In this document: in pieces, positions 1-39,609 of the stretch
Numbering within the stretch: position 1 is the first letter of the stretch
Layout of the letters: the number at the start of each line of letters is the position of its first letter
Origin: a virus
IMG/VR virus record: IMGVR_UViG_3300044956_001544
Location: 1-39,609 of that record
Reading direction: 5' to 3' (one strand)
DNA: 39,609 nt
Notes under the pieces: generated by a model
What the model was told of the DNA's origin: nothing
Seen by the model: only the letters and a program-made list of their open reading frames with translations
Database searches by the model: none
Made by a program: the position numbers and the translations under genes

Positions 1-1089
1 CTATGCCCCACGCGGCCTCGGCACTGCTGCTGTCACCCTGGCGCTGTTCACGCCGTCAAGGCCAGCGTACCGGTCTGTCGTCCTGGCATCCCTATGCCCA
101 AGCAAGTCGCGCACCTCTGCCAGATCGTTGCCCCCCGTGAGCCACCAGGACGCCACCGAGCCGCGGAGGTCATGGATGCGAAGTGGCCCAACCCCAGCAT
201 CCTCGACAGCCTTGCGCCAGACGGGCGCCCAGTTCGTGTTCCGCAGGACACTGCCGCGCTTGGTTGTCACTAGCAGGGGGCCTGGGCAGGTGCCGACGGA
301 GTGTTCCAGCCCGCAGGTCTGGCCCTCATGGGGCAGGTCTCGGAGAGTCTCGAGGAGCCAGTCGGGCACTGGCACGACCCGCAATCTCTTGCCCTTGGGG
401 TAGGGCATCATCACACCCACGCGCTCCGAGAAGGTCTCAGCGACCGTCAGCATTCCCGTTTCGAAGTTGACGCGCGCGCGATGAAGTCCAGCGAGCTCGC
501 CCCAGCGCAGGCCGGTCGAGGCAAGCATCTTGACGATGAGCTGGTCCCTCGGTGTCGGCAGTTGCTCGAGTAGTGCGTCGTAACCTTCGGGGCTCAGCCG
601 CTGATGCTTAGGCGGCGGCTCGGGCAACTTCTTCATGCCGGTCAGCGGGTTGATTTCGATAACCTCCGCGTCGACTGCCGCAGTCAGCGAGACGCTCAGA
701 AGGGCGACCGCTCGATTGATCGTCGAGTTCGAGACGCCGGCGTCGCGCATCTCGCCGCGCCACACCTTCACTTCGTGGCGGGTTATCGCGCCCAGCGGCC
801 AGTCACGCCATTTCGGCATGACATGGGTGTCGCGACGCCCCTTGTCTGTTGCCAGCGTGGCCTTTTCGACATCTCGCGACGGCCACCACGACTCACACCA
901 GGCTCCCCAGGTCTTCTTGGACGCGGCGGGGTCGCGCCACTCGAGTCGACGCGCCTTTGCCTCTGCTGCTGCGGCTTCGCGCTTGGCCTCCGCCTTGTGC
1001 GTGAATGTGCCCGCGCTGCGGCGCCGATTCCGGGCGTCCCTGTAGAGCCCGCGGTACTTCCCACTCGGCAGCTTCTCGGCCCATGCCAT
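1..1089 (-). CDS. int: Tyrosine recombinase integrase
   Basis: Phage integrase (362 aa) that would catalyse site-specific insertion and, with an excisionase, excision. An N-terminal arm-binding region (about 1-60; MAWAEKLPSGKYRG start), a SAM-like core-binding domain (about 65-150) and a C-terminal catalytic domain are visible. The catalytic set is complete: R195 (TGLRWGEL), a lysine in the PKGKR beta-hairpin near 232-234, H306-x-x-R309 (HDLR), H332 (LLGHRD) and nucleophile Y341. I chose ATG at 1089 over an in-frame ATG at 1113 because the MAWAEKLPSG opening is the one I recognise for this family and because a TANNNT box lies exactly six bases upstream. The gene ends at the window edge, so any adjacent att site lies outside. 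Confidence 0.95.
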   Translation of the reverse strand: MAWAEKLPSGKYRGLYRDARNRRRSAGTFTHKAEAKREAAAAEAKARRLEWRDPAASKKTWGAWCESWWPSRDVEKATLATDKGRRDTHVMPKWRDWPLGAITRHEVKVWRGEMRDAGVSNSTINRAVALLSVSLTAAVDAEVIEINPLTGMKKLPEPPPKHQRLSPEGYDALLEQLPTPRDQLIVKMLASTGLRWGELAGLHRARVNFETGMLTVAETFSERVGVMMPYPKGKRLRVVPVPDWLLETLRDLPHEGQTCGLEHSVGTCPGPLLVTTKRGSVLRNTNWAPVWRKAVEDAGVGPLRIHDLRGSVASWWLTGGNDLAEVRDLLGHRDARTTDRYAGLDGVNSARVTAAVPRPRGA

Positions 1090-1095
1090 GCACCA

Positions 1096-1101
1096 ACGGT
1101 A
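1096..1101 (-). promoter_or_regulatory. Candidate leaderless -10 box of the integrase gene
   Basis: On the reverse strand TACCGT is followed by exactly six bases and then the ATG at 1089. This fits the TANNNT -10 element of actinobacterial leaderless transcripts, where the start codon is the first transcribed base. No Shine-Dalgarno sequence is evident. A TGACA-N5-TGTCA inverted repeat (1113-1127) lies just upstream and could bind a regulator. No convincing -35 was found. Confidence 0.5.
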
Positions 1102-1224
1102 TCGCTGCCCCATGACAGAGAGTGTCAGACGCGCCTGCTTGTATCAGAGAACCTTGTTCACGACGCCGACCTCCCGCGTGTCGGCGTGTCGCACAAAGCG
1201 CGGGCGGAGATTGGACCTCAAGGA

Positions 1225-1371
1225 ATGCGGGTCTTCGACGTTGAGAATCTTGGATACTCGGCGGCGATCGTGACCATCTGCGGGGAACGGATCCTCTTGA
1301 TGGACGTCGCCATGAACCAGGACGAGAGAGTCAGCGCCATGCTTGACGCGATGGCCGACCTAGATCACTGA
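1225..1371 (+). CDS. Possible small protein between integrase and repressor genes
   Basis: A 48-residue reading frame starting MRVFDVENLG and ending ADLDH fills the gap between the leftward integrase and the leftward repressor. It has protein-like alternation of hydrophobic and charged residues and overlaps the repressor end by seven bases tail to tail. AAGGA lies too close to the ATG to be a good ribosome site; an in-frame GTG at 1186 would give 61 residues. No family recognised. The frame stays open far upstream through the antisense of the integrase, so chance is possible. Confidence 0.3.
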   Translation: MRVFDVENLGYSAAIVTICGERILLMDVAMNQDERVSAMLDAMADLDH

Positions 1372-1847
1372 TTGGGCTGCTCCGTGTCTTCCTCGCGGAA
1401 GACCGGAGCGTCGGCCGGATTGAACGGGCTCGGCGGAACGTCCTCCGCCGTCAATGTCTTCTGAGCTGGCGTGCCACTGCCTGGACCTTCTTTCTCGTGC
1501 GCGTCGAGGATTGCATTGACAACTCCGAGCACTACGCGCCGCTCTTCCTTGCTGAGTCTGTCGGCTCGGCTCGGGAGTTTGAACGGTTTGAGCCGCGGCC
1601 TCTTGCCGGCGGCTTCGAGCACGTCCTCGACGGGCTTTCCCGACATCAAAGCGATGGCGTCAGCCGCCCGGTCGCCGATGTTGGTGTGGCCTTCATTGAG
1701 GACGCGCCGAATGAGCTCGTAGCTGACGATCGGCTGGCCGTCGACGTGCGCGAACTCCTGCCACGCAGCATGAGGCGTCAGGATTTCTCCGCGCTTCTTG
1801 CTGCGCTCAGCGAGTCCCCGCGTCAGCAGGTCGGCCAGATCGGTCAT
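1365..1847 (-). CDS. Putative phage immunity repressor (helix-turn-helix)
   Basis: A 160-residue protein in the classical position for a repressor: leftward, divergent from a Cro-like gene across an operator-bearing gap. The N-terminal half (about 20-85) looks like a small helical DNA-binding domain, with the segment SYELIRRVLNEG in a typical recognition-helix context, followed by GDRAADAIALMSGKPVEDVLEAAG, the common tail of XRE/Cro domains. The C-terminal half is charged, then proline-rich and probably disordered (ends EDTEQPNQ). No LexA-like Ser/Lys protease motif was seen. Start chosen at ATG 1847 (MTDLADLL); a GTG at 1856 is in frame. Role inferred from position and fold. Confidence 0.7.
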   Translation of the reverse strand: MTDLADLLTRGLAERSKKRGEILTPHAAWQEFAHVDGQPIVSYELIRRVLNEGHTNIGDRAADAIALMSGKPVEDVLEAAGKRPRLKPFKLPSRADRLSKEERRVVLGVVNAILDAHEKEGPGSGTPAQKTLTAEDVPPSPFNPADAPVFREEDTEQPNQ

Positions 1848-1877
1848 GGCGATCACTCTCGGGGCGAGTTGGAAGGT

Positions 1878-1885
1878 TTGTACAA
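1878..1885. promoter_or_regulatory. Operator candidate TTGTACAA, left copy
   Basis: Perfect 8-base palindrome, repeated as the core of a longer palindrome at 1972-1983, centres 96 bases apart. Two matched sites flanking the switch region suggest binding by the same dimeric repressor. Confidence 0.5.
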
Positions 1886-1888
1886 CGA

Positions 1889-1904
1889 CTTACACCGGTG
1901 TAAG
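1889..1904. promoter_or_regulatory. Operator candidate, 16-base perfect palindrome
   Basis: CTTACACCGGTGTAAG is its own reverse complement over 16 bases, in the divergent gap between the repressor and the Cro-like gene. Its sequence differs from the TTGTACAA sites, so it may be the target of the second regulator. Function is inferred from symmetry and position. Confidence 0.6.
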
Positions 1905-1971
1905 CACAAGTCATTGCCGCCGAGAAGTCTGCACCCTCCTGCGATTCCAGGCAAAGGTGGACGCAATGCCT

Positions 1972-1983
1972 ACTTGTACAAGT
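1972..1983. promoter_or_regulatory. Operator candidate ACTTGTACAAGT, right copy
   Basis: Perfect 12-base palindrome sharing the TTGTACAA core with 1878-1885. The 8-mer ACAAGTCA running out of it (1978-1985) is repeated at 1906-1913. It overlaps the -35 box of the likely rightward early promoter, the expected place for a blocking operator. Confidence 0.6.
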
Positions 1984-2002
1984 CACAACTGATTGCTACT
2001 CT
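1974..2002 (+). promoter_or_regulatory. Likely rightward early promoter
   Basis: TTGTAC (1974-1979), a 17-base spacer and TACTCT (1997-2002) read toward the Cro-like gene. The -35 box lies inside the 1972-1983 palindrome, so binding there would silence the early operon. Box quality is moderate. Confidence 0.45.
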
Positions 2003-2041
2003 CTCGCGTGATGGTTGTATTCGTCCGAGCAGAAGGGCATG

Positions 2042-2344
2042 ATGAGTAGCAGGAAGAACCGATCGCGATTCGAGGTCTGGATGTACGTCAAGAACCCCGA
2101 GCGCCTGCGACGCCGGCGCAAGGACCGCAACCTCAGCCAGGTCCAGCTGGCTGCCCTCGCCGGCTGTACTCAGCAGTACATCTCGCTGCTGGAGCAGGGC
2201 GACGATCGCGACGTGTCCGAGAAGATCGCCGAGAAGATCAGCCGGTGGCTCGAGGTCGACCTGGAGGACTACTTCGACGAGCACCGATCCGATCGCAGGT
2301 CCAGTGTTGCAACTCCCTCGCGTGGAAGTGGTGCTCTCGTATGA
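2042..2344 (+). CDS. Cro-like XRE-family DNA-binding protein
   Basis: A 100-residue protein with an XRE helix-turn-helix at about 31-55 (NLSQVQLAALAGCTQQYISLLEQG shows the LSQ..LA...G.....IS..E.G pattern). It is the first rightward gene after the operator region, so a Cro-like or early-regulator role is likely. AGAAGG (2031-2036) sits five bases before ATG 2042, which decides the start; an ATG at 2039 and a TTG at 2015 are in frame but less well placed. Its stop overlaps the next start (ATGA). The C-terminal 20 residues look disordered. Confidence 0.8.
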   Translation: MSSRKNRSRFEVWMYVKNPERLRRRRKDRNLSQVQLAALAGCTQQYISLLEQGDDRDVSEKIAEKISRWLEVDLEDYFDEHRSDRRSSVATPSRGSGALV

Positions 2345-2529
2345 CCGTCGACCTCGATAGACGCATTTGGCACACCGTGCAGTCCGCCGTCGAGTACACC
2401 GGCTACGGCGAGCGCACGATCCTTGACGCCCTCCGCGACGGCACGCTCAAGGGCTCGCAGCGCAAGCAGCGCGGGCACTGGCGGATGCACGTTGATGCGC
2501 TCGACGCGTGGATGGAGGGCGACCGATGA
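2341..2529 (+). CDS. Excisionase-like winged-helix protein
   Basis: A 62-residue protein with a short MerR/Xis-type DNA-binding domain: VEYTGYGERTILDALRDG is the helix-turn-helix and QRGHWRMHVDALDAWM the wing and following helix. Small proteins of this type beside phage regulators commonly act as recombination directionality factors; the integrase in this window would need one. It begins in an ATGA overlap with the Cro-like gene and ends overlapping the GIY-YIG gene. A transcription regulator is the main alternative. Confidence 0.65.
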   Translation: MTVDLDRRIWHTVQSAVEYTGYGERTILDALRDGTLKGSQRKQRGHWRMHVDALDAWMEGDR

Positions 2530-3119
2530 GCCAGCGTTCCGACAGCACCTATAACGGCATTGCCCACGAGATGTACCGCGTGTACGACGCCGAGGACCGA
2601 CTGCTCTACGTGGGCATGGGTCGCGATGCGTCAACTCGCATGCACCAGCACGTCGACGTCTACAACTCACAGGTTCAGGCGTCGCACCTCATGGCCGGCC
2701 TCATGGCGTCCTACTACGTCGAGACCCACGGCTCACGCTCGGACGCCCGCGACGCCGAGCGGGACGCAATCAGGGCTGAGCACCCCATGTTCAACAAGCA
2801 GGGGAACAAGGGCTGGCAGATCATGCGCGACGAGTACTTCGTGCTGTACGGCGGCTCCGATGACATCGGACGCCTCAATCACGAGGCGATCATGCGTCGC
2901 TACCAGGGCAGCTACATGCGGACGCCCCCGGAACGGTTCACGATGCCGGAGCCGTTCGTCCGTGATCGCGAGTGGGAGAGGCGGCGCTCGCTTGAGTTCA
3001 TTGTCGAGCACAACCTCCACAAGGACGGCCTGCACCCCTTCGAGACCTATGTCCCGCCGGGCGCGGCCGAGCTGCGCGAGGTGCTGAACAGCATGTTCAA
3101 GAACCGAACCAACGCATGA
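2526..3119 (+). CDS. GIY-YIG-type nuclease domain protein
   Basis: A 197-residue protein. The N-terminal 100 residues match a divergent GIY-YIG fold: YRVY (17-20) and LYVG (27-30) stand for GIY and YIG, followed by R33/R38, E78 in DAERDAI as the likely metal ligand, and the terminal HPMFN (N90). The C-terminal half has no recognised domain. It opens the early operon with ATGA-type overlaps on both sides. Enzymes of this superfamily cut DNA at sites or structures; here the substrate is unknown. A homing-type or host-DNA nuclease are both possible. Confidence 0.65.
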   Translation: MSQRSDSTYNGIAHEMYRVYDAEDRLLYVGMGRDASTRMHQHVDVYNSQVQASHLMAGLMASYYVETHGSRSDARDAERDAIRAEHPMFNKQGNKGWQIMRDEYFVLYGGSDDIGRLNHEAIMRRYQGSYMRTPPERFTMPEPFVRDREWERRRSLEFIVEHNLHKDGLHPFETYVPPGAAELREVLNSMFKNRTNA

Positions 3120-3532
3120 CCGCCCCCATCGGCACCGACCTCGATCGCCGTTGTAAGTCCTGCGGCTTCGATCCCGAGGTGCAGGGTCACCGCAGCATTG
3201 CCGGCGACGCGGTGACCGGCTGCACCGACTCCGGCCCGCTCGGTCTGTACCTCGCCCGTCAGCGCCGCGACGAAGGCATGGCGGCGACGGTCGAGGCTCA
3301 CCCGGACGACGCAGCCCTGGTCGACCGCGTGTTGGCCGAGCGCATCCGACGTGGTGGCGAGTTCAGCCTCAACGATCTGCGGCCGGCACTTGCGTCGGTC
3401 AAGGCCAAGAACGTCATCGGCGCCCGCGTCCAGGCGGCGGCTCGAGCCAAGCGCATCGTCCGCGTCGGCTACGTGCCCTCGACCGACCCGGCAACTCACG
3501 GACACCCGATCGCGAACTGGCGAGCGGCATAG
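3116..3532 (+). CDS. Hypothetical protein with N-terminal zinc-knuckle
   Basis: A 138-residue protein starting with a CKSCGFDPE motif at 13-21 and a further Cys near 38, followed by a helical region. Residues about 65-130 (DAALVDRVLAERIRRGGEFSLNDLRPAL...RIVRVGYVPS) look like a winged-helix domain. It overlaps the preceding gene by four bases and is followed by two hairpins. No family recognised; a nucleic-acid-binding role is inferred. Confidence 0.7.
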   Translation: MTAPIGTDLDRRCKSCGFDPEVQGHRSIAGDAVTGCTDSGPLGLYLARQRRDEGMAATVEAHPDDAALVDRVLAERIRRGGEFSLNDLRPALASVKAKNVIGARVQAAARAKRIVRVGYVPSTDPATHGHPIANWRAA

Positions 3533-3538
3533 ACCCGT

Positions 3539-3562
3539 CCGCGCTCGCAGGGGTGAGCGCGG
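3539..3562 (+). terminator. Hairpin, first of a pair ending the first early operon segment
   Basis: An 8-base inverted repeat, CCGCGCTC (3539-3546) and GAGCGCGG (3555-3562), with an 8-base loop begins seven bases after the stop of the preceding gene. Confidence 0.5.
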
Positions 3563-3586
3563 CTGCAAGACCCACAACACCAAAGA

Positions 3587-3622
3587 AGACCGGCCCCAAG
3601 CGGGCTAGCGCGGGGCCGGTCT
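3587..3622 (+). terminator. Strong GC hairpin, second of a pair
   Basis: A perfect 11-base inverted repeat, AGACCGGCCCC (3587-3597) and GGGGCCGGTCT (3612-3622), around a 14-base loop, with no T-run after it. Such U-less hairpins are common terminators or attenuators in actinobacteria. It sits in the only sizeable gap of the early operon. Confidence 0.6.
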
Positions 3623-3652
3623 GGAAGTAACTCCAACAGAAGGGTACGACAA

Positions 3653-3754
3653 ATGTCCTCTCAGAAGCGACGGGCCAAGTCCGTCAAGCGTCGTCAGTGG
3701 GTCATCGAGCTTCGCGAGAAGTGGGATGCGGTCCGGGCCGGTGGTCGGCGATGA
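3653..3754 (+). CDS. Very small basic protein
   Basis: A 33-residue frame, MSSQKRRAKSVKRRQW onward, strongly basic in its first half. AGAAGG (3638-3643) lies nine bases before the ATG, and the stop overlaps the next start as ATGA, both supporting translation. No family recognised. The charge suggests nucleic-acid or ribosome contact. Confidence 0.6.
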   Translation: MSSQKRRAKSVKRRQWVIELREKWDAVRAGGRR

Positions 3755-3993
3755 CCTTCGACTTCTCCACCCTCCGCGACCTGACCGACGTCCAGGCCCA
3801 CCGCCGCGAGGTCGAGACGGCTGCACTCAAGGCCGAGCTGCGTGCCAAGGCGCCGTCGTCCATGCGTGCGAGCTCCGACCGCCGCCTGGGTCGTTTCCCC
3901 GGCCCATCCCCGCAGTCGTCCGTGGATGCCTTCGACGAGCGTCTGGCCGACGTGATCGACCTGGACTCGAAGCGGGGTGGGCGGGATGCGTGA
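3751..3993 (+). CDS. Hypothetical early protein, 80 aa
   Basis: MTFDFSTLRDLTDVQAHRREVE starts at an ATGA overlap. The first 35 residues are a charged helix; the middle is Ser/Pro/Arg-rich; the end (DAFDERLADVIDLDSKRGGRDA) is acidic then basic. No family recognised. Confidence 0.65.
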   Translation: MTFDFSTLRDLTDVQAHRREVETAALKAELRAKAPSSMRASSDRRLGRFPGPSPQSSVDAFDERLADVIDLDSKRGGRDA

Positions 3994-4156
3994 ACCCATC
4001 TACCTGCGCCTTCTGACCGAGAACGCCCACCTCGACGCAACCCTCTGGGACGCGCGCATCGATCTGGCCGACGACCCCACCCTCAACGCCGAAGCCTTCG
4101 TGGCTGCGTCGTTCGGGTGGCTGCTGCGGGACTGGGAGCAGGTGAGCGCGGCATGA
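3986..4156 (+). CDS. Small acidic helical protein, 56 aa
   Basis: MREPIYLRLLTENAHLDATL onward is acidic and helical throughout, with aromatic residues near the C-terminus (FGWLLRDWEQ). It overlaps the previous gene by eight bases and the next by four. No family recognised; small acidic early proteins can be inhibitors, but nothing here shows that. Confidence 0.6.
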   Translation: MREPIYLRLLTENAHLDATLWDARIDLADDPTLNAEAFVAASFGWLLRDWEQVSAA

Positions 4157-4275
4157 GTGCCGACTTCTCGTGGCTGACCCCCACGCTCCTCACCTACCTC
4201 GCCGCCTGCACCGTCACCGTCGCCGTCACGTTCGCTGTCGTTGCGCGGTGCATGAGGGGGCGGGCGTGGTGGTGA
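4153..4275 (+). CDS. Single-pass small membrane protein, 40 aa
   Basis: Contains one hydrophobic stretch (residues about 10-31, LLTYLAACTVTVAVTFAVVA) followed by a short basic tail (RCMRGRAWW), predicting an N-out, C-in membrane peptide. Starts in an ATGA overlap and ends in a GTGA overlap. Function unknown. Confidence 0.6.
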   Translation: MSADFSWLTPTLLTYLAACTVTVAVTFAVVARCMRGRAWW

Positions 4276-4595
4276 GTTCCAGTGACCAGCGCAAACCAAT
4301 CGATCCGCCGATGACGGTCCACATCCGACAGCTCGCCGGGCTGTCCGACATGCGCGTCTATGCACATCCCGGCCGCATCGATGACGTGATCGAAGCGTTC
4401 ACGACTCACTGCGAGATGAGGGGCGAGACCGTCAGCGCCACGCGCATCGACGCGACTGGCCCGCCGATGCAGATCGACGGCGCCTCATACGAAGTCCGCT
4501 ACATGTCCCGCAGCGGCAAGGAGCGCGTCTGGACTCACACGTTCTTGCGCTCCGACCCGATGTGGTTTTCAGATGAAGGAGAGCTGCTGTGGTGA
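4272..4595 (+). CDS. Hypothetical early protein, 107 aa
   Basis: GTG at 4272 overlaps the preceding stop, giving VSSSDQRKPIDPP then a compact mixed alpha/beta protein (MTVHIRQLAGLSDMRVYAHP onward, ending DPMWFSDEGELLW). An ATG at 4311 is the alternative start. No family recognised. It overlaps the next gene by seven bases. Confidence 0.65.
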   Translation: MSSSDQRKPIDPPMTVHIRQLAGLSDMRVYAHPGRIDDVIEAFTTHCEMRGETVSATRIDATGPPMQIDGASYEVRYMSRSGKERVWTHTFLRSDPMWFSDEGELLW

Positions 4596-5320
4596 CCATT
4601 CCCGAACCATTCCGAAGCATCCTGGCCCGCGCCAAGCGCGACCGCATCGTCATGGGCACGGTCACCAGCATCGAGGGCCACCGCCAGTCGGCCTCGAACA
4701 TCTCGCGTGAAGAGCTTGCTGCGCGATACGAAGGCAAGGTCGCCGAGATTATGGCCCAGTCGGAGATCGCCCCAGACAGGCTCACCGATTCGCTTTTCGG
4801 CGAGCGGGCCAGAGCACAGACCCTCGAGGAGTTGGCGGGCAGGCACCTTGGAAAGTCGTGGGCTGCGAACTACCACGAGATTCCCGCCGACGCGACGTTC
4901 GATGCCGCCAATTGGGAGCCGGGCCAGGAGCGTCCCGCTTGGCACCACATCGACCTGGCCTGCCGAGTCCTCGGTCGACTTGCCGGAGCGGCCACACCTG
5001 GCCCGTGGCAGGAAGCCTTCGACGACCACGGCCCGAAGCACGGAACTAACTCAGGCGTCTGGTCCGACGGACCCCGCCGCTACGTGGTCGAGACAGCGAA
5101 GCCTGGCAATCCGAACTACGTCGCCGACGCCCGCTATATCGCGATGGTCGATCCGATGTTCACGGAGAGAGTCCTCGCACTCCTTCGGTCCGTGCAGGAC
5201 ATGTCCGTCGAGCAGCGACCGCACGCCAAGAGCGAGATGGATGTCGTCCTGGCCGCGATCAACGTCGCCAAGAAAATCGTGGACGAGTCGGGCTACCCGC
5301 ATCGGCAGGGTGATGCGTGA
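4589..5320 (+). CDS. Ead/Ea22-like protein of the early operon
   Basis: A 243-residue protein. The second half shows the combination AATPGPW (134-140) and DARYIAMVDP (180-189) followed by a leucine-rich helix, the signature of the Ead/Ea22-like family common in phage accessory early regions; its biochemical role is unknown. The N-terminal 110 residues are a separate helical region without recognised homology, so this may be a fusion. AAGGAG (4576-4581) lies seven bases before GTG 4589; GTG 4592 is also possible. Confidence 0.7.
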   Translation: MVTIPEPFRSILARAKRDRIVMGTVTSIEGHRQSASNISREELAARYEGKVAEIMAQSEIAPDRLTDSLFGERARAQTLEELAGRHLGKSWAANYHEIPADATFDAANWEPGQERPAWHHIDLACRVLGRLAGAATPGPWQEAFDDHGPKHGTNSGVWSDGPRRYVVETAKPGNPNYVADARYIAMVDPMFTERVLALLRSVQDMSVEQRPHAKSEMDVVLAAINVAKKIVDESGYPHRQGDA

Positions 5321-5442
5321 TGTGGAGCCTCTGGTTCAAGCGCAAGAGCCCGCACATCCACGACTGGCAGTACGTCCACAAGAGCCTGAGCGGCTGGTCC
5401 GTTGTCCGCTGCACGTCTTGTGGGGCGGAGGACATCTCATGA
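5320..5442 (+). CDS. Very small protein with CTSCG motif, 40 aa
   Basis: MWSLWFKRKSPHIHDWQYVH continues to a terminal RCTSCGAEDIS. HxH near residue 12 and CxxC near 33 could bind zinc. The start shares one base with the previous stop (TGATG). No family recognised. Confidence 0.6.
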   Translation: MWSLWFKRKSPHIHDWQYVHKSLSGWSVVRCTSCGAEDIS

Positions 5443-5585
5443 CCGCCTCCGTCGAAGTGATCTATCGCGTCTATTGCAGCGCAAAGTTCTGCCGCTACGT
5501 CATCGCCGTCACGAATGACGAGCATGGCGCGTGCGAAGCCGCCGCTGAGCACAACGCCTCCAAGCACGCTGGGGGGAACGCATGA
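5439..5585 (+). CDS. Hypothetical early protein, 48 aa
   Basis: MTASVEVIYRVYCSAKFCRY opens with a beta-rich part containing two cysteines, followed by an alanine-rich helix (CEAAAEHNASKHA). ATGA overlaps at both ends support coupled translation. No family recognised. Confidence 0.6.
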   Translation: MTASVEVIYRVYCSAKFCRYVIAVTNDEHGACEAAAEHNASKHAGGNA

Positions 5586-6361
5586 CAACCCTCAACGTCC
5601 TCTCCCTGTTCGCCGGCATCGGCGGCATTGAGCTCGGTCTCGAGCTGGCCGGTATGACGACCGTAGGCCAGGTCGAGCTTGACACTTACTGCCAGTCCGT
5701 GCTGGCCCGACACTGGCCGGAGGTTCCCCGCCATGACGACGTTCGTACCGCCCCGAAGTGGTGGGGAAGCGAGTCTCGCCCCGACGTCCATGTCGTCTGC
5801 GGCGGCTTCCCCTGCCAGCCGTTCAGTCTCGCTGGGAAGATGCTCGGCACGGCCGACGAGCGATGGGGCTGGCCGTGGATGGCCGACGTCATTCGCGCAG
5901 TACGACCCGACTACGTGCTCGTGGAGAACGTCTCAGCTCTCGTTCGAGATGCCCGAGCTTTCGGAACCGTGCTGGCCGACCTTCACGCCCTCGGGTTCGA
6001 TGCGGAGTGGTCGACTCTACGAGCGTCCGACTTCGGCGCGCCGCACGGCCGTGAACGGCTCTACCTTCTGGCCTACCCCGCGGGCGTCGATCGGCGGGCA
6101 CGGAGTGGCATGGGTTCGAGCGGAGTCGGGGAATCACCGATCGCAGCTCGAGGACTATCTGGCCTGGATGCACCTGCGAGACGGCGGGCAGCGCAGTCCT
6201 GGCTTGAACGTGAACCCCGAGTGGTGCGACTGGCTCATGGGGTTCCCCGCCAGTCACAGCGACTCCATGCCCTCGGGAACGCTGTCGTCCCCGCCGTCGC
6301 CGAGCACATCGGTCGGCTAATCGTCGCGGATGCCACCTGGAGACAGGAGGCCGCCGCATGA
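5582..6361 (+). CDS. dcm: DNA (cytosine-5) methyltransferase
   Basis: A 259-residue C5 methyltransferase. Motif I FAGIGG (10-15) binds S-adenosylmethionine; motif IV GGFPCQPF carries catalytic Cys78; motif VI is ENV (115-117); motif VIII is GRERLYLLA (156-164); motif X is HALGNAVVPAVAEHIG (229-244). Between motifs VIII and X, where target recognition should sit, this frame gives only about 65 low-complexity residues, and the overlapping +1 frame (6063-6320) contains sequence typical of this family instead. Modification probably protects phage DNA from restriction or alters regulation. Specificity is unknown. No partner restriction enzyme is adjacent. Confidence 0.9.
   Translation: MTTLNVLSLFAGIGGIELGLELAGMTTVGQVELDTYCQSVLARHWPEVPRHDDVRTAPKWWGSESRPDVHVVCGGFPCQPFSLAGKMLGTADERWGWPWMADVIRAVRPDYVLVENVSALVRDARAFGTVLADLHALGFDAEWSTLRASDFGAPHGRERLYLLAYPAGVDRRARSGMGSSGVGESPIAARGLSGLDAPARRRAAQSWLEREPRVVRLAHGVPRQSQRLHALGNAVVPAVAEHIGRLIVADATWRQEAAA
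6063..6320 (+). other. Overlapping +1-frame segment with methyltransferase-like sequence
   Basis: Within the methyltransferase gene the +1 frame reads TFWPTPRASIGGHG (from 6063), then NHRSQLEDYL, then LNVNPEWCDWLMGFP (6204-6248), and stops at 6320. The WPTPR and LNP.W..WLMGFP blocks are characteristic of phage C5 methyltransferase C-terminal halves. The main frame resumes recognisable motif X after this. It may be a frameshifted remnant, a sequencing artefact pair, or a recoded segment. Confidence 0.7.
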
Positions 6362-6648
6362 CCGCCCACTACGCCTACGACGAGGCCGACGAGTGGCGCG
6401 CTGCTCAGTGGAGACAGCCCGAGACCGACGACCGACCCGCGCCCTATGAGTACGAGGGCGAGTCCGCCCCGCTCAAGCCGCTGTGGCCCGTGCAGGAGCG
6501 GGAGCCCGAGCAGTGGGGCAGCTTCCCGACCTGCGACGACTGCGACGAGGAAGTCCAGCACGCGTGGGATGCCCTGTGCGGCTCGTGCAAGGACGAGCGG
6601 CTGGCTGACGAGGCTCACGACCGTGGGCGACGTGGGGAGTGGGACTGA
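6358..6648 (+). CDS. Hypothetical acidic protein with zinc-knuckle
   Basis: A 96-residue acidic protein. CDDCDEEV (59-66) and CGSCKDE (74-80) form a CxxC-x11-CxxC pattern likely to bind zinc. The N-terminal half (YDEADEWRAAQWRQPETDD) is acidic and aromatic. Starts with an ATGA overlap after the methyltransferase. Function unknown. Confidence 0.7.
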   Translation: MTAHYAYDEADEWRAAQWRQPETDDRPAPYEYEGESAPLKPLWPVQEREPEQWGSFPTCDDCDEEVQHAWDALCGSCKDERLADEAHDRGRRGEWD

Positions 6649-6782
6649 TGACCACGACTCCCACCGGCATCCTGATCGACCGCTGTGACACGTGCGGACT
6701 GACCCATCCAGTCAGCCGCAAGCACTGCCCGGTCTGCAACTCGCCGTCCTTCTTCTGCCATCAGCCGCGGGAGGGCGCATGA
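6648..6782 (+). CDS. Tiny zinc-ribbon protein, 44 aa
   Basis: CDTCG (13-17) and CPVCN (27-31) spaced 10 residues apart form a classic zinc-ribbon knuckle, followed by a third Cys and His in FFCHQ. The start shares one base with the preceding stop and the end overlaps the RusA-like gene by four. Nucleic-acid or protein binding inferred. Confidence 0.7.
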   Translation: MTTTPTGILIDRCDTCGLTHPVSRKHCPVCNSPSFFCHQPREGA

Positions 6783-7147
6783 CCTCCCTGCACTTCGAGA
6801 TTCCGCAGGCGCTCTACCTGTCGCAGAACGACCGTCTGCACTGGCGCAAGAAGGCCGAGAAGACGCAGCAGCTGCGACTCCTTGGTCGCGCCGTCGGATC
6901 GACGCACGACCGGGTGCCCACGCCGTGCCACATGACGGTCGAACTGGGATGGCCGGACCACAAGAAGCGCGACAGAAGCAACTCTGCGCCGACCGTAAAA
7001 GCGCTTCTTGACGGCCTGGTCGACGCCAAGGTGCTCTGCCACGACGACGACGACCACATCCTCTCCGAGCTCACGTCGTCCCACGTCGAGGGCGACAAGG
7101 GGCGCATCCACCTGACCATCACTCTCACGCCCGAGGAGGCGTCATGA
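6779..7147 (+). CDS. RusA-like Holliday junction resolvase
   Basis: A 122-residue protein with the RusA-family layout: N-terminal LYLSQNDRLHWRKKAEKTQ, a central KRDRSNSAPTVKALLDGLVDAKVL, and an acidic cluster DDDD (89-92), before a terminal beta strand GRIHLTITLTP. RusA enzymes resolve Holliday junctions as dimers using clustered aspartates; here D65, D78 and D89-D92 are the candidates. It directly precedes the exonuclease/RecT pair, consistent with a recombination module. The central motif is slightly divergent (RSNSAP where DIDNL-like sequence is usual). Confidence 0.75.
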   Translation: MTSLHFEIPQALYLSQNDRLHWRKKAEKTQQLRLLGRAVGSTHDRVPTPCHMTVELGWPDHKKRDRSNSAPTVKALLDGLVDAKVLCHDDDDHILSELTSSHVEGDKGRIHLTITLTPEEAS

Positions 7148-7305
7148 GCAACTACAAGACCGCGGATCTGGAGGACGCTCAGACTGCTTGGCTCAAGTGC
7201 CGCGACGACTACATGCGGACCAACCACCTCAACCGTCGTCGCGCCGGCAGTCAGATGCGCCGCCGCGAGTTCATCGCCGGCTTCATGGCGGGGAGGCAGG
7301 GATGA
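7144..7305 (+). CDS. Hypothetical basic protein, 53 aa
   Basis: MSNYKTADLEDAQTAWLKCR is a helical start, followed by a basic helix (NRRRAGSQMRRREFIAGFMAG). ATGA overlaps join it to the RusA-like gene and the exonuclease gene. No family recognised. Confidence 0.65.
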   Translation: MSNYKTADLEDAQTAWLKCRDDYMRTNHLNRRRAGSQMRRREFIAGFMAGRQG

Positions 7306-8144
7306 CCGTCATCACCGAGCCGGGCATCTACCCGGACATCCCGAACGACAAGTACCACGCCGACCCCGTGCCCGGTGGCTCGCTATCCGTCAGCGGCGCG
7401 AAGGTGCTCCTCGAGGCGCCCAGCAAGTACGCCTGGCAGCGCACCCACGCCACCTACTCCGACCGCTTCGACCTCGGCTCCGTCGCCCACGCGCTCGTCC
7501 TCGACGACGACACCGTGGAGATCGTCGAGGTCGACGCGAAGGACTGGCGGACCAAGGCAGCCACTGAGGCGCGAGAGGCCGCACGAGCCCGCGGCGCCAT
7601 CGCGCTGCTGTCCAAGGACATGCGGACCTGCGAGGACATGGCCGACGCGATCACCAAGAACGCCGAGGCCGCCGAGCTACTTGCCCTGCCGGGCAAGTCC
7701 GAGCAGTCCGCGTTCTGGATCGACCACCGCACCGACATCTGGCGACGCGCCCGCTTCGACCGCCTGCCCGACGGAGAGCCGTTCATCGTCGCGGACTACA
7801 AGACGGCCGCCTCCGCCAAGCCGGGCGCGTTCGCGAAGGCCGCCGGCGACTTCGGCTACCACCAGCAGGCCGCCTGGTACGCCGAGTGCGCCGTCGCACT
7901 CGGACTCACCGACGCGCCGTCCTTCGTCTTCATCGTCCAGGAAAAGGAGGCCCCGTACATCACGCAGGTCTTCCAACTCGACGACTACGCGATCGACCTC
8001 GGCCACCGCCTCAACGCCCGCGCCCTCGACATCTACGCCGAGTGCATCGCCACCGACACCTGGCCCGACTACGGCTCCGGCGTCCAAACCCTCACCCTCC
8101 CGACCTACATCACCCGAGCCCACGAGGAGCGCATCGCATCATGA
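7302..8144 (+). CDS. RecE-like PD-(D/E)XK exonuclease
   Basis: A 280-residue exonuclease of the YqaJ/RecE C-terminal class that would resect double-stranded DNA ends for RecT-mediated annealing. Conserved features are present in order: LGSVAHAL (H63), RARFDRL (D153), the core DYKT (D165, K167) and YHQQAAWY (Q188 onward). It overlaps the downstream RecT gene by four bases, the usual two-gene recombination operon. Start at ATG 7302 overlaps the preceding stop. Confidence 0.88.
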   Translation: MTVITEPGIYPDIPNDKYHADPVPGGSLSVSGAKVLLEAPSKYAWQRTHATYSDRFDLGSVAHALVLDDDTVEIVEVDAKDWRTKAATEAREAARARGAIALLSKDMRTCEDMADAITKNAEAAELLALPGKSEQSAFWIDHRTDIWRRARFDRLPDGEPFIVADYKTAASAKPGAFAKAAGDFGYHQQAAWYAECAVALGLTDAPSFVFIVQEKEAPYITQVFQLDDYAIDLGHRLNARALDIYAECIATDTWPDYGSGVQTLTLPTYITRAHEERIAS

Positions 8145-8893
8145 GCAACGCCGTCGCCCAGGTCGCCCAGACCGCCACCCAGTCCAAGTCCCTCGTGTCG
8201 CTCGTCAACGACATGGGACCGCAGATCCAGCGCGCACTCCCGCGGCACATGAGCGGCGACCGCATCGCCAGACTCGCCGTCACCGCCCTGCGTCAGAACC
8301 GCGCACTCGCGCAGTGCAAGCCCGAGTCGTTCATCGGCGCGATCCTCACCGCCGCGACCCTCGGCCTCGAGCCCAACACCCCCGCCGGCGAGGCGTACCT
8401 CATCCCCTACGGCAAGGAGTGCACCCTGGTCATCGGCTACCAGGGGCTCACCAAGCTCTACTGGCAGTCACCGCTCGCGCAGCACCTCGACACGCAGGCC
8501 GTCCACGAGCACGACCGCTTCACCTGGCGGCTCGGCCTGGACCCGGTGCTCGAGCACGAGCCCGCGACTGGCGACCGCGGCAAGGTCACTCACTACTACG
8601 CCGTAGCGCGGCTCACCAACGGCGCGACCCCCTTCGTCGTCCTCACCGCCGACGAGGTGAAGAGGCTCCGCGGCGGCAAGGTCGGCACGCAAGGCGTCGC
8701 TGACCCGATGCACTGGATGGAGCGCAAGACCGCCCTGCGGCAGCTGCTCAAGCTGCTCCCCAAATCCGCCGAGGTCTCCCGCGCGATCGAGTCCGACGAG
8801 CGCGGCGGCGCGGACCTCTACCGCTCCATGCGAGCCGAGGCCCAGGAGCCGGCCGAGGAAGAGGCGATTGACGGAGAGATCGTCGATGCCTGA
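8141..8893 (+). CDS. recT: RecT single-strand annealing protein
   Basis: A 250-residue RecT-family recombinase that pairs complementary single strands produced by the adjacent exonuclease. The family core is clear: SFIGAILTAATLGLEPNT, then GEAYLIPYGKECTLVIGYQG, and later MHWMERKTALRQLLKLLP. The C-terminus is acidic (AEEEAIDGEIVDA), as in other RecT proteins that contact single-strand binding protein or exonuclease. Coupled to the exonuclease by ATGA. Confidence 0.93.
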   Translation: MSNAVAQVAQTATQSKSLVSLVNDMGPQIQRALPRHMSGDRIARLAVTALRQNRALAQCKPESFIGAILTAATLGLEPNTPAGEAYLIPYGKECTLVIGYQGLTKLYWQSPLAQHLDTQAVHEHDRFTWRLGLDPVLEHEPATGDRGKVTHYYAVARLTNGATPFVVLTADEVKRLRGGKVGTQGVADPMHWMERKTALRQLLKLLPKSAEVSRAIESDERGGADLYRSMRAEAQEPAEEEAIDGEIVDA

Positions 8894-9149
8894 CACCCAC
8901 TTCGCGCACCTCGAGGACCGCTTCCTCCACGGCCAGGGCAGACGATTCCGCGTCACCTGCTCACCCTGCCGCTGGACGTCGCAGTGGCACCGGAACAAGG
9001 CCGAAGCCAACGCCGACTATGCGCGTCACTCGACCGCGCCGACCGCGTTCGCTGAGCCGACCGACATCGACCTCATTCAGTACGGACTGAATCCCGCGTT
9101 CGTCGTCAAGACACAGGAGCGGCCCGGTCGGGAGGTGAAGCCGTCATGA
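8886..9149 (+). CDS. Hypothetical protein with zinc-knuckle, 87 aa
   Basis: The first part has RFRVTCSPCRWTSQWHRNKAE, a CxxC plus nearby histidine in a short beta-hairpin/helix arrangement, then a tail (YGLNPAFVVKTQERPG). It overlaps recT by eight bases. Similar small finger proteins are frequent after recombination genes in actinophages; function unknown. Confidence 0.7.
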   Translation: MPDTHFAHLEDRFLHGQGRRFRVTCSPCRWTSQWHRNKAEANADYARHSTAPTAFAEPTDIDLIQYGLNPAFVVKTQERPGREVKPS

Positions 9150-9712
9150 GCGAGAACGATGAGCGCCACGGCACCCTCGCCGGCTACAAGGCGGGATGCC
9201 GCGATCAGTGCTGCCGGACCGCAGCCGCCCACTACCAGCGGTGGCGCGAGTACGACCAGATGCTCGGACGACCCCGCACGCTGCCATCTGTCGGCTTCCG
9301 GCGTCGCGTGGAAGCACTCCGGGCCATCGGGTGGTCCATGAACGACATCGGCGACGCCATCGGCATGGATGTCCGCAACATCCCCGCCGCGTGCCGGAGG
9401 CGCCTCATCTACCGAAGCACCCACCAGAAGCTCGCCGAAGCCTACGAGCGGATGTGCATGAACCCACCCACCGATCGGCTGGTTGAGCGTCGCAAGCGGA
9501 TCGCGGCGAAGCGTGGGTGCATCCCACCGCTCGCTTGGGATGACATCGACCGAGACGAGCGCCCTGCCCAGCCGACCGGGCGCGTCCGAACGCTCGACGA
9601 GTACCGGTTCCTGATGGACGCCGGCGAGTCACCGAGCGTTGCGCGACGTCGGCTCGGAGTCACCGCCGCTGCGATCGAGAAGGCGGAAAAGCGAGAGCGG
9701 GAGGTGGCTTGA
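9146..9712 (+). CDS. Helix-turn-helix protein with HGTxxGY motif
   Basis: A 188-residue protein. HGTLAGYKAGCRDQCC (8-23) is a motif seen at the N-terminus of many small actinophage DNA-binding proteins. A helix-turn-helix follows at about 60-87 (IGWSMNDIGDAIGMDVRNIPAAC). A second candidate lies at 150-180 (DEYRFLMDAGESPSVARRRLG). It probably regulates transcription of the early or late operon, but the target is unknown. The next start begins immediately after its stop. Confidence 0.75.
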   Translation: MSENDERHGTLAGYKAGCRDQCCRTAAAHYQRWREYDQMLGRPRTLPSVGFRRRVEALRAIGWSMNDIGDAIGMDVRNIPAACRRRLIYRSTHQKLAEAYERMCMNPPTDRLVERRKRIAAKRGCIPPLAWDDIDRDERPAQPTGRVRTLDEYRFLMDAGESPSVARRRLGVTAAAIEKAEKREREVA

Positions 9713-10111
9713 ATGCCGTACCTCAACACGGACGACGGCTTCCCTGAGCACCCGAAGGTCGATGCTCTGAGCGACGGAGCATTCCGCCTGCACGTGGCGG
9801 GGATGCATTACGCCGCGAAGAACCTGAGTGACGGCACGGTGCCGCGGGGCCGCGTCGACAGACTCAAGCCCGGATACAAGCCCCTCCAGCTCAAAGAACT
9901 TCTTCGTGGCGGCCTATGGCACGAGGGCGGACAGGGTTGCGACACCGAGCACTGCCCTCCGGGCACGGCGGACGTCTTCGTCATCCACGACTACCTCCAG
10001 TGGAACAAGAGCCGCGAGTGGTGGGAGTCAGAGAGAGCGAGAAAGGCCAAGAACAAGGCCGACTGGATCGCGCGCAACAAGCGCGGCCTGAGGGCGGTGC
10101 CGGACCAGTGA
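9713..10111 (+). CDS. Replication initiator-like protein, N-terminal winged-helix part
   Basis: A 132-residue protein starting MPYLNTDDGFPEHPKVDALS, followed by RLHVAGMHYAAKNLSDGTVPRGRV, LLRGGLWHEG and VFVIHDYLQWNKSREWWE. This is the conserved N-terminal winged-helix module of actinophage replication-organizer proteins (DnaD/replisome-organizer type). It stops early after a basic helix, just before a proline/acid-rich linker readable in the +1 frame (10092-10274). It may be the first half of a split replication protein. Role at an origin is inferred from family position. Confidence 0.75.
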   Translation: MPYLNTDDGFPEHPKVDALSDGAFRLHVAGMHYAAKNLSDGTVPRGRVDRLKPGYKPLQLKELLRGGLWHEGGQGCDTEHCPPGTADVFVIHDYLQWNKSREWWESERARKAKNKADWIARNKRGLRAVPDQ

Positions 10112-10274
10112 AGAACCGCGGACAGAACCAGGAGCGGAACCGGTTCCAGAACCGGACACCCCACCGGACACGAACCATGGACCAGATCCAGAACCAGATC
10201 CAGAGTTCTTTCTTTCTTGCTTTGGTCCCATTCCCATCAGTAAGTACACGCGCGAGCGCGATGGGGATGGGCTC
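10092..10274 (+). other. Acidic-proline linker-like open frame and direct repeats
   Basis: No well-supported gene occupies this gap. The frame of the next gene is open from 10092 and reads EEPRTEPGAEPVPEPDTPPD and later GPDPEPDPEFF, a typical interdomain linker, without a start codon until 10275. The DNA is a run of CCAGAACC/CCAGATCC-like repeats. A GTG-started 56-residue frame at 10108-10278 exists but is Asn/Gln/Arg-rich and unconvincing. The repeats could alternatively be initiator-binding iterons. Confidence 0.6.
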
Positions 10275-10667
10275 ATGAACAAGCAGGAAGCCACCCGCAT
10301 CGCCGGAGCCATTAATGCCCTGCGACCCGACTGGGGCGTCTCCGGGCTCATGACCATCCTCGGCGACGACCGACTCAGGTCACGCGCCTACGAAGACATG
10401 ACCCGCACGTTCGTCGCCCTCGCCCTCGATCCGCAGTCAGCCAAACCGACCCGTGTGTTCGAGGACGGCCCCTGGTGGCACGCGACGACTCTCGGCCGGC
10501 GCGAGACCAACACCAGCTCAAGCATCCGACGAGCACGCCACGACGACTGCGGCATCTGTGGCTACCCGGCTGACCGGCACGTCGTCGACAGCCTCATGGA
10601 CCACGAGTACCAGCCGCGACACGCATCAGGTCGAGGCGTGAAGGCACCGGAAGGACTCATCCCGTGA
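10275..10667 (+). CDS. Replication-region protein with zinc-knuckle, possible C-terminal half of initiator
   Basis: A 130-residue protein. Residues 1-75 (ATRIAGAINALRPDWGVSGL to EDGPWWHATTL) resemble the helical module found after the linker of actinophage replication proteins or as a separate gene next to them. CGICGYPADRH (95-105) with a later H is a probable zinc site. ATG 10275 is the only start in frame and has a weak ribosome site (GATGGGG), consistent with having once been fused to the protein ending at 10111. Confidence 0.7.
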   Translation: MNKQEATRIAGAINALRPDWGVSGLMTILGDDRLRSRAYEDMTRTFVALALDPQSAKPTRVFEDGPWWHATTLGRRETNTSSSIRRARHDDCGICGYPADRHVVDSLMDHEYQPRHASGRGVKAPEGLIP

Positions 10668-10927
10668 CCGACGAAGAACTCGAAAACCTCAAGGCCGTGT
10701 GTCAGGCCGCGCTGGGCACGAAGGTCGGCGACGACTACGTGTTCTCGTGGCCCGAGGAGCAGGCGTTCCAGCAGGCATTCACGCCGATGGTGGCGCTTGC
10801 CTTGCTGACCCGCATCGAACAACTCCGGGCGTGGTCGAGGGCACTCACGAAGCACGCGAATGGGCTCATCGACATGGACGAGCTCTACGCCATTCGAGAC
10901 GAGATCGGGCGCGGTGAGTACCGATGA
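10664..10927 (+). CDS. Hypothetical helical protein, 87 aa
   Basis: GTG start in a GTGA overlap. The protein is acidic at the start (MTDEELENLKAVCQAAL), with a central DDYVFSWPEEQAFQQAF and two further helices, ending LYAIRDEIGRGEYR. No family recognised. Confidence 0.65.
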   Translation: MTDEELENLKAVCQAALGTKVGDDYVFSWPEEQAFQQAFTPMVALALLTRIEQLRAWSRALTKHANGLIDMDELYAIRDEIGRGEYR

Positions 10928-11241
10928 ACCCCGAGCTGATGACCCTCGCCTGCCCCACCTGCCCGACGATCCGAACCCGCAAGATCCACCCCGGCGGACG
11001 TCTCGAGGGCATCGGAGCCTTCACGCAGTCCTGGATCTTCCACACCTGCGACGTCGACGCCGGCCGCATGTGCCCCGACTGCCTGGCCCGCGAGAAGGCC
11101 AAGTGCGAGCGATGCAGTGACCGCGCCGGACTCGTCGGGCAGCTCGGCAACCCCACGTACCGACGTCGCCGCTACTCGCGCGACACGACCACCCCCAGCC
11201 CCGACGTCCGTCGCCCGGCTGGACACGACAGGAAGGCATGA
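10924..11241 (+). CDS. Hypothetical zinc-finger protein, 105 aa
   Basis: Three CxxC pairs are seen: CPTCP (10-14), CPDCL (50-54) and CERCS (61-65), with a basic C-terminal tail. The spacing suggests two small zinc sites. ATGA overlap with the preceding gene. Function unknown; nucleic-acid binding is likely. Confidence 0.7.
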   Translation: MNPELMTLACPTCPTIRTRKIHPGGRLEGIGAFTQSWIFHTCDVDAGRMCPDCLAREKAKCERCSDRAGLVGQLGNPTYRRRRYSRDTTTPSPDVRRPAGHDRKA

Positions 11242-11244
11242 CCG

Positions 11245-11466
11245 ATGAGCACACGACTGGCAGGACACGAACTGCTCTACGAGGGAGCCGCGCACGACTC
11301 CCTCGGCAACCGCACTCGCCTGCTCTACGGCGGCACGAGTGGCGAGGGGCGAGCGAAGTGCTCGTGCGGGGTGCTCAGCAAGCCGCTGACCTCTGGCCGC
11401 GCACGCAAGGCATGGCACCGCGACCACAAGGCCGACGTGCTGGCTGCAAGCAGGGAGTCCCGATGA
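11245..11466 (+). CDS. Hypothetical small protein, 73 aa
   Basis: MSTRLAGHELLYEGAAHDSL then a beta-rich centre with AKCSCGVLS and a basic helix (SGRARKAWHRDHKADVLAA). The CSCG plus HxxH residues form a possible metal site resembling small actinophage proteins of the same early block. No function known. Confidence 0.7.
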   Translation: MSTRLAGHELLYEGAAHDSLGNRTRLLYGGTSGEGRAKCSCGVLSKPLTSGRARKAWHRDHKADVLAASRESR

Positions 11467-11666
11467 CCACCGACCCCACCCCGGCCGAGTCGATCACGGT
11501 CACCAACGCGGAGGCGTTCCACGCAGGGCCGTTCACGATCCGCCCTCATCAGGTCGTTGCCGCCACCGTGATCGCGGTCTACGACGACGGCACCACCGAG
11601 ATCCACTCTGTCGCACGCGGCGGCAAGAACACGAAGCTGACCATCGACCTGAGCGAGGACGCATGA
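11463..11666 (+). CDS. Hypothetical beta-rich protein, 67 aa
   Basis: MTTDPTPAESITVTNAEAFH onward predicts a compact beta fold (PFTIRPHQVVAATVIAVYDDG). Its first 18 coding bases are identical to those of the next gene. ATGA overlaps on both sides. No family recognised. Confidence 0.65.
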   Translation: MTTDPTPAESITVTNAEAFHAGPFTIRPHQVVAATVIAVYDDGTTEIHSVARGGKNTKLTIDLSEDA

Positions 11667-12421
11667 CCACCGACCCCACCGCCCAGCCCGCCCCCACGCC
11701 TGCTCCCGTGGCGGTGCCGGAAGGTGATCTGGTCGACGTCGCACGTCTTCGTCGGTGGTTCGAGGAAAAGGCGGGCCAGCCGTTCATCGCTATCGAGCCG
11801 CACGTGCTCCGGCACTTGATCGAGTCGATCGACACGCTGCAGACGACTCCCCGCCCCGAGCCCGTCACGGCCCCGCTGCCGAGCGAGGCGCAGGTGGAGG
11901 GCGAGGCGCAGGTGGAGGGCGAGCGCGAGAAGTGGCAGGCGGTCGGCCGCGAGGTCATGGAGCACTTCTCGGTCGACAACGACGCGACCACCGACATCAG
12001 TCAGACCTACGTCGCCCTCGTCGCGAGCGAGTTCTTCAAGCGTCGACACCGCCTGGTCCCGGAGCCGAATCCGGCCGGTTCGGCGGAACTCAATGACCTG
12101 GTGCTCACACTCCGTCGACACACGTCGATGACCGCCGACGGTTTCGACCGGACCATTGCACGACTGCTGGAGGTGGCCAGCCTGGTCCCGGAGGATGACG
12201 AGGACACGGTGCGGGTGCCGCGTGCCGAGCTCGACGAACTGCGCCGCCAGGTCGCCGCGGTCCGCTCGCTGGCCGAGCTCGACCGAGAGGGCGTGTTCCT
12301 CGCGCCGGGGTCGAAGATCAAGCGCGTCCAGGAAGACCGACGTCGCGACCTTGGCGCGATCGTCACGACTTCGATGGTCAAGGTCGACGACGTCCGCGAG
12401 GCCCTGGACGGCACCCGATGA
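11663..12421 (+). CDS. Hypothetical early protein, 252 aa
   Basis: The N-terminus is a proline/alanine-rich linker after MTTDPTAQPAPTPAPV; residues about 22-62 form a helical region; a short 6-residue tandem duplication (EAQVEG twice) follows; the second half is a charged, probably coiled-coil helix (VPRAELDELRRQVAAVRSLAELDREG). No domain recognised. Length variation through the tandem repeat suggests a flexible tether. Confidence 0.65.
   Translation: MTTDPTAQPAPTPAPVAVPEGDLVDVARLRRWFEEKAGQPFIAIEPHVLRHLIESIDTLQTTPRPEPVTAPLPSEAQVEGEAQVEGEREKWQAVGREVMEHFSVDNDATTDISQTYVALVASEFFKRRHRLVPEPNPAGSAELNDLVLTLRRHTSMTADGFDRTIARLLEVASLVPEDDEDTVRVPRAELDELRRQVAAVRSLAELDREGVFLAPGSKIKRVQEDRRRDLGAIVTTSMVKVDDVREALDGTR
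11885..11920 (+). repeat. Two exact 18-base tandem repeats inside a gene
   Basis: GAGGCGCAGGTGGAGGGC occurs twice in tandem, encoding EAQVEG twice. In-frame, so it changes only the linker length of the host gene. Confidence 0.85.
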
Positions 12422-12576
12422 CCGCCGCCGAGGACCGTGGCGTGCAGGTCGAGGCGCGGACGTGGCGAATCCGCCGCTACATCGCCGCACGACTCATTCA
12501 GGCCGGCCTGCGAGTCGCATTTGGCCGCAAGCGGGGCCGAGAGCTCGCAATCACGCTCCACGAGGCCGACCGGTGA
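12418..12576 (+). CDS. Small basic protein, 52 aa
   Basis: MTAAEDRGVQVEARTWRIRR begins an arginine-rich helical peptide (IAARLIQAGLRVAFGRKRGR). ATGA overlap in front, GTGA overlap behind. The amphipathic basic helix could bind nucleic acid or membrane. No family recognised. Confidence 0.6.
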   Translation: MTAAEDRGVQVEARTWRIRRYIAARLIQAGLRVAFGRKRGRELAITLHEADR

Positions 12577-12941
12577 GCGCGGACGACGCCCAGGCGCGGG
12601 AGGTCGAGGTGCGCCTCGTCGGTGAAGCGATCGAGGACGCGGCGATGCGGCTCAAGGGGCGCGACCTCGGGACCGTCCACCGCGACCAGATCGCACGCGA
12701 GGCCCTGGACGCCATTGAGCACATCCGCGAGGCCGAGCGGCAGGAGGCGGCGCGTGAGGGCGAACGGCGCGCAATGCTCGGTGCGGTCGACGAGCTGTGT
12801 ACCGAGATTCGGTGGCAGGCCGAGCAGCACCACCGCGGCGACCAGACCATGACGCGCCTGGGATGCATCGAGCGCCTAGACGTCGTGCGCGAGATCCTCC
12901 GCAACCGCGCTGACGGCGTGACCGGACGGAGCGAGGCATGA
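12573..12941 (+). CDS. Hypothetical helical protein, 122 aa
   Basis: GTG start coupled to the preceding gene. Almost wholly charged helix (GEAIEDAAMRLKGRDLGTVH ... AERQEAAREGERRAML), suggesting a coiled coil or small helical bundle. Two cysteines occur late. No family recognised. Confidence 0.65.
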   Translation: MSADDAQAREVEVRLVGEAIEDAAMRLKGRDLGTVHRDQIAREALDAIEHIREAERQEAAREGERRAMLGAVDELCTEIRWQAEQHHRGDQTMTRLGCIERLDVVREILRNRADGVTGRSEA

Positions 12942-13168
12942 GCGACCACACCTACCGACCGACCCCGGAGCCGCTCATCGAGACGTCGCCTGGCGTCTTC
13001 GAGCAGGCCCGTTACCGCGTCATCCACCGCAGCGACCCGAAGCCCGGCGACACCGCCTGGGTCTACGAACGCCAAGCCGACGGCACCTGGGGTCCGCCGC
13101 GACTCGTGACCGTCACCGACGACACCGACCACGCCGGGACCACCGGCAGGCAGGAGGAGCAGGGATGA
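12938..13168 (+). CDS. Hypothetical small protein, 76 aa
   Basis: MSDHTYRPTPEPLIETSPGV then a beta-rich stretch (ARYRVIHRSDPKPGDTAWVY, then a WGPPRLVTV strand) that looks like a small barrel or SH3-like fold. ATGA coupled at both ends. Function unknown. Confidence 0.65.
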   Translation: MSDHTYRPTPEPLIETSPGVFEQARYRVIHRSDPKPGDTAWVYERQADGTWGPPRLVTVTDDTDHAGTTGRQEEQG

Positions 13169-13344
13169 GTGACGTGGTACTTCACCGCGTGATCGTCACC
13201 TTGACGCTCACTGACCGACCCGGCGACGAGGCCGAGCTGGTCCACGTCGAGTTTGAGGGAGACCCACCGCTGGTGACGGCGCTCGGGATGTTGGAGATGG
13301 CGAAGGACACGATGCTGCACGGACCGGAGGACGACGATGAGTGA
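13165..13344 (+). CDS. Hypothetical small acidic protein, 59 aa
   Basis: MSDVVLHRVIVTLTLTDRPG gives beta strands, followed by an acidic helix ending GPEDDDE. It overlaps the next gene by eight bases (ATGAGTGA). No family recognised. Confidence 0.65.
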   Translation: MSDVVLHRVIVTLTLTDRPGDEAELVHVEFEGDPPLVTALGMLEMAKDTMLHGPEDDDE

Positions 13345-14047
13345 CGACATCCGCTACTGCGCCAACAACTGCACCCGCATCACCGAAACCGGACGCCACC
13401 CCGCCCACGCACACGCCGGCAACCTCTGCGCCAGCTGCATCAACCGCCTCGACAGATGGCTCTCCGAAATCCCAGCCCGATACGCAGAAGTCCCCACCTA
13501 CCTCGAGCCCGGAACTAGCCGAGACCCCGACCCCGACAAACGCGACAGCAAGCGAACCAGCGCACCCGTCCCCCTCCGACTCGACGCCGTCGACCTCCTG
13601 GACGAACGACGAGGACGCAAGTGGCAAGGACTCGTCCCCACCGAAGAACGCCGCGGCACCCTCGGAACGCTTCTCGCCATCGGCAACGAACTCCGAGCCA
13701 TGCGCGGCAGCCACCCGAAGATCGACTCCACCGTCATCCACGAAGCCGACTACATCCGCGGCGGCATCGAACGACTCGCCCTCTCCGACGGCATCGCCGA
13801 CATCTACACCGAGCTCCGCAGTCTCCACCGCCAACTCGGCGACGCCATCGGCGACTACCCGCCCAAGCCCATCGCCACCTGCGAAGTCATCGACCCCAAC
13901 GCCGACACCGACGGACCCTGCGGCGGACCCATCCTCCCCAGCCACGGAGGCGGCGTCTACTGCCCACGATGCGGCACTCGCTACGACGTCACCGAACTCC
14001 GACGACTCGGACTCGTCCTCGGGCAGAAGCAACAGGAGACAGCGTGA
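13337..14047 (+). CDS. Conserved actinophage-type zinc-binding protein
   Basis: A 236-residue protein with an N-terminal CANNCTRITETGR...CASCINRL region and a C-terminal zinc ribbon (CEVIDPNADTDGPCGG then CPRCGTRYDV). The middle is helical. This two-finger layout is familiar from uncharacterised proteins late in actinophage early operons. It is followed by a small DNA-binding protein, so a DNA transaction role is plausible. Confidence 0.7.
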   Translation: MSDDIRYCANNCTRITETGRHPAHAHAGNLCASCINRLDRWLSEIPARYAEVPTYLEPGTSRDPDPDKRDSKRTSAPVPLRLDAVDLLDERRGRKWQGLVPTEERRGTLGTLLAIGNELRAMRGSHPKIDSTVIHEADYIRGGIERLALSDGIADIYTELRSLHRQLGDAIGDYPPKPIATCEVIDPNADTDGPCGGPILPSHGGGVYCPRCGTRYDVTELRRLGLVLGQKQQETA

Positions 14048-14295
14048 ACCTCCCCGCCTACACCTGGGACCAAGCAGCAATGCTCGGCCTCGCAACCGCC
14101 CGCGGCTTCGGCGCCCTAGGCATCAACGCATCCACCGTCCGCAAATGGGCCAGCCGGCCCGCACACGGGACCCACGTCCCCGCCATCCGAGCAGTCGGCA
14201 AAGCGCCCGGAGGAGCATTGCTCTACCCCATCGACGACGTCATCAGACACGCCGAACGACCCACACGCCCGACCACGGGACAGAGGTCCGCCTGA
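14044..14295 (+). CDS. Small helix-turn-helix protein, 83 aa
   Basis: GTG start in an overlap with the zinc-binding gene. LPAYTWDQAAMLGLATARGF and INASTVRKWASR form a helix-turn-helix that ends in a short wing (GGALLYPIDDVIRHAE), as in MerR/excisionase-like proteins reading a DNA site. It closes the early operon, so it may act on late transcription. Confidence 0.65.
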   Translation: MNLPAYTWDQAAMLGLATARGFGALGINASTVRKWASRPAHGTHVPAIRAVGKAPGGALLYPIDDVIRHAERPTRPTTGQRSA

Positions 14296-14317
14296 TGTGT
14301 CACACTTGGATGCAGAC

Positions 14318-14347
14318 GGGCGACCTATTCCCTCGGGAAGGTCGCCC
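14318..14347 (+). terminator. Hairpin ending the early operon
   Basis: A 9-base perfect inverted repeat, GGGCGACCT (14318-14326) and AGGTCGCCC (14339-14347), around a 12-base loop, 23 bases after the last early stop codon. No T-run. A new promoter candidate follows, which supports termination here. Confidence 0.6.
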
Positions 14348-14389
14348 TAGGCATGTGCAAAACCGGCCAGAAATGTCGGCACACCCCCA

Positions 14390-14395
14390 TAGGGT
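14390..14395 (+). promoter_or_regulatory. Candidate leaderless -10 box of the T5orf172-type gene
   Basis: TAGGGT followed by six bases and the GTG at 14402. No Shine-Dalgarno is visible, so transcription is predicted to begin at the start codon. No clear -35. Confidence 0.55.
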
Positions 14396-14401
14396 CGAAG
14401 C

Positions 14402-15175
14402 GTGAGCCGCCGGAACAACCGAGCCCCCGAGTTCTACGAGCCAGTGGAAATCGAGAGCGACCCGTGGCAGCTAGAAGCTCAAGCGCGAGAGATGCGCGAA
14501 CGAGCAGAGGAACAGTTCCGCGCCGCCCTCGACCGCCTTCCTCCTGAAGAGCGGACCGCCTTCTGGAACGCGAAGTTCGCTCGCAAGCGTCGCCGTGAAC
14601 GCAACATCGCTCGGACCCAGTTCTGCCAGCTCCCCGGCTGCATAGAACTGACCGCCAAACTGGCGGGCCGCTCTCTCGGAGTCTGCGACTGGCACGCCAT
14701 GCAGTGCGCCCAATGGTTCGCGATCGTCACCGACGAGCACGAGCAAGAGATGCTCAAGGCCTCCGTCATCTCAGCCAGGATCCACCGCGAGCGGAAAGCC
14801 TCGAAGGACGAGGCAAAGCGGCTCGAACGGAAGCGCAACGAGCCCGGCTGGATCTACTACGTCCTTGTCGGCGAGCGCGTCAAGATCGGCTGGACCACCG
14901 ACGTCAAGAAGCGACTTCTCCAGTACCCGCCCGACTCCCCCCTCCTCGCAATGCATCCCGGCACCAAGGCCACCGAGCGCGACATGCACGTCAAGTTCGC
15001 GGGTTCACGTGCCGCTGGCCGGGAGTGGTTCCTTGACACCCCCGAGTTGCGACGCCACATCGACGACGTCATCGCACAGTTCGGTGAGCCCGATCGTGCG
15101 CGCTACGAACGGCGCGGACGAATGGGATCAGGACTCCGAGCCGCCCCACCGAAACCGACCGGCATCAGCAGATAG
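14402..15175 (+). CDS. GIY-YIG protein of the T5orf172/MUG113 type
   Basis: A 257-residue protein. Residues 75-98 hold a likely zinc site (C75, C80, C95, H98). The C-terminal domain (150-222) matches the T5orf172/MUG113 branch of GIY-YIG: WIYYV (150-154), KIGWT (161-165), R171, and ATERDMHVKF with E192 as the metal ligand and REWF (207-210). A long charged helix links the two. The gene has its own predicted promoter after a terminator and precedes the packaging genes. It may nick DNA at or near the packaging region, or be a mobile nuclease. Confidence 0.78.
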   Translation: MSRRNNRAPEFYEPVEIESDPWQLEAQAREMRERAEEQFRAALDRLPPEERTAFWNAKFARKRRRERNIARTQFCQLPGCIELTAKLAGRSLGVCDWHAMQCAQWFAIVTDEHEQEMLKASVISARIHRERKASKDEAKRLERKRNEPGWIYYVLVGERVKIGWTTDVKKRLLQYPPDSPLLAMHPGTKATERDMHVKFAGSRAAGREWFLDTPELRRHIDDVIAQFGEPDRARYERRGRMGSGLRAAPPKPTGISR

Positions 15176-15190
15176 CAGCGGGAGGTCGCC

Positions 15191-15382
15191 ATGCCCGACC
15201 TCTTCACCGCCGCCGAGCTCACCGAAGCATCCGACGTCGACCTCGAGCACGCGCTAGCCCGGCTCTACCTCACCCACGCCGAAGCAGACAGCGCCGGACG
15301 AGCCGAGGCGCACGCCGGGATCATGCAGTTGCTCGGCGAGATGCGGACGCGGACCGACGCCTGGCTGGCAGCACATGGCTAA
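15191..15382 (+). CDS. Hypothetical helical protein, 63 aa
   Basis: MPDLFTAAELTEASDVDLEH and the rest predict two or three amphipathic helices. GGGAGG lies six bases before the ATG (15180-15185). Its end overlaps the HNH gene by eight bases. Similar short proteins often precede the terminase block; function unknown. Confidence 0.65.
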   Translation: MPDLFTAAELTEASDVDLEHALARLYLTHAEADSAGRAEAHAGIMQLLGEMRTRTDAWLAAHG

Positions 15383-15683
15383 GCGAGTCTGCGCTGAACC
15401 TGGCTGCCCAACGCTGACCGACTCGACCCGCTGCCCTGACCACACGCGCGCTCGCGACAAGGCTCGAGGCACACGGCAGCAGCGCGGGTACGACGCAGCC
15501 CACGACCGACTGCGTGCAGCCTGGCAGCGGGAGATGGACCGCGGCCTGCGGATCTCGTGCTGGCGATGCGGCGACTTCGTTGACCCAACGAACTGGCACC
15601 TCGGGCACGACGACCATGACCGGAGCGAGTACCGCGGGCCTGAGTGCGTCTCCTGCAACACGTCGACCGCTGGCCGTCGCTGA
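15375..15683 (+). CDS. HNH endonuclease of the packaging module
   Basis: A 102-residue HNH protein. Cys62-x2-Cys65 and Cys91-x2-Cys94 frame the structural zinc; WHLGHDDHD supplies the catalytic His and Asp (H78/D79) and N95 lies in the final CVSCNTS. HNH proteins placed just before the terminase genes are known partners of terminase in cos-type packaging (for example HK97 gp74). Position and length fit that group rather than a homing nuclease. Confidence 0.85.
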   Translation: MAKRVCAEPGCPTLTDSTRCPDHTRARDKARGTRQQRGYDAAHDRLRAAWQREMDRGLRISCWRCGDFVDPTNWHLGHDDHDRSEYRGPECVSCNTSTAGRR

Positions 15684-15809
15684 CCCCAGGGGGCAGGGGC
15701 GACCGCGCAGCCGCTCAGGACCGTGGGGAAGGTGCCTCGCAGTCCAGACCCCTCAGTTTTGCCCTCGGCGCGACGCCACGGGCTCGGCGCGACGCCGTTG
15801 GAGGACGCC
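15684..15809 (+). other. Noncoding gap before terminase, candidate packaging site
   Basis: The gap carries G-runs near its start, an ACCCCTCAGTTTT segment, and two exact 14-base copies of CTCGGCGCGACGCC (15764-15777 and 15783-15796). Such a gap beside an HNH/terminase pair is where a cos site or terminase recognition repeats would be expected. A GTG at 15723 could extend the terminase small subunit through it instead. Not proven from sequence. Confidence 0.35.
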
Positions 15810-16163
15810 ATGAACACCCCCGAAGGACTTGGCCCGGGAGGCCGACGACTCTGGTCGGCCGTCACAGACGATCACGAGCTCACCGCGGTCCAGCATGTCC
15901 AGCTCGAGGAAGCCTGCCGAGCCAAGGACCGCTGCGACCGCCTCGCTCTTCTGCTGAACGAAGAGCACGACACGAAGCTCCAGGCCGACGCGAACACGAC
16001 CGCGAACCTCATGAAGCAGCTCATCGCCGCGCTCCGACTCCCCGACCCCGAGACCGGCAAGCGTCCGCAGTACCGCGGCCCGCGCGGTGCTCAGAAGCCG
16101 ACCGTCGCTGGCGGCGCGAAGGTGTCGTCGCTGGATAGGGCTCGAGAGCGACACTCCTCGTAG
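15810..16163 (+). CDS. terS: Terminase small subunit
   Basis: A 117-residue protein that would recognise phage DNA and recruit the packaging motor. MNTPEGLGPGGRRLWSAVTD, LEEACRAKDRCDRL, NTTANLMKQLIAALRLPDPETGKRPQ and a terminal SSLDRARERH all match the small terminase family of actinophages. GGAGG (15800-15804) lies five bases before ATG 15810; GTG 15723 would add 29 residues without family support. It is separated from the large subunit by an inserted HNH gene. Confidence 0.85.
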   Translation: MNTPEGLGPGGRRLWSAVTDDHELTAVQHVQLEEACRAKDRCDRLALLLNEEHDTKLQADANTTANLMKQLIAALRLPDPETGKRPQYRGPRGAQKPTVAGGAKVSSLDRARERHSS

Positions 16164-16193
16164 CACATCTGTCTTTCAACCGATGACTTGCGA

Positions 16194-16199
16194 TATGTT
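16194..16199 (+). promoter_or_regulatory. Candidate leaderless -10 box of the inserted HNH gene
   Basis: TATGTT, then six bases, then ATG at 16206. There is no Shine-Dalgarno sequence. An independent promoter suits a mobile gene inserted in an operon. Confidence 0.55.
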
Positions 16200-16205
16200 C
16201 GCGGC

Positions 16206-16727
16206 ATGCAATGTCAAGCGCCAGGCGGATGCTCCCAACCTGTCCTCGCGCGTTCGCTCTGTCGCCTGCACTATGCGCGGCTTCGCAGAACCGGCACGAC
16301 AGAACTGGTTCGGCGGGACCCCATCTGCACGGTCGATGGCTGCGAACGGAAGCATCGGAGCAACGGATTCTGCGCCCTCCACTACTCACGGTGGTGGAAG
16401 AACGGTGACCCTGGAGGTGTCGACGCACTCCGTCGACGAGCGCCGGAACGAGTGGTGTCGCCGCGCGATGGTTATGCGCGCGTGCGGATGCCGGATCATC
16501 CACGTGCCGACAAAGCCGGAATGGTGCTGGAGCACATCCCAGTGCTGGAGGCGGTTCTGGGAAGACCGCTCGACTGGAAGTCCGGCGAGCAGGTGCATCA
16601 CATCAATGGGGTCAAGGACGACAACCGTCCCGAGAACCTTGAACTCTGGGTCACCTCTCAACCCCGTGGACAGCGTCCCGAGGAGCTCGTCGCTTGGGCG
16701 AAGGAGATTTTGCTTCGTTACGGCTGA
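16206..16727 (+). CDS. HNH homing-type endonuclease inserted between terminase genes
   Basis: A 173-residue protein with two N-terminal Cys3-His fingers (C3, C9, C19, H22 and C41, C46, C56, H59) and a C-terminal HNH_3 nuclease: EHIPVLEAVLGRPLDW, EQVHHINGVK (H131, H132, N134), DNRPENLELW (N140, N144). This is the layout of free-standing or intron-linked phage homing endonucleases. It interrupts the usually adjacent small and large terminase genes, and its stop shares a base with the large subunit start. The more even base composition near its start suggests later arrival. Confidence 0.85.
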   Translation: MQCQAPGGCSQPVLARSLCRLHYARLRRTGTTELVRRDPICTVDGCERKHRSNGFCALHYSRWWKNGDPGGVDALRRRAPERVVSPRDGYARVRMPDHPRADKAGMVLEHIPVLEAVLGRPLDWKSGEQVHHINGVKDDNRPENLELWVTSQPRGQRPEELVAWAKEILLRYG

Positions 16728-18328
16728 TGGGACCTGCCATGTTTAGGGAGGCGTTCCCCGGCCAGGTTTGCTCCCTCGGATACGAGGCGATCGACTGGAT
16801 TCTTGAGAACTGCTGCTACGGCCCCGGAGACCTCCAGGGCGAGTGGCCGGTCCTGATCGACGACGAGATCTTCGACTTCATCGTTGAGTGCTACGAGATC
16901 GACCCGATCAGCGGACGCAAGAAGTACGACGAGGGTGTTCTGAGTCGCCCGAAAGGCAGGGCGAAGACCGAAATCGCGGGCTGGCTCGTCTGCTTCGAGG
17001 CCTACGGTCCCGCGCGGTTCTCCCACTGGGATGACTCAGGGCAACCAGTGGGGAAGCAAGTCACGTCGCCTCTCATCAAGTGTCTTGCGACCGAGGAGTC
17101 CCAGGCGACTGCGGCCTTCTCTGTCGTGGCATACATCGTCAACGACTGGGGCAAGGAGAACCGGCCCGAGGTCTACGGCGAAAGCACGGGCGTTCGCCAG
17201 TACCAGTCAGCGACCGCGATCTACCTACCGCACGGCGGCGAGATTCGTGCCGCCACCTCGGGCTCAGCTTCGAAGGATGGCGGCAAGGAAACGTTCGTCG
17301 TAGCCGACGAGACCCACCTCTACGTTCTGCGCGAGCTCAAGGCCATGTATGGCACTATCCGACGCAACCTCGGCAAGAGGAAGCTGGCCGAGCCGTGGCT
17401 GTTACAGACGTCTACTGCGTATAGACCTGGCGAAGAGTCGATTTTTGAGGAGACATTGACCGCGTGGCGGAAGAAGGAGCTTTCCGCCTCGGTCTACGTC
17501 AACCACAGGGAAGCTAAGGGCAAGGTCGACGTCACCGACGAGGAGGCCACGCTCAAGCAGCTGCGCTACGTCTACGGACCTGCCGCTGAGTGGATGGATC
17601 TTGGTCGCATCTACCGAGAGATGCTCGATCCTCGCTCCTGTCCCGACGAAGCGACAGCCGCTCGCTACTTCCTCAATCGGCCCATGTCCGGCCAGGATGC
17701 CTGGATCGCCAAGTCCATTCACGAGCGCCAGACGAAGATCGACGTGGTCGAGCCCGGCGAGGCAATCGCGATGGGCTTCGACGGCTCCCTGAATGACGAC
17801 ACGACGGTCCTGCGTGGCTGCCGCATGTCGGACGGCTTCCTGTTCCGCATCGGCGCGTGGCCCAAGCCCGAGGGCGCGGCCGGCGTCGGCTGGGCAGTCC
17901 CTCGGCTCGAGGTGCTGGCGGCGATCGACGAGGCGTTCGATCGGTATGAAGTCAGCCGGCTATACGCCGACCCGCACGAGTGGCGCTCCGACATCGAGGC
18001 GCTGGCCGAGAAGTACGGCGACGAGCGAGTCATCCCGTGGCCCACCAACTCCTACGTCCGCATGGACGCCGCCTTGGACCGCCTGCACACGGGGCTGACG
18101 AACGGCGACGTCTGGCACGACGACGACCCACTGGCCGCCGAGCATTACGGGAACGTCTACCTCGCTAAGCGCGGCCGGATGCGTCTCGTCCGCAAGGAAA
18201 ACCCCAACTCGGCTCGCAAGATCGACTCCGTCGTCGGCGACGCCCTGGCTCTGGAGGCGCGAGCCGACGCGATCGCCGCGGGCTGGACCGCCGAGACCGA
18301 GCCCGCCTACATCCGCCTGCCGCGCTGA
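16727..18328 (+). CDS. terL: Terminase large subunit
   Basis: The 533-residue packaging motor: an ATPase that pumps DNA into proheads plus a nuclease that cuts concatemers. The ATPase shows a Walker A-like SRPKGRAKTE (73-82) and Walker B FVVADETHLY (190-199). The RNase H-like nuclease shows FDGSLNDDT (D352), YADPHEW (D415) and KIDSVVGDALALE (D500, D505). The start is ATG 16727, overlapping the HNH stop (TGATG); ATG 16739 is an alternative. The family usually has a similar short N-terminus before LGYEAIDWI. Confidence 0.95.
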   Translation: MGPAMFREAFPGQVCSLGYEAIDWILENCCYGPGDLQGEWPVLIDDEIFDFIVECYEIDPISGRKKYDEGVLSRPKGRAKTEIAGWLVCFEAYGPARFSHWDDSGQPVGKQVTSPLIKCLATEESQATAAFSVVAYIVNDWGKENRPEVYGESTGVRQYQSATAIYLPHGGEIRAATSGSASKDGGKETFVVADETHLYVLRELKAMYGTIRRNLGKRKLAEPWLLQTSTAYRPGEESIFEETLTAWRKKELSASVYVNHREAKGKVDVTDEEATLKQLRYVYGPAAEWMDLGRIYREMLDPRSCPDEATAARYFLNRPMSGQDAWIAKSIHERQTKIDVVEPGEAIAMGFDGSLNDDTTVLRGCRMSDGFLFRIGAWPKPEGAAGVGWAVPRLEVLAAIDEAFDRYEVSRLYADPHEWRSDIEALAEKYGDERVIPWPTNSYVRMDAALDRLHTGLTNGDVWHDDDPLAAEHYGNVYLAKRGRMRLVRKENPNSARKIDSVVGDALALEARADAIAAGWTAETEPAYIRLPR

Positions 18329-18345
18329 CCTCGAAGGGAGGGACT

Positions 18346-19695
18346 GTGGCCCTCTCTGACACCGAGATCGAGCTGCTGGACAAGCACAAGCGCCTGATGC
18401 ACCGCAACCAGCAGAACGACATCCTGCTCGAGCGGTACTACCAGGGTCGGCAGCGCGTTGAGCAGCTGGGAATGGCCGTCCCGCCCTCGATGCGCAACTT
18501 CCTGGTGATCGCCAACTGGTGCCGTGTCGTCGTTGACACGATCAACAACCGCCAGCAGGTCCGGTCGCTCATCCTTCCCGGCGAGGAGACGGCGGACCCC
18601 GATCTTCGTGCCATCTGGGACGCCAACAACCTCACGGCCCACGTCCGCATGTTCAACGCCGACCGCATGATTTACGGTCGATCGTTCATGAGCGTTGGGA
18701 CCAATGAGGAGAACGGCGCGCTGCCGTTCGTCCGGGTTGAGTCTCCTCGCGAGATGACGGCGTTCGTCGACACGTACCGCGAGACCATGACGTCCGCTGC
18801 GCGCTTCTACGGTCGCAACGAGCAGAACGTCGCACCGAGCAACGCGACCCTCTATCTGCCGAATGTCACGGTCTGGGCCGAGATTCGGGATGGACGCTGG
18901 GCCGAAGTGGACCGCGACGAGCACGATCTAGGTGCCGTTCCCGTCGTCATGCACCTCAACCGCCGAATGTCTGGCGGCTGGGTCGGCGAGTCGCAGATGA
19001 CCGACATCATCCCCTTCGTCGACTCGGCAGCGCGCTCGCTGACCAATCTCCAGTTCGCTCAAGAGGCGCACGGCGTGCCGAGCATCTGGGCTACAGGCGT
19101 GACCAAGGGCGACTTCGTGGACGGCAACGGCAAGCCGATCCCACAGTTCGAGGCGTACTTCGATGCGATCAAGATCCTCACGTCGAAGGACGCGAAGTGG
19201 GGCCAGTTCGACGCAGCCGACCTCAAAAACTTCGACACCGCCCTCAACGTCTACGGCAAGCAGGCGTCCATCACCTCCGGCTTCCCCGCCCGCTACTTCG
19301 GCATCATCACGTCGAACCCACCGGCCGAGGGCGCGATCCGTGCCGACGAGGCGCCGCTTGTGCGGTCGGTCGAAGCGCAGAACGACGAGGTCGGCATGAC
19401 GTTGGGCTGGATCGGCGGCCTCGCTCTCCGGTTCGCGACCGGCGACTGGGTCGAGGGCAACCGCGTCCGCGTCGACTGGTTCGATCCCAGCACCCCGACC
19501 GTGTCACAGCGCGAGGACGCGCTCGCGAAGCGACGGGCTGCCGGCGTGCTGTCCCGCGAGGGCTACTGGGACGAGCTCGGATGGTCCGAGGCTCGCAAGG
19601 CCAAGGAGCGCGCCTACTTCGAGGCCGAGCAGCGGGACCCGCTGATCGAGCGGGCTCTGCGTCGAGTGGACGCCGATGCTGACGTCCGCGCGTGA
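18346..19695 (+). CDS. Portal protein (SPP1 gp6-like)
   Basis: A 449-residue portal forming the dodecameric DNA gate at one capsid vertex. The family pattern is seen in LERYYQGRQRVEQLG, NWCRVVVDTINNRQQV, GRSFMSVG, PVVMHLNRR, and ASITSGFPARYFGIITSNPPAEGAIRA. GTG 18346 is preceded by AAGGGAGGG. It follows the terminase and overlaps the MuF gene by 20 bases. Confidence 0.93.
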   Translation: MALSDTEIELLDKHKRLMHRNQQNDILLERYYQGRQRVEQLGMAVPPSMRNFLVIANWCRVVVDTINNRQQVRSLILPGEETADPDLRAIWDANNLTAHVRMFNADRMIYGRSFMSVGTNEENGALPFVRVESPREMTAFVDTYRETMTSAARFYGRNEQNVAPSNATLYLPNVTVWAEIRDGRWAEVDRDEHDLGAVPVVMHLNRRMSGGWVGESQMTDIIPFVDSAARSLTNLQFAQEAHGVPSIWATGVTKGDFVDGNGKPIPQFEAYFDAIKILTSKDAKWGQFDAADLKNFDTALNVYGKQASITSGFPARYFGIITSNPPAEGAIRADEAPLVRSVEAQNDEVGMTLGWIGGLALRFATGDWVEGNRVRVDWFDPSTPTVSQREDALAKRRAAGVLSREGYWDELGWSEARKAKERAYFEAEQRDPLIERALRRVDADADVRA

Positions 19696-20434
19696 GCAGT
19701 ACCGCGAACAGCAGCTCATCAACGCGCTCGGCGTCAAGGAAGCGCGGCGCGTAGCCTCCCGCGGTCCAGCGGCGGTCGCTGCCGCACTGGCCGCCTACCA
19801 AGCCGAATCGGCGTCGCTGACGTTCGCCTCTACGGCGGCGATCCTGGCTGAGCAGGGCATCACCGCACCGCCGGCCTCTACGGCTCTCCTGACCCCCATT
19901 CTGACCGGCTCAGAGGCCATCCGGCTGTTGCAGAAGGTCGCCAGCGCGCAAGCCTTCGACACGCTGGTCATGGCACTCATTCAGGACGCGGGACGGACGG
20001 CGGCCACGGTCGATCTGATCCGCCGCCCCGGCGTCACGCACTACGTCCGGTCGCTCAATCTTTCCTCGTGTTCTCGTTGCGCAGTCCTCGCGGGCCGTGT
20101 CTACCGCTTCTCTACCGGGTTCCAGCGCCACCCGCGCTGCGACTGCCTCATGACCCCGACGACAGCGACCTCGGGCCGCGACCTCGTCCTCGACCCGACC
20201 GATGCGATCGGGTCCGGCAAGATCACCGGACTCAGCAGGGGCGACGTCGAGGCGCTGGACAACGGCGCGGACCTCGGCCGTGTCGTCAACGTCCGCAGCC
20301 GCTCAGCCGGCCTGCGCGTCGGCTCGAGCGTGTACACCCGCGGCGACCGACTCACCCCTCAGGCGATCGCCGAGACCGCCACCTCGCGAACGCAAGCAAT
20401 TTCGATGCTGCGCGCGAACGGCTACATCACGTAG
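19676..20434 (+). CDS. MuF-like head morphogenesis protein
   Basis: A 252-residue minor head protein. The MuF core lies at about 110-165 with SSCSRCAVLAGRVYRFSTGF then RHPRCDCLMTPT, where paired Cys and His residues form the family's metal-like cluster. The N-terminal half is helical and would contact the portal. The 20-base overlap with the portal gene is typical. No toxin or protease domain is attached. Confidence 0.85.
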   Translation: MLTSAREQYREQQLINALGVKEARRVASRGPAAVAAALAAYQAESASLTFASTAAILAEQGITAPPASTALLTPILTGSEAIRLLQKVASAQAFDTLVMALIQDAGRTAATVDLIRRPGVTHYVRSLNLSSCSRCAVLAGRVYRFSTGFQRHPRCDCLMTPTTATSGRDLVLDPTDAIGSGKITGLSRGDVEALDNGADLGRVVNVRSRSAGLRVGSSVYTRGDRLTPQAIAETATSRTQAISMLRANGYIT

Positions 20435-20445
20435 CCCCACACTCT

Positions 20446-20468
20446 CCCGACAGCGCGACGCTGCCGGG
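20446..20468 (+). terminator. Hairpin between MuF and scaffold genes
   Basis: CCCGACAGCG (20446-20455) and CGCTGCCGGG (20459-20468) pair over ten bases with one A-C mismatch and a three-base loop. It lies 12 bases after the stop, so partial termination or mRNA 3-prime protection is likely. Confidence 0.5.
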
Positions 20469-20490
20469 TCATCTCCGAGACGGAGGCACC

Positions 20491-21189
20491 ATGCAGCACC
20501 TTCCCATCCACCCCTTCCTGCGTCACCCACTGACCGGCAAGCCTCTCCAGGCCGTCGGCATCGGGCGACGCGGCCCCATCTGGCCTGTCATCGGCTCATC
20601 CGAAGACGAACCAGGCGGGGATGACGCAGCCGATTCGCCCGACGAGACGCCGGACGACGAGGGTGACGACAGCAAGCCCGAGGAACACCGGCAGGCAACG
20701 CGCGAGGCGGCAAAGTTCCGCCGCGAGCTCAAGCCCTGGAAGGACCTCAGTCGAGAGCTTGGAGTCACCCCCGAACAGGTTCGCGAGGCGCTCACCAAGG
20801 CCAAGCAGTCAGACGACGGCTCGGACGCCCCGGATGTCGACGAGATCCGCCGCCAGGCGGCGCTCGAGGCACGCCAGCAGTCCGACGCCCGCCTGATCCG
20901 CGCCGAGGTGCGAGCCCTCGCAGCCGAGACGTTCGCAAAGCCCACCGACGCCCTGTTCAACCTCTCGCTCGATGAGTACGAGGTCGATGACGACGGCGAG
21001 CTCGTAGACGTGCAGCGGGTCAGGGCAGACCTCGCTCGGGTGCTCAAGGAGAACCCGCACTACGCGAAGTCAGGGAAGGCGCCGAAGGCCGATCGGTCCC
21101 AGGGCACCAAGGGCGATCCGCCGAAGGCGGACCCCGGGCCCGGAGCGGCTCGTCTCCGGCAGGCATACGCCGACATCCACCAGCAGTAA
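20491..21189 (+). CDS. Scaffolding protein
   Basis: A 232-residue scaffold between MuF and the capsid gene. A short ordered N-terminus (MQHLPIHPFLRHPLTGKPLQ) precedes an acidic linker (SSEDEPGGDDAADSPDETPD), a long helical part (REAAKFRRELKPWKDLSREL, RRQAALEARQQSDARLIRAE), and a C-terminal basic, glycine-rich tail ending RLRQAYADIHQQ. Scaffold proteins direct capsid assembly and then leave. The ATG follows CGGAGG with four bases between. Confidence 0.85.
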   Translation: MQHLPIHPFLRHPLTGKPLQAVGIGRRGPIWPVIGSSEDEPGGDDAADSPDETPDDEGDDSKPEEHRQATREAAKFRRELKPWKDLSRELGVTPEQVREALTKAKQSDDGSDAPDVDEIRRQAALEARQQSDARLIRAEVRALAAETFAKPTDALFNLSLDEYEVDDDGELVDVQRVRADLARVLKENPHYAKSGKAPKADRSQGTKGDPPKADPGPGAARLRQAYADIHQQ

Positions 21190-21195
21190 CACCGT

Positions 21196-21223
21196 CCCGT
21201 CCGACGCCCTTGTCGGTGACGGG
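21196..21223 (+). terminator. Hairpin in the capsid gene leader
   Basis: CCCGTC (21196-21201) plus CGAC pair with GTCG plus GACGGG (21218-21223), with a two-base bulge and a six-base loop. It lies between the scaffold stop and the capsid ribosome site, and could attenuate or mark a processing point giving a separate capsid mRNA. Confidence 0.45.
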
Positions 21224-21246
21224 CACACCCGAAAGGAAAACCCGTC

Positions 21247-22203
21247 ATGGCAGTCACTCTTGCCGAGTCCGCCAAGCTGTCGACCAACGATCTGCAGCGT
21301 GGCGTCATCGAGACGTTCATCCAGTCGTCTCCCATCCTGGACCGCATCCCCTTCCTGGGGATCCAGGGCAACGCCTACGCTTACAACGAGGAGGGCGCCC
21401 TCCCCGGCGTCGCCTTCCGCAGCGTGAACGAGGCATACGTCGAGTCCACCGGCACGGTCAACCAGAAGACCGAGTCGCTGGTCATCCTCGGCGGCGACGC
21501 GGACGTGGACAAGTTCATCGTCCAGACCCGCGGCAACCTCAACGACCAGCGCGCCGTGCAGACGGCGATGAAGGTCAAGGCCGCGTCGTACAAGTTCCAG
21601 GACACCTTCTTCAACGGCGACATCACCGTCGACCCGAAGGCGTTCGACGGCCTCAAGAAGCGCCTCACCGGCGCGCAGGTCATCAGCGCGGGCATCAACG
21701 GCGCTCCCGTTCTGGGCAACGGCGCCTCCGACGCCCAGGCGTTCTTCGACGCCCTGGACGCCCTGGTGGCCCAGGTGCCCGGGATCAACGGCGAGAACGG
21801 CGCGATCTACGCGAACGCCGCCGTCCAGTCGAAGATCCGCTCGGCCGGCCGTCGCCTCGGCGGCGTCGAGACGGTCCGCGAGGACCTGACCGGCAAGCGC
21901 GTCCTCCAGTGGAACGGCATCCCGGTCCTCGACCCCGGTGCCACCGCCGCAGGCGCCAGCATCCTCCCGCAGACCGAGACGCAGGGCTCCTCGAGCGTCG
22001 CCTCGTCCGTCTACGCCGTGAAGTTCGGCAGCGACGAGGGCGACCAGGCGGTCACCGGCCTCACCAACGGCGGCGTCCAGGTCTACGACCTCGGCGAGCT
22101 CCAGGAGAAGCCGGCCTACCGCACCCGGATCGAGTTCTACACCGGCCTGGCGATCTTCGGCGGCAAGGCTGCCGCTCGCCTTACCGGCGTCCTCGCTTCT
22201 TGA
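21247..22203 (+). CDS. Major capsid protein
   Basis: A 318-residue HK97-fold capsid protein. MAVTLAESAKLSTNDLQRGV and ETFIQSSPILDRIPF open it; EGALPGVAFRSVNEAYVEST is the family's E-loop/A-domain region; a G-rich domain (FDGLKKRLTGAQVI) and a final AYRTRIEFYTGLAIFGGKAA follow. No protease gene is nearby, so it probably matures without cleavage. GAAAGGAAAA precedes the ATG. Codon use is strongly GC-biased, as expected of a highly expressed gene. Confidence 0.95.
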   Translation: MAVTLAESAKLSTNDLQRGVIETFIQSSPILDRIPFLGIQGNAYAYNEEGALPGVAFRSVNEAYVESTGTVNQKTESLVILGGDADVDKFIVQTRGNLNDQRAVQTAMKVKAASYKFQDTFFNGDITVDPKAFDGLKKRLTGAQVISAGINGAPVLGNGASDAQAFFDALDALVAQVPGINGENGAIYANAAVQSKIRSAGRRLGGVETVREDLTGKRVLQWNGIPVLDPGATAAGASILPQTETQGSSSVASSVYAVKFGSDEGDQAVTGLTNGGVQVYDLGELQEKPAYRTRIEFYTGLAIFGGKAAARLTGVLAS

Positions 22204-22212
22204 TCCAGCAGT

Positions 22213-22237
22213 CGGCGGGTCGCAAACCGGCCCGCCG
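22213..22237 (+). terminator. Hairpin after the capsid gene
   Basis: CGGCGGG (22213-22219) and CCCGCCG (22231-22237) form a perfect seven-base stem with an 11-base loop, nine bases after the capsid stop. Probably limits read-through or stabilises the capsid mRNA end. Confidence 0.55.
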
Positions 22238-22277
22238 GCTCCTGATCCCCAGTACCTCATTCCACGAAGGAGCCGAC

Positions 22278-22592
22278 ATGGCAGCCAAGAAGAACCCCGA
22301 GAAGACCACTCTGGACGAGGACAACACCAAGCCCTCGACCACCGCCCCCGGCGACGGACCCGCGGACACGACCGATCCCGAGGAGCGCGCCTCCTCGATC
22401 ATCCCGCAGCCCGGCCCGGAGGCCCTCAAGGTCGGCACCGTCAACGCGGTGCAGCCCGTCCCGGCCGAGGCGCAGGCCGACAAGGTCGACCCGAAGGACG
22501 CCCGGATCGAGAAGTACAAGGCGACCCGACCTGACGGCACCGAGGTGACCGTCACGCACAACCTCGAGACCGGCGAGACCTCCCTCTCCTGA
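22278..22592 (+). CDS. Hypothetical head-region protein, 104 aa
   Basis: MAAKKNPEKTTLDEDNTKPS begins a long disordered acidic/proline-rich part; the end (YKATRPDGTEVTVTHNLETG) forms a compact beta hairpin. AAGGAGC precedes the ATG. Its position after the capsid suggests a decoration or head-completion protein, but no family is recognised. Confidence 0.7.
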   Translation: MAAKKNPEKTTLDEDNTKPSTTAPGDGPADTTDPEERASSIIPQPGPEALKVGTVNAVQPVPAEAQADKVDPKDARIEKYKATRPDGTEVTVTHNLETGETSLS

Positions 22593-22625
22593 TCTCAACC
22601 TCGACAGAACGGAGGTGGAGCCGCC

Positions 22626-23063
22626 ATGACCTACGCAATGCCCACGGACGTCGCGGAGGCTCTTCGCGGCTCCACCTCCGTCACTGCCGAGGAAGACGTC
22701 CAGTGGCAGAAGTGGCTGGATCGAGTGGAGCGAAGCATCGTCGCTGCTTTCCGTCGCGCCGGCCTGGTCCTATCGGAGCAGATTGCCCTGGGCAGTCCGA
22801 CAGCAGAGGACGTGGCTGACGTCGAGGTCGCGGCCGTCATCCGCAAGATCCAGAACCCGACCTGGGGCCGCACGTCTCAGACGCGCAGCCTGGATGACGG
22901 TTCGATCACCACTCGCAACGAGGGAACCGGCGCGAACGCCGACCCCCTGGCACTGCTTCCTGCCGAGCTGGGCGATCTGCTGCCCTCGACCGCGACGACT
23001 GCGTTCTCGATCCGACCGTCCTACGAGCCTGATCGCGCTCCCTGGCCCCTGGACTGGCTGTGA
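22626..23063 (+). CDS. Head-tail connector (adaptor)
   Basis: A 145-residue, mainly helical protein (DVQWQKWLDRVERSIVAAFR, then AAVIRKIQNPTWGRTSQTRS) with a C-terminal IRPSYEPD segment. This is the common pattern of HK97 gp6/phi gp15-like head-tail adaptors that bind under the portal. GGAGG precedes the ATG. Overlap of four bases with the next gene. Confidence 0.78.
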   Translation: MTYAMPTDVAEALRGSTSVTAEEDVQWQKWLDRVERSIVAAFRRAGLVLSEQIALGSPTAEDVADVEVAAVIRKIQNPTWGRTSQTRSLDDGSITTRNEGTGANADPLALLPAELGDLLPSTATTAFSIRPSYEPDRAPWPLDWL

Positions 23064-23482
23064 CCGCGTTCGGCGACGAGCTGCTCGGCGTCTTGCCCGA
23101 ACTGCGGCAGATGGCTGAGTCGCTAATGACCGCGACCTGTCGCATCACTCGCCTCCCCGATGAGCGCGGCACGATGGACCCGGACACGCTCCAGTACGCC
23201 GAACAGGACGCCGAGCTCATCTACGAGGGCAAGTGCCGCGTTCAGGACCGCCGCGATGGCGATGCTTCGGAGGACGCGGGCGAACGTCGGCAGCATCTCT
23301 CCGGCCGCGAGCTCCAACTGCCCGTCGCCGGCACCGAGGACGTCTCCGTGCGCGACATCGTGACGATCCTGACCAACCCGGAGGACGAGGCGCTGGTCGA
23401 CCGCGAGTTCACGGTCGATGGGCGTCACGAGAAGTCGCACGCCACCGCTCGCCGATTGCCGATTGTCGCGGTCAGCGGATGA
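23060..23482 (+). CDS. Head-tail stopper-like protein
   Basis: A 140-residue beta-rich protein, with TCRITRLPDERGTMDPDTLQ, ELIYEGKCRVQDR and VRDIVTILTNPEDEALVDRE. It resembles actinophage head-closure/stopper proteins (DUF6093-type). GTG start overlaps the preceding stop, ATGA with the next. Confidence 0.75.
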   Translation: MTAFGDELLGVLPELRQMAESLMTATCRITRLPDERGTMDPDTLQYAEQDAELIYEGKCRVQDRRDGDASEDAGERRQHLSGRELQLPVAGTEDVSVRDIVTILTNPEDEALVDREFTVDGRHEKSHATARRLPIVAVSG

Positions 23483-23859
23483 ACGGCTGGGACACACGCG
23501 AGGTTCGCGAGGTCGCTGTTGACCTGTCCCGAGCGCCGGGCCGCATCCAGCGCAATGCGGGCACCGTCATGCGCCGGTTTGCGTCCCGCGTCGCTCGCGG
23601 CATGACGGCGCACGCTTCCGGCCACCGGTACCTGCCGCAGCTGCCTTCAACGGTCTCGGCGGGCCAGATCGGTCCGCTGCGTCACGAGGTCGGCTTCGAG
23701 AAGCGCGGACAGGGCAAGCTCGCGCACATCATCGTCGATGGGTCGGTCAACAACGCTCCCGTGTTCGACCACACAGCCTCTGTGCGGATCGAGCTTCCTC
23801 GCACGGCTGACGCGCTGGCCGACGAGGGCGAAGACGCCGCGCTGGGAGGTCCGCGATGA
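23479..23859 (+). CDS. HK97 gp10-like head-tail component
   Basis: A 126-residue protein whose basic helical start (RAPGRIQRNAGTVMRRFASR) and following beta part (IGPLRHEVGFEKRGQGKLAH) match the gp10-like tail-completion group. Position third in the four-gene connector block supports that. Function inferred from order. Confidence 0.7.
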   Translation: MNGWDTREVREVAVDLSRAPGRIQRNAGTVMRRFASRVARGMTAHASGHRYLPQLPSTVSAGQIGPLRHEVGFEKRGQGKLAHIIVDGSVNNAPVFDHTASVRIELPRTADALADEGEDAALGGPR

Positions 23860-24248
23860 GCGACGCTGCCGTGCTCGCGATCCTCGGCACCCTCCCCTTC
23901 GACGTCTACCGCGGCCAGGTCGACGCCGACGAGGACGCCAAGGTCATCGCCGTGCCGCTGCCGTACCTCGTCCACTGGACGAGCCCGGGCTACGACAACG
24001 ACGCCCGCTTCGACGGCCGCGCCAACGGGCGCGTGCTCGAGTTCCAGCTGACCGGGGTCGGCGAGACCGCTGAGCAAGCCAAGGCGGTCCTCGACAGGGC
24101 GCGCGCCCTCATCAACCGCAAGCGCATCGGGATCGGCCTGTGTCGCCGCGATGCCGACAACCCGATCATCCGCCGCGAGGACACGTACACCCGGCCGGGC
24201 GGTCGGCCGCTGTTCTACGGCATCGACCGCTACTCCCTTCCGATCTGA
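23856..24248 (+). CDS. Tail terminator protein
   Basis: A 130-residue protein with the tail-terminator (gpU-like) layout: an alpha/beta core with VLAILGTLPFDVYRG, a beta strand VLEFQLTGVGETAEQAKAVL, and a final YTRPGGRPLFYGIDRYSLPI. It caps the tail tube and joins it to the head. It lies two genes before the tail tube gene. Confidence 0.78.
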   Translation: MSDAAVLAILGTLPFDVYRGQVDADEDAKVIAVPLPYLVHWTSPGYDNDARFDGRANGRVLEFQLTGVGETAEQAKAVLDRARALINRKRIGIGLCRRDADNPIIRREDTYTRPGGRPLFYGIDRYSLPI

Positions 24249-24262
24249 CTCAGGAGGTCACT

Positions 24263-24502
24263 GTGACGTTCCAGGACGTGCAGAAGGTCCGCGTGAAGCA
24301 TCCCGTTCTTGGCGAGTTCAACGTGCGCCGCGTGTACGGCGACCTGTCCGCGGTCGACAAGCCCGCGACTCGGCCTGGCGGCGCGGAAGTCCCCGCCAAG
24401 CCCAAGACCACCGTGGCGAAGAAGGCCGCGGCGACCGCCAAGAAGGCGGACTCCACCCCCAACGGCGGCGAGCCCGCCAGTGACCCCAAGGAGGGCTCGT
24501 AA
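24263..24502 (+). CDS. Hypothetical tail-region protein with basic tail, 79 aa
   Basis: GTG start with AGGAGG seven bases upstream. The N-terminus (VTFQDVQKVRVKHPVLGEFN) is a short beta unit; the rest is a Lys/Ala/Pro-rich disordered tail (TTVAKKAAATAKKADST) resembling histone H1 tails. It is next to the tail tube gene. No family recognised. Confidence 0.7.
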   Translation: MTFQDVQKVRVKHPVLGEFNVRRVYGDLSAVDKPATRPGGAEVPAKPKTTVAKKAAATAKKADSTPNGGEPASDPKEGS

Positions 24503-24504
24503 TC

Positions 24505-25020
24505 ATGACAATCTCCATCCCCGAGAGCGTGCAGGCCGAAGGAAACGTGAAGGTGGTGTTCGTCCCGACCCTGACGAGCACGGCCACGCCGTCCGCCGCG
24601 CAGCTCAACGCCGGCACCGACATCTCGTGCTACCTGATGCCCGACTGGGACGGCGCGACCGGCACGCAGAACACGGGCGAGTCCCGCCGCTTCTGCTCGC
24701 GCCAGACGTTCCAGCGGATGGGCCGCGAGCAGTGGTCGATCGCGCCGCTGTCCTACACCTACGACCCGCAGAACGCGGGCGGAGACGCGAACGCCGTCTA
24801 CGACGCGCTGGCACAGGGCAACGAGGGCTACCTCGTGTTCGGCTACGGCATCGAGCCGGCTGTCGACTTCGCTGCCGGCGACAAGGTCGACATCTACCCG
24901 GTCGAGGCTGGCCTCCAGTCCAAGGCTGCGCGCGGCACCGACGAGTTCGCGCCCCTGACCGTCACGCAGACGCTCGGCGTCATCGGCCCCCGGGTCGAGG
25001 ACGCCACCGTGGCTGCCTGA
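24505..25020 (+). CDS. Major tail protein (tail tube)
   Basis: A 171-residue beta-rich protein that would polymerise into the tail tube. VKVVFVPTLTST, ISCYLMPDWDGATGTQNTGE, RFCSRQTFQRMGREQWSIAP and EGYLVFGYGIEP match the actinophage tube family. It is followed by a very strong hairpin and then by the frameshifting chaperone genes, the standard order. Confidence 0.88.
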   Translation: MTISIPESVQAEGNVKVVFVPTLTSTATPSAAQLNAGTDISCYLMPDWDGATGTQNTGESRRFCSRQTFQRMGREQWSIAPLSYTYDPQNAGGDANAVYDALAQGNEGYLVFGYGIEPAVDFAAGDKVDIYPVEAGLQSKAARGTDEFAPLTVTQTLGVIGPRVEDATVAA

Positions 25021-25027
25021 CGCAGTC

Positions 25028-25063
25028 GTGGGGTGGGCGGCCTGCTCGGGACGCCCACCCCAC
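25028..25063 (+). terminator. Very strong hairpin after the tail tube gene
   Basis: A perfect 12-base inverted repeat, GTGGGGTGGGCG (25028-25039) and CGCCCACCCCAC (25052-25063), with a 12-base loop, seven bases after the stop. Two copies of TCCCGAGCA follow. It would reduce transcription of the chaperone and tape genes relative to the tube. Confidence 0.75.
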
Positions 25064-25091
25064 TCTCCCGAGCATCCCGAGCAGGAGTGAC

Positions 25092-25652
25092 ATGACCACT
25101 CACCGCCGCAGCATCACGGTCGACCTGTTCCCCGGCGAGTACGAGCAACAGCTCGTCAGCCTCATGCAGGAGGCCGAAGACGCGTTGCGCCGCGAGGTGA
25201 TGGCTGGTGGCCTCCGCTTCGGGCAGAAGTCGGCAGCAGCGAAGGCGGCCGAAGCGTTCGACGCCCTCCGTGACGCGCCCCCTGAGCCGCTTCACTCGGT
25301 TCGCGTGTGGCAGGTCGGCTACCTGGACTGGGACGACCTCGTCGAGCAGCACCCAGCGCGCAAGGACAACCCGACGGACGCCCTCCACGGCGTCAACATG
25401 AACACGTTCCCGCGCGACCTACTCCACCTGGCGCTCGTGGACCCGTCGGACGCCGCCGACCTTGCCGACCGGATCAAGGCCGGCAAGAAGATGCTGCGTG
25501 ACCTGTCCCCGTCGCGGGAGCACTACCTCAAGCTCGAGGCCGCCGCCTGGAGCGTCAACAACGAGGCGCTGAACCTCCCAAAAGAGTCGCTCGCCTCGCT
25601 GCTGACCCAGAAGCGAGGCGACGACTCCGAGCCGCAGCACGAGCCGGGGTGA
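25092..25652 (+). CDS. Tail assembly chaperone, upstream (G-like) product
   Basis: A 186-residue helical protein (EYEQQLVSLMQEAEDALRRE ... DLADRIKAGKKMLRDL) between the tube and tape measure genes, the position of gpG-type chaperones that coat the tape measure during tail assembly. Near its end lies a slippery CCCAAAA read as C-CCA-AAA, with a hairpin downstream, so a fraction of ribosomes should shift to the -1 frame and make a longer GT-like fusion with the next gene. Confidence 0.88.
   Translation: MTTHRRSITVDLFPGEYEQQLVSLMQEAEDALRREVMAGGLRFGQKSAAAKAAEAFDALRDAPPEPLHSVRVWQVGYLDWDDLVEQHPARKDNPTDALHGVNMNTFPRDLLHLALVDPSDAADLADRIKAGKKMLRDLSPSREHYLKLEAAAWSVNNEALNLPKESLASLLTQKRGDDSEPQHEPG
25577..25621 (+). 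promoter_or_regulatory. Programmed -1 ribosomal frameshift signal
   Basis: The heptamer CCCAAAA (25577-25583) lies in frame as C-CCA-AAA. Seven bases later begins a perfect ten-base stem, TCGCCTCGCT (25591-25600) with AGCGAGGCGA (25612-25621), loop 11. The -1 frame is open from 25583 straight into the downstream chaperone frame. The fusion would have 164 plus 157 residues. Confidence 0.9.
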
Positions 25653-26056
25653 GCCTGCGGGTCTTCGACGGCTGGTCGCCGACCGAGACTCACGAGCACC
25701 GCGACGCCGCGGGCAACCTCACCGGAACGACAATTGTCACCCGCGAGCCCGAGTTCGACGACCGGCTACGCGCCGAGTACCTGGCGCTGGTCGGCTACGA
25801 AGACCGCTGCTGCAAGACCTGCGGCAACTTCAACACGATCATCGAGGACCCCAGCGCCCGCCGACACGTCACCTGGGACGAGCATGGCGGACGGGTCATG
25901 GACGTTCACCACTTCCTGTGCCTGGCCTGCGGGGCGTCGCAGCTGATCGAGCGGGACTTCACCGAGCGTCACTCGAAGAACAAGCCGGCGCCGGGACAGG
26001 CTGCGCCGAGCGACGGGCGGATGATCGTCGCTGCGCCGCTCTCACTCGATGGGTGA
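25649..26056 (+). CDS. Tail assembly chaperone, frameshift (T-like) extension
   Basis: As an independent frame it starts at GTG 25649 (SLRVFDGWSPTETHEHRDAAG) and encodes 135 residues, with CCKTCGNF and CLACGAS forming a zinc ribbon. Its frame continues upstream without stops to the slippery site at 25577-25583, so its main product is probably the C-terminal half of a 321-residue GT-like fusion. Such fusions link the tape measure to tube subunits. Its end overlaps the reverse-strand lipoprotein gene by 15 bases. Confidence 0.82.
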   Translation: MSLRVFDGWSPTETHEHRDAAGNLTGTTIVTREPEFDDRLRAEYLALVGYEDRCCKTCGNFNTIIEDPSARRHVTWDEHGGRVMDVHHFLCLACGASQLIERDFTERHSKNKPAPGQAAPSDGRMIVAAPLSLDG

Positions 26057-26425
26057 GCCCACCGTCTGACAGGACTGGGCGAACTGCTCAAACGCTTGAA
26101 GTTCCTGCCTGAACGCATCGGCGCTCGCATCCCCGGGCGCAGCATTGATCTGAGCAGCGTAGGCGTCACGGATCGTAGTTAGCGCCGCGACCGCGCTGGG
26201 CTCGGCGCGATCGATCAGTGCATCAATGTCGCGCATTGCTACGGCGTACTCCTCATCGCTCGTGCGCAGCGAGTTGTCCATTGCGGCGACTTCCGCGCAG
26301 GCGTCTGCAAGCGACAACCGTTTTTCGGTCGCAGGACTAGGCGCTTTCGCCTTCTCCTCGCCATCGCTCGAGCAGCCCCATAGGGCGAGCAAGCAGCCCA
26401 GCACCAGGGCCGTCATCAACTTCAT
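26042..26425 (-). CDS. Lipoprotein, reverse-strand moron in the tail operon
   Basis: A 127-residue protein with a lipoprotein signal: MKLMTALVLGCLLALWGCSS, where LWGC is the lipobox and the second Cys (18) the lipidation site. The mature part is helical (SLADACAEVAAMDNSLRTSD, DRAEPSAVAALTTIRDAYAA) with two further cysteines (near 43 and 119) that could form a disulfide. It would sit on the outer face of the host membrane. It is the only reverse-strand gene inside the late region and has its own -10 box. Superinfection exclusion or host surface change is inferred, not shown. Confidence 0.85.
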   Translation of the reverse strand: MKLMTALVLGCLLALWGCSSDGEEKAKAPSPATEKRLSLADACAEVAAMDNSLRTSDEEYAVAMRDIDALIDRAEPSAVAALTTIRDAYAAQINAAPGDASADAFRQELQAFEQFAQSCQTVGSPIE

Positions 26426-26431
26426 CGCCGC

Positions 26432-26437
26432 AGCCTA
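26432..26437 (-). promoter_or_regulatory. Candidate leaderless -10 box of the lipoprotein gene
   Basis: On the reverse strand TAGGCT is followed by six bases and the ATG at 26425. TAGGCT is a common actinobacterial -10 sequence. No Shine-Dalgarno. Independent expression from the prophage is therefore plausible. Confidence 0.6.
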
Positions 26438-26466
26438 CGCGCTGCCTGTTCTCAACGGGAGGTGTC

Positions 26467-29109
26467 GTGGCGGAGCGCAATGCGAAGGTCATCCTCGACG
26501 CCGACGTCTCTCGCTTTAACCGCGCCGTCCTTGGTGCCGCTGCCACGACGCGAGCGTTCACCAAGGAACTGGACACGAGCACCGACCGTGCGGCCAACCT
26601 GACGCAGGGCCTTCTCGCAATCGGTCCCGCACTGGTCCCGATCGCTTCCGCCGCCGTCCCCGCGCTCGCTGGGCTGTCGAACCAGCTTGCGATGACAGCC
26701 GGAGCCGCGGGAGTCGCTGTCCTGGCCTTCTCGGGCGTCGGCGAGGCGCTCAAGGCCGTCAACGAGTTCCAGATCGACCCGACCGCGGCGAACCTCGAGA
26801 AGCTTGAGGAGACGATGGCGTCCCTCGGCCCGGCCGGACGCGACTTCGTGACCTACCTTCAGTCGATCCGCCCCGAGCTGCAACGGCTCCAGGACGCCGC
26901 GCAGGAAGGCATCTTCCCAGGCTTGCAGGTCGGCATCTCCGAGCTGATGACGCAGCTGCCCCAGGCCGAGCGCATCGTCAGTGAGATCGCCGAGGCGCTC
27001 GGCACGCTCGGCGCGGAGGCCGGCACCGCGCTGGCCGGCCCGCGCTGGGAGGAGTTTTTCAACTTCCTCGAAGCCGAGGCAAAGCCAACGCTGCTCGACA
27101 TGGGCCGGACGGTCGGCAACCTCGCCGACGGGTTTGCTCAGCTGTGGATGGCGTTCGCTCCCACGTCGGCGAACTTTTCGGACTCGTTCCTGCGCATGTC
27201 GCGCGAGTTCGCGGGCTGGGCGTCCACGGTCGATCAGACGCAGGGCTTCCAGGACTTCCTGGCCTACCTCGATCGTGTCGGCCCGAAGGTCTGGGAGACG
27301 CTCGGCGCACTCGGCAACGCTCTGCTCCAGGTGGCCGAGGCAGCCGCTCCCGTGGGCGAGGCCGCGCTGCCGATCATCGAGTTCCTGGCCGACTCTGTTG
27401 CCGCGATCGCCGACTCCGACGTCGGCCCCGTGCTGATCGGCGTCGCCGCAGGAATCTCGGCCATCTCAAGGGCCGTGATGCTCTACAACGTTGCGCAGGG
27501 AGGCGCGCTCGCAAGCCTGCTGGGCGGCACGGCCGTCGGTGGCGCCGCCCGCAGCGCACGAGACCTCCGGGGCGCCACGTCCGCCTACCTGGACTTCGGC
27601 GCCGCGCTCGGTGCCGCTGGCCCGCAGGTCGGAGCGTTCGCCACGACGACCGAGCGGCTGCGCGCCTCGCTCGGTGGCGTGGGACGGCTGACCGCGGGGC
27701 TGGGCGCCCTGGCGTTCGCTGCGTCCGACCTGGACGACAACCTCGGCCTGGCGAACACCGCCATGTTCACGCTCGCCGGCGCGGCTCTCGGTCCCTGGGG
27801 CGCGGCTGCCGGCGCCGCCATCGGCATCACTCGCGATCTCGCGGCATCCACCGACGGACTTTCGACCGCGCTCGACAACGCTAATCGCGCCGCGGACGGT
27901 GGAACGATCGAGCAGCGCCGTGCCGCGATGGAGGCGCTGCGCGAGGAGGTCGAGAAGGCTCAGGCTGGCGAGGCTGGATTCGGCCAGCGGATCGCGGACT
28001 GGGCCGAGAGCGCGAGCCCCGCCATCCCGTTCGTCACTGGCCTGGCGGCCGGCGTCGACCGCTTCACGAAGTCCTCCAGCGAGGCCGCGAGCGAGCTCAC
28101 CGAGCTGGAGAAGCAGCACGCCGCGGCTGAGGATGCCGCGCAGGAGCAAGCGTTTGAAGAGGCCGGCCTCGAGACGGCGATGTTCGGCGCTTCCGACGCT
28201 GCCCGCGATCAGGCCGAAGCGCTTCTCGAGAGCGCCGAAGCGATGAACGCCAAGAGGGACGCGACTCTCGAGTCCCTGGACGCAGAGCTCGCCTACGAAG
28301 CCGCCATCGACGACGCCGCGAAGGCCGCTCGAGAAGGCAGAGACGGCATCGATAAGGACACAGCAGCCGGACGCGAAAATCGCGCACTGCTGTACGACTT
28401 GGCCGCCGCTTGGAACAACCTCACTCCCGCACAGCAGGCCGCGGCGGGTGAGGCCGAGCGAGCCCGAAAGTCGTTTATCGACAGCGCTATTGGCATGGGA
28501 GCGTCGAAGCGGCAGGCGCAAGACCTTGCCGACCAACTCCTCGACATCCCGCCTGCCGTCGAGACCAAGGTGGAGACGCCAGGCGCCACGAAGGCTGTCG
28601 AGGTGCTGAAGGCCCTCCAGCGGGCCATCAATAACATCAGTCCGTTCAAGGACGTCACGATCCGGACGACGCGTGAGAACGTCACGAAGAACATCAAGGT
28701 CGAAGGCGGCACGCAGGTCGCGATGGCCGATGGTGGGCTCGTCCGGGGCCCGGGCGGGCCGCGCGACGACGTGATCCCGGCACTGCTCTCCAATGGAGAG
28801 TACGTCGTGAACGCCGCGGCCACGGCGAGGAATCTGCCGTTGCTGGAGCGCCTGAATGCTCAGCGCTTCGCCGACGGCGGGCTAGCCAGCCGACGTGCGG
28901 ACGTTCTCGCCAGCGCGCGGCCGGTGTCGGTGAGGACGAGCACAACCGTCAGCCTCGCCGACGCTGAACTGAGTGCGTCCATCGCCGGCGCGAAGATCGG
29001 CGTCGACAAGAACGGCCTGCTCGGCTTTATCGACGGCCGCATCGAGCTCCACGCCCAGTCCGACGCCGCCTATTCGTCGGCCAGCAATCGAGCAGGAGGT
29101 CGCCGATGA
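26467..29109 (+). CDS. Tape measure protein
   Basis: An 880-residue tape measure, the longest gene here, setting tail length (about 130 nm by the usual 0.15 nm per residue rule). It has hydrophobic segments near 45-100 and 270-460 and a coiled, alanine-rich body. The C-terminal signature MADGGLVRGPGGPRDDVIPA then LSNGEYVVNAAATARNLPLL, which I recognise from actinophage tapes, is present at about 750-785. No lytic domain is fused. GTG 26467 follows GGGAGG by five bases. Confidence 0.95.
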   Translation: MAERNAKVILDADVSRFNRAVLGAAATTRAFTKELDTSTDRAANLTQGLLAIGPALVPIASAAVPALAGLSNQLAMTAGAAGVAVLAFSGVGEALKAVNEFQIDPTAANLEKLEETMASLGPAGRDFVTYLQSIRPELQRLQDAAQEGIFPGLQVGISELMTQLPQAERIVSEIAEALGTLGAEAGTALAGPRWEEFFNFLEAEAKPTLLDMGRTVGNLADGFAQLWMAFAPTSANFSDSFLRMSREFAGWASTVDQTQGFQDFLAYLDRVGPKVWETLGALGNALLQVAEAAAPVGEAALPIIEFLADSVAAIADSDVGPVLIGVAAGISAISRAVMLYNVAQGGALASLLGGTAVGGAARSARDLRGATSAYLDFGAALGAAGPQVGAFATTTERLRASLGGVGRLTAGLGALAFAASDLDDNLGLANTAMFTLAGAALGPWGAAAGAAIGITRDLAASTDGLSTALDNANRAADGGTIEQRRAAMEALREEVEKAQAGEAGFGQRIADWAESASPAIPFVTGLAAGVDRFTKSSSEAASELTELEKQHAAAEDAAQEQAFEEAGLETAMFGASDAARDQAEALLESAEAMNAKRDATLESLDAELAYEAAIDDAAKAAREGRDGIDKDTAAGRENRALLYDLAAAWNNLTPAQQAAAGEAERARKSFIDSAIGMGASKRQAQDLADQLLDIPPAVETKVETPGATKAVEVLKALQRAINNISPFKDVTIRTTRENVTKNIKVEGGTQVAMADGGLVRGPGGPRDDVIPALLSNGEYVVNAAATARNLPLLERLNAQRFADGGLASRRADVLASARPVSVRTSTTVSLADAELSASIAGAKIGVDKNGLLGFIDGRIELHAQSDAAYSSASNRAGGRR

Positions 29110-30914
29110 CCACGGTCGTCTCGCTCGCCGCGTCGGACGCGTCGACCCTGGTGAACCTGCCGGATCGCAACTACGGCGGCCGGAATCCTGCGGCGGTGGC
29201 GTCCGGCTCGTTGGGCCGTCTGTACTACGTGTACTTCAATCGGTCGTTCCCGCTGGGCGCGACGATCGTGTCGGCGAAGCTGCGGGTGTACCAGAAGGGC
29301 GCGGCGTCGGGCGGTTCGCGGACGCTGTATGCGCGGCGGCTGGGTGCGGCGTGGCAGGAGTCGAAGCTCACCTACAACAACGCGCCTGCGGTCACGGGTG
29401 TCGAGTCCGAGGTGACGCAGGGCAACAGCAGCACGGACGGTCGCGTGTGGACGATCGACGTGACGGCTCAGATGCAGGCGGTCGCGGACGGTGCGCCCTG
29501 GTACGGCATCCGGTTGCGGTCGTCGATCTCGACGCTGCTGTACCTGTACGCGCGGGAGTCGGCGACGTTCCAGCCGACGCTCGAGGTCGAGTGGTCCGAC
29601 GCCCCGGACGCTCCGTCGGTGCTGTCTCCGTCGAATGGGCGGGCTGTCTCGGTCGCTCGTCCGACGTTGACGTTCGACTACTCCGACGTCGCGGACGACG
29701 CAATGACGGGCTATCAGGTGCAGACGAACAGCAGCAACTCGTGGACCTCTCCTGCGTTCGACTCCGGGGTCGTGGACTCGTCGTTGCCGATGCACACACT
29801 GACGTCGGATGTCGCGGTCGGCGCGACGTTGTTCTGGCGGGTGCGGGTCAGGGACGCGACCAATCTGTGGTCCGCCTGGTCTGATGCTGCGTCGTTCACG
29901 CGGACGGCTCGCCCGACGGTGACGATCACGAACCCTGCGGCGTCCCCGGCGAGCGTGTACGACCCGCGGCCGGTGTTCTCGTGGACGGTCACAGGCGGCA
30001 CGCAGACCGCGTTCCAGGTGTTCGTGACCGACCCTGACGACCCGACCGAGGTGCTGTGGGACTCCGGTCGCACGACGTCGGCCGTCGGGTCGGTGCAGCT
30101 TGGCGCTGGCGCGGTCCTGTCGCCCGGCCAGTCCTACCGAATGGTGCTGCGGGTCTGGGATGCGGTCGCGCGCGAGGGCACCCCCTCCGATCCGGTCTAC
30201 ACAGAGGTCGAGCGCGGGTTCACTTTCGGGCTTTCCGGGTCGGTGGCGGGCGTGACGAACTTCGACGCAGAGACGACGGCCGGCACACCCGAAGTCGTCC
30301 TGTCGTGGCGTCGCACGTCGGCGCCGGACTCGTTCACGATCGTCCGTGACGGCGTGACGGTGGCGTCGGGCCTTGAGCCGGATGACCTGCTCGTCTCGGG
30401 CACGACCTACTCGTGGACTGACACGACTGCGGCGCCGCGGGTCACGCACACGTACAGCGTGCTTGCCGTGGATGGCGGGCAGGCATCGGCGACGAACCCC
30501 ACGGACGAGGCGATCACGGCACCCGAGGGCGTGTGGCTGTCCTCGTTGGACGGCGCGTACCGGGTGAACTTGTCCAGCGATGGCGGTGAGCCGCCGAGCG
30601 CGGAGGCGTCGGAACTGTCGGAGGTTCACCGGCCGCTGGGTGCGACGAACCCGGTGCTCATCACGCAGGCGGTGTTCGGTCGTGAGGGACGATTCGCCGG
30701 CTACCTCGAGGCGTGGGCGGGTTCGACCTTTGACGCCGAGGTCGCGGCGTGGGAGGCGCTGACCGACACGAAGCGGTACCCGCGGGGTTCGACGATGGTC
30801 CTGACGTTGAGCGACACGGCCATGAAGGTGTTCATCTACGAGGTCGTGACCGGCTTCCGTAGCGAGTTCCACGACGACAAGTCGGTCGCGTTCTCCTACT
30901 GTGAGCTCCGCTGA
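29106..30914 (+). CDS. Minor tail protein with DNRLRE and fibronectin-like domains
   Basis: A 602-residue distal tail protein. Residues 1-165 match a DNRLRE domain (ASDASTLVNLPDRNYGGRN, YVYFNRSFPLGATIVSAKLR, AAWQESKLTYNNAPAV), a beta module of surface glycan proteins. Two or three fibronectin type III-like repeats follow (APSVLSPSNGRAVS, RPTVTITNPAASPAS, GVTNFDAETTAGTPEV), and the C-terminal 120 residues form the tail-joining part. It may bind host surface polysaccharide. Starts with ATGA after the tape measure. Confidence 0.85.
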   Translation: MTTVVSLAASDASTLVNLPDRNYGGRNPAAVASGSLGRLYYVYFNRSFPLGATIVSAKLRVYQKGAASGGSRTLYARRLGAAWQESKLTYNNAPAVTGVESEVTQGNSSTDGRVWTIDVTAQMQAVADGAPWYGIRLRSSISTLLYLYARESATFQPTLEVEWSDAPDAPSVLSPSNGRAVSVARPTLTFDYSDVADDAMTGYQVQTNSSNSWTSPAFDSGVVDSSLPMHTLTSDVAVGATLFWRVRVRDATNLWSAWSDAASFTRTARPTVTITNPAASPASVYDPRPVFSWTVTGGTQTAFQVFVTDPDDPTEVLWDSGRTTSAVGSVQLGAGAVLSPGQSYRMVLRVWDAVAREGTPSDPVYTEVERGFTFGLSGSVAGVTNFDAETTAGTPEVVLSWRRTSAPDSFTIVRDGVTVASGLEPDDLLVSGTTYSWTDTTAAPRVTHTYSVLAVDGGQASATNPTDEAITAPEGVWLSSLDGAYRVNLSSDGGEPPSAEASELSEVHRPLGATNPVLITQAVFGREGRFAGYLEAWAGSTFDAEVAAWEALTDTKRYPRGSTMVLTLSDTAMKVFIYEVVTGFRSEFHDDKSVAFSYCELR

Positions 30915-32092
30915 TGCTGCCGCTGACGTCGTTGACCGACGTGCAGCGCCGTGAGTACCGCGCCACGCTTGCCCGGCCGCACGAGATCAAGGTGGCGGTC
31001 CAGGTGTTGTCGAACGACCACGCGGTCCTGTCGACGATCAGCCATGTCCTTCTGGATGGTCAGGTAGACGCCCAGGTGGTTCGTCGCCAGAGCGGCGAGG
31101 TCGATGGCGTGGGCCGAAATGTGTCCCTGTCGTTCCTGGACCCGCGACAGTCGTTGTCATTCGACGCGGACTCGCCGGCCGATGGTGCGATCTACATGAA
31201 CCGCATGATCCGGGTTGTCTACTCGGTGCGCTGTCCCGGCTTCTGGGTCGACGTGCCTGTCTTCACTGGCCCCGTCGTGAAGGTTGATCGCGACGGGCCG
31301 GTCGTGAATGTCGAGGCGCACTCCAAGGACGCGTTCGCGATGGGTCAGGCGTACACGCCGTCCACCTACAAGGGGCTGAAGGTCGACGCGTTCATGGGCG
31401 TCATGGGCCGCTCGGGTGAGTCGTCCCGCTACATCGAACGTCCGGCGACGCGCGAACGGATCACCGGCGCGATGTCGGTCGCTGCTGAGTCGCGCTACTG
31501 GGATCGGGCGTTCGCGCTCATGTCCTCGGTCGACCGGCTCTGCTACTACGACGGCCGCGGCGTCCTGCGCACCCCGAAGCGCAACTACCGTCCGTCGATC
31601 GTGGTCGCGGCAGGCGATGAGGGCCTGCTGCTGTCCGAGCCGACGGTCACCTATTCGACCGATGACATGAAGAACGCGGTCTGGGTGAAGGGCGGCAAGC
31701 CGAAGGGGTCGAAGAAGGCGGTGTCGGCCCGTGTGGTCGCGCCGTCGTCGCATGCGTTGAGCCCGTACAACCTGGGCCGCAACGGTCGCCCGCACTATCG
31801 GCTCCTGGTCGAGGAGAACACGAACCTGCGGACCAACGCGAAGGCGCTCTCCCGTGCCCGGTCCCTGCTGCGTCAGCACCTGGCCCAGGAGGTCGACGTC
31901 GCGTTCGACTGCCTGCCCATTCCGCACCTCGAGCCGTGGGACGTCATCCGCGTGAAGACCGACAGGTTCGCCAGCGACGTGCCCGTCTACAGGTTCAGCC
32001 TCCCGCTGACCGCTCGCGGACGCATGACGGTCGGGCACCAGCGGCGGGTGACGGCGCCGCGAGCACGCAAGCTGACGGGAAGGGCGCGGTGA
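30914..32092 (+). CDS. Minor tail protein (tail hub-like)
   Basis: A 392-residue protein with many beta segments (AQVVRRQSGEVDGVGRNVSL, FVTGPVVKVDRDGPV-like strands, DVIRVKTDRFASDVPVYRFS). Its place after the DNRLRE protein and before the fibre is that of baseplate-hub minor tail proteins of actinophages. The ATG shares one base with the preceding stop. No enzymatic motif seen. Confidence 0.78.
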   Translation: MLPLTSLTDVQRREYRATLARPHEIKVAVQVLSNDHAVLSTISHVLLDGQVDAQVVRRQSGEVDGVGRNVSLSFLDPRQSLSFDADSPADGAIYMNRMIRVVYSVRCPGFWVDVPVFTGPVVKVDRDGPVVNVEAHSKDAFAMGQAYTPSTYKGLKVDAFMGVMGRSGESSRYIERPATRERITGAMSVAAESRYWDRAFALMSSVDRLCYYDGRGVLRTPKRNYRPSIVVAAGDEGLLLSEPTVTYSTDDMKNAVWVKGGKPKGSKKAVSARVVAPSSHALSPYNLGRNGRPHYRLLVEENTNLRTNAKALSRARSLLRQHLAQEVDVAFDCLPIPHLEPWDVIRVKTDRFASDVPVYRFSLPLTARGRMTVGHQRRVTAPRARKLTGRAR

Positions 32093-33669
32093 TGGAGTCG
32101 ACCACCGGCAGGATCACGGCGACACGATGGGTCCGCGTCGGCACGACACTCGAGGTCGACCATCCGGCTGGCTCCAGCGTGCTGGCAGTGGTCGACCCGT
32201 ACCCGTTCGACGAGGACGGCGGCACGCTCGACGTCAACGGCGTCACCTACGCCTATACCGGCTGGGACGATGACACCTCGTCCATCACGCTAGCGACAGG
32301 GCTCACCGCGGACGCGGAGGCCGGCGACGACGTGCTGCTGCTGCCGGCGGAGTCGGTCATGGTCGCGGTCGTGGTGGAGGACGAGTCGGGCGAGCAGATC
32401 GAGGCCGATGTCCGCCAGTCCGATGCGGCCGACCTGCCCGAGGGCACCTTCAATCCTGGCGTCGCGGCGACGCTGGGCTCCGACGGCGACGGCTGGGTGG
32501 TCAGCAGCATCACCGGCCGCACGCCGACCCCGGACGCTGGCCTACTCTCCGGCACCCTCCCCGACTCCACGATCGACGGCACCCAGTTCGCTGCGGATGT
32601 TGAAGAGGCGAAGGCGGGCATTGACGCGGTCCAGGAGTTCGGCTGGATCACGGCTCGCATTGTCGAGGGTGACGTGATCGCAACGGCGTTCGACGGCCAG
32701 CGGGTCCAGATCAGCATGACCGGCATTGCGGCCTACAACGACGCCGAGACGCTGACAGCCGCGTTGACAGCGGCAGACGGTGGTCTCGAACTCCAGGGTG
32801 AGTTGATTCTCGAAGGCACGACCGCCAAGATCCGCGTCGGCGCCCTTGGTGGCCGGCGGGTCGAGATCCGTGATGGCGCGGTCCTGTCGTACCAGACGCC
32901 CGACCCCAACCCGAACGTCCCGTCCTATGTCGCCGAGCTGAACGCCGGCTATCTGCGGTTCCGCCAGGAAGGCACGGCCGACGTCATCGGCGCCGTGCGT
33001 GTTCTGACAGACGGCATCCGGTTGCAGGGCGTCGAGACGGTCATCATTCAGTCGAACACGGGCGGCTCCTACGGCGACTTGCGCTTGCTCACGGTCGGCG
33101 GGTACGAAGCCGGCAAGATTCAGACCAATCAGGTCTACTCGTTCCAGGCCAGCACGAGCAACAGTCGCAGCGTCTTCGTGAACGGCAACACCGGCTATCT
33201 GCACACTGACACGTCCACACGCGACCGCAAGGACGAGATCGAGACGCTCAAGCTCGACCTGGACCACTACTTCTCCGGCCGCGCGGTGTCCTACGTCGAC
33301 AAGGAGCAGTTGCGCGCCCACCGTGCTGGCGAGAAGTGGATGACGCCGGACGGCACGGAGATGCCTGTGCCCGCTCCTGAGCGCGAGTGGGGCCGCATCG
33401 CCGAGGAAGTCCACGACCTTGGCTATCCCGAGCTGGTCGACTACGAGGACGGCAAGCCCGCGGGCCTGAAGTACCCGCGCGAGACGTCGGCGCTCTACTA
33501 CGCAGGTCAGGTCCACCACCGTGACATCGCCGCACTCAAGGCCGAGAACATGGCCCTGCGCGAGGAGCTGGCCGCGCAGAAGAAGTCTCGCGGCGACTTG
33601 GAGGTCAAGGTGACCGCGCAAGGCAAGCAGGTCGCGGCCCTCGCAAAGAAGCTCGGAGTGACGATCTAG
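32092..33669 (+). CDS. Tail fibre with C-terminal S74 intramolecular chaperone
   Basis: A 525-residue fibre. A globular N-terminus and repetitive beta-helix-like middle (for example GGLELQGELILEGTTAKIRV) end in a peptidase S74 chaperone domain: TSTRDRKDEIE carries the Ser375/Lys380 dyad, then WGRIAEEVHDLG, and a terminal trimer coiled coil (HHRDIAALKAENMALREELA). S74 domains fold the trimer and then cut themselves off before the serine. Release would leave a fibre of about 374 residues. It probably recognises the host. Confidence 0.88.
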   Translation: MESTTGRITATRWVRVGTTLEVDHPAGSSVLAVVDPYPFDEDGGTLDVNGVTYAYTGWDDDTSSITLATGLTADAEAGDDVLLLPAESVMVAVVVEDESGEQIEADVRQSDAADLPEGTFNPGVAATLGSDGDGWVVSSITGRTPTPDAGLLSGTLPDSTIDGTQFAADVEEAKAGIDAVQEFGWITARIVEGDVIATAFDGQRVQISMTGIAAYNDAETLTAALTAADGGLELQGELILEGTTAKIRVGALGGRRVEIRDGAVLSYQTPDPNPNVPSYVAELNAGYLRFRQEGTADVIGAVRVLTDGIRLQGVETVIIQSNTGGSYGDLRLLTVGGYEAGKIQTNQVYSFQASTSNSRSVFVNGNTGYLHTDTSTRDRKDEIETLKLDLDHYFSGRAVSYVDKEQLRAHRAGEKWMTPDGTEMPVPAPEREWGRIAEEVHDLGYPELVDYEDGKPAGLKYPRETSALYYAGQVHHRDIAALKAENMALREELAAQKKSRGDLEVKVTAQGKQVAALAKKLGVTI

Positions 33670-34058
33670 TGACCGCCGACGAGCCTCGTCCCGCCGAACT
33701 GTCCCGCCGTGTCGACGACCTTCGTGACGAGATGCGGACCTCGTTCCAGAACATCGGCGTGCGTCTCGACCGGATGCCGACGAACGACATCCTCCTGGCC
33801 TACCTCGCGACCCGCGACCAGGAGATGAAGACACTTGGCGAGGACGTCAAGGAACTCACCGCAGCCATCGCGCAGGAGCGAGCGGAGCGGCAGGCGGCGG
33901 TTGCGAGTGAGCGCACCGACCGCGAGAGCGCCATCAAGGAGCAGGCCGCCCGGATCGAGAACTCGCGACGATGGGGCATCGGCATCGCTCTCACCGCGCT
34001 CGGCGTGCTGGTGGGAGTAGTGACCTTCATTGTCAACGTGTCCGGGGGGACACCATGA
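33669..34058 (+). CDS. Coiled-coil protein with C-terminal membrane anchor
   Basis: A 129-residue protein: a long charged coiled coil (about 8-95, LSRRVDDLRDEMRTSFQNIG, QERAERQAAVASERTDRESA) and one hydrophobic segment at the end (WGIGIALTALGVLVGVVTFI). This layout is common just before lysis genes in actinophages and could be a holin-like or tail-tip-linked membrane protein. GTG start overlaps the fibre stop. Confidence 0.75.
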   Translation: MTADEPRPAELSRRVDDLRDEMRTSFQNIGVRLDRMPTNDILLAYLATRDQEMKTLGEDVKELTAAIAQERAERQAAVASERTDRESAIKEQAARIENSRRWGIGIALTALGVLVGVVTFIVNVSGGTP

Positions 34059-34642
34059 GCAACATCATCCGCGGCGCAAAGGTGGTAGCGGTCATCGCCG
34101 CGCTCGCCGTCGGAGCGTGGGTCGTCTCCACCATCCTCACCGTCCTGGCCGAGACCGACCGCTTCGAGAACGCCGACGCCCTGTCTATCGCCGAACGACG
34201 CGAACTGCGCGAGGCCGTGAACGAGGACCGCACGAAGATCAACCTGCTGCGTGAGCAGATCAAGGCGCTCGGCGCTGAGCCGGTCGTTGACCCTGTGACG
34301 CCGCTGCCGACGGTTGTGCGCATCCCAGGCGAGGACGGCGAGGACGGCGACGACGGCGACACAGGCAGGACCGGCGAGCGCGGTCCCGGCCCGACCGACG
34401 AGCAGATCGAGGCCGCCGTGGCCGCGTACTGCGCCACCCGGAACGACTGCACTCCGCCGCCACCAGCGGACGGCAAGGACGGCACGAACGGCCGCGACGG
34501 AAGCGACGGCGCCCCCGGCCGCGGAATCGCCTCGGTCGTCTGCACGGGCGGCCTTACGCCGATGACGTTCACCTTCACCTACTCCGACGGCTCGTCCGAG
34601 ACCGTCACCTGCGGAACCCTCGAGCCCGTCCCGGCCGAGTAG
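34055..34642 (+). CDS. Membrane-anchored collagen-like protein
   Basis: A 195-residue protein with an N-terminal membrane segment (VVAVIAALAVGAWVVSTILT), a coiled coil (ERRELREAVNEDRTKINLLR), and two Gly-X-Y runs (GEDGEDGDDGDTGRTGERGP and GKDGTNGRDGSDGAPGRG), then a small C-terminal beta domain. It probably forms a triple-helical trimer on the membrane or in the tail tip. Four cysteines in the C-terminal half may pair. A strong terminator follows. Confidence 0.8.
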   Translation: MSNIIRGAKVVAVIAALAVGAWVVSTILTVLAETDRFENADALSIAERRELREAVNEDRTKINLLREQIKALGAEPVVDPVTPLPTVVRIPGEDGEDGDDGDTGRTGERGPGPTDEQIEAAVAAYCATRNDCTPPPPADGKDGTNGRDGSDGAPGRGIASVVCTGGLTPMTFTFTYSDGSSETVTCGTLEPVPAE

Positions 34643-34654
34643 ACCCCTCGATCT

Positions 34655-34689
34655 GACGTCCCCGCCGCCCCCAGCCCGGCGGGGGCGTC
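34655..34689 (+). terminator. Strong terminator before the lysin gene
   Basis: A 13-base stem, 34655-34667 with 34677-34689, containing one T-G wobble and a nine-base loop of mainly C. It lies 12 bases after the stop. The lysin gene has its own AGGAGG ribosome site, so it probably forms a separate unit or is reached by read-through. Confidence 0.8.
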
Positions 34690-34709
34690 GCCATGCCCAG
34701 GAGGCACCC

Positions 34710-36215
34710 GTGACCCGACGCACGCCCGATCAGTACGACTGGGCCAAGCAGGAGTTCGACGAGCGCCTGCTGACGAAGCACTTCACCCGCGGGCGTCGGT
34801 CCAAGATCGGGTTCGTCGTCGTCCACCACTCCACGATCGTCGGCAAGGGTGACGGGCGAGCCAACGCGACCATGTACGCGGTCTGGCAGGAGCGTGAGGC
34901 GTCCGCGCACTACGGCGTGGACGGCGACTACGTGTGCCAGTTCGTCTGGGACCGCGACGCCGCCTGGGCGACCGGCAACAGCAACGGCAACCACGCCGGC
35001 ATCTCCATCGAGCACGCCAACGCCACGGCCGCCCCGAAGTGGACGATCAGCGAGAAGACCTGGAAGAACGGCGCGCGACTGGCCGGGCTGCTGCACGTCA
35101 CCCACAAGCTCGGCCGCCCCGTCTCGGGCAAGACGCTGCGCAAGCATTCCTCGTTCACGTCGACCGCATGCCCTGGCCCGTACATGGACTCGATCTGGGC
35201 CAAGTACGTCGCGGAGGCGCAGCGGGTCTACGACGAGGCCACGAAGCCGACCCCGACCACTCCGGCCCCGTCGAAGCCGACCGAGAAGCCGATCACCGGC
35301 ACCACGTACACGGTCGTCAAGGGCGACACCCTGGCCTCGATCGCACGACGCGCCGGCAAGTCCGTCGCCGAGCTGACCGCCTGGAACAAGCTCAAGGACC
35401 CGGCGCGCATCGAGGTTGGTCAGAAACTGGTCCTGACGAAGCCGAAGCCCACCGTCGCGCCGTTCCGGGTCATGTCCTGGAACCTCAAGAGCCCGACACT
35501 GACAGCGCCGATCTCGTGGGCGATCCGTCGCGGTCGGCAGGTCGCTGAGATCGCACGCCAGCAGCCGAGCGTCCTGCTGCTTCAGGAAGCCGGCAGTCCC
35601 AAGCACGTCAAGTGGTACGACGCCGCCCTGCGCAAGGCTCTCGACCTGGTGAACGCGCGAGCCGTCGACTCCAAGGGCTCAGGCAAGTGGCGGGCGATCT
35701 ACTACGACCCCGCCGTCTGGGAACGGGTCACTGCGGGGCTGTACAACCTTCCGGCGTCGACGCTGTACAAGGGCGACCAGAAGCCGATGGTGTGGGCGGT
35801 CCTGCGCCATCGTCAGACCGGTGACCGGTGGCTGTTCTCGTCCTTCCACCTCGAGAACGACGCGGCTGCCGACCATCACCGTGTCGCTCAGGCGCTCGCT
35901 GTGGCGGAGCACCTGAAGAAACTCGCCGCTTCCTACGACGTCGGCACCGGTCGCACGGTCGCGGGCGGTGACACGAACAGCAACTCCTGGGTGCGCGATC
36001 GAGTCCACGCGGCGACCAGCCTGCGTGACGCGTTCGACCTCGCGCAGAAGACCGCCGGCGAGTCGTGGGCCTCGCACAACGCGTGGAAGGACGCGCGCAA
36101 GGGCGCTCGGATCGACCTGATCCTCACCGACGCGCGGACGGTGCTCGCTGCCTCCCAGGCGTCCACACCGAAGGCCGCCGACCACAATCCGCAATCCGCG
36201 TACATCCAGCCCTGA
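34710..36215 (+). CDS. Endolysin: amidase, LysM and DNase I-like (EEP) fusion
   Basis: A 501-residue three-domain protein. Residues 30-175 are an N-acetylmuramoyl-L-alanine amidase (Amidase_2): zinc ligands H39, H146, C154 (HSSFTSTAC) and the AHYGVD motif with Y68. Residues 199-243 are one LysM wall-binding repeat (TYTVVKGDTLASIARRAGKS). Residues 251-501 are an endonuclease/exonuclease/phosphatase domain with all motifs: N258 (SWNLK), E293 (LQEAG), H380 (SSFHL), D421 and N423 (GGDTNSN), D469 and D491-H492 (ADHNP). The amidase cuts the wall at lysis; the third domain's substrate is unknown (DNA or an envelope phosphodiester). GTG follows AGGAGG by five bases. Confidence 0.9.
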   Translation: MTRRTPDQYDWAKQEFDERLLTKHFTRGRRSKIGFVVVHHSTIVGKGDGRANATMYAVWQEREASAHYGVDGDYVCQFVWDRDAAWATGNSNGNHAGISIEHANATAAPKWTISEKTWKNGARLAGLLHVTHKLGRPVSGKTLRKHSSFTSTACPGPYMDSIWAKYVAEAQRVYDEATKPTPTTPAPSKPTEKPITGTTYTVVKGDTLASIARRAGKSVAELTAWNKLKDPARIEVGQKLVLTKPKPTVAPFRVMSWNLKSPTLTAPISWAIRRGRQVAEIARQQPSVLLLQEAGSPKHVKWYDAALRKALDLVNARAVDSKGSGKWRAIYYDPAVWERVTAGLYNLPASTLYKGDQKPMVWAVLRHRQTGDRWLFSSFHLENDAAADHHRVAQALAVAEHLKKLAASYDVGTGRTVAGGDTNSNSWVRDRVHAATSLRDAFDLAQKTAGESWASHNAWKDARKGARIDLILTDARTVLAASQASTPKAADHNPQSAYIQP

Positions 36216-36228
36216 CGAAGGAGCCACC

Positions 36229-36423
36229 ATGCCTGCACACATCGCCGCCGCCGCCAAGTTCTACGTCGGCTTGATCGCTGCGGTCGTCACGTCCCTGCTC
36301 GCCGTCCTTGGCCCCGACTCGCGCGGCTACGACACGCTCGTGGTCATCGCTGCCATCGCCGGCGCGATCGGCGTCTACCTGACGCCGAACCGGCCCGAGG
36401 TCACCGACGAACCCGGTCAGTGA
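36229..36423 (+). CDS. Holin-like membrane protein, two segments
   Basis: A 64-residue protein with two hydrophobic segments (KFYVGLIAAVVTSLLAVLG and TLVVIAAIAGAIGVYL) and a short charged tail (NRPEVTDEPGQ). This matches the small two-span holin family (DUF7439-like) found next to actinophage lysins. AAGGAG precedes the ATG. It would open the membrane for the amidase. Confidence 0.78.
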   Translation: MPAHIAAAAKFYVGLIAAVVTSLLAVLGPDSRGYDTLVVIAAIAGAIGVYLTPNRPEVTDEPGQ

Positions 36424-36424
36424 C

Positions 36425-36526
36425 ATGCCCGTCCCTACGCCGGCCGCGCTGATCCTGCTCGGCTGGCTTGTCATCGTCGCGGCTCTGCTCGGCTGCTGGT
36501 CAGTCGCGTCGGCGGCTCTGTCATGA
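36425..36526 (+). CDS. Tiny single-span membrane protein, 33 aa
   Basis: MPVPTPAALILLGWLVIVAA continues to LLGCWSVASAALS, essentially one membrane span. Located one base after the holin-like stop and overlapping the next start, so translation is likely coupled. It could be a second holin or an antiholin. Confidence 0.6.
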   Translation: MPVPTPAALILLGWLVIVAALLGCWSVASAALS

Positions 36527-36711
36527 CCCGAGGACTGCGCCGCGAGACCTACGGCCTCGCGATCGGCGCCCTCGACACCCTCGGCGACTGGGCCGGGCTC
36601 ATCGAGTCCGCCTGCCACACCCTCTGCGACCGCCTGTGCGACCGCCTCGACCTCATCCCCACCGGCGTCGCTGAGCGCGCCCGTCTTGCCAAGGAGTCCA
36701 CCCATGCCTGA
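36523..36711 (+). CDS. Hypothetical helical protein in the lysis block, 62 aa
   Basis: MTRGLRRETYGLAIGALDTL continues as amphipathic helix with a duplicated CDRL (residues about 35-42, CDRLCDRLD). ATGA start overlap and eight-base overlap with the next gene. No family recognised. Confidence 0.6.
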   Translation: MTRGLRRETYGLAIGALDTLGDWAGLIESACHTLCDRLCDRLDLIPTGVAERARLAKESTHA

Positions 36712-37633
36712 CCTCGAGTACGTGAAGCTCACTGGCCGCCTCGGCCTGACGGTCGGCGACGGACCCGACCCCGACGAGCAGCCCGACACCGTCTGGGCTG
36801 ACGAGGGCACCGTCCGCATCATCCCGCTCAACTCGTACACGAAGGTTGCCGGCGCGACCCCGGTTCCGTGGACTGCCGGTCATGGCGTCATCGAGGCGGG
36901 CATCAACAGCGACGGGTACGTGTCGTGGTCCGGTCAGCCCTACGTGTGGCTGGTCGATCTGACGTCGGACAAGGTGAACCCGCGCATCGGCGACGGGAAG
37001 GCGACGCACCGGATCGAGTTCCGCAACGTCAAGGCTGGCGGGACGAAGGTCGAGTACGAGACGCAGAACATCCGCATCGCCGCAGACGCGGTGGACCCCG
37101 TGTCGGGCGCGGTCGACCTGACCCTCGCGCTGCCAGTGCCGACTGCTGGTGGCACGCCGATCGTCGTCGGACCTCCTGGCGTGGGTGTCGCGTCCGTCGT
37201 GCAGGACGAGCCGACGTCGTTCGCACTCGAGCTGACCAACGGCCAGACCACGGACGAGATCGAGCTCCCCGTCGGACCGGGTGGCTCTGACTCCGGCGTC
37301 GCTGGCTACATCGCCACCCCGGGCTCCGCGACCAACTCTGCGCTGTCTGCCCAGATTGCGCAGCTCAAGGTTTGGGCGCGCAACCTCGACCAGCTCATCG
37401 TCGGAGCCATCACTCGCGACGGCAACGGGGCGGCCACCAGCGCGCCCGTGAAGTGGCCCGACGGCAGTCCCGGGACCTACACGGCCACGACAGTCTCCAC
37501 GGCGTTCCCGGGCGCCGTGGACGCCTACACGGTGACCTACGGCAGCCCGGTCACCCGCACCATCACCCAGCCCGCAGTCACCCGCGAGCCCAACGGCGCA
37601 GTGACGAACCTCCCCGAACTGACGGTGGCCTGA
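36704..37633 (+). CDS. Minor tail/tip protein with beta-sandwich N-terminus
   Basis: A 309-residue protein. The N-terminal 135 residues (VKLTGRLGLTVGDGPDPDEQ, WLVDLTSDKVNPRIGDGK) form a beta sandwich; a GPPGVGVASVVQDEPTSFAL segment common in actinophage tip proteins follows; the C-terminus (ITRDGNGAATSAPVKWPDGS) is beta-rich. Linked by one base gap to the SGNH esterase gene, suggesting one appendage. Confidence 0.75.
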   Translation: MPDLEYVKLTGRLGLTVGDGPDPDEQPDTVWADEGTVRIIPLNSYTKVAGATPVPWTAGHGVIEAGINSDGYVSWSGQPYVWLVDLTSDKVNPRIGDGKATHRIEFRNVKAGGTKVEYETQNIRIAADAVDPVSGAVDLTLALPVPTAGGTPIVVGPPGVGVASVVQDEPTSFALELTNGQTTDEIELPVGPGGSDSGVAGYIATPGSATNSALSAQIAQLKVWARNLDQLIVGAITRDGNGAATSAPVKWPDGSPGTYTATTVSTAFPGAVDAYTVTYGSPVTRTITQPAVTREPNGAVTNLPELTVA

Positions 37634-37634
37634 C

Positions 37635-38891
37635 ATGGGAATCCTCGACGCACCCGGCTACAGCCGCGGCCAGGCCGACTCGAAGTTCGACCGCATCGAC
37701 CCTCGCCTCGCCGCGTTCCAGCGCAAGATCAAGATGGGCGTGCAGGACGGCGTCATCCTCTGCAACGGCGACTCGACCACCAGCGGCGACACCCGCCCGA
37801 TCCGGCTGCTATGCGACAAGTTCGCCGCGCAGTACCCGACCCACACGATCCTCTACTACGTCTGGGTCGACGCTTCGAAGACCTGGGCCGCGCCCGTCAC
37901 GGTGCAGACCGGGACTGGCTCCCGGACGATCCACGTCTACAACCAGTCCATCTCTGGGCAGGTCATCGGCTACGCCTTCAATTTCCTGGCGCAGATCCTC
38001 GCGGGCAACCTCACGCCCGACGTCATCATCTGGAACTACGGCCACAACAGCCCCCAGGACTACGGCAACTATCGGGCGCTCGTCGCGCAGGCAATCACCG
38101 ACTATCGAGCGTCGCTCCCCGCCGCAGCGCACGTCATCATCGCCCAGAACCCACAGGCCGTAGCCAACGGCGCCGCGTACACGGGCGACCAGGAGAAGCA
38201 GCGAGCGAACTACGACTACGCCGCCGCCGAGGGGCACACGGTCGTCGACGTCAACGCCGACTTCATCGACTACGGCAACTACGCCGCCGACCTCCTCCAG
38301 GTCGACGGCCTGCACCCCAACGACGCCGGCAACCAGCGCTTCCGGGACCTCATCTGGGAGGCTCTGCGGCCCCGGAAGGTTCGGGCGTCCGGTGGCGCCG
38401 CGCCCGTTGGTGTCGACCGGGTCTGGATTCCGGCGAAGGACTTCGACGGCGCCGACGGAACTCCCAACTACGCGGCGATGTTCCTCGGTCTCGGCGCTTG
38501 GAACCTCGACCAGAGCACCGAGGAGTCCATCGTCTGCGTCGCGGACTGGCCCAACTGGTCACTAGTCGACATCGACATCTGGACCTATACCGCTACGACG
38601 CCCGCGACGGGCGCCCGCGACAGCCGGATCACGTTCCAGTTCGCCTACCTCGGCAGCGGGCGCGGCGGATGGGGCGGCGGCGCCCTGGCCTCGGCCTGGA
38701 CCGACCTTGCCACCGTCACGACGTCGCACTCGACCACCTCGCGTGCCCCGACCGTCATCAAGGCCGCATCGCGTACCGGACTCGGCAGCCGGCCGATCGC
38801 GATCAAGGTGGTCCGCAAGGCAGCCGACGCCGCTGACACGCTCCCGCAGGATCTGCAGCTGGCCGGCGTGATGATCCACAAGATGGCCTGA
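37635..38891 (+). CDS. SGNH/GDSL-type esterase tail protein
   Basis: A 418-residue protein with an N-terminal SGNH hydrolase (about 37-245): block I CNGDSTTSGD (Ser47), block II SGQVIG (Gly108), block III WNYGHNS (Asn138), block V DGLHPNDAG (Asp224, His227). These residues form the esterase triad and oxyanion hole. The C-terminal 170 residues are a beta-rich carbohydrate-module-like domain. Such tail enzymes deacetylate or trim surface polymers during adsorption; the host polymer here is unknown. Confidence 0.85.
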   Translation: MGILDAPGYSRGQADSKFDRIDPRLAAFQRKIKMGVQDGVILCNGDSTTSGDTRPIRLLCDKFAAQYPTHTILYYVWVDASKTWAAPVTVQTGTGSRTIHVYNQSISGQVIGYAFNFLAQILAGNLTPDVIIWNYGHNSPQDYGNYRALVAQAITDYRASLPAAAHVIIAQNPQAVANGAAYTGDQEKQRANYDYAAAEGHTVVDVNADFIDYGNYAADLLQVDGLHPNDAGNQRFRDLIWEALRPRKVRASGGAAPVGVDRVWIPAKDFDGADGTPNYAAMFLGLGAWNLDQSTEESIVCVADWPNWSLVDIDIWTYTATTPATGARDSRITFQFAYLGSGRGGWGGGALASAWTDLATVTTSHSTTSRAPTVIKAASRTGLGSRPIAIKVVRKAADAADTLPQDLQLAGVMIHKMA

Positions 38892-38910
38892 CCGGCGTCG
38901 TGCTTCGGGG

Positions 38911-39609
38911 TCAACGAGCGAGGAGCCACCCGCCGACGCCTGTGACGGGCGTCTTGAGCGCGAACTTCACGTGGCCCTGGGCTCGGAAGCGGTACCAGCC
39001 GCCGCGCCGTGGCACGCTCATGCTCGCGAGGCTGCTCGCCGAGGGCTCGCCCAACGCGGCCAGCGCCGCGTCCGCCATGGCGAGATGGCCTGTGGACGTC
39101 GGGTGGATGCGGTCGACCCACACCTGCGATCCCGCAAGTCGCGGCTGCTCAACCAGCAGCGCGCCGTGCTCGGCGGCCAGGCGAGCGGTCTCCTGGCGGA
39201 CGCGACGCACTCGGCGGCGCAGCCCCGGGCCGTAGGGCCACAGCGCCCAGCCGTGACGCCCCGCGTCGGCCGACAACTGCATCACCAGCACTCGGTCGGA
39301 TCGCGACGCGACCGCGTGAAGGATTGCGTCGAGGCTGCCGATCGTGTTGTGACGGTAGTGCCGCCACGAGATCGCGTCGTTCGTACCGACGAACACCAGG
39401 GCGACGTCCCACCGCTCGTCGGGCAGGTCATCGAGCAGCCCGGCCACGACGCTCGCTGGCGCGCCTGACTGCGCACGAACCGTGAGGTCCGCCTCGAGGG
39501 CGTCAGCGACCCAGGCAGCCCAGGGGCGCGGCGGCACACCGTCCAGCGCCAAGTCCTGACTGCACGCCGCGGTGATCGAGTCGCCGACGGCGAGGACCCT
39601 ACGCGTCAC
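38911..39609 (-). CDS. SGNH/GDSL hydrolase, possibly host flanking gene
   Basis: A 232-residue SGNH hydrolase: block I AVGDSITAA (Ser11), VGTND (Asn77), and DRIHPTSTG (Asp166, His169). The opening VLAVGDSITAACSQDLALDG is of a bacterial chromosomal type distinct from the phage tail esterase. It is convergent to the phage late operon, with 19 bases between stops. GTG at 39609 coincides with the window end, so an upstream start cannot be excluded. The prophage right end may lie at or before this gene. Confidence 0.8.
   Translation of the reverse strand: MTRRVLAVGDSITAACSQDLALDGVPPRPWAAWVADALEADLTVRAQSGAPASVVAGLLDDLPDERWDVALVFVGTNDAISWRHYRHNTIGSLDAILHAVASRSDRVLVMQLSADAGRHGWALWPYGPGLRRRVRRVRQETARLAAEHGALLVEQPRLAGSQVWVDRIHPTSTGHLAMADAALAALGEPSASSLASMSVPRRGGWYRFRAQGHVKFALKTPVTGVGGWLLAR

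Follow-up and report, generated by a model that had tools for sequence, protein, structure and literature searches.

Features of the locus

The window, meaning the whole 39.6 kb stretch analysed, is a temperate siphophage-like record in which integrase, terminase, portal and tape measure genes are present. A methyltransferase gene at 5582-6361 on the plus strand, here called alpha, lies upstream of a RecE/RecT-type exonuclease and annealing-protein pair. Alpha is 259 aa long and consists of the large domain of a C5 cytosine DNA methyltransferase (motifs I-VIII), a linker and motif X. The motifs are FAGIGG (I), GGFPCQ (IV, with PCQ), ENV (VI), GAPHGRERL (VIII) and LGNAVVP (X); these and the catalytic fold are features of the C5 cytosine DNA methyltransferase family PF00145, and motif IX is found in the second frame only. 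The Pfam match to PF00145 (1.6e-40) is limited to residues 5-165, and the PHROGs match to phrog_363 (9.3e-75) extends over residues 2-253. Full-length homologues of alpha have identities of at most 60% in phage records and at most 66% in IMG/VR. In the AlphaFold model residues 1-170 form a confident core (block means pLDDT 84-98) whose best Foldseek match is M.HhaI, residues from about 171 to 230 are disordered (block means pLDDT 35-55), and confidence is high again in the C-terminal motif X helix. The initial annotation had described the middle of this frame as rich in Arg, Ala and Gly and unlike a target-recognition region; the composition is confirmed, and the region, predicted to be disordered, is as modelled a flexible linker between the folded core and motif X. 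The alpha stop is overlapped through ATGA by a 96-aa ORF at 6358-6648, which carries CDDC and CGSC cysteine pairs and is without a PHROG match.

The +1 frame is free of stops from 5667 to 6320 and reads FWPTPRAS...LNVNPEWCDWLMGFPASHSDSMPSGTLSSPPSPSTSVG*. From the candidate ATG it encodes 195 aa, here called beta (5733-6320, plus strand), with an N-terminal segment, WPTP, a variable region and motif IX, the last reading LNVNPEWCDWLMGFP. The placement of motifs I, IV, VI, VIII and X in frame 0, and of WPTPRAS and LNVNPEWCDWLMGFP in the +1 frame up to the stop at 6320, had been given in the initial annotation, and both frames read as described there. It had also named two C-terminal endings; LGNAVVP stands as motif X in frame 0, but the SGTLSSP-like tail is not specially conserved, and beta in relatives often ends shortly after MGFP.GWT.

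Four segments, all on the plus strand, are distinguished where the frames overlap and beyond. At 5888-6075 the alpha motifs VI-VIII are doubly coded with a conserved N-terminal segment of beta, SWRTSQ...SGSMRSG. The variable, putatively target-recognition region of beta (6076-6208) lies over the alpha linker, as does motif IX of beta at 6209-6262, where VNPEWCDWLMGFP in beta is read over EPRVVRLAHGVP in alpha. Motif X and the C-terminal helix of alpha occupy 6263-6361, and the beta tail stops within them at 6320.

Beta matches phrog_1008 (4.2e-25). Compared by profile in hhalign with single-frame phage enzymes, its NPEW..WLMGFP block aligns to motif IX (E 3e-8), and alpha to motifs I-VIII (E 2.5e-58). 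A PADLOC scan gave generic methyltransferase matches to alpha only and nothing for beta. Modelled alone in AlphaFold, beta has a pLDDT of 58.6 and is not confidently modelled, and a search of the PDB with its profile gave no informative match. A tblastn search with an 84-aa piece of the +1 frame alone found no phage match; the full 195-aa beta as query found 62 records.

Conservation of the two frames

Relatives were gathered from IMG/VR, phage records and bacterial genomes, giving 78 alpha-type genes. The motif IX block, defined as [ML]MG[FYLW]P and variants, lies in the +1 frame of 57 of the 78 by pattern, and of about 65 when degenerate forms read by eye are counted. It is in frame 0 in 10 (9 by pattern and L062) and in the +2 frame in none of the 78, and it was not seen in three genes, which are truncated or damaged. 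Almost all relatives repeat the +1 blocks of the window, and all 28 aligned genes have an ATG at 6000, where 10.6 would be expected to.

Excess conservation of the +1 frame was measured by synonymous resampling with the alpha protein held fixed. Z values of 12-30 were obtained in most blocks within 5888-6082 and 6209-6262 (up to 21 over the beta N-terminal segment, about 29 over motif IX), and of about 0-7 elsewhere. The +2 frame has some excess at the same blocks, smaller than that of +1 in most, as conservation of the nucleotides themselves leads one to expect; since the constraint is partly visible in this way, stop depletion and codon periodicity allow a cleaner test. From codon 95 to motif IX the 54 distinct genes contain a single +1 stop, against 122.5 expected when synonymous codons are permuted within each gene. 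The control set of 143 neighbouring long ORFs has 1103 +1 stops for 1072.5 expected, a ratio of 1.03. When the window gene is shuffled synonymously, 0.2% of the shuffles keep LMGFP. An origin of the second frame as a by-product of GC-rich codons was ruled out by the synonymous shuffles, the synonymous resampling, the +2 frame and the 143 neighbouring genes.

Long alternative frames are common at high GC, and the +1 region stays stop-free in 11% of synonymous shuffles of the window gene, which would favour chance. The near absence of +1 stops across the family, the neighbouring genes at expectation, and the conservation of both frames in many independent records nevertheless make it extremely improbable that the second frame is due to chance, to GC-rich codons, to sequencing error or to a recent deletion scar in a single-frame enzyme. 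The proposal of a frameshift pair arising by error, or of a deletion scar, is thus refuted, both frames being conserved in dozens of independent phages. It had further been held that close homologues with the same main-frame middle would make the +1 similarity coincidental; full-length main-frame homologues do exist, but the similarity is not coincidental. Judged from the sequences, both frames carry real, conserved methyltransferase sequence.

To see which frame is free to vary, ten genes close to the window were compared, and difference rates were taken separately at codon positions 1/2/3 of frame 0. The rates are 0.23/0.22/0.48 at 5582-5887, 0.26/0.15/0.35 at 5888-6075, 0.46/0.24/0.21 at 6076-6208, a flat 0.22/0.20/0.23 at 6209-6262, and 0.34/0.26/0.50 at 6263-6361. 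The most variable position is therefore the third of alpha before 5888 and after 6262, and the third of beta in 6076-6208, where the excess of position 1 over position 3 lies between 0.13 and 0.36 (bootstrap 95% interval); it follows that the variable region evolves as beta. By these rates it is alpha that governs change at the gene start and in motif X, and both frames constrain motifs VI-VIII and IX. Three results come directly from the sequences: the motif content of the two frames, their conservation, and the passing of codon constraint to beta between motifs VIII and IX. In a second, mostly distant gene set the middle is saturated (0.58/0.56/0.63) and has no codon flip, so the flip is demonstrated for the set close to the window. 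The position of beta and this codon constraint are the grounds on which beta is taken as the putative target-recognition domain (TRD).

Proposed mode of expression of the second chain

A candidate Shine-Dalgarno sequence of beta, GGAGG, lies at 5719-5723 on the plus strand, 9 nt before the ATG at 5733. The same GGAGG, 9-nt spacing and ATG occur at the matching place in the window and in five relatives (L009, L010, L011, L014 and L018). A search ahead of the beta domain for a start codon preceded by a Shine-Dalgarno-like site found one in the +1 frame of 30 among 55 genes, where 18.4 (sd 3.2) were expected, and in the +2 control in 16 of 55 against 16.1. Internal initiation at ATG 5733 is the best-supported mode and is probably how beta is made, although the start position is not fixed at one place in all relatives.

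Translational +1 recoding at 6065-6074 had been suggested in the initial annotation. In its general form this reading has programmed +1 frameshifting from alpha to beta, there or earlier, yielding one chain as an alpha-beta fusion. It would fit with the +1 frame being open well upstream of any shift site, and with some relatives in which a clear beta start with a Shine-Dalgarno site is missing. The +1 signal proposed in that annotation is real, but it begins at about 5888 (or at the candidate start, 5733), not at 6065, and so overlaps motifs VI-VIII. A shift near 6065 is disfavoured because the constraint starts some 180 nt upstream of it, and with a shift before 5888 the fused chain would lack motifs VI-VIII. 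As motif X is in frame 0, a full enzyme would need a second shift back, and the enrichment of start codons with Shine-Dalgarno sites in +1 also argues against a fusion. We therefore regard frameshifting as very unlikely; at 6065-6074 it accounts neither for the conservation from 5888 nor for motif X. Two overlapping genes that would encode two subunits are a better reading of the sequence than a frameshift pair, a deletion scar or recoding.

Related loci

Of the 76 beta loci scanned, 71 share their DNA with an alpha that lies one frame back and carries PCQ and ENV; the remaining five did not pass a strict pattern. All 22 betas examined match phrog_1008, and alpha belongs to phrog_363; gene callers have therefore picked both frames. 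In Stenotrophomonas phage SOVA965 (L171, 1417-1917) the gene annotated as 'DNA-cytosine methyltransferase' is beta, and the catalytic chain one base back is unannotated. In Mycobacterium phage Firecracker both chains, gp6 (motifs I-VIII) and gp5 (beta segment, TRD, IX and X), are annotated as DNA methylases, with an overlap of 209 nt in the +1 frame; L185, which comes from a Pilimelia genome, resembles this staggered pair. In single-frame relatives motifs IX and X stand in the frame of alpha, and still a beta-like segment with SGSMRNG and LPTP blocks persists in +1. Stops in the +1 frame of these relatives number 7 against 18.7 expected (p 0.002), and those in +2 number 31 against 29.2. Together with the nested genes of the window, these loci give three architectures: nested, staggered and fused.

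Several loci depart from these forms. In Mycobacterium phage Llama (L007, 1501-2260) alpha is cut after motif VI (LLVRGS*) and goes on in +1, and beta shifts to +2 at the same place, so that one shared indel moves both chains. Similar two-piece matches are listed for Jinglebell, Seabastian, OfUltron, Modragons, Ochi17 and AlpineSix; an indel present in several phages is not a single sequencing error. Eight single-frame genes (L179, L181, L182, L184, L191, L054, L074 and L078) have an alpha insertion between motifs VI and VIII (DVEPCPWCLGD...), which in +1 reads ATWNPARGVWET...LCGH, in some just past a +1 stop; the ATWNPARGVWET...LCGH segment is perhaps a different beta N-terminus. Past the beta stop, the +1 frame within the long alpha frame reads HNH-like in L026 (CEHCGTPEKLSIHHIDRDWRNNDPANLQTLCTSCH) and L046 (CQSCHTAIHQ); by sequence, HNH insertions may lie hidden there, between motifs IX and X.

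The case for a broader generalisation appears to us evenly balanced. Across a large group of phage C5 methyltransferases, beta would be a doubly coded subunit that is systematically overlooked, and one maintained by selection even in loci whose catalytic chain includes IX and X in frame. The recognition region and motifs IX and X would change frame through indels in repeated LPTP-type modules, which would produce the nested, staggered and fused forms and offer a route to new specificities.

A probable two-chain methyltransferase

In C5 methyltransferases the large domain holds motifs I-VIII and part of X, and the small domain holds motif IX and the TRD (PMC5944983); the two frames of the window therefore split the enzyme at the domain boundary. 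Very likely the two overlapping genes of the locus together specify a C5 cytosine DNA methyltransferase made of two chains, of the M.EcoHK31I kind, with alpha giving the large domain and beta the small one. Alpha in frame 0 would supply the large catalytic and SAM-binding domain with motifs I-VIII and a flexible linker to motif X. Beta, begun at an internal start within alpha, would supply the DNA-reading region and motif IX. Joined together, the two chains would form a single enzyme with phage or lysogen DNA as its substrate, methylated at a specific site. Orphan phage methyltransferases are usually proposed to shield phage DNA from host restriction, and protection of this kind is the most likely purpose here.

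Beta might instead be a real protein but no enzyme subunit, for instance a mobile nuclease hidden in the methylase gene. An out-of-frame HNH endonuclease, the ShiLan insertion, has been reported in another phage methylase (PMC11855218), and the N-terminal segment of beta is without a known domain. However, no Pfam or NCBIfam family, HNH and other nuclease families included, was matched by the 22 betas. Motif IX of beta is in frame with motif X in the fused relatives, and in Firecracker and L185 it belongs to the second chain. Almost every beta that was detected overlaps an alpha, and alpha alone would be left without motif IX or any folded TRD. A separate protein is thus very improbable, and the two-chain enzyme is retained.

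Annotation generally retains a single gene where two overlap, and such a locus is usually entered as one gene. Phage methyltransferases of this group are therefore described from half of the enzyme, and cloning or the assignment of specificities would start from that half as well. Should the recognition region reside in beta, any methylated site predicted from alpha alone is necessarily wrong. The locus carries a long overlap on one strand, each frame of which would code for one structural domain of a single enzyme. It is useful for studying the origin of overlapping genes and the assembly of split methyltransferases, as used in targeted methylation tools.

Comparison with known systems

M.EcoHK31I and M.EaeI are two-polypeptide C5 methyltransferases; in the M.EcoHK31I type activity requires both chains, and the site is YGGCCR. 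A 1995 paper by Lee, Kam and Shaw reportedly described the small chain of M.EcoHK31I as encoded inside the large-chain gene in another reading frame, and in this the window agrees. In M.EcoHK31I, a bacterial enzyme, the larger chain bears motifs I-VIII and X and the smaller one motif IX, and the predicted TRD was assigned to the large chain (PMC3404938). By motif content the window is alike, its large chain having I-VIII and X but not IX and its small chain IX. It differs in being phage-borne and in that codon constraint puts the variable region in beta, not in the large chain. No restriction endonuclease was seen among the few neighbour genes examined. Given the M.EcoHK31I precedent, with its reported nesting, the architecture of the window is not new.

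M.AquI has motifs I-VIII in its large chain and IX and X in its small chain (PMC3404938). The split enzymes of Firecracker (gp6/gp5) and L185, with IX and X in the second chain, look to be of this type; unlike it, the window has a nested overlap and motif X in the large chain in frame 0, so that IX and X are not both in the small chain. In PHROGs, phrog_363 and phrog_1008 are separate families, both named 'DNA methyltransferase', and are not marked as two frames of one locus. A literature search, with most subscription papers and REBASE outside it, found no paper on the two-frame arrangement in phages or on the nested-staggered-fused series. As far as was searched, the breadth of the arrangement in phages and the nested, staggered and fused series with IX and X moving between frames appear to be undescribed. 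The ShiLan domain is a hidden HNH endonuclease in a phage methylase, a mobile insertion of sporadic distribution (PMC11855218). Beta resembles it as a second protein out of frame within a phage methylase gene and differs from it in being without an HNH match and a conserved part of the enzyme gene.

What the first reader, a model, noticed from the sequence alone, without database searches (positions are those of the whole stretch)
26042..26437. Reverse-strand lipoprotein moron inside the tail operon
A lipoprotein gene with its own TAGGCT box is inserted opposite to all neighbours between the tail chaperones and the tape measure. Surface lipoproteins carried by prophages are known to block superinfection (for example TP-J34 Ltp, a lipoprotein gene also expressed from the prophage) or alter the host. 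No family recognised, so it is a candidate new exclusion factor acting against phages whose tape measure or tail tip meets the membrane.
Basis: partly seen in the sequence, partly recalled or inferred. Interest (0 to 1): 0.75.

Follow-up and report, generated by a model that had tools for sequence, protein, structure and literature searches.

The report
Antisense lipoprotein moron beside tape-measure gene
A temperate phage of Nocardioides-type soil bacteria carries, backwards in the middle of its tail genes, a small surface lipoprotein gene with its own switch, and many related prophages use the same spot for different membrane proteins, probably to change or protect the host cell while the phage is dormant.

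Summary
Confirmed and extended. Window 26042-26425(-) is a 127-aa lipoprotein gene lying against the late operon, between the presumed tail chaperones and the tape measure protein (TMP). Its 'TAGGCT box' (26432-26437, -) sits exactly 6 nt before the ATG, the spacing of a leaderless actinobacterial promoter. All three closest phages (TMP 59-64% identical) and a Pimelobacter simplex prophage (34%) carry a homologue in the same place, strand and promoter layout; an Aeromicrobium phage carries one, also reversed, at another tail-gene junction. A survey of 342 genomes of the family of P. simplex (Nocardioidaceae) gave 48 related TMP loci; 12 have a reverse gene in this junction. All 12 are preceded by TANNNT at 6-8 nt (4 of 584 late-strand genes are) and all 12 encode membrane or lipoproteins (6% of reverse ORFs do), of about seven unrelated kinds. 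Thus this is a moron slot with exchangeable membrane cargo, not one odd gene. Best reading: constitutive expression in the lysogen, acting at the cell surface, most likely superinfection exclusion at DNA entry. E. coli phage HK97 keeps its exclusion moron gp15 in the same junction, but on the late strand. Expression and exclusion were not shown. New lipoprotein family, new variant of a known kind.

The parts
26042..26425 (-). Lipoprotein gene, 127 aa: signal peptide with lipobox Cys18, linker (about 19-36), predicted four-helix bundle (39-121) with conserved Cys43 and Cys119, C-terminal GSP motif
26432..26437 (-). TAGGCT, TANNNT-type -10 element exactly 6 nt before the ATG (predicted leaderless promoter); no recognisable -35
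26467..29109 (+). Tape measure protein, 880 aa, right border of the slot
   Evidence: PHROG tape measure matches to 1.6e-20
25649..26056 (+). Presumed second tail assembly chaperone frame, left border of the slot; 3' end overlaps the lipoprotein gene by 15 bp
   Evidence: position and overlapping frames only; no family match
25092..25652 (+). Presumed first tail assembly chaperone
   Evidence: position only
24505..25020 (+). Tail tube protein
   Evidence: PF25595 1.2e-36, phrog_2491
1..1113 (-). Tyrosine integrase, same strand as the lipoprotein; its in-frame ATG at 1089 also carries a TANNNT box at leaderless distance
   Evidence: PF00589 5.7e-19, phrog_1
1365..1856 (-). Repressor-like gene, same strand as the lipoprotein
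   Evidence: phrog_20450 6e-7

Best explanation
The gene is a moron in a recurrent slot between the tail chaperones and the tape measure gene of Nocardioidaceae temperate phages. A leaderless promoter of host housekeeping type on the antisense strand keeps it on in the lysogen, when the late operon is silent; during lytic growth convergent late transcription should override it (inferred). The product is exported and lipid-anchored outside the membrane as a four-helix bundle, perhaps stapled by a Cys43-Cys119 disulfide (predicted). Most likely it acts there as a superinfection-exclusion factor against incoming siphophages at the DNA-entry step, where tail tip and TMP meet the membrane (inferred by analogy with HK97 gp15 and TP-J34 Ltp). 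Other lineages use the slot for unrelated membrane proteins, as expected if the cargo turns over under selection by competing phages.
For: Shown: conserved gene, strand, junction and promoter spacing in several phage records; purifying selection. Unbiased scan of 48 loci x 8 kb, both strands: of 18 reverse ORFs with TANNNT 6-8 nt upstream, 12 lie within 204 bp of the TMP start (P about 1e-14), and all 12 carry TM or lipo signals against 6% background; 4 of 584 late-strand genes have the box. Cargo types differ: lipoprotein, DUF2510+TM (3 above Pfam cutoff), 2TM, 3TM, 4TM. Slot turnover between close TMP N-termini: lipoprotein vs 3TM at 74% identity, lipoprotein vs empty at 74%, 2TM vs empty at 66%. 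The same promoter class precedes integrases and a repressor in these prophages. DUF2510 cargo has homologues beside integrase and repressor in mycobacteriophages Charlie, Babsiella and Butters, and Butters gp36 is reported expressed from the prophage (PMC7542560). HK97 keeps gp15 between chaperones and TMP; gp15 blocks injection and hybrids with other tail tube/TMP genes escape it (PMC10883804).
Against: No expression or phenotype data. No sequence or fold match to any exclusion protein. Homologues also sit as single genes in Nocardioidaceae genomes away from the TMP slot, which fits a host-derived role other than exclusion. No -35 box or terminator was found.
Confidence: 0.55

Rival explanations
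1. Lysogenic conversion other than exclusion: the slot carries prophage-expressed membrane and lipoproteins that alter host envelope, signalling or fitness, with no role against phages.
For: Homologues exist as single lipoprotein genes in several Nocardioidaceae genomes, some without visible prophage genes nearby; cargo is diverse.
Against: The junction beside TMP is favoured over all other junctions in the 7 kb upstream; HK97 fills the same junction with an exclusion gene.
Confidence: 0.28
2. A lytic or virion function (lysis lipoprotein, structural component) that happens to be encoded backwards.
For: Lies in the tail operon; one weak spanin-like PHROG hit to the signal peptide region (E 0.13).
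Against: Always antisense to late genes in tail operons, so convergent with late transcription; the lysin gene is elsewhere (34710-36215); the slot is empty in many relatives.
Confidence: 0.07
3. Regulatory antisense RNA: the reverse promoter exists to silence leaky tail-gene expression in the prophage, and the ORF is secondary.
For: The transcript would run antisense into the chaperone and tail tube genes, with no terminator found.
Against: Coding constraint (dN/dS about 0.17), conserved cysteines, cargo always membrane-directed, and slot often empty.
Confidence: 0.07
4. Spurious ORF on the antisense strand.
For: High-GC DNA yields many antisense ORFs (321 of at least 50 aa on both strands of the window); the codon score is low.
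Against: Conservation, lipobox, promoter and selection across divergent phages.
Confidence: 0.01

Closest known systems
HK97 gp15 moron (superinfection exclusion)
   Same: Small membrane-targeted moron in exactly the junction between frameshifted tail chaperones and TMP; blocks DNA injection, and hybrids with HK022 tail tube and TMP genes escape it (PMC10883804).
   Different: On the late strand; predicted inner-membrane protein rather than lipoprotein; no sequence similarity; Gram-negative host.
TP-J34 Ltp superinfection-exclusion lipoproteins
   Same: Phage lipoprotein of similar size (142 aa) outside the membrane of a Gram-positive, on the strand of the lysogeny genes, transcribed in the prophage and linked to TMP (PMC3952083).
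   Different: Ltp lies in the lysogeny module next to integrase; no Ltp-family match in Pfam for our family; ours lies next to TMP.
Mycobacteriophage cluster N and related lysogenic membrane genes (Butters gp36, Charlie gp33, Babsiella gp32)
   Same: DUF2510 membrane proteins homologous to cargo of the Nocardioidaceae slot, antisense to the late genes.
   Different: They sit beside integrase and repressor, not beside TMP; their own role is unknown (PMC7542560). They are relatives of other slot cargo, not of the lipoprotein.
JBD26 Tab (tail assembly blocker)
   Same: Moron inside the late operon, constitutively expressed from the prophage, linked to TMP (PMC10884400).
   Different: Acts on tail assembly inside the cell and lies between the terminase genes; ours is predicted to be exported.

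Membership tests
Phage moron | Extra gene absent from otherwise syntenic relatives | tested here: met
   Slot empty in many relatives, including the Aeromicrobium phage whose TMP N-terminus is 61% identical
Phage moron | Own promoter | tested here: met
   By sequence only: TANNNT 6 nt before ATG, conserved, enriched over 584 late-strand genes
Phage moron | Own terminator | tested here: inconclusive
   None found by pattern scan
Phage moron | Expressed in the lysogen | not testable with these tools
   No RNA data
Ltp superinfection-exclusion lipoproteins | Lipoprotein signal | tested here: met
   Invariant Cys18 with lipobox in the family
Ltp superinfection-exclusion lipoproteins | Ltp repeat domain | tested here: not met
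   No Ltp-family match in Pfam for any of 12 aligned members at E up to 0.1
Ltp superinfection-exclusion lipoproteins | Located in the lysogeny module | tested here: not met
   Gene is about 25 kb from integrase and repressor
Ltp superinfection-exclusion lipoproteins | TMP as target, block of DNA entry | not testable with these tools
   Needs phage assays
HK97 gp15 exclusion proteins | Position between tail chaperones and TMP | tested here: met
   (chaperones of the window named by position)
HK97 gp15 exclusion proteins | Sequence homology | tested here: not met
   No alignment at E up to 100
HK97 gp15 exclusion proteins | Same strand as late genes | tested here: not met
   Antisense here, sense in HK97

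The most novel reading that the evidence does not exclude
The chaperone-TMP junction of Nocardioidaceae phages is a dedicated exchange slot for lysogen-expressed anti-entry proteins: the cargo travels with the adjacent tape measure gene, so that each phage keeps a matched pair of exclusion protein and resistant TMP, and unrelated lipoproteins and membrane proteins are swapped through one conserved antisense leaderless promoter arrangement.
Probability: 0.3. Interest if true: 0.75.

Novelty: new variant of a known kind. Interest (0 to 1): 0.6.

Why it matters
It turns a single odd gene into a rule that can be tested: in this phage group, a gene lying antisense in front of the tape measure gene is a membrane protein or lipoprotein with a leaderless promoter, probably on in the lysogen. 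That gives a simple way to find candidate exclusion factors by position, with no homology needed, in bacteria where almost none are known, and points to the tape measure junction as a shared site for such genes in both Gram-negative (HK97) and Gram-positive phages.

Tried and rejected
Pfam, NCBIfam, PHROGs and PADLOC gave only weak chance matches for the lipoprotein; NCBIfam RepC (7e-4) is far below its cutoff (19 of 150 bits). tblastn of the lipoproteins against 50,697 phage records found nothing; a direct scan of viral contigs with the window lipoprotein alone also found nothing, and the homologues came through the neighbouring TMP. The first TMP scan of genome contigs failed and the second worked. 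Foldseek and VIA-align gave only generic four-helix bundles, best Z 8.9, within the range expected for helical bundles. The sigma-70 scan does not see the promoter because no -35 matches. Reverse annotation PIS_008 in Saccharomonospora phage PIS 136 was not pursued; it overlaps a + gene and may be a misannotation. The TMP type is nearly absent from 299 genomes of the order of the Jatrophihabitans genome, so generality beyond Nocardioidaceae was not shown. Junctions downstream of the TMP were not surveyed outside the window.

Full report
WHAT IS THERE. The window is a whole IMG/VR virus record of 39,609 bp, 67% GC, temperate by an integrase (1-1113, -) and a repressor-like gene (1365-1856, -), with a late block on the + strand: TerL and portal, tail tube, two presumed chaperone frames, TMP, lysin. 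Between the second chaperone frame (ends 26056) and TMP (starts 26467) lies one reverse ORF, 26042-26425, 127 aa. It has a signal peptide ending in Cys18 and no recognised family in Pfam, NCBIfam, PHROGs or PADLOC.

CONSERVATION. Three viral contigs with TMPs 59-64% identical carry the homologous reverse ORF in the same place (the L002 and L004 copies are identical in protein). Two more distant records (34% TMP identity) carry it too; one of them matches a prophage of Pimelobacter simplex ATCC 6946 (L023). A phage contig in an Aeromicrobium MAG, with an empty chaperone-TMP junction, has the same lipoprotein family in reverse between the presumed tail terminator and the tail tube. The family keeps the lipobox Cys, Cys43 and Cys119 and a C-terminal glycine motif. 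L014 versus L015 shows 11 synonymous and 6 nonsynonymous codon changes, dN/dS about 0.17. The AlphaFold model from five homologues is a four-helix bundle with pLDDT of at least 90 for 78 residues, with no informative fold relative.

PROMOTER. TAGGCT is followed by exactly 6 nt and the ATG in the window, L002 and L003, TACGCT likewise in L014 and L015, and TAGGGT in the Aeromicrobium copy. A -10 element ending 7 nt before the first base of the start codon is the layout of leaderless transcripts, which are common in Actinobacteria (own knowledge). Only 4 of 584 called late-strand genes in the surveyed loci have TANNNT at 6-8 nt. In the same prophages the genes that do have it include several integrases and a repressor-like gene, and in the window an in-frame ATG of the integrase.

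THE SLOT. A TMP profile found relatives in 58 of 342 genomes of the family of P. simplex. I fetched 48 loci and scanned both strands over 7 kb upstream of TMP for ORFs of at least 40 aa with the leaderless box. Of 18 reverse hits, 12 lie 31-204 bp before TMP; all 12 have a TM segment or lipoprotein signal, against 86 of 1,549 reverse ORFs in general. They fall into about seven kinds: the lipoprotein family; a divergent lipoprotein (L093); DUF2510 plus TM in three loci, above Pfam cutoff; several 2TM types; a 3TM type; a 4TM type; and a 44-aa 1TM ORF that I regard as doubtful (L107). A Jatrophihabitans MAG adds a TM plus zinc-ribbon-like protein. With the viral contigs, 17 of 54 loci are occupied. 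In the empty loci the second chaperone frame usually runs to within a few bases of TMP. Neighbouring TMPs differ in cargo: N-termini 74% identical with lipoprotein versus 3TM (two prophages of one P. simplex strain), 74% with lipoprotein versus none, 66% with 2TM versus none. So the slot has been filled and emptied repeatedly.

FUNCTION. Shown by sequence: a conserved, selected gene with an export signal and its own antisense promoter box, in an exchange slot. Inferred: expression in lysogens. Support comes from the promoter class, the shared strand with integrase and repressor, and homologues of the DUF2510 cargo that lie beside integrase and repressor in mycobacteriophages Charlie, Babsiella and Butters; Butters gp36 is listed among proteins expressed from that prophage, role unknown (PMC7542560). 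Inferred further: exclusion at DNA entry. The HK97 record shows moron gp15 in the same junction; gp15 is a predicted inner-membrane exclusion protein escaped by hybrids with HK022 tail tube and TMP genes, and TP-J34 Ltp is a lipoprotein whose block is overcome by TMP changes (PMC10883804; PMC3952083). Against this, homologues occur as single genes elsewhere in a few Nocardioidaceae genomes, so another envelope role remains possible.

LIMITS. No expression or phenotype data exist here; the chaperones are named by position; the gene caller is home-made and misses some short reverse genes, which is why the promoter scan was run independently of it; the search for TM and lipo signals uses simple rules; junctions downstream of TMP in other phages were not surveyed; the host of the window phage is inferred from relatives, not known. 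A literature search of the open library found no description of this slot, but subscription papers are not covered.

Noticed in passing
window 34710-36215 (+): Lysin-like protein joins Amidase_2, LysM and an endonuclease/exonuclease/phosphatase (PF03372) domain in one chain, an unusual combination.
   Followed up: no
window 37635-38891 (+) and 38911-39609 (-): Two GDSL/SGNH hydrolase genes end to end, the second on the reverse strand and running off the record; the first matches a tail fibre PHROG.
   Followed up: no
L022 and L023 (Pimelobacter simplex ATCC 6946): One strain carries two prophages with related TMPs and different cargo (3TM, lipoprotein) in the same slot, a natural test pair.
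   Followed up: partly
L080 3184-3912 and L099 3056-3787: Reverse-strand genes of about 242 aa, without TM segments and similar to each other, inside the region upstream of TMP in two Nocardioidaceae prophages.
   Followed up: no
L117 1489-1932: A homologue of the lipoprotein with the same TANNNT-6-ATG promoter lies beside an HTH plus metallopeptidase-like gene and a PIN-like gene in a Nocardioidaceae genome, possibly an immunity module.
   Followed up: partly
L144 7716-7976 (HK97 gp23): HK97 also has a gene annotated as 'reverse moron' between tail genes I and J, a precedent for antisense morons.
   Followed up: no
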